Part shown: one piece after another, positions 1 through 11,279 of the stretch
Layout of the letters: each line of letters begins with the position of its first letter
How positions within the stretch are numbered: position 1 is the stretch's first letter
Assembly (NCBI GenBank): GCA_027669525.1
Contig: JAQEDJ010000055.1
Span: 1-11,279 of the forward strand
DNA from: Coriobacteriaceae bacterium AM48-5
Lineage (GTDB): Bacteria; Actinomycetota; Coriobacteriia; Coriobacteriales; Coriobacteriaceae
Length of the DNA stretch: 11,279 nt
Reading direction: 5' to 3'
The notes under the pieces: model-generated
The model's database searches: none
Told to the model about the DNA's origin: nothing
What the model saw: the letters and a program-made list of their open reading frames with translations, nothing else
Position numbers and translations under genes: made by a program

Positions 1-505
1 GGCGATATGCGGCGCCTGCCCCATCCCCGCCTCGAGCGGCAAGACCGTGAGGCACAGGCTCAACAGGGGGCGGCGACCGGCAGGCGAACAGCGCGCTGCA
101 CGAGATCGCGAGGCAGAGGGTCATGCGCGACCCGAGACCGCCGAGTACGCCGAGAGGGCCAGGGCGCGGGGGAAGAGCGACAGGGAGGTCATGAGGTGCC
201 TCAAGCGCTACGTGGCCAGGGAGGCGTACCGGGCGCTGATGCACCCGCACGAGATCAGGAGGCCCGAGGACGCCTCGGAGCTCGTGGCGGCCAGGCGCGC
301 GGCGAAGGTCAGCCAGGTGAGGGCGGCGTCCATATTGGGAACCAGCGAGAAGTACATCTCGATGCTGGAGAGGGGCCAAAGGGAGCTCAAGCCCATAAGG
401 AGGGCCTACGAGGCATGGGTCGAGGCCGGACTTCCGCTCGATTGGGACAGGCAAGCCTTCGAGGCCGAACGCAAAATGGATTCTAAAAAACACCTTGCCA
501 AATAG
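1..505 (+). CDS. IS110-family transposase, C-terminal part, with XRE-like helix-turn-helix tail (partial, frameshifted)
   Basis: This is the 3' part of an IS110-family DEDD recombinase gene that begins before the window. The first codons read CGACPIPASSGKTVRHRLNRGG, then DRQANSALHEIA, the Transposase_20 region with the P-x-P-x-S-S-G motif that holds the family's catalytic serine. The stretch RGKSDREVMRCLKRYVARE is the typical IS110 C-terminal helix. The frame breaks twice: one extra G in the G run at 66-70 and one missing C at 131-133. The two compensate, so the final frame is open from 134 to the TAG at 503-505. After the usual IS110 end (near residue Y-R-A-L, about base 240) the frame continues for about 88 residues. 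These include VAARRAAKVSQVRAASILG and TSEKYISMLERGQRE, which resemble a Cro/C1-type (XRE) helix-turn-helix. The family call is firm; the helix-turn-helix call rests on motif resemblance. Confidence 0.88.
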   Translation, partial: AICGACPIPASSGKTVRHRLNRGRRPAGEQRAARDREAEGHARPETAEYAERARARGKSDREVMRCLKRYVAREAYRALMHPHEIRRPEDASELVAARRAAKVSQVRAASILGTSEKYISMLERGQRELKPIRRAYEAWVEAGLPLDWDRQAFEAERKMDSKKHLAK

Positions 506-513
506 GAGCGTCA

Positions 514-569
514 GACCAGAAACGCCGTTCGTAGCTCCGAAGGAGCAGAACGGGGGCGTTTCATTGGTC
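514..569. other. Long imperfect hairpin between the transposase gene and pta
   Basis: A 56-nt interrupted hairpin. GACCA (514-518) pairs with TGGTC (565-569), GAAACGCC (519-526) with GGCGTTTC (555-562), GTTC (527-530) with GAAC (548-551), and GCTCC (534-538) with GGAGC (542-546) around a GAA loop. Bulges are AT at 563-564 and GGG at 552-554. It starts 9 nt after the transposase stop and ends 50 nt beyond the pta stop, which lies on the opposite strand. It could be the pta terminator, a shared bidirectional terminator, or structured right-end RNA of the IS110 element. Neither strand has a strong T tract after the stem, which weakens the terminator reading. The IS boundary cannot be placed from one copy. 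Confidence 0.55.
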
Positions 570-618
570 GAGGACGTTTTCAGGGGTTAGCCCGTACGGC
601 CTCGGGGGAGTGCGTACG

Positions 619-1597
<979 letters not shown>

Positions 1598-1650
1598 GTT
1601 ACTCCTTACAAGCGTTTCACTAAGCTCCAGGCGCCCGGCTGTTCACGAAT

Positions 1651-1671
1651 AAACCCGCTGCTAGCGGGTTT
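1651..1671. other. Perfect 8-bp hairpin in the pta leader
   Basis: AAACCCGC (1651-1658) and GCGGGTTT (1664-1671) pair perfectly around TGCTA. It lies about 54 nt upstream of the pta start, in the transcribed leader if the minus-strand TATAAT at 1725-1730 is used. Read on the minus strand it is followed by ATTCG, so it has no real T tract. It may be a weak attenuator, an RNA-stability hairpin or a protein-binding palindrome. The sequence does not decide between these. Confidence 0.45.
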
Positions 1672-1724
1672 ACCTTTCAATAATGTACGCCGCGGTGCTT
1701 GAGCTTTCCTTGTGTGGCAAGCTC

Positions 1725-1750
1725 ATTATAGGACGCATTAGCGCTATAAT
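1725..1750. promoter_or_regulatory. Back-to-back TATAAT boxes between pta and glf
   Basis: TATAAT reads rightward at 1745-1750, towards glf (start 1830), and leftward at 1725-1730, towards pta (start 1597). Both match the -10 consensus exactly. Neither has a convincing -35 hexamer at 16-18 bp, and the expected -35 position of each falls on the -10 of the other. The genes are divergent, so promoters are expected in this gap. The rightward box would give a leader of about 70 nt for glf. Assignment is by consensus match only. Confidence 0.4.
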
Positions 1751-1829
1751 CGCTCTGATAAATATGTCTCGACGTATGTTCGAGAAAAAGCCCAGTTAAA
1801 AAGCGTGTGGCTTTTGACAAGGAGTATCG

Positions 1830-3032
1830 ATGCAGATTACCTCAGGCCTGCCTGAAGGCTTTAATGCCGGTGCGTACGACATGATCGTTGTCGGCGCCGG
1901 TTATGCCGGTGCCGTATGCGCCCGCCGTCTTGCCGAAACTATCGGCTATCGTGTTGCCGTTTTGGAGCGCCGTAGCCACATTGCGGGCAATGCCTTCGAC
2001 TGCACTGACGAGGCGGGAATCCTGGTTCACGAGTATGGTCCGCATATCTATCATACCTTTAACGAGCGCGTGCATAACTTCCTGTCGCGCTTTACCAAGT
2101 GGACGGACTACCAGCACAAGGTGCTCGCCAACATCAACGGTACCCTTATGCCCGTGCCCTTTAACCATGCGAGCCTCAAGCTTGCCTTTGGCGATGAGCG
2201 CGGCGAGGAACTGTACCAAAAGCTCGTGGAGACCTTTGGCAAGGACGTCAAGGTGCCCATTATGGAGCTGCGTAAGAAGAACGATCCCGACTTGGCCGAG
2301 GTTGCCGATTACGTCTACGAGAACGTCTTTTTGCATTACACCATGAAGCAGTGGGGCCAGACGCCCGACCAGATCGATCCCTCGATCACCGGACGCGTTC
2401 CCGTCTTTGTGGGCGACGATGACCGCTACTTCCCGCAGGCTCCTTTCCAGGGCATGCCGCAGGACGGCTATACCGCGCTGTTCGAGCATATGCTCGATCA
2501 CGATCTGATCGACGTGTTCTGTGACGTAGACGCCCGTGACCTCTTTGAAATCGACGAGACCACCGTCAAGATCGACGGCAAGGTCTATGGTGGCGAGATC
2601 GTCTACACCGGTCCACTCGACGAGCTGTTCAACCTCGACTTGGGCGCTCTGCCGTACCGTACGCTCGACATGAAGTTCGAGACGCTCGATATGGACCAGT
2701 TCCAGCCCGTGGGCACCGTCAATTACACCACGAGCGAGGATTACACGCGTATCACCGAGTTCAAGAACATGACTGGTCAGGTCCTGCCCGGCAAGACCAC
2801 CATCATGAAGGAGTATTCTAAGGCCTATACGCCCGGCTCGGGTGAGACGCCCTATTACGCTATCCTGGAGCCCGAGAACCGTGAGCTCTACGAGCGCTAT
2901 CTTGAGCGCGTCCAGAACCTGACGAACTTCCACCCGGTGGGTCGTCTGGCCGAGTATCGTTACTACGATATGGACGCCGTGACCAATTCTGCCCTCGATC
3001 TTTCGGATGAGATTATCGCCTGCCATGCATAA
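1830..3032 (+). CDS. glf: UDP-galactopyranose mutase
   Basis: This FAD-dependent cytoplasmic enzyme converts UDP-galactopyranose to UDP-galactofuranose, the donor for Galf-containing surface glycans. The 400-residue frame is intact and of normal family length, with about 15 extra N-terminal residues before the Rossmann strand. Visible motifs are the FAD-binding VVGAGYAG (residues 20-27), ERRSHIAGNAFD (46-57), HEYGPHIYHT (67-76), TMKQWG (171-176), FQGMPQDGYT (206-215), YTGPLDELF (259-267), YTRITEFK (305-312, with the arginine that binds the UDP-sugar diphosphate in characterised enzymes), and the C-terminal GRLAEYRYYDM that closes the FAD site. AAGGAG at 1819-1824 supports the ATG at 1830. The stop overlaps the start of the next gene by 8 nt, so the two are almost certainly co-transcribed. 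Confidence 0.97.
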   Translation: MQITSGLPEGFNAGAYDMIVVGAGYAGAVCARRLAETIGYRVAVLERRSHIAGNAFDCTDEAGILVHEYGPHIYHTFNERVHNFLSRFTKWTDYQHKVLANINGTLMPVPFNHASLKLAFGDERGEELYQKLVETFGKDVKVPIMELRKKNDPDLAEVADYVYENVFLHYTMKQWGQTPDQIDPSITGRVPVFVGDDDRYFPQAPFQGMPQDGYTALFEHMLDHDLIDVFCDVDARDLFEIDETTVKIDGKVYGGEIVYTGPLDELFNLDLGALPYRTLDMKFETLDMDQFQPVGTVNYTTSEDYTRITEFKNMTGQVLPGKTTIMKEYSKAYTPGSGETPYYAILEPENRELYERYLERVQNLTNFHPVGRLAEYRYYDMDAVTNSALDLSDEIIACHA

Positions 3033-4055
3033 AGTCATAACATTCGGTATTCCCTCGTATAACGCCGCCAAGGACATGGACCATTGCATCACCTCCATCT
3101 TGGAGGGGAGCAATTACGCCACCGATATCGAGATCATCATCGTCGATGACGGCTCCAAGGACGAGACGGCCGCCAAGGCCGACGAGTGGGAGGCCCGTTA
3201 TCCTGGAATCATCCGCGCGGTGCACCAGGAGAATGGCGGCCACGGTATCGCCGTCCTCTCGGGCCTGCGTGAGGCGCATGGTACGTACTACAAGGTCGTT
3301 GACTCGGATGACTGGCTCGACGGTGCGGCGCTTTCGACCATGCTGTCGATTTTGCGTGGCTTTGAGGAGCGCGACCAGCGCGTCGACCTGTTTATCTCGA
3401 ACTACGTGTACGAGAAGGTTTACGAGGGCACGCATACCGCTATTGGCTACAAGTTTGCCCTGCCGCGCAAAAAGATTTTCTCTTGGGACCAGATCGGACA
3501 CTTCCGTCCCGATCAGAACCTGCTCATGCACAGTCTGTGCTATCGCACCGATGTGCTGCGCGAGTCCAATCTGCCTATGCCGGCACACACGTTCTACGTG
3601 GATAATATCTACGCATACGTGCCGCTGCCGCGCTGCAAGACCATGTACTACGCCGACATCGACCTCTATCGCTACTTTATCGGTCGCGAGGGCCAGAGCG
3701 TCAATGAGGCACGATGGTCAAGCGCCTGGGTCAGCAGTTCCGCGTAACGCGCATCATGATGGAATCGTTCCACCTGTACCAGGACGTTGAGTCCTCGCGT
3801 CTGCGTTCGTACATGATGGGCTACTTCACCATGATGATGGCGATTTGCTCGGTGCTCACCAAGCTTTCCGAGGAAGATTGTGCCGATGAGCGCCTGAAGA
3901 CGCTGTGGAGGGACCTGAAGGAGTACGACGAGCGCATGTATCGTCGCGCTCGCTACGGCGTGGTCGGATTCTTTACCAACCTGCATGGACGGGCCGGAGA
4001 CAAAACCACACTCGGCCTATACCATCTTGCCTCAAAGATCTTCAAATTCAACTAG
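3025..4055 (+). CDS. Family 2 glycosyltransferase linked to glf (one frameshift)
   Basis: A GT-A-fold, family 2 glycosyltransferase, corrected length about 343 residues. The N-terminal nucleotide-sugar domain is clear: TFGIPSYNAAKD (6-17), IIIVDDGSKDET (37-48), and the metal-binding DSDDWLD (93-99). The C-terminal half has no catalytic motif I can name and no clear membrane helix, so it probably acts at the inner face of the membrane. I chose ATG 3025 over the in-frame ATG at 3007 because the family begins right at the first beta strand and 3025 gives a typical short overlap with glf. One base is missing near 3707-3712: the frame ending GQSVNEA continues one frame over as MVKRLGQQFRVTRIM to the TAG at 4053-4055. 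Tight coupling to glf suggests a role in a galactofuranose-containing polymer, but donor and acceptor are not shown by the sequence. Confidence 0.92.
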
Positions 4056-4087
4056 CTGCTGAGTAATCGCTGCTGATAGGTTGACTG

Positions 4088-4197
4088 GGCCCCTTGGCCT
4101 TTAGTTTGCTACTGCGAACAGTCCTGCTCGCACGGAAAGCACATTTAGTGCTTTCCGGCTCGTGCGGAACTTGTATCAAACTAAAGGCCAAGGGGCC
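4088..4197 (+). repeat. Structured palindromic element, copy 1, downstream of GT2
   Basis: The outer arms 4088-4108 and 4177-4197 are perfect 21-bp inverted repeats (starting GGCCCCTTGG and ending CAAGGGGCC). They close on TTTG...CAAA. Inside is a 68-nt core with its own stem: CGGAAAGCAC (4133-4142), loop ATTTA, GTGCTTTCCG (4148-4157), 10 perfect pairs. CGCA before that stem can pair with TGCG after it, leaving GCTCG unpaired. The element starts 32 nt after the GT2 stop. Its core is homologous to copy 2 read on the minus strand, so both copies point the same way as the gene they follow. It may be a 3'-UTR RNA structure, a terminator-like element or a small non-autonomous repeat. Confidence 0.85.
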
Positions 4198-4201
4198 TCT
4201 G

Positions 4202-4262
4202 CTATAAGTATCGATTCTGGGATTGTTTGAATTTGAAGATCTTGGACGCGCGGTACACAGGG
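4202..4262 (-). pseudogene. Possible 3' remnant of a second GT2-like gene
   Basis: Read on the minus strand, this short stretch encodes YRASKIFKFKQSQNRYL and a TAG at 4202-4204. The GT2 protein ends YHLASKIFKFN. At DNA level TTGAATTTGAAGATC (4227-4241) is the exact reverse complement of GATCTTCAAATTCAA (4036-4050), and similarity extends a few bases further into the gene side. No longer coding similarity is visible upstream of it. It may be the last trace of a paralogous glycosyltransferase gene that once converged on GT2, or a local inverted duplication. It is too short to be sure. Confidence 0.35.
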
Positions 4263-4291
4263 GCCTGGGCTGAAAGGGATCTGGTTGAGTA

Positions 4292-4416
4292 GGTTGCCCG
4301 GTGGGGCTTGGTTATGTTTGTCGCGAGTTCCGCACGAGCCGAAGAGCACTTAATGCGCTCTTCGTGCGAGCCAGGACTGTAGAGCAGCAAACATAACCAA
4401 GCCCCACCGGGCAACC
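4292..4416 (-). repeat. Structured palindromic element, copy 2, downstream of the P1 peptidase gene
   Basis: Perfect 29-bp inverted repeats at 4292-4320 and 4388-4416 (outer end GGTTGCCCGG, inner end TTTG/CAAA) enclose a 67-nt core. The core stem is CGAAGAGCAC (4340-4349), loop TTAAT, GCGCTCTTCG (4355-4364). On the minus strand the core reads ACAGTCCTGGCTCGCACG, the stem, then CGGCTCGTGCGGAACT, nearly identical to copy 1. The stem pairs differ from copy 1 at three positions and all three remain paired on the minus strand (G-C to A-T, A-T to G-C, A-T to G.T). The arm sequences are unrelated to those of copy 1. The element begins 12 nt after the peptidase stop. Confidence 0.85.
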
Positions 4417-4428
4417 GGTCGAGTGAGG

Positions 4429-5430
4429 TTATTTCGCGGCGCCGGGGATGCCGTGGGAGGTTTTGGCGTTTTTGGCTCCGTTTACGATGGCGGTCTGTAG
4501 GGCCCTTACGGCGAGCATGCCCAGCAGGTCTAGGGGAACGGCGGCGCTTGCCTGGGCGCCTAGTTTGCCGCTGGCGAGGGTGTAGATGGTGTCGCCGTCG
4601 TTGGTGGTGTGCGTGGGACGGATGGCGTGTGCGTAGGCGTCTGCGGCCATCTGGGAGACTTTGGTGGCTTGTGCCTTAGTGAGTTCCACGTTGGTGACGA
4701 TGCAGCTGATGGTGGTGTTGGTGCGGTCGAGCGGCATCTGCATGGATCCGGCGGCGGCAAAGGCTGCGAGCTCCATGTCGACGATCTGGTCGCTATCTGC
4801 TGCGGCGCGCATGCCGGCGACCCACTCGCCGGTGAAGGGGTCGACCACGTTGCCGCAGGCGTTGACCGAGACCACGGCACCCACCTTAACAGGACCGAGC
4901 GCCACGGCGGCAGCGCCTAGGCCGGCCTTCATGCAGGTGGCGGGGCCCATGAGCTTGCCCACGGTGGCACCGGTACCGGCACCTACATTGCCCTGCTCGA
5001 GCGTGGTGGGGGTGTTGTCGAGTGCCTCGCGCACGGCGGCGATGCCGGCCTCTATGTCGGGGCGAACGGTGGGGCTACCAAAGGCGAGGTCGAAGATACA
5101 GCTGGAGCACACGATAGGCACCTGCGTGGGGCCGACGGGAAGGCCGATGCCGTGGCTCTCGAGCTCGCGGGCGACGCCGCTTGCGGCCTCCAGACCAAAG
5201 GCCGATCCGCCCGAAAGGCAGACGGCGTGGACCTTGTCGACGGTGTTCTCGGGTCGCAGCAGGTCGGTTTCGCGCGATGCCGGGGCACCGCCGCGAACGT
5301 CAACGCCGCCGGTGGCGCCCTCGGATGCCACGATTACGGTGCAACCGGTGCCGGCCTCCTCGTCCGTGTAGTTTCCAAAGCAAAAGCCATCGACATCGCA
5401 AACGTCAATGGCCTCAAGCAGTGTATCCAT
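4429..5430 (-). CDS. P1-family (S58, DmpA/NylC-like) peptidase
   Basis: An intact 333-residue member of the DmpA/NylC-like N-terminal-nucleophile hydrolases, which cleave themselves once to expose a Thr or Ser nucleophile and then act as aminopeptidases or amide hydrolases. Typical features are GATGGVDVRGGAP (38-50), VHAVCLSGGSAFGLEAASGV (67-86), GNVGAGTGATVGK (147-159), GAVVSVNACGNVVDP (184-198) and RTNTTISCIVTN (236-247). The expected autocleavage is between N238 and T239. GSAFGLEAA and NVGAGTGA are hallmark motifs of the family. There is no signal peptide, so it should be cytoplasmic. The ATG at 5430 follows ATAGGAGT at good spacing. It lies 101 nt downstream of maf, with a hairpin between them, so it may be partly uncoupled from that operon. 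The natural substrate cannot be inferred. Confidence 0.93.
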   Translation of the reverse strand: MDTLLEAIDVCDVDGFCFGNYTDEEAGTGCTVIVASEGATGGVDVRGGAPASRETDLLRPENTVDKVHAVCLSGGSAFGLEAASGVARELESHGIGLPVGPTQVPIVCSSCIFDLAFGSPTVRPDIEAGIAAVREALDNTPTTLEQGNVGAGTGATVGKLMGPATCMKAGLGAAAVALGPVKVGAVVSVNACGNVVDPFTGEWVAGMRAAADSDQIVDMELAAFAAAGSMQMPLDRTNTTISCIVTNVELTKAQATKVSQMAADAYAHAIRPTHTTNDGDTIYTLASGKLGAQASAAVPLDLLGMLAVRALQTAIVNGAKNAKTSHGIPGAAK

Positions 5431-5453
5431 GTTTTACTCCTATCGGTTTTCCG

Positions 5454-5470
5454 CCGGGCCTTATGCCCGG
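5454..5470 (-). other. Small leader hairpin upstream of the P1 peptidase gene
   Basis: CCGGGC (5454-5459) pairs with GCCCGG (5465-5470) around a 5-nt loop, about 24 nt before the start codon on the minus strand. It is followed by AAAACC rather than a T tract, so it is not a terminator. It leaves the ribosome binding site free. No regulatory role is evident. Confidence 0.3.
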
Positions 5471-5500
5471 TCGGGATCCGTACGGTACGCCGAAATTGTA

Positions 5501-5523
5501 GGCGCTGGGGGATACCCAGCGCC
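5501..5523 (-). terminator. Hairpin just after maf, possible weak terminator
   Basis: GGCGCTGGG (5501-5509) and CCCAGCGCC (5515-5523) form a perfect 9-bp GC-rich stem with a 5-nt loop, 8 nt past the maf stop. On the minus strand the bases after the stem are TACAATTTC, only a poor T tract. It may terminate part of the DJ-1-maf transcript or protect its 3' end while letting some transcription reach the peptidase gene. Confidence 0.5.
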
Positions 5524-5531
5524 AGATGCAA

Positions 5532-6112
5532 TTACGATAGTTTTTGAATCGCGCGCGCGACGCGAGCGATGGGCAGGCCCACCACGTTGTAGAAGTCGCC
5601 CGAAATATCATGCACGAGCATGCGCCCGCCGACGCCTGGATGCCGTAGGCGCCGGCCTTGTCCATGGGCTCACCCGAGGCGACGTAGTGCTCGATCTGTT
5701 CGTCGTTGAGCTCATAGAACGTCACGTCGGTCACATCGACAAATGACAGGCTCTCGGCGGCGTGTGGAGCGGTGGTGTCTCCGGCCCTAACGATGCAGAC
5801 GCCGGTTGCCACCTGGTGCGTGCGACCCGAGAGCTCGTGGAGCATGGTGCGGGCCTCGTCCTCGTTTGCCGGCTTACCCAAAAGCTTGCCATCGAAGGTG
5901 ACGATGGTGTCGGCCGCGATGGTCAGCTCATTGGGCTCGGCGTGCTCGGCGGCAACGGCGGCAGCCTTAGCGCGAGCTAAGCGCTCGACAAGCGTAAGCG
6001 GGGCCTCATCATCAAAAGGAGTCTCGTCGATGTCAGCGGGAATGACGCGGATGTCGTAGCCCGCTTCGCGCATCAACTCGATGCGGCGCGGTGATTGCGA
6101 AGCCAAAATCAT
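5532..6112 (-). CDS. maf: Maf-family nucleotide pyrophosphatase (one frameshift)
   Basis: Maf/YhdE-type enzymes hydrolyse nucleoside triphosphates (dTTP/UTP or modified nucleotides) to monophosphates and act as house-cleaning enzymes; the family is also linked to septum control. The protein begins MILASQSPRRIELMREAG (S-x-S-PRR motif) and has AADTIV (66-71) followed by GKLLGKP, then HQVATGVCIV (99-108), the standard active-site blocks. Corrected length is about 193 residues, normal for the family. Near 5635-5636 a C is missing, so CAG GGC GTC GGC is read one base short. In the restored frame the C-terminus reads GVGGRMLVHDISGDFYNVVG then LPIARVARAI and ends at TAA 5532-5534. The ATG at 6110-6112 overlaps the DJ-1 stop as ATGA, so maf depends on translation of that gene. 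Confidence 0.93.
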
Positions 6113-6651
6113 AGCTGAATGCCCTCGGCAACCTTCTCGACGGCCTTGTCGCCGGCGAGCGTACGCAGCAGCTCAAGCGCAAAGGGGAGCGACTGGGCCA
6201 TGCCGCTGGCAGTGATGATGTTGCCGTCGTGCGTGACCTTGTCGCCGGTATAGGCGCCCTCGGGGAAGCTCTTCTCAAAGCCGGGGAAGCACGTGGCGTG
6301 GCGTCCCTCGAGCAGATCAAGCTCGCCCAGGATAAACGGGGCGGCGCAGATGGCGGCAACATGCTTGGTCGCGGCGAACTCGCAGACTACGTCGCAGACG
6401 CGCTGGTCGGCGCGCAGGTTGGTGGCGCCGGGCAGACCGCCGGGCAGCACGACGCAGTCGTACTCGTCAAAATTGATCTCATCAAAGAGTGCGTCGCAGG
6501 TTACGGGAATCTGCAGCGAGCTTACGACCTCGCGCGTGGGCATGATCGAGACGAGCGTGGCGCGCACGCCGCCACGACGCATGACATCGACCATGGTCAG
6601 GCATTCAATCGTTTCAAAGCCATCGGCGGCGAGAACGGCAACGCTGGGCAT
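6109..6651 (-). CDS. DJ-1/PfpI-family protein
   Basis: A 180-residue DJ-1/PfpI (ThiJ) protein. It has the conserved acid in AADGFETIE (E13) and the nucleophile-elbow cysteine in VAAICAAPFILGE (C102), equivalent to E18 and C106 of human DJ-1. It also has VLPGGLPGATNLR (68-80). Members act as redox sensors, chaperones or glyoxal-adduct deglycases; the activity of this one cannot be read from sequence. The frame is open up to 6717, but MPSVAVLAADGFE is the natural family start, and the ATG at 6651 is preceded by GAAAGGATCCC, a usable ribosome binding site. Its TGA stop overlaps the maf start. A possible TATAAG -10 box lies at 6689-6694 on the minus strand, and TAAGACGGC with GCCGCCTTA forms a leader hairpin. 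Confidence 0.92.
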   Translation of the reverse strand: MPSVAVLAADGFETIECLTMVDVMRRGGVRATLVSIMPTREVVSSLQIPVTCDALFDEINFDEYDCVVLPGGLPGATNLRADQRVCDVVCEFAATKHVAAICAAPFILGELDLLEGRHATCFPGFEKSFPEGAYTGDKVTHDGNIITASGMAQSLPFALELLRTLAGDKAVEKVAEGIQL

Positions 6652-6741
6652 AAGGGATCCTTTCGTAAGGCGGCATACAATTAGCCGTCTTATACCCCGA
6701 AGACATGCGCTTGCCACGCTCGATTTCCCAATGTTTAAAAA

Positions 6742-6793
6742 GGATGGGGACTAGATAATCATTCGGTATAAATTGATTATCTAATCCCCGTCC
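6742..6793 (-). terminator. Rho-independent terminator after the rumA-like gene
   Basis: A 20-bp stem, GGATGGGGACTAGATAATCA (6742-6761) with 6774-6793, contains one C.A mismatch and one G.T pair around a 12-nt loop. On the minus strand it is followed by TTTTTAAAC. It lies 43 nt past the methyltransferase stop and upstream of the DJ-1 promoter region, so it separates the two transcription units. Confidence 0.85.
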
Positions 6794-6836
6794 CAGAAAA
6801 ATCATCGGGCGTGGTCTTGGGCAAACAGCAAACAGA

Positions 6837-8148
6837 TTAGTTGCGCTTGAGATGTACGACGGTTTCGCAGTGGAACGTTTGCGGGAACAGATCGACCGGC
6901 GTGATTTTGACGGGGGAGAAGGTGCCTTCTTCGACAAAGCGTTTGAGGTCGCGGGCCAGAGTTGCCGGGTCGCAGCTCACGTAGGCGACATCACGGGCAC
7001 TCGTGCTCGCGATGAGGTCAATGGCCTCGGGCGCCAAGCCCGCGCGCGGCGGATCGACTACCAGGACATCGGCATCCTGGTCGGGGAACTCGCGCACGGC
7101 GTCGCCGCCGATGACGTCGACGTTATCGAGCTTGTTGATCTCCAGGTTACGGCGTAGATCGCGCACGGCAGGGCCATAGGCTTCGACGGCGGCGACGTAA
7201 TCGCAGCGGCGGGCGAGCGGCAGGGTAAAGGTGCCGGCACCGCAGTACAGGTCCACGGCCAGCTCGTCTTCCTGCGGGTCGAGGGTGTCCATAACGAGCT
7301 CAATCAAAATCTCGGCGCCCTTGGTATTGACTTGGAAAAACGACGGGGCAGATAAGCGCATCTGGCCTTCGGCGATATTCTCGGTCCACGAGCCCTCGCC
7401 GGCGAGCATCTCTACTTTGGAGACACGGCGGGCTTTCTTTTCGCCCTTGCTCATCACACGCACGATGCTCGTGGGATGAGCGGCGTCCGCCAGCACACGG
7501 GAGACCTGCGAGCGCGGAAAAGAGCCTGTGGGCGTCCAGAGTGCGACCTCGAGTGCTTGGTGCGACGCGAAGCGCGAATGCCCACGCGCTCGAGGCCCAG
7601 GTCGTGGCTGCCGCTCAGATAGTTGAGCGCGCCGACGACTGACTTAAGTGCCTTGGGAAAACGCTTGTCGAACAGCGGGCACGAATCGACGGTCACGATT
7701 TTGCTGGGGTCGACACCGTGCATGCCAAGCGCACGCGACCGTTGACGACGGTCGGTTCGAGCTCGATTTTATTGCGGTAGCCCCAGTCGTCCTTGGTGTG
7801 GCGGATAGGTTGGACAAGATCGTTGACCTGCTCGGGGGTGAACTTGCCAATGCGCTCGAGCGTGGAGCGCAGGTTTTGCTCTTTGGCGGCAAGCTGAGCG
7901 GTGCGTGAGAGATTGCCCCACGAGCAACCGCCGCAGATGCCCACGAAGGGGCAGGGGGGCTGAATGCGATCGGGGCTCGGCTCCAGAATCTCGGTCGTGC
8001 GGGCGCGCATAAACGACTTGCCGTCCTGCACGATCTCGGTCTCGACGGTGTCGCCTGCCACGGCGCCCTGCACAAAGACGGCCTTGCCGTTATCGGCGTG
8101 CGCCAGTCCGTCGGCGCCGTAGGTCATCGATTCTATAGTGAGCTTCAT
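6837..8148 (-). CDS. RumA/TrmA-type RNA (uracil-5-)-methyltransferase (two frameshifts)
   Basis: A SAM-dependent enzyme that methylates C5 of a uridine in 23S rRNA (RlmD/RlmCD type) or tRNA. Corrected length is about 437 residues. The N-terminus (MKLTIESMTYGADGLAHADN, about 1-60) is a TRAM RNA-binding domain. Cysteines 66, 72 and 75 (PPCPFVGICGGCSWG) plus the one in VDSCPLFDKRFP (about 157) match the iron-sulfur cluster of RumA. NKIELEP, SFFQVN, VDLYCGAGTF (about 299-308, SAM site), VVDPPRAGL (about 366) and YVSCDPATLARDL (catalytic Cys about 393) complete the fold. Single G/C losses near 7725-7727 (TTGGGCATG one G short) and 7553 (CACCTCGAG one C short) split it into three frames. I chose ATG 8148, with CAGGA five bases upstream. 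The iron-sulfur motif favours an rRNA target, but the exact uridine is not determinable. Confidence 0.93.
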
Positions 8149-8197
8149 ATTCCTGCCTGTCATTCGCGGTTTTGTCCGCAACCATGGTAGCAGGGAA

Positions 8198-8239
8198 AAG
8201 CGCCCCGTATCTGGGGCATTCCTCAAATACGGGGCGCTT
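8198..8239 (-). terminator. Rho-independent terminator after ppk
   Basis: AAGCGCCCCGTAT (8198-8210) and ATACGGGGCGCTT (8227-8239) form a perfect 13-bp stem with a 16-nt loop. On the minus strand the stem is followed by TTCCC, with TTTT overlapping the stem end. It starts 10 nt past the ppk stop and ends about 50 nt before the rumA-like start, which therefore needs its own promoter or read-through. Confidence 0.85.
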
Positions 8240-8249
8240 CTACAAACGT

Positions 8250-10644
8250 CTATTTCGTCTTGCCAGTAATGAGCGTCTTAAGGCCTAGTCCAATCAGGCC
8301 CAGGCCCATACGCACGCGACCGGGGCGATGACGCTCGATGGCCTTGGTCTTGCCAGCGGGCTTATCGCGACGAGCGCTCGTCTCGGGTGTGGGCTTGGTG
8401 ACCTGCGGCTTGGGCTGAGGTGCAGGTGTAGGCTCGGGCTCAATGACGGTCGCCTGGACCTTCTGAACCTCGGGTGTGGCTGGCTGCGGCTCAAGCGCAG
8501 GGGCGGGCTTTGCCTCGACGGCGGCCTCGGCGTTGCGATAGGCGCGCTCCAGCAGGGCTTCCTGCGAGTTGAAGGGTTTCTCACCCTCTGCACGCTCCAC
8601 GGGGACCCAGGTGCCGTCGCTCGTGAGGCTGCGGGCCTTCACGTTGTCGCGCAGCTGCATGCCCATGTACTCGTGCACCAGGCGCGGCAGGTGGGGTCGA
8701 GCACGGGGAAGGCGATCTCCACGCGGTGCTCGGTGTTGCGTGTCATCATGTCGGCCGAGCTCAGATAGATCATGTCCGAGTCCACGCCAAAGGCATAGAC
8801 GCGCGCATGCTCCAAAAAACGCCCGACGATGGAGCGCACGTGCACGTTCTCGGTCTTGCCCGGAACGCCCGGCTTGAGGCACGAGATGCCGCGGATGATC
8901 ATGTCCACGCGCACGCCGGCACAGGATGCCTCGGCGATCTTATCGATGACCTCGCGGTCGGTCAGCGAGTTGAGCTTAAAGAACACACGGGCGGGCTCGC
9001 CGGCGAGGGCGCGCTGGATCTCGCGATCCAGGCCGCGCATGATGAGCGGCTTGAGGCCCACGGGCGCCACGCCCAGGAAGCGGTAATCGCCGCGCAGGTT
9101 GCCCAGCGACAGGTTGCGGAAGAACAAGTTGGCGTCCTCGCCGATGCCGGGATGGGCGGTCATGAGCATAAAGTCGCTGTAGAGCTTGGCCGTCTTCTCG
9201 TTAAAGTTGCCGGTGCCCAACAGCGTCAGGCGTGTAAGCGCCATGCCCTCGCGATAGGTGAGCTGGCAGATCTTGGAGTGGCACTTAAAGCCTTCGGAGC
9301 CGTAGATGACGGTGCAGCCTGCCTCTTCCAGACGCTCGGCCCACTCGATGTTGTTCTGCTCGTCGAAGCGGGCGCGGAGCTCCATGAGCACCGTGACCTC
9401 TTTGCCGTTCTCGGCGGCATCGATCAGCGACTCGCACAGGCGGCTCTGCTTGGCCACGCGGTAGAGCGTGATGCGCAGTGAGATGCACTCGGGGTCGTAG
9501 GCGGCCTCGTGCACCAGATCCAGGAAGGGGTTCATAGCCTCATAGGGATAAAAGAGCAGCTTGTCGTGCTGAAGTACCTGCTCACGGATGGAGCGAGCCA
9601 TATCGATGGTGGGGTTGGGCTGCGGCTTAAACGGCGTAAAGAGTAGCTCGTTGCGCAGGTGCTCGGGAATCTTGCCCTCAATGCCGAAGACATAGTCCAG
9701 GTTGAGCGGGATATCGCAGGTAAAAACCGAGCGGCGCGAAAGCTCGAGCGCTTTGCGGATGGTCTTGAGCGTCGCCTTCTCGAGCGAACCGGAGACGGCA
9801 AGCACCACCGGCTGCAGGCGCAGACGCTTCTTGAGGATGCGCTTCATGTGCTGGCGGTAATCCTCTTCCTCCTCGACGCCCTCGCCGTCCGGGTCGATAT
9901 CGGCATTGCGGGTGACGCGGATCAGCGCGCGGTCGAGTGGCTTGTAGGAGCCAAAGCAGCTGTCCAGGCAGGCGAGGATGACGTCCTCGAGCAAGATGTA
10001 GGAGTAGGTGCCGGTGGGCGAGGGAATCTCGACCACGCGGTTCATCGAGGCGGGATCTCGATAAGGCCCAGCAGGCTCTCCTCGTCCGTAACGCCGTCCA
10101 GACCGCAGGCCAGATAGAGCGCGCCGTTGCGCAGGTTGGGGAAGGGGTGGCGCGGGTCAATGACCAGCGGCGAGATGACCGGTGACACGTAGGCCTGGAA
10201 GTAGCGGGTGACAAAGGTGCGTTCCTCGGGCGTAAGCGAATCGATACGAGCGCGGTGAACGCCCAGGGCGTCGAGTTGGCCCTCGATGCTCTTGAAGATG
10301 GTCTCCCAGCGGGTAAGGAGCCCGGGCATTTCGGCCATGACGGCATCGACCTGTTCGGAGGCGGTCATATTGCTCTTGTTGTCGACAGGCTGTTTTTTGA
10401 GCTCTGCCAGGTCGGACAGGCCGCCCACGCGCACCATGAGAAACTCGTCGAGGTTGGACTCGAAGATCGACACGAACTTGAGGCGCTCAAACAGCGGAAC
10501 GGTCTCGTCGAATGCCTCGTCAAGTACGCGGTTGTCAAAGCGCAGCCAGCTAAGCTCTCGGTTTTGCGTATACGAAAAATCACGCGGCGGCTTGCGCAAC
10601 TTGGCGGCCTTTTGCTTCTTTTCGATTTTGCTCGGCATATGCAT
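8250..10644 (-). CDS. ppk: Polyphosphate kinase 1 with long Pro/Ala-rich C-terminal tail (two frameshifts)
   Basis: PPK1 reversibly transfers the ATP gamma-phosphate to inorganic polyphosphate through a phosphohistidine. Corrected length is about 798 residues, against about 690 for typical PPK1. The N-terminal blocks QNRELSWLRFDNRVLDEA and ESNLDEFLMVRVG are diagnostic. So are FYPYEAMNPFLDLVHEAA, SLRITLYRVAKQSRL, GFKCHSKICQL (phosphorylated His near 456), LGTGNFNEKTAKLYSDF, FLEHARVYAF (second active-site His near 613) and YLSSADMMTRNTEHRVEIA. The core ends near residue 705. About 93 residues follow, rich in Pro, Ala, Glu and Lys, closing with a basic Gly/Leu-rich end, RMGLGLIGLGLKTLITGKTK. Single-base losses near 10051 (ATCCCGGCCTCG) and 8693-8696 (GACCCCCACCTG) split the frame. 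The start is uncertain among TTG 10680, ATG 10644 and ATG 10638; none has a strong ribosome binding site, and 10644 is used here. Confidence 0.94.
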
Positions 10645-10986
10645 CTGTCCGTTCAGTCCCCGCAGGGGACGATAGCCCAACTCTATTTACTATTGTCTCA
10701 ATTTAGTCGCCCGCTGGCACGGACGTATCGCGCGAACGGTATCTTTACCTACTTCTTACGATGCCCGGCCATAGAACTAACGCTCGCGACACTAATGCTA
10801 GCGTTCAATATTCTCACTCAACTGATAAGGATGCGTGAATAAGAATGATGGCAAGCTGAATATCATCGAATTCGGTCCAAAACGTGGGCTAGCTTCATTT
10901 ATATACATAAAACCGTTTTACCTATGCAATTCTGAATCATGGATTTATAGATGCGATGGGGGATAATTTATAGGAAAAAGAGCGTT

Positions 10987-11002
10987 TACCTTTGAAAAGG
11001 TA
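10987..11002. promoter_or_regulatory. Near-perfect 16-bp palindrome, possible operator
   Basis: TACCTTTGAAAAGGTA has 7-bp perfect arms around a GA centre. It lies about 190 bp upstream of the arcA start in the shared intergenic region. The size and symmetry fit a dimeric regulator site, but the sequence does not match the ArgR box and I cannot name a regulator. Confidence 0.35.
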
Positions 11003-11118
11003 CTTTAGAGCGCCGAAGTGCATCATGGGGGAATCACATGCGATATACCGTTCATCGCACTTTGTTGACCGTTCGGGGGCGAGGTGGAATTGCGGGTGGA
11101 ATTTGGATATAACTAGAG

Positions 11119-11180
11119 CTGTCAGCAAGCAGCGCCCGTTACGGAAGGGCGCTGATAGATTCGGCCGAAAGGCCCGAAAG
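11119..11180 (+). promoter_or_regulatory. Structured 5' leader of arcA (two hairpins, alternative pairing)
   Basis: CAGCGCCC (11130-11137) pairs perfectly with GGGCGCTG (11147-11154). The second hairpin has GGCC (11163-11166) and GGCC (11171-11174) around a GAAA (GNRA) tetraloop, extended by TTC/GAA with one bulged C. CTGTCAGC (11119-11126) can instead pair with GCTGATAG (11151-11158), which would compete with the first hairpin. The ribosome binding site AGGAGG (11187-11192) follows 6 nt later. No known riboswitch class is recognised. Confidence 0.45.
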
Positions 11181-11194
11181 AAAGGTAGGAGGCC

Positions 11195-11279
11195 ATGACG
11201 AAAGGTCTGCACGTGCCTTCCGAGATCGGCAAGCTCAGGAAGGTCTGCCTGCACCGTCCCGGCGACGAGCTCCTCAACC
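11195..11279 (+). CDS. arcA: Arginine deiminase, N-terminus (partial)
   Basis: The first 28 residues begin MTKGLHVPSEIGKL and continue RKVCLHRPGDELLN before the window ends. The S-E-I-G-x-L-x-x-V-x-x-H-R-P-G motif is the signature start of arginine deiminase (EC 3.5.3.6), which hydrolyses arginine to citrulline and ammonia in the ATP-yielding arginine deiminase pathway. AGGAGG at 11187-11192 precedes the ATG by only two bases, and AAAGG at 11181-11185 is an alternative contact. The rest of the gene, and any arcB/arcC partners, lie outside the window. Confidence 0.9.
   Translation, partial: MTKGLHVPSEIGKLRKVCLHRPGDELLN

Follow-up and report, generated by a model that had tools for sequence, protein, structure and literature searches.

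The stretch of DNA analysed here (the window, 11,279 nt, contig JAQEDJ010000055.1 of Coriobacteriaceae bacterium AM48-5) contains two palindromes with related centres and unrelated but perfectly paired arms. How long stems of RNA and DNA keep perfect pairing while their sequence changes is a long-standing question. Copy 1 (4088..4197, + strand) consists of a left arm (4088..4108) and a right arm (4177..4197) that pair perfectly over 21 bp (96% over 25 nt), on either side of a conserved core (4118..4171; ACAGTCCT, inner hairpin, TGCGGAACT), and lies in the sense of a glycosyltransferase family 2 gene (3007..4055, + strand), 32 nt from its stop codon (4053-4055). Copy 2 (4292..4416, - strand) has, in the sense of the element, a left arm at 4388..4416 and a right arm at 4292..4320 (29 bp, perfect) and a core at 4326..4380, and lies in the sense of a peptidase S58 (DmpA-like) gene (4429..5430, - strand), 12 nt from its stop codon (4429-4431). 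The two cores, being in opposite orientations, are 82% mutually complementary over 56 nt. This arrangement of inverted cores within perfect, unrelated arms had been described in an earlier note on the same DNA, together with the closeness of both copies to stop codons in the sense of the gene and three inner-stem differences between the copies (G-C/A-T, A-T/G-C and A-T/G.T), and all of this was confirmed; the G.T pair belongs to copy 2, and relatives with the same core type have A-T there.

Some further features of the window were recorded in passing. The glycosyltransferase gene is read as two overlapping frames (3007-3747 and 3714-4055), whereas in the relative G108 it is a single 349-codon frame, and overlapping or abutting frames are also present at 561-1597 and 8639-10680, where one gene each is expected; these breaks suggest indel errors in the contig or frameshifts. 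The last codons of the glycosyltransferase gene (4029-4051) are repeated in inverted orientation 175 nt downstream (4227-4249, 91%), outside copy 1 and in relatives too, which may be the leftover of an inverted gene end or of an older snap-back.

The window copies are members of a dispersed palindromic element of Collinsella and its relatives. The element has an asymmetric conserved core (ACAGTCCT, inner hairpin, TGCGGAACTCGC) within arms specific to the site and allele. Among 45 aligned sequences, in which the constancy of ACAGTCCT and GCGGAACTC is by construction because these were the search anchors, near-invariance was also seen for GCTC, which precedes the 5' anchor, and for T and GC, which surround the 3' anchor. 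A structure drawn by hand allows AGTCC and GGAACT to pair with one A bulged out, and a 6-against-1 internal loop lies between this helix and the outer arms.

The window itself belongs to Collinsella: among the 80 matches listed for the neighbouring peptidase S58 protein, 20 loci of this genus (L001-L019 and L025) encode it with 95-98% identity. Further copies were sought by pattern searches with the core. Because the search patterns were exact, copy numbers are lower bounds, and a lone match in a genome could be due to chance. The pattern matched 18, 5 and 3 times in three Collinsella genomes (reversed-pattern control, 0). In a sample of 197 genomes of the order it matched in 70 (control, 3), and in a sample of 396 genomes of the phylum in 18, 17 of them already in the order sample (control, 1). 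In G108, a single-contig 2.3 Mb chromosome of the genus Collinsella, 29 core copies were counted, allowing at most one anchor mismatch per core and removing matches inside genes, so the family is far from being confined to the two window copies. In the plasmid collection a single record matched, from Collinsella aerofaciens (0.9 Mb), at 18 places; the phage collection gave no match. Pattern matches in two viral-contig searches (13 and 46) were taken as chance because none of these 59 places has paired arms (best arm score 11.5, none reaching 12). Copies from Collinsella fall into few inner-stem subtypes; those of G040 and G172 have a different inner stem with many compensating variants, and their arms are shorter and less perfect. 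The Rfam scan suggested by the earlier note was run, and the element had no match: the covariance-model search of the window at E up to 1 returned no family, and that of seven element-bearing tiles at the gathering score returned only three tRNAs. No description of the element was found in the open-access papers listed by literature searches. It can be described as a dispersed extragenic palindrome whose centre is conserved and whose site-specific arms appear to homogenise each other.

Both the element pattern and the pairing of its arms exceed chance. Among 140 distinct alleles, 123 have distal arms that pair with each other and 17 do not; cross-site control pairings succeeded in 3 of 2000. 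Covariation, which the earlier note had proposed to check, was scored on 22 of the 45 sequences (Collinsella-type and related), after removal of redundant entries and of those shifted by one base. The score was 0.496, against 0.174 for shuffled alignments (reached by none of 500) and at most 0.139 when the pairing was slid, so paired positions covary beyond the controls. The numbers of cells paired and of cells changed on both sides exceeded all 500 shuffles; changes on both sides were seen at 16 of 18 pairs of the outer helix, but this count was reached by 37 of 500 shuffles, and the count of pair types by 182 of 500, and neither is unusual.

The behaviour of the arms was followed at orthologous sites. 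Between G001 and G108, 12 of 18 copies could be placed between matching flanks (for five of the other six one flank was missing, and the flanks of L100 are 14.7 kb apart), and the element was present in G108 at all 12, in the same orientation at 11 and with the core inverted at L117. Sorted by eye, the arms are entirely different and yet self-complementary in both genomes at five sites (L097, L105, L107, L112 and L117), a block differs at two (L103 and L113), one arm differs at L110, and four sites are alike. When 187 elements were grouped by their flanks, individual sites proved to hold arm classes, with unrelated classes between near-identical flanks. Over 129 orthologous pairs (leaving out pairs with flanks below 80% and site group 0, which holds 80 of the 187 elements and merges several double sites by shared flanks), the left flank beyond 60 nt was 0.91-0.98 identical and the right flank 0.84-0.94, compared with 0.81-0.87 for the arms, so that the arms stand out clearly against the left flank but modestly against the right. 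In pairs of different arm class at least one arm drops to about 0.3-0.8, and because the alignment was gapped, these values overestimate how alike unrelated arms are. Site 8 illustrates the pattern, with a left flank 100% identical, arms at 0.71 and 0.67 (gapped alignment) and a right flank at 0.89. Part of the arm divergence is age, because right flanks between arm classes are also more diverged (0.81-0.94 between and 0.97-0.99 within classes at site 8; 0.81-0.84 and 0.93-1.0 at site 7). The distal arms are otherwise specific to their site, two pairs of Collinsella site groups having a few 14-mers in common. A search of the site groups and G108 for an ectopic donor of a new arm class yielded only short matches: the arms of nine elements share 16-mers with other places in G108, and for one of them, L135 (site 12), the match lies close to the orthologous site in G108.

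Rearranged and hybrid alleles were also found. At site 15 the genome carrying L342 and G108 share flanks and arms, but the core is inverted between them; a similar inversion suspected at site 5 was not counted, since the L094 copy does not align with the G108 copy and may be the other copy of a double site. L004 shows a snap-back: at the site that corresponds to copy 1 of the window, the left half recurs in inverse orientation in place of the right half. Among the 20 window-like loci, the site-2 copy of L011 has lost the core and one arm, and in G108 only a partial core remains at the site of L108. By a two-sided test, 4 of the 17 unpaired alleles are hybrids of two arm classes; another four, at multi-allele sites, miss this test, and nearly all of the remaining nine lack a comparison allele at their site. 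One of the four that miss the test, G108 2234370, has a left arm that pairs with the right arm of another allele.

Judging from these sequences, replication template switching (quasipalindrome correction) appears to account for the arms better than selection on RNA pairing alone. Template switching is described in PMC8604942 as homogenising repeat arms and inverting spacers, and in PMC8794818 as proposed to create and maintain RNA stems. Arm homogenisation, spacer inversion and snap-back, the signatures of a template-switch substrate, are all present in the natural alleles. The palindrome would fold into a hairpin during replication, and the polymerase would use one arm as template for the other, or copy part of the core in this way; a single-arm change would then be erased or transferred to the opposite arm, leaving the arms perfect while their sequence drifts. 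Recombination between alleles within the common core would produce mismatched hybrids, and later copying would restore perfection.

Mismatches were counted in 163 of 190 sequences with an arm score of at least 14 (148 distinct, from related strains). In the distal arms G.T or T.G occurred 67 times and A.C or C.A 54 times, and within arm classes G.T 14 times and A.C 17 times, so that no G-U preference over A-C was found in either; this speaks against selection on one RNA strand, which should favour G.U. The earlier note had offered strong selection for pairing as one of two readings of the perfect arms, and this is not supported, given the missing G-U preference in the distal arms and the unpaired hybrid alleles. 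Within arm classes 13 symmetric replacements and 43 unpaired states were counted over 756 paired positions, and such symmetric changes lie far above the expectation from independent hits (by our own estimate well under one); this excess alone is not decisive because selection for pairing would give it too. Within 18 nt of the core A.C mismatches outnumber G.T (31 versus 6), which counts against copying, because copying should erase a conserved mismatch. The template-copying account also leaves the change of the first arm unexplained, because no donor beyond short matches was found.

Position relative to genes was examined in G108, with genes taken from a purpose-written gene caller. Where the nearest gene 3' end lay at most 110 nt from the core, 16 copies were sense and 2 antisense; beyond 110 nt, 2 were sense and 8 antisense, and one copy lay between divergent genes. 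The contrast between near and distant copies has P of about 0.0005 (one-sided hypergeometric, by hand). Placement and orientation relative to genes are thus not random, and the view of the earlier note that the element acts in the sense direction at transcript 3' ends is matched by the orientation of the near copies but is too simple as a whole, because antisense orientation prevails farther away (8 of 10). The distance from the stop codon to a sense palindrome is often 8-30 nt. The genes that precede sense copies have ordinary functions (anaerobic ribonucleotide reductase, valine-tRNA ligase, peptide deformylase, polynucleotide phosphorylase, GatB and others); neither these functions nor the folding of the two strands speaks for a role in RNA. 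Some elements of G108 form facing pairs whose starts are separated by 206-283 bp (731392/731661, 1555128/1555411, 1636127/1636410 and 313965/314171), also between tandem genes. A strand-specific role at transcript ends is likely on this evidence. Its simplest form would be an mRNA 3'-end hairpin recognised via its internal loop, because the core is conserved and copies near stops are biased to sense; the mutational account covers the arms, but neither core conservation nor this bias. In a weaker part of the scheme, a transcript of a gene with the element just past its stop would carry or end in the long hairpin, the conserved internal loop (GCUCRRACAGUCC / GGAACUCGC) would be read by a putative RNA-binding factor or nuclease, and this factor would protect or define the mRNA 3' end. 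For the distant antisense copies, a function in divergent transcripts is conceivable, as is an origin by template-switch inversion.

Other palindromes of G108 came to light alongside the element. A second family, with site-specific arms and the core AACGTCCTCG...CTGCGGAATGTT, occurs for example at 213827, 310332, 951186, 1280277 and 1352534, with several copies directly past a gene end, and shares TCCT...TGCGGAA with the core of the main element. At 310332, 13 of 17 relatives carry two self-complementary allele classes, and the other four lack both the palindrome and about 100 nt of one flank, which may reflect deletion or insertion. In arm change the second family behaves like the main element. 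Further small groups with differing arms and other cores are present (709797 and 1618992; 358438 and 1791962; 1525884-1527315; 373687, 451432 and 1215956), as are, in many places, MITE-like repeats with conserved ends (AGTTGCGGTGAAATA..., GAGAGTGGATAATCTCCC..., TCTCGATCTGTAACA...).

On balance, we consider it probable that the element is a largely vertically inherited dispersed palindrome of Collinsella's order, with arms rewritten by replication copying and, less firmly, with a role at gene 3' ends. The earlier note had offered a conserved structured RNA or a mobile palindromic element; lineage restriction, multiple copies, covariation and sense bias near 3' ends were borne out, but not selection on the arms or insertion. 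A conserved structured RNA at mRNA 3' ends, in which selection for pairing keeps the arms perfect while their sequence drifts freely, would account for the covariation, for the near-gene sense bias and for palindromes that begin shortly past stops. It is nevertheless unlikely as the whole explanation: distal mismatches lack a G-U preference, the sense strand has no folding advantage over the antisense strand (70 of 150), unpaired hybrids occur, arms change as paired blocks next to little-altered flanks, and distant copies are mostly antisense. That the elements are unusual intrinsic terminators, formed by a long hairpin without a T tract, is quite unlikely. The location past stops agrees with it, and hairpin-plus-T terminators were found at 2 of 15 gene ends where a sense element is adjacent, at 3 of 9 where the element is distant or antisense and at 220 of 772 others, small numbers in which depletion at element-bearing ends (2/15 against 220/772) is weak. 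Against it, no T tract follows the palindrome, as noted earlier for the window copies and now found across 139 elements (mean T fraction in the next 10 nt 0.27; six or more T in 5%); a terminator does not require a conserved internal loop, and distant copies are in their majority antisense.

A still active mobile palindromic element (MITE or REP-like) inserting near gene ends, possibly into existing palindromes, would explain why copies are dispersed and numerous, with few inner-stem subtypes in common, why those of G040 and G172 occur in both orientations, many within tight gaps, and, by analogy, why the second-family palindrome is missing with its flank in some relatives at one site. Contig 22 of G172 also carries an element and a Y1 transposase-like frame about 1.5 kb apart (41034-41089 and 42564-42920). 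This reading is rather improbable, however, since Collinsella strains share sites, arms are hardly common between sites, and no clean empty site was seen for the element, the losses at L011 and in G108 at the L108 site being deletions. A further point against it is that no Y1 (IS200-like) transposase was found in G040, which is rich in copies (32 by a looser pattern). Taken together, the Y1 matches give a mixed picture: besides the frame near an element in G172, the two Y1 transposases of G108 (760 kb and 881 kb) are about 28 kb or more from the nearest element, and the stretches around four of six Y1 matches (L410-L413) contained no core-like motif. Nor do the sites examined support insertion of a TTTG...CAAA unit into existing palindromes: none of them showed an empty perfect palindrome, and the sole coreless palindrome, in L004, is the snap-back rearrangement. 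There is, finally, a slim chance that template switching is triggered or guided by the core, through fork stalling or binding of a repair factor for example, and that the element is thereby an order-wide, self-renewing palindrome which rewrites its own arms and keeps the gene-end hairpin.

In PMC8794818, the strongest evidence for template switching in the maintenance of short stems is called circumstantial. With many orthologous sites of replaced arms, together with inversion, snap-back and hybrids in related strains, the mechanism could be traced event by event in this family. Strong covariation, usually taken as proof of a functional RNA, can partly stem from DNA copying.

Like the present element, ERIC elements and MITEs are intergenic and palindromic, about 100-150 bp long; in those the ends are the conserved part, whereas here the ends vary between copies, and terminal inverted repeats common to copies were not found among those from Collinsella (cross-site pairing 3/2000). 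Integron attC sites have R and L boxes at their ends and are used with an integron integrase, whereas the conserved part here is internal, not terminal. Collinsella-1 RNA (RF01700) is entered in the table in PMC2864571 as a candidate RNA from Actinobacteria and the human gut, and differs in that the window matches no Rfam family at E up to 1. The palindromic candidate RNAs of the human microbiome, described in PMC8040213 as structured palindromes on both strands, some of them not predicted terminators, resemble the element as structured palindromes, and it may be identical with one of them. As in REP/BIME with RAYT transposases (PMC3733652, PMC2817692), the element is a dispersed extragenic palindrome that sometimes forms facing pairs; unlike them, it has arms that vary between copies, longer stems and no constant foot tag (GTAG or CGTC), the arm ends differing between sites in the printed arms inspected by eye, and one copy-rich genome (G040) has no Y1 transposase. 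With the mixed picture from Y1 matches, membership of REP/RAYT is unsupported. The closest likeness in behaviour is to quasipalindrome correction, with which (PMC8604942, PMC8794818, PMC7202029) it shares homogenised arms, spacer inversion, snap-back and paired multi-base changes. It differs from those cases in that the mechanism is read here from sequence alone, and in being a natural dispersed family in which whole arm classes are swapped around a conserved core.
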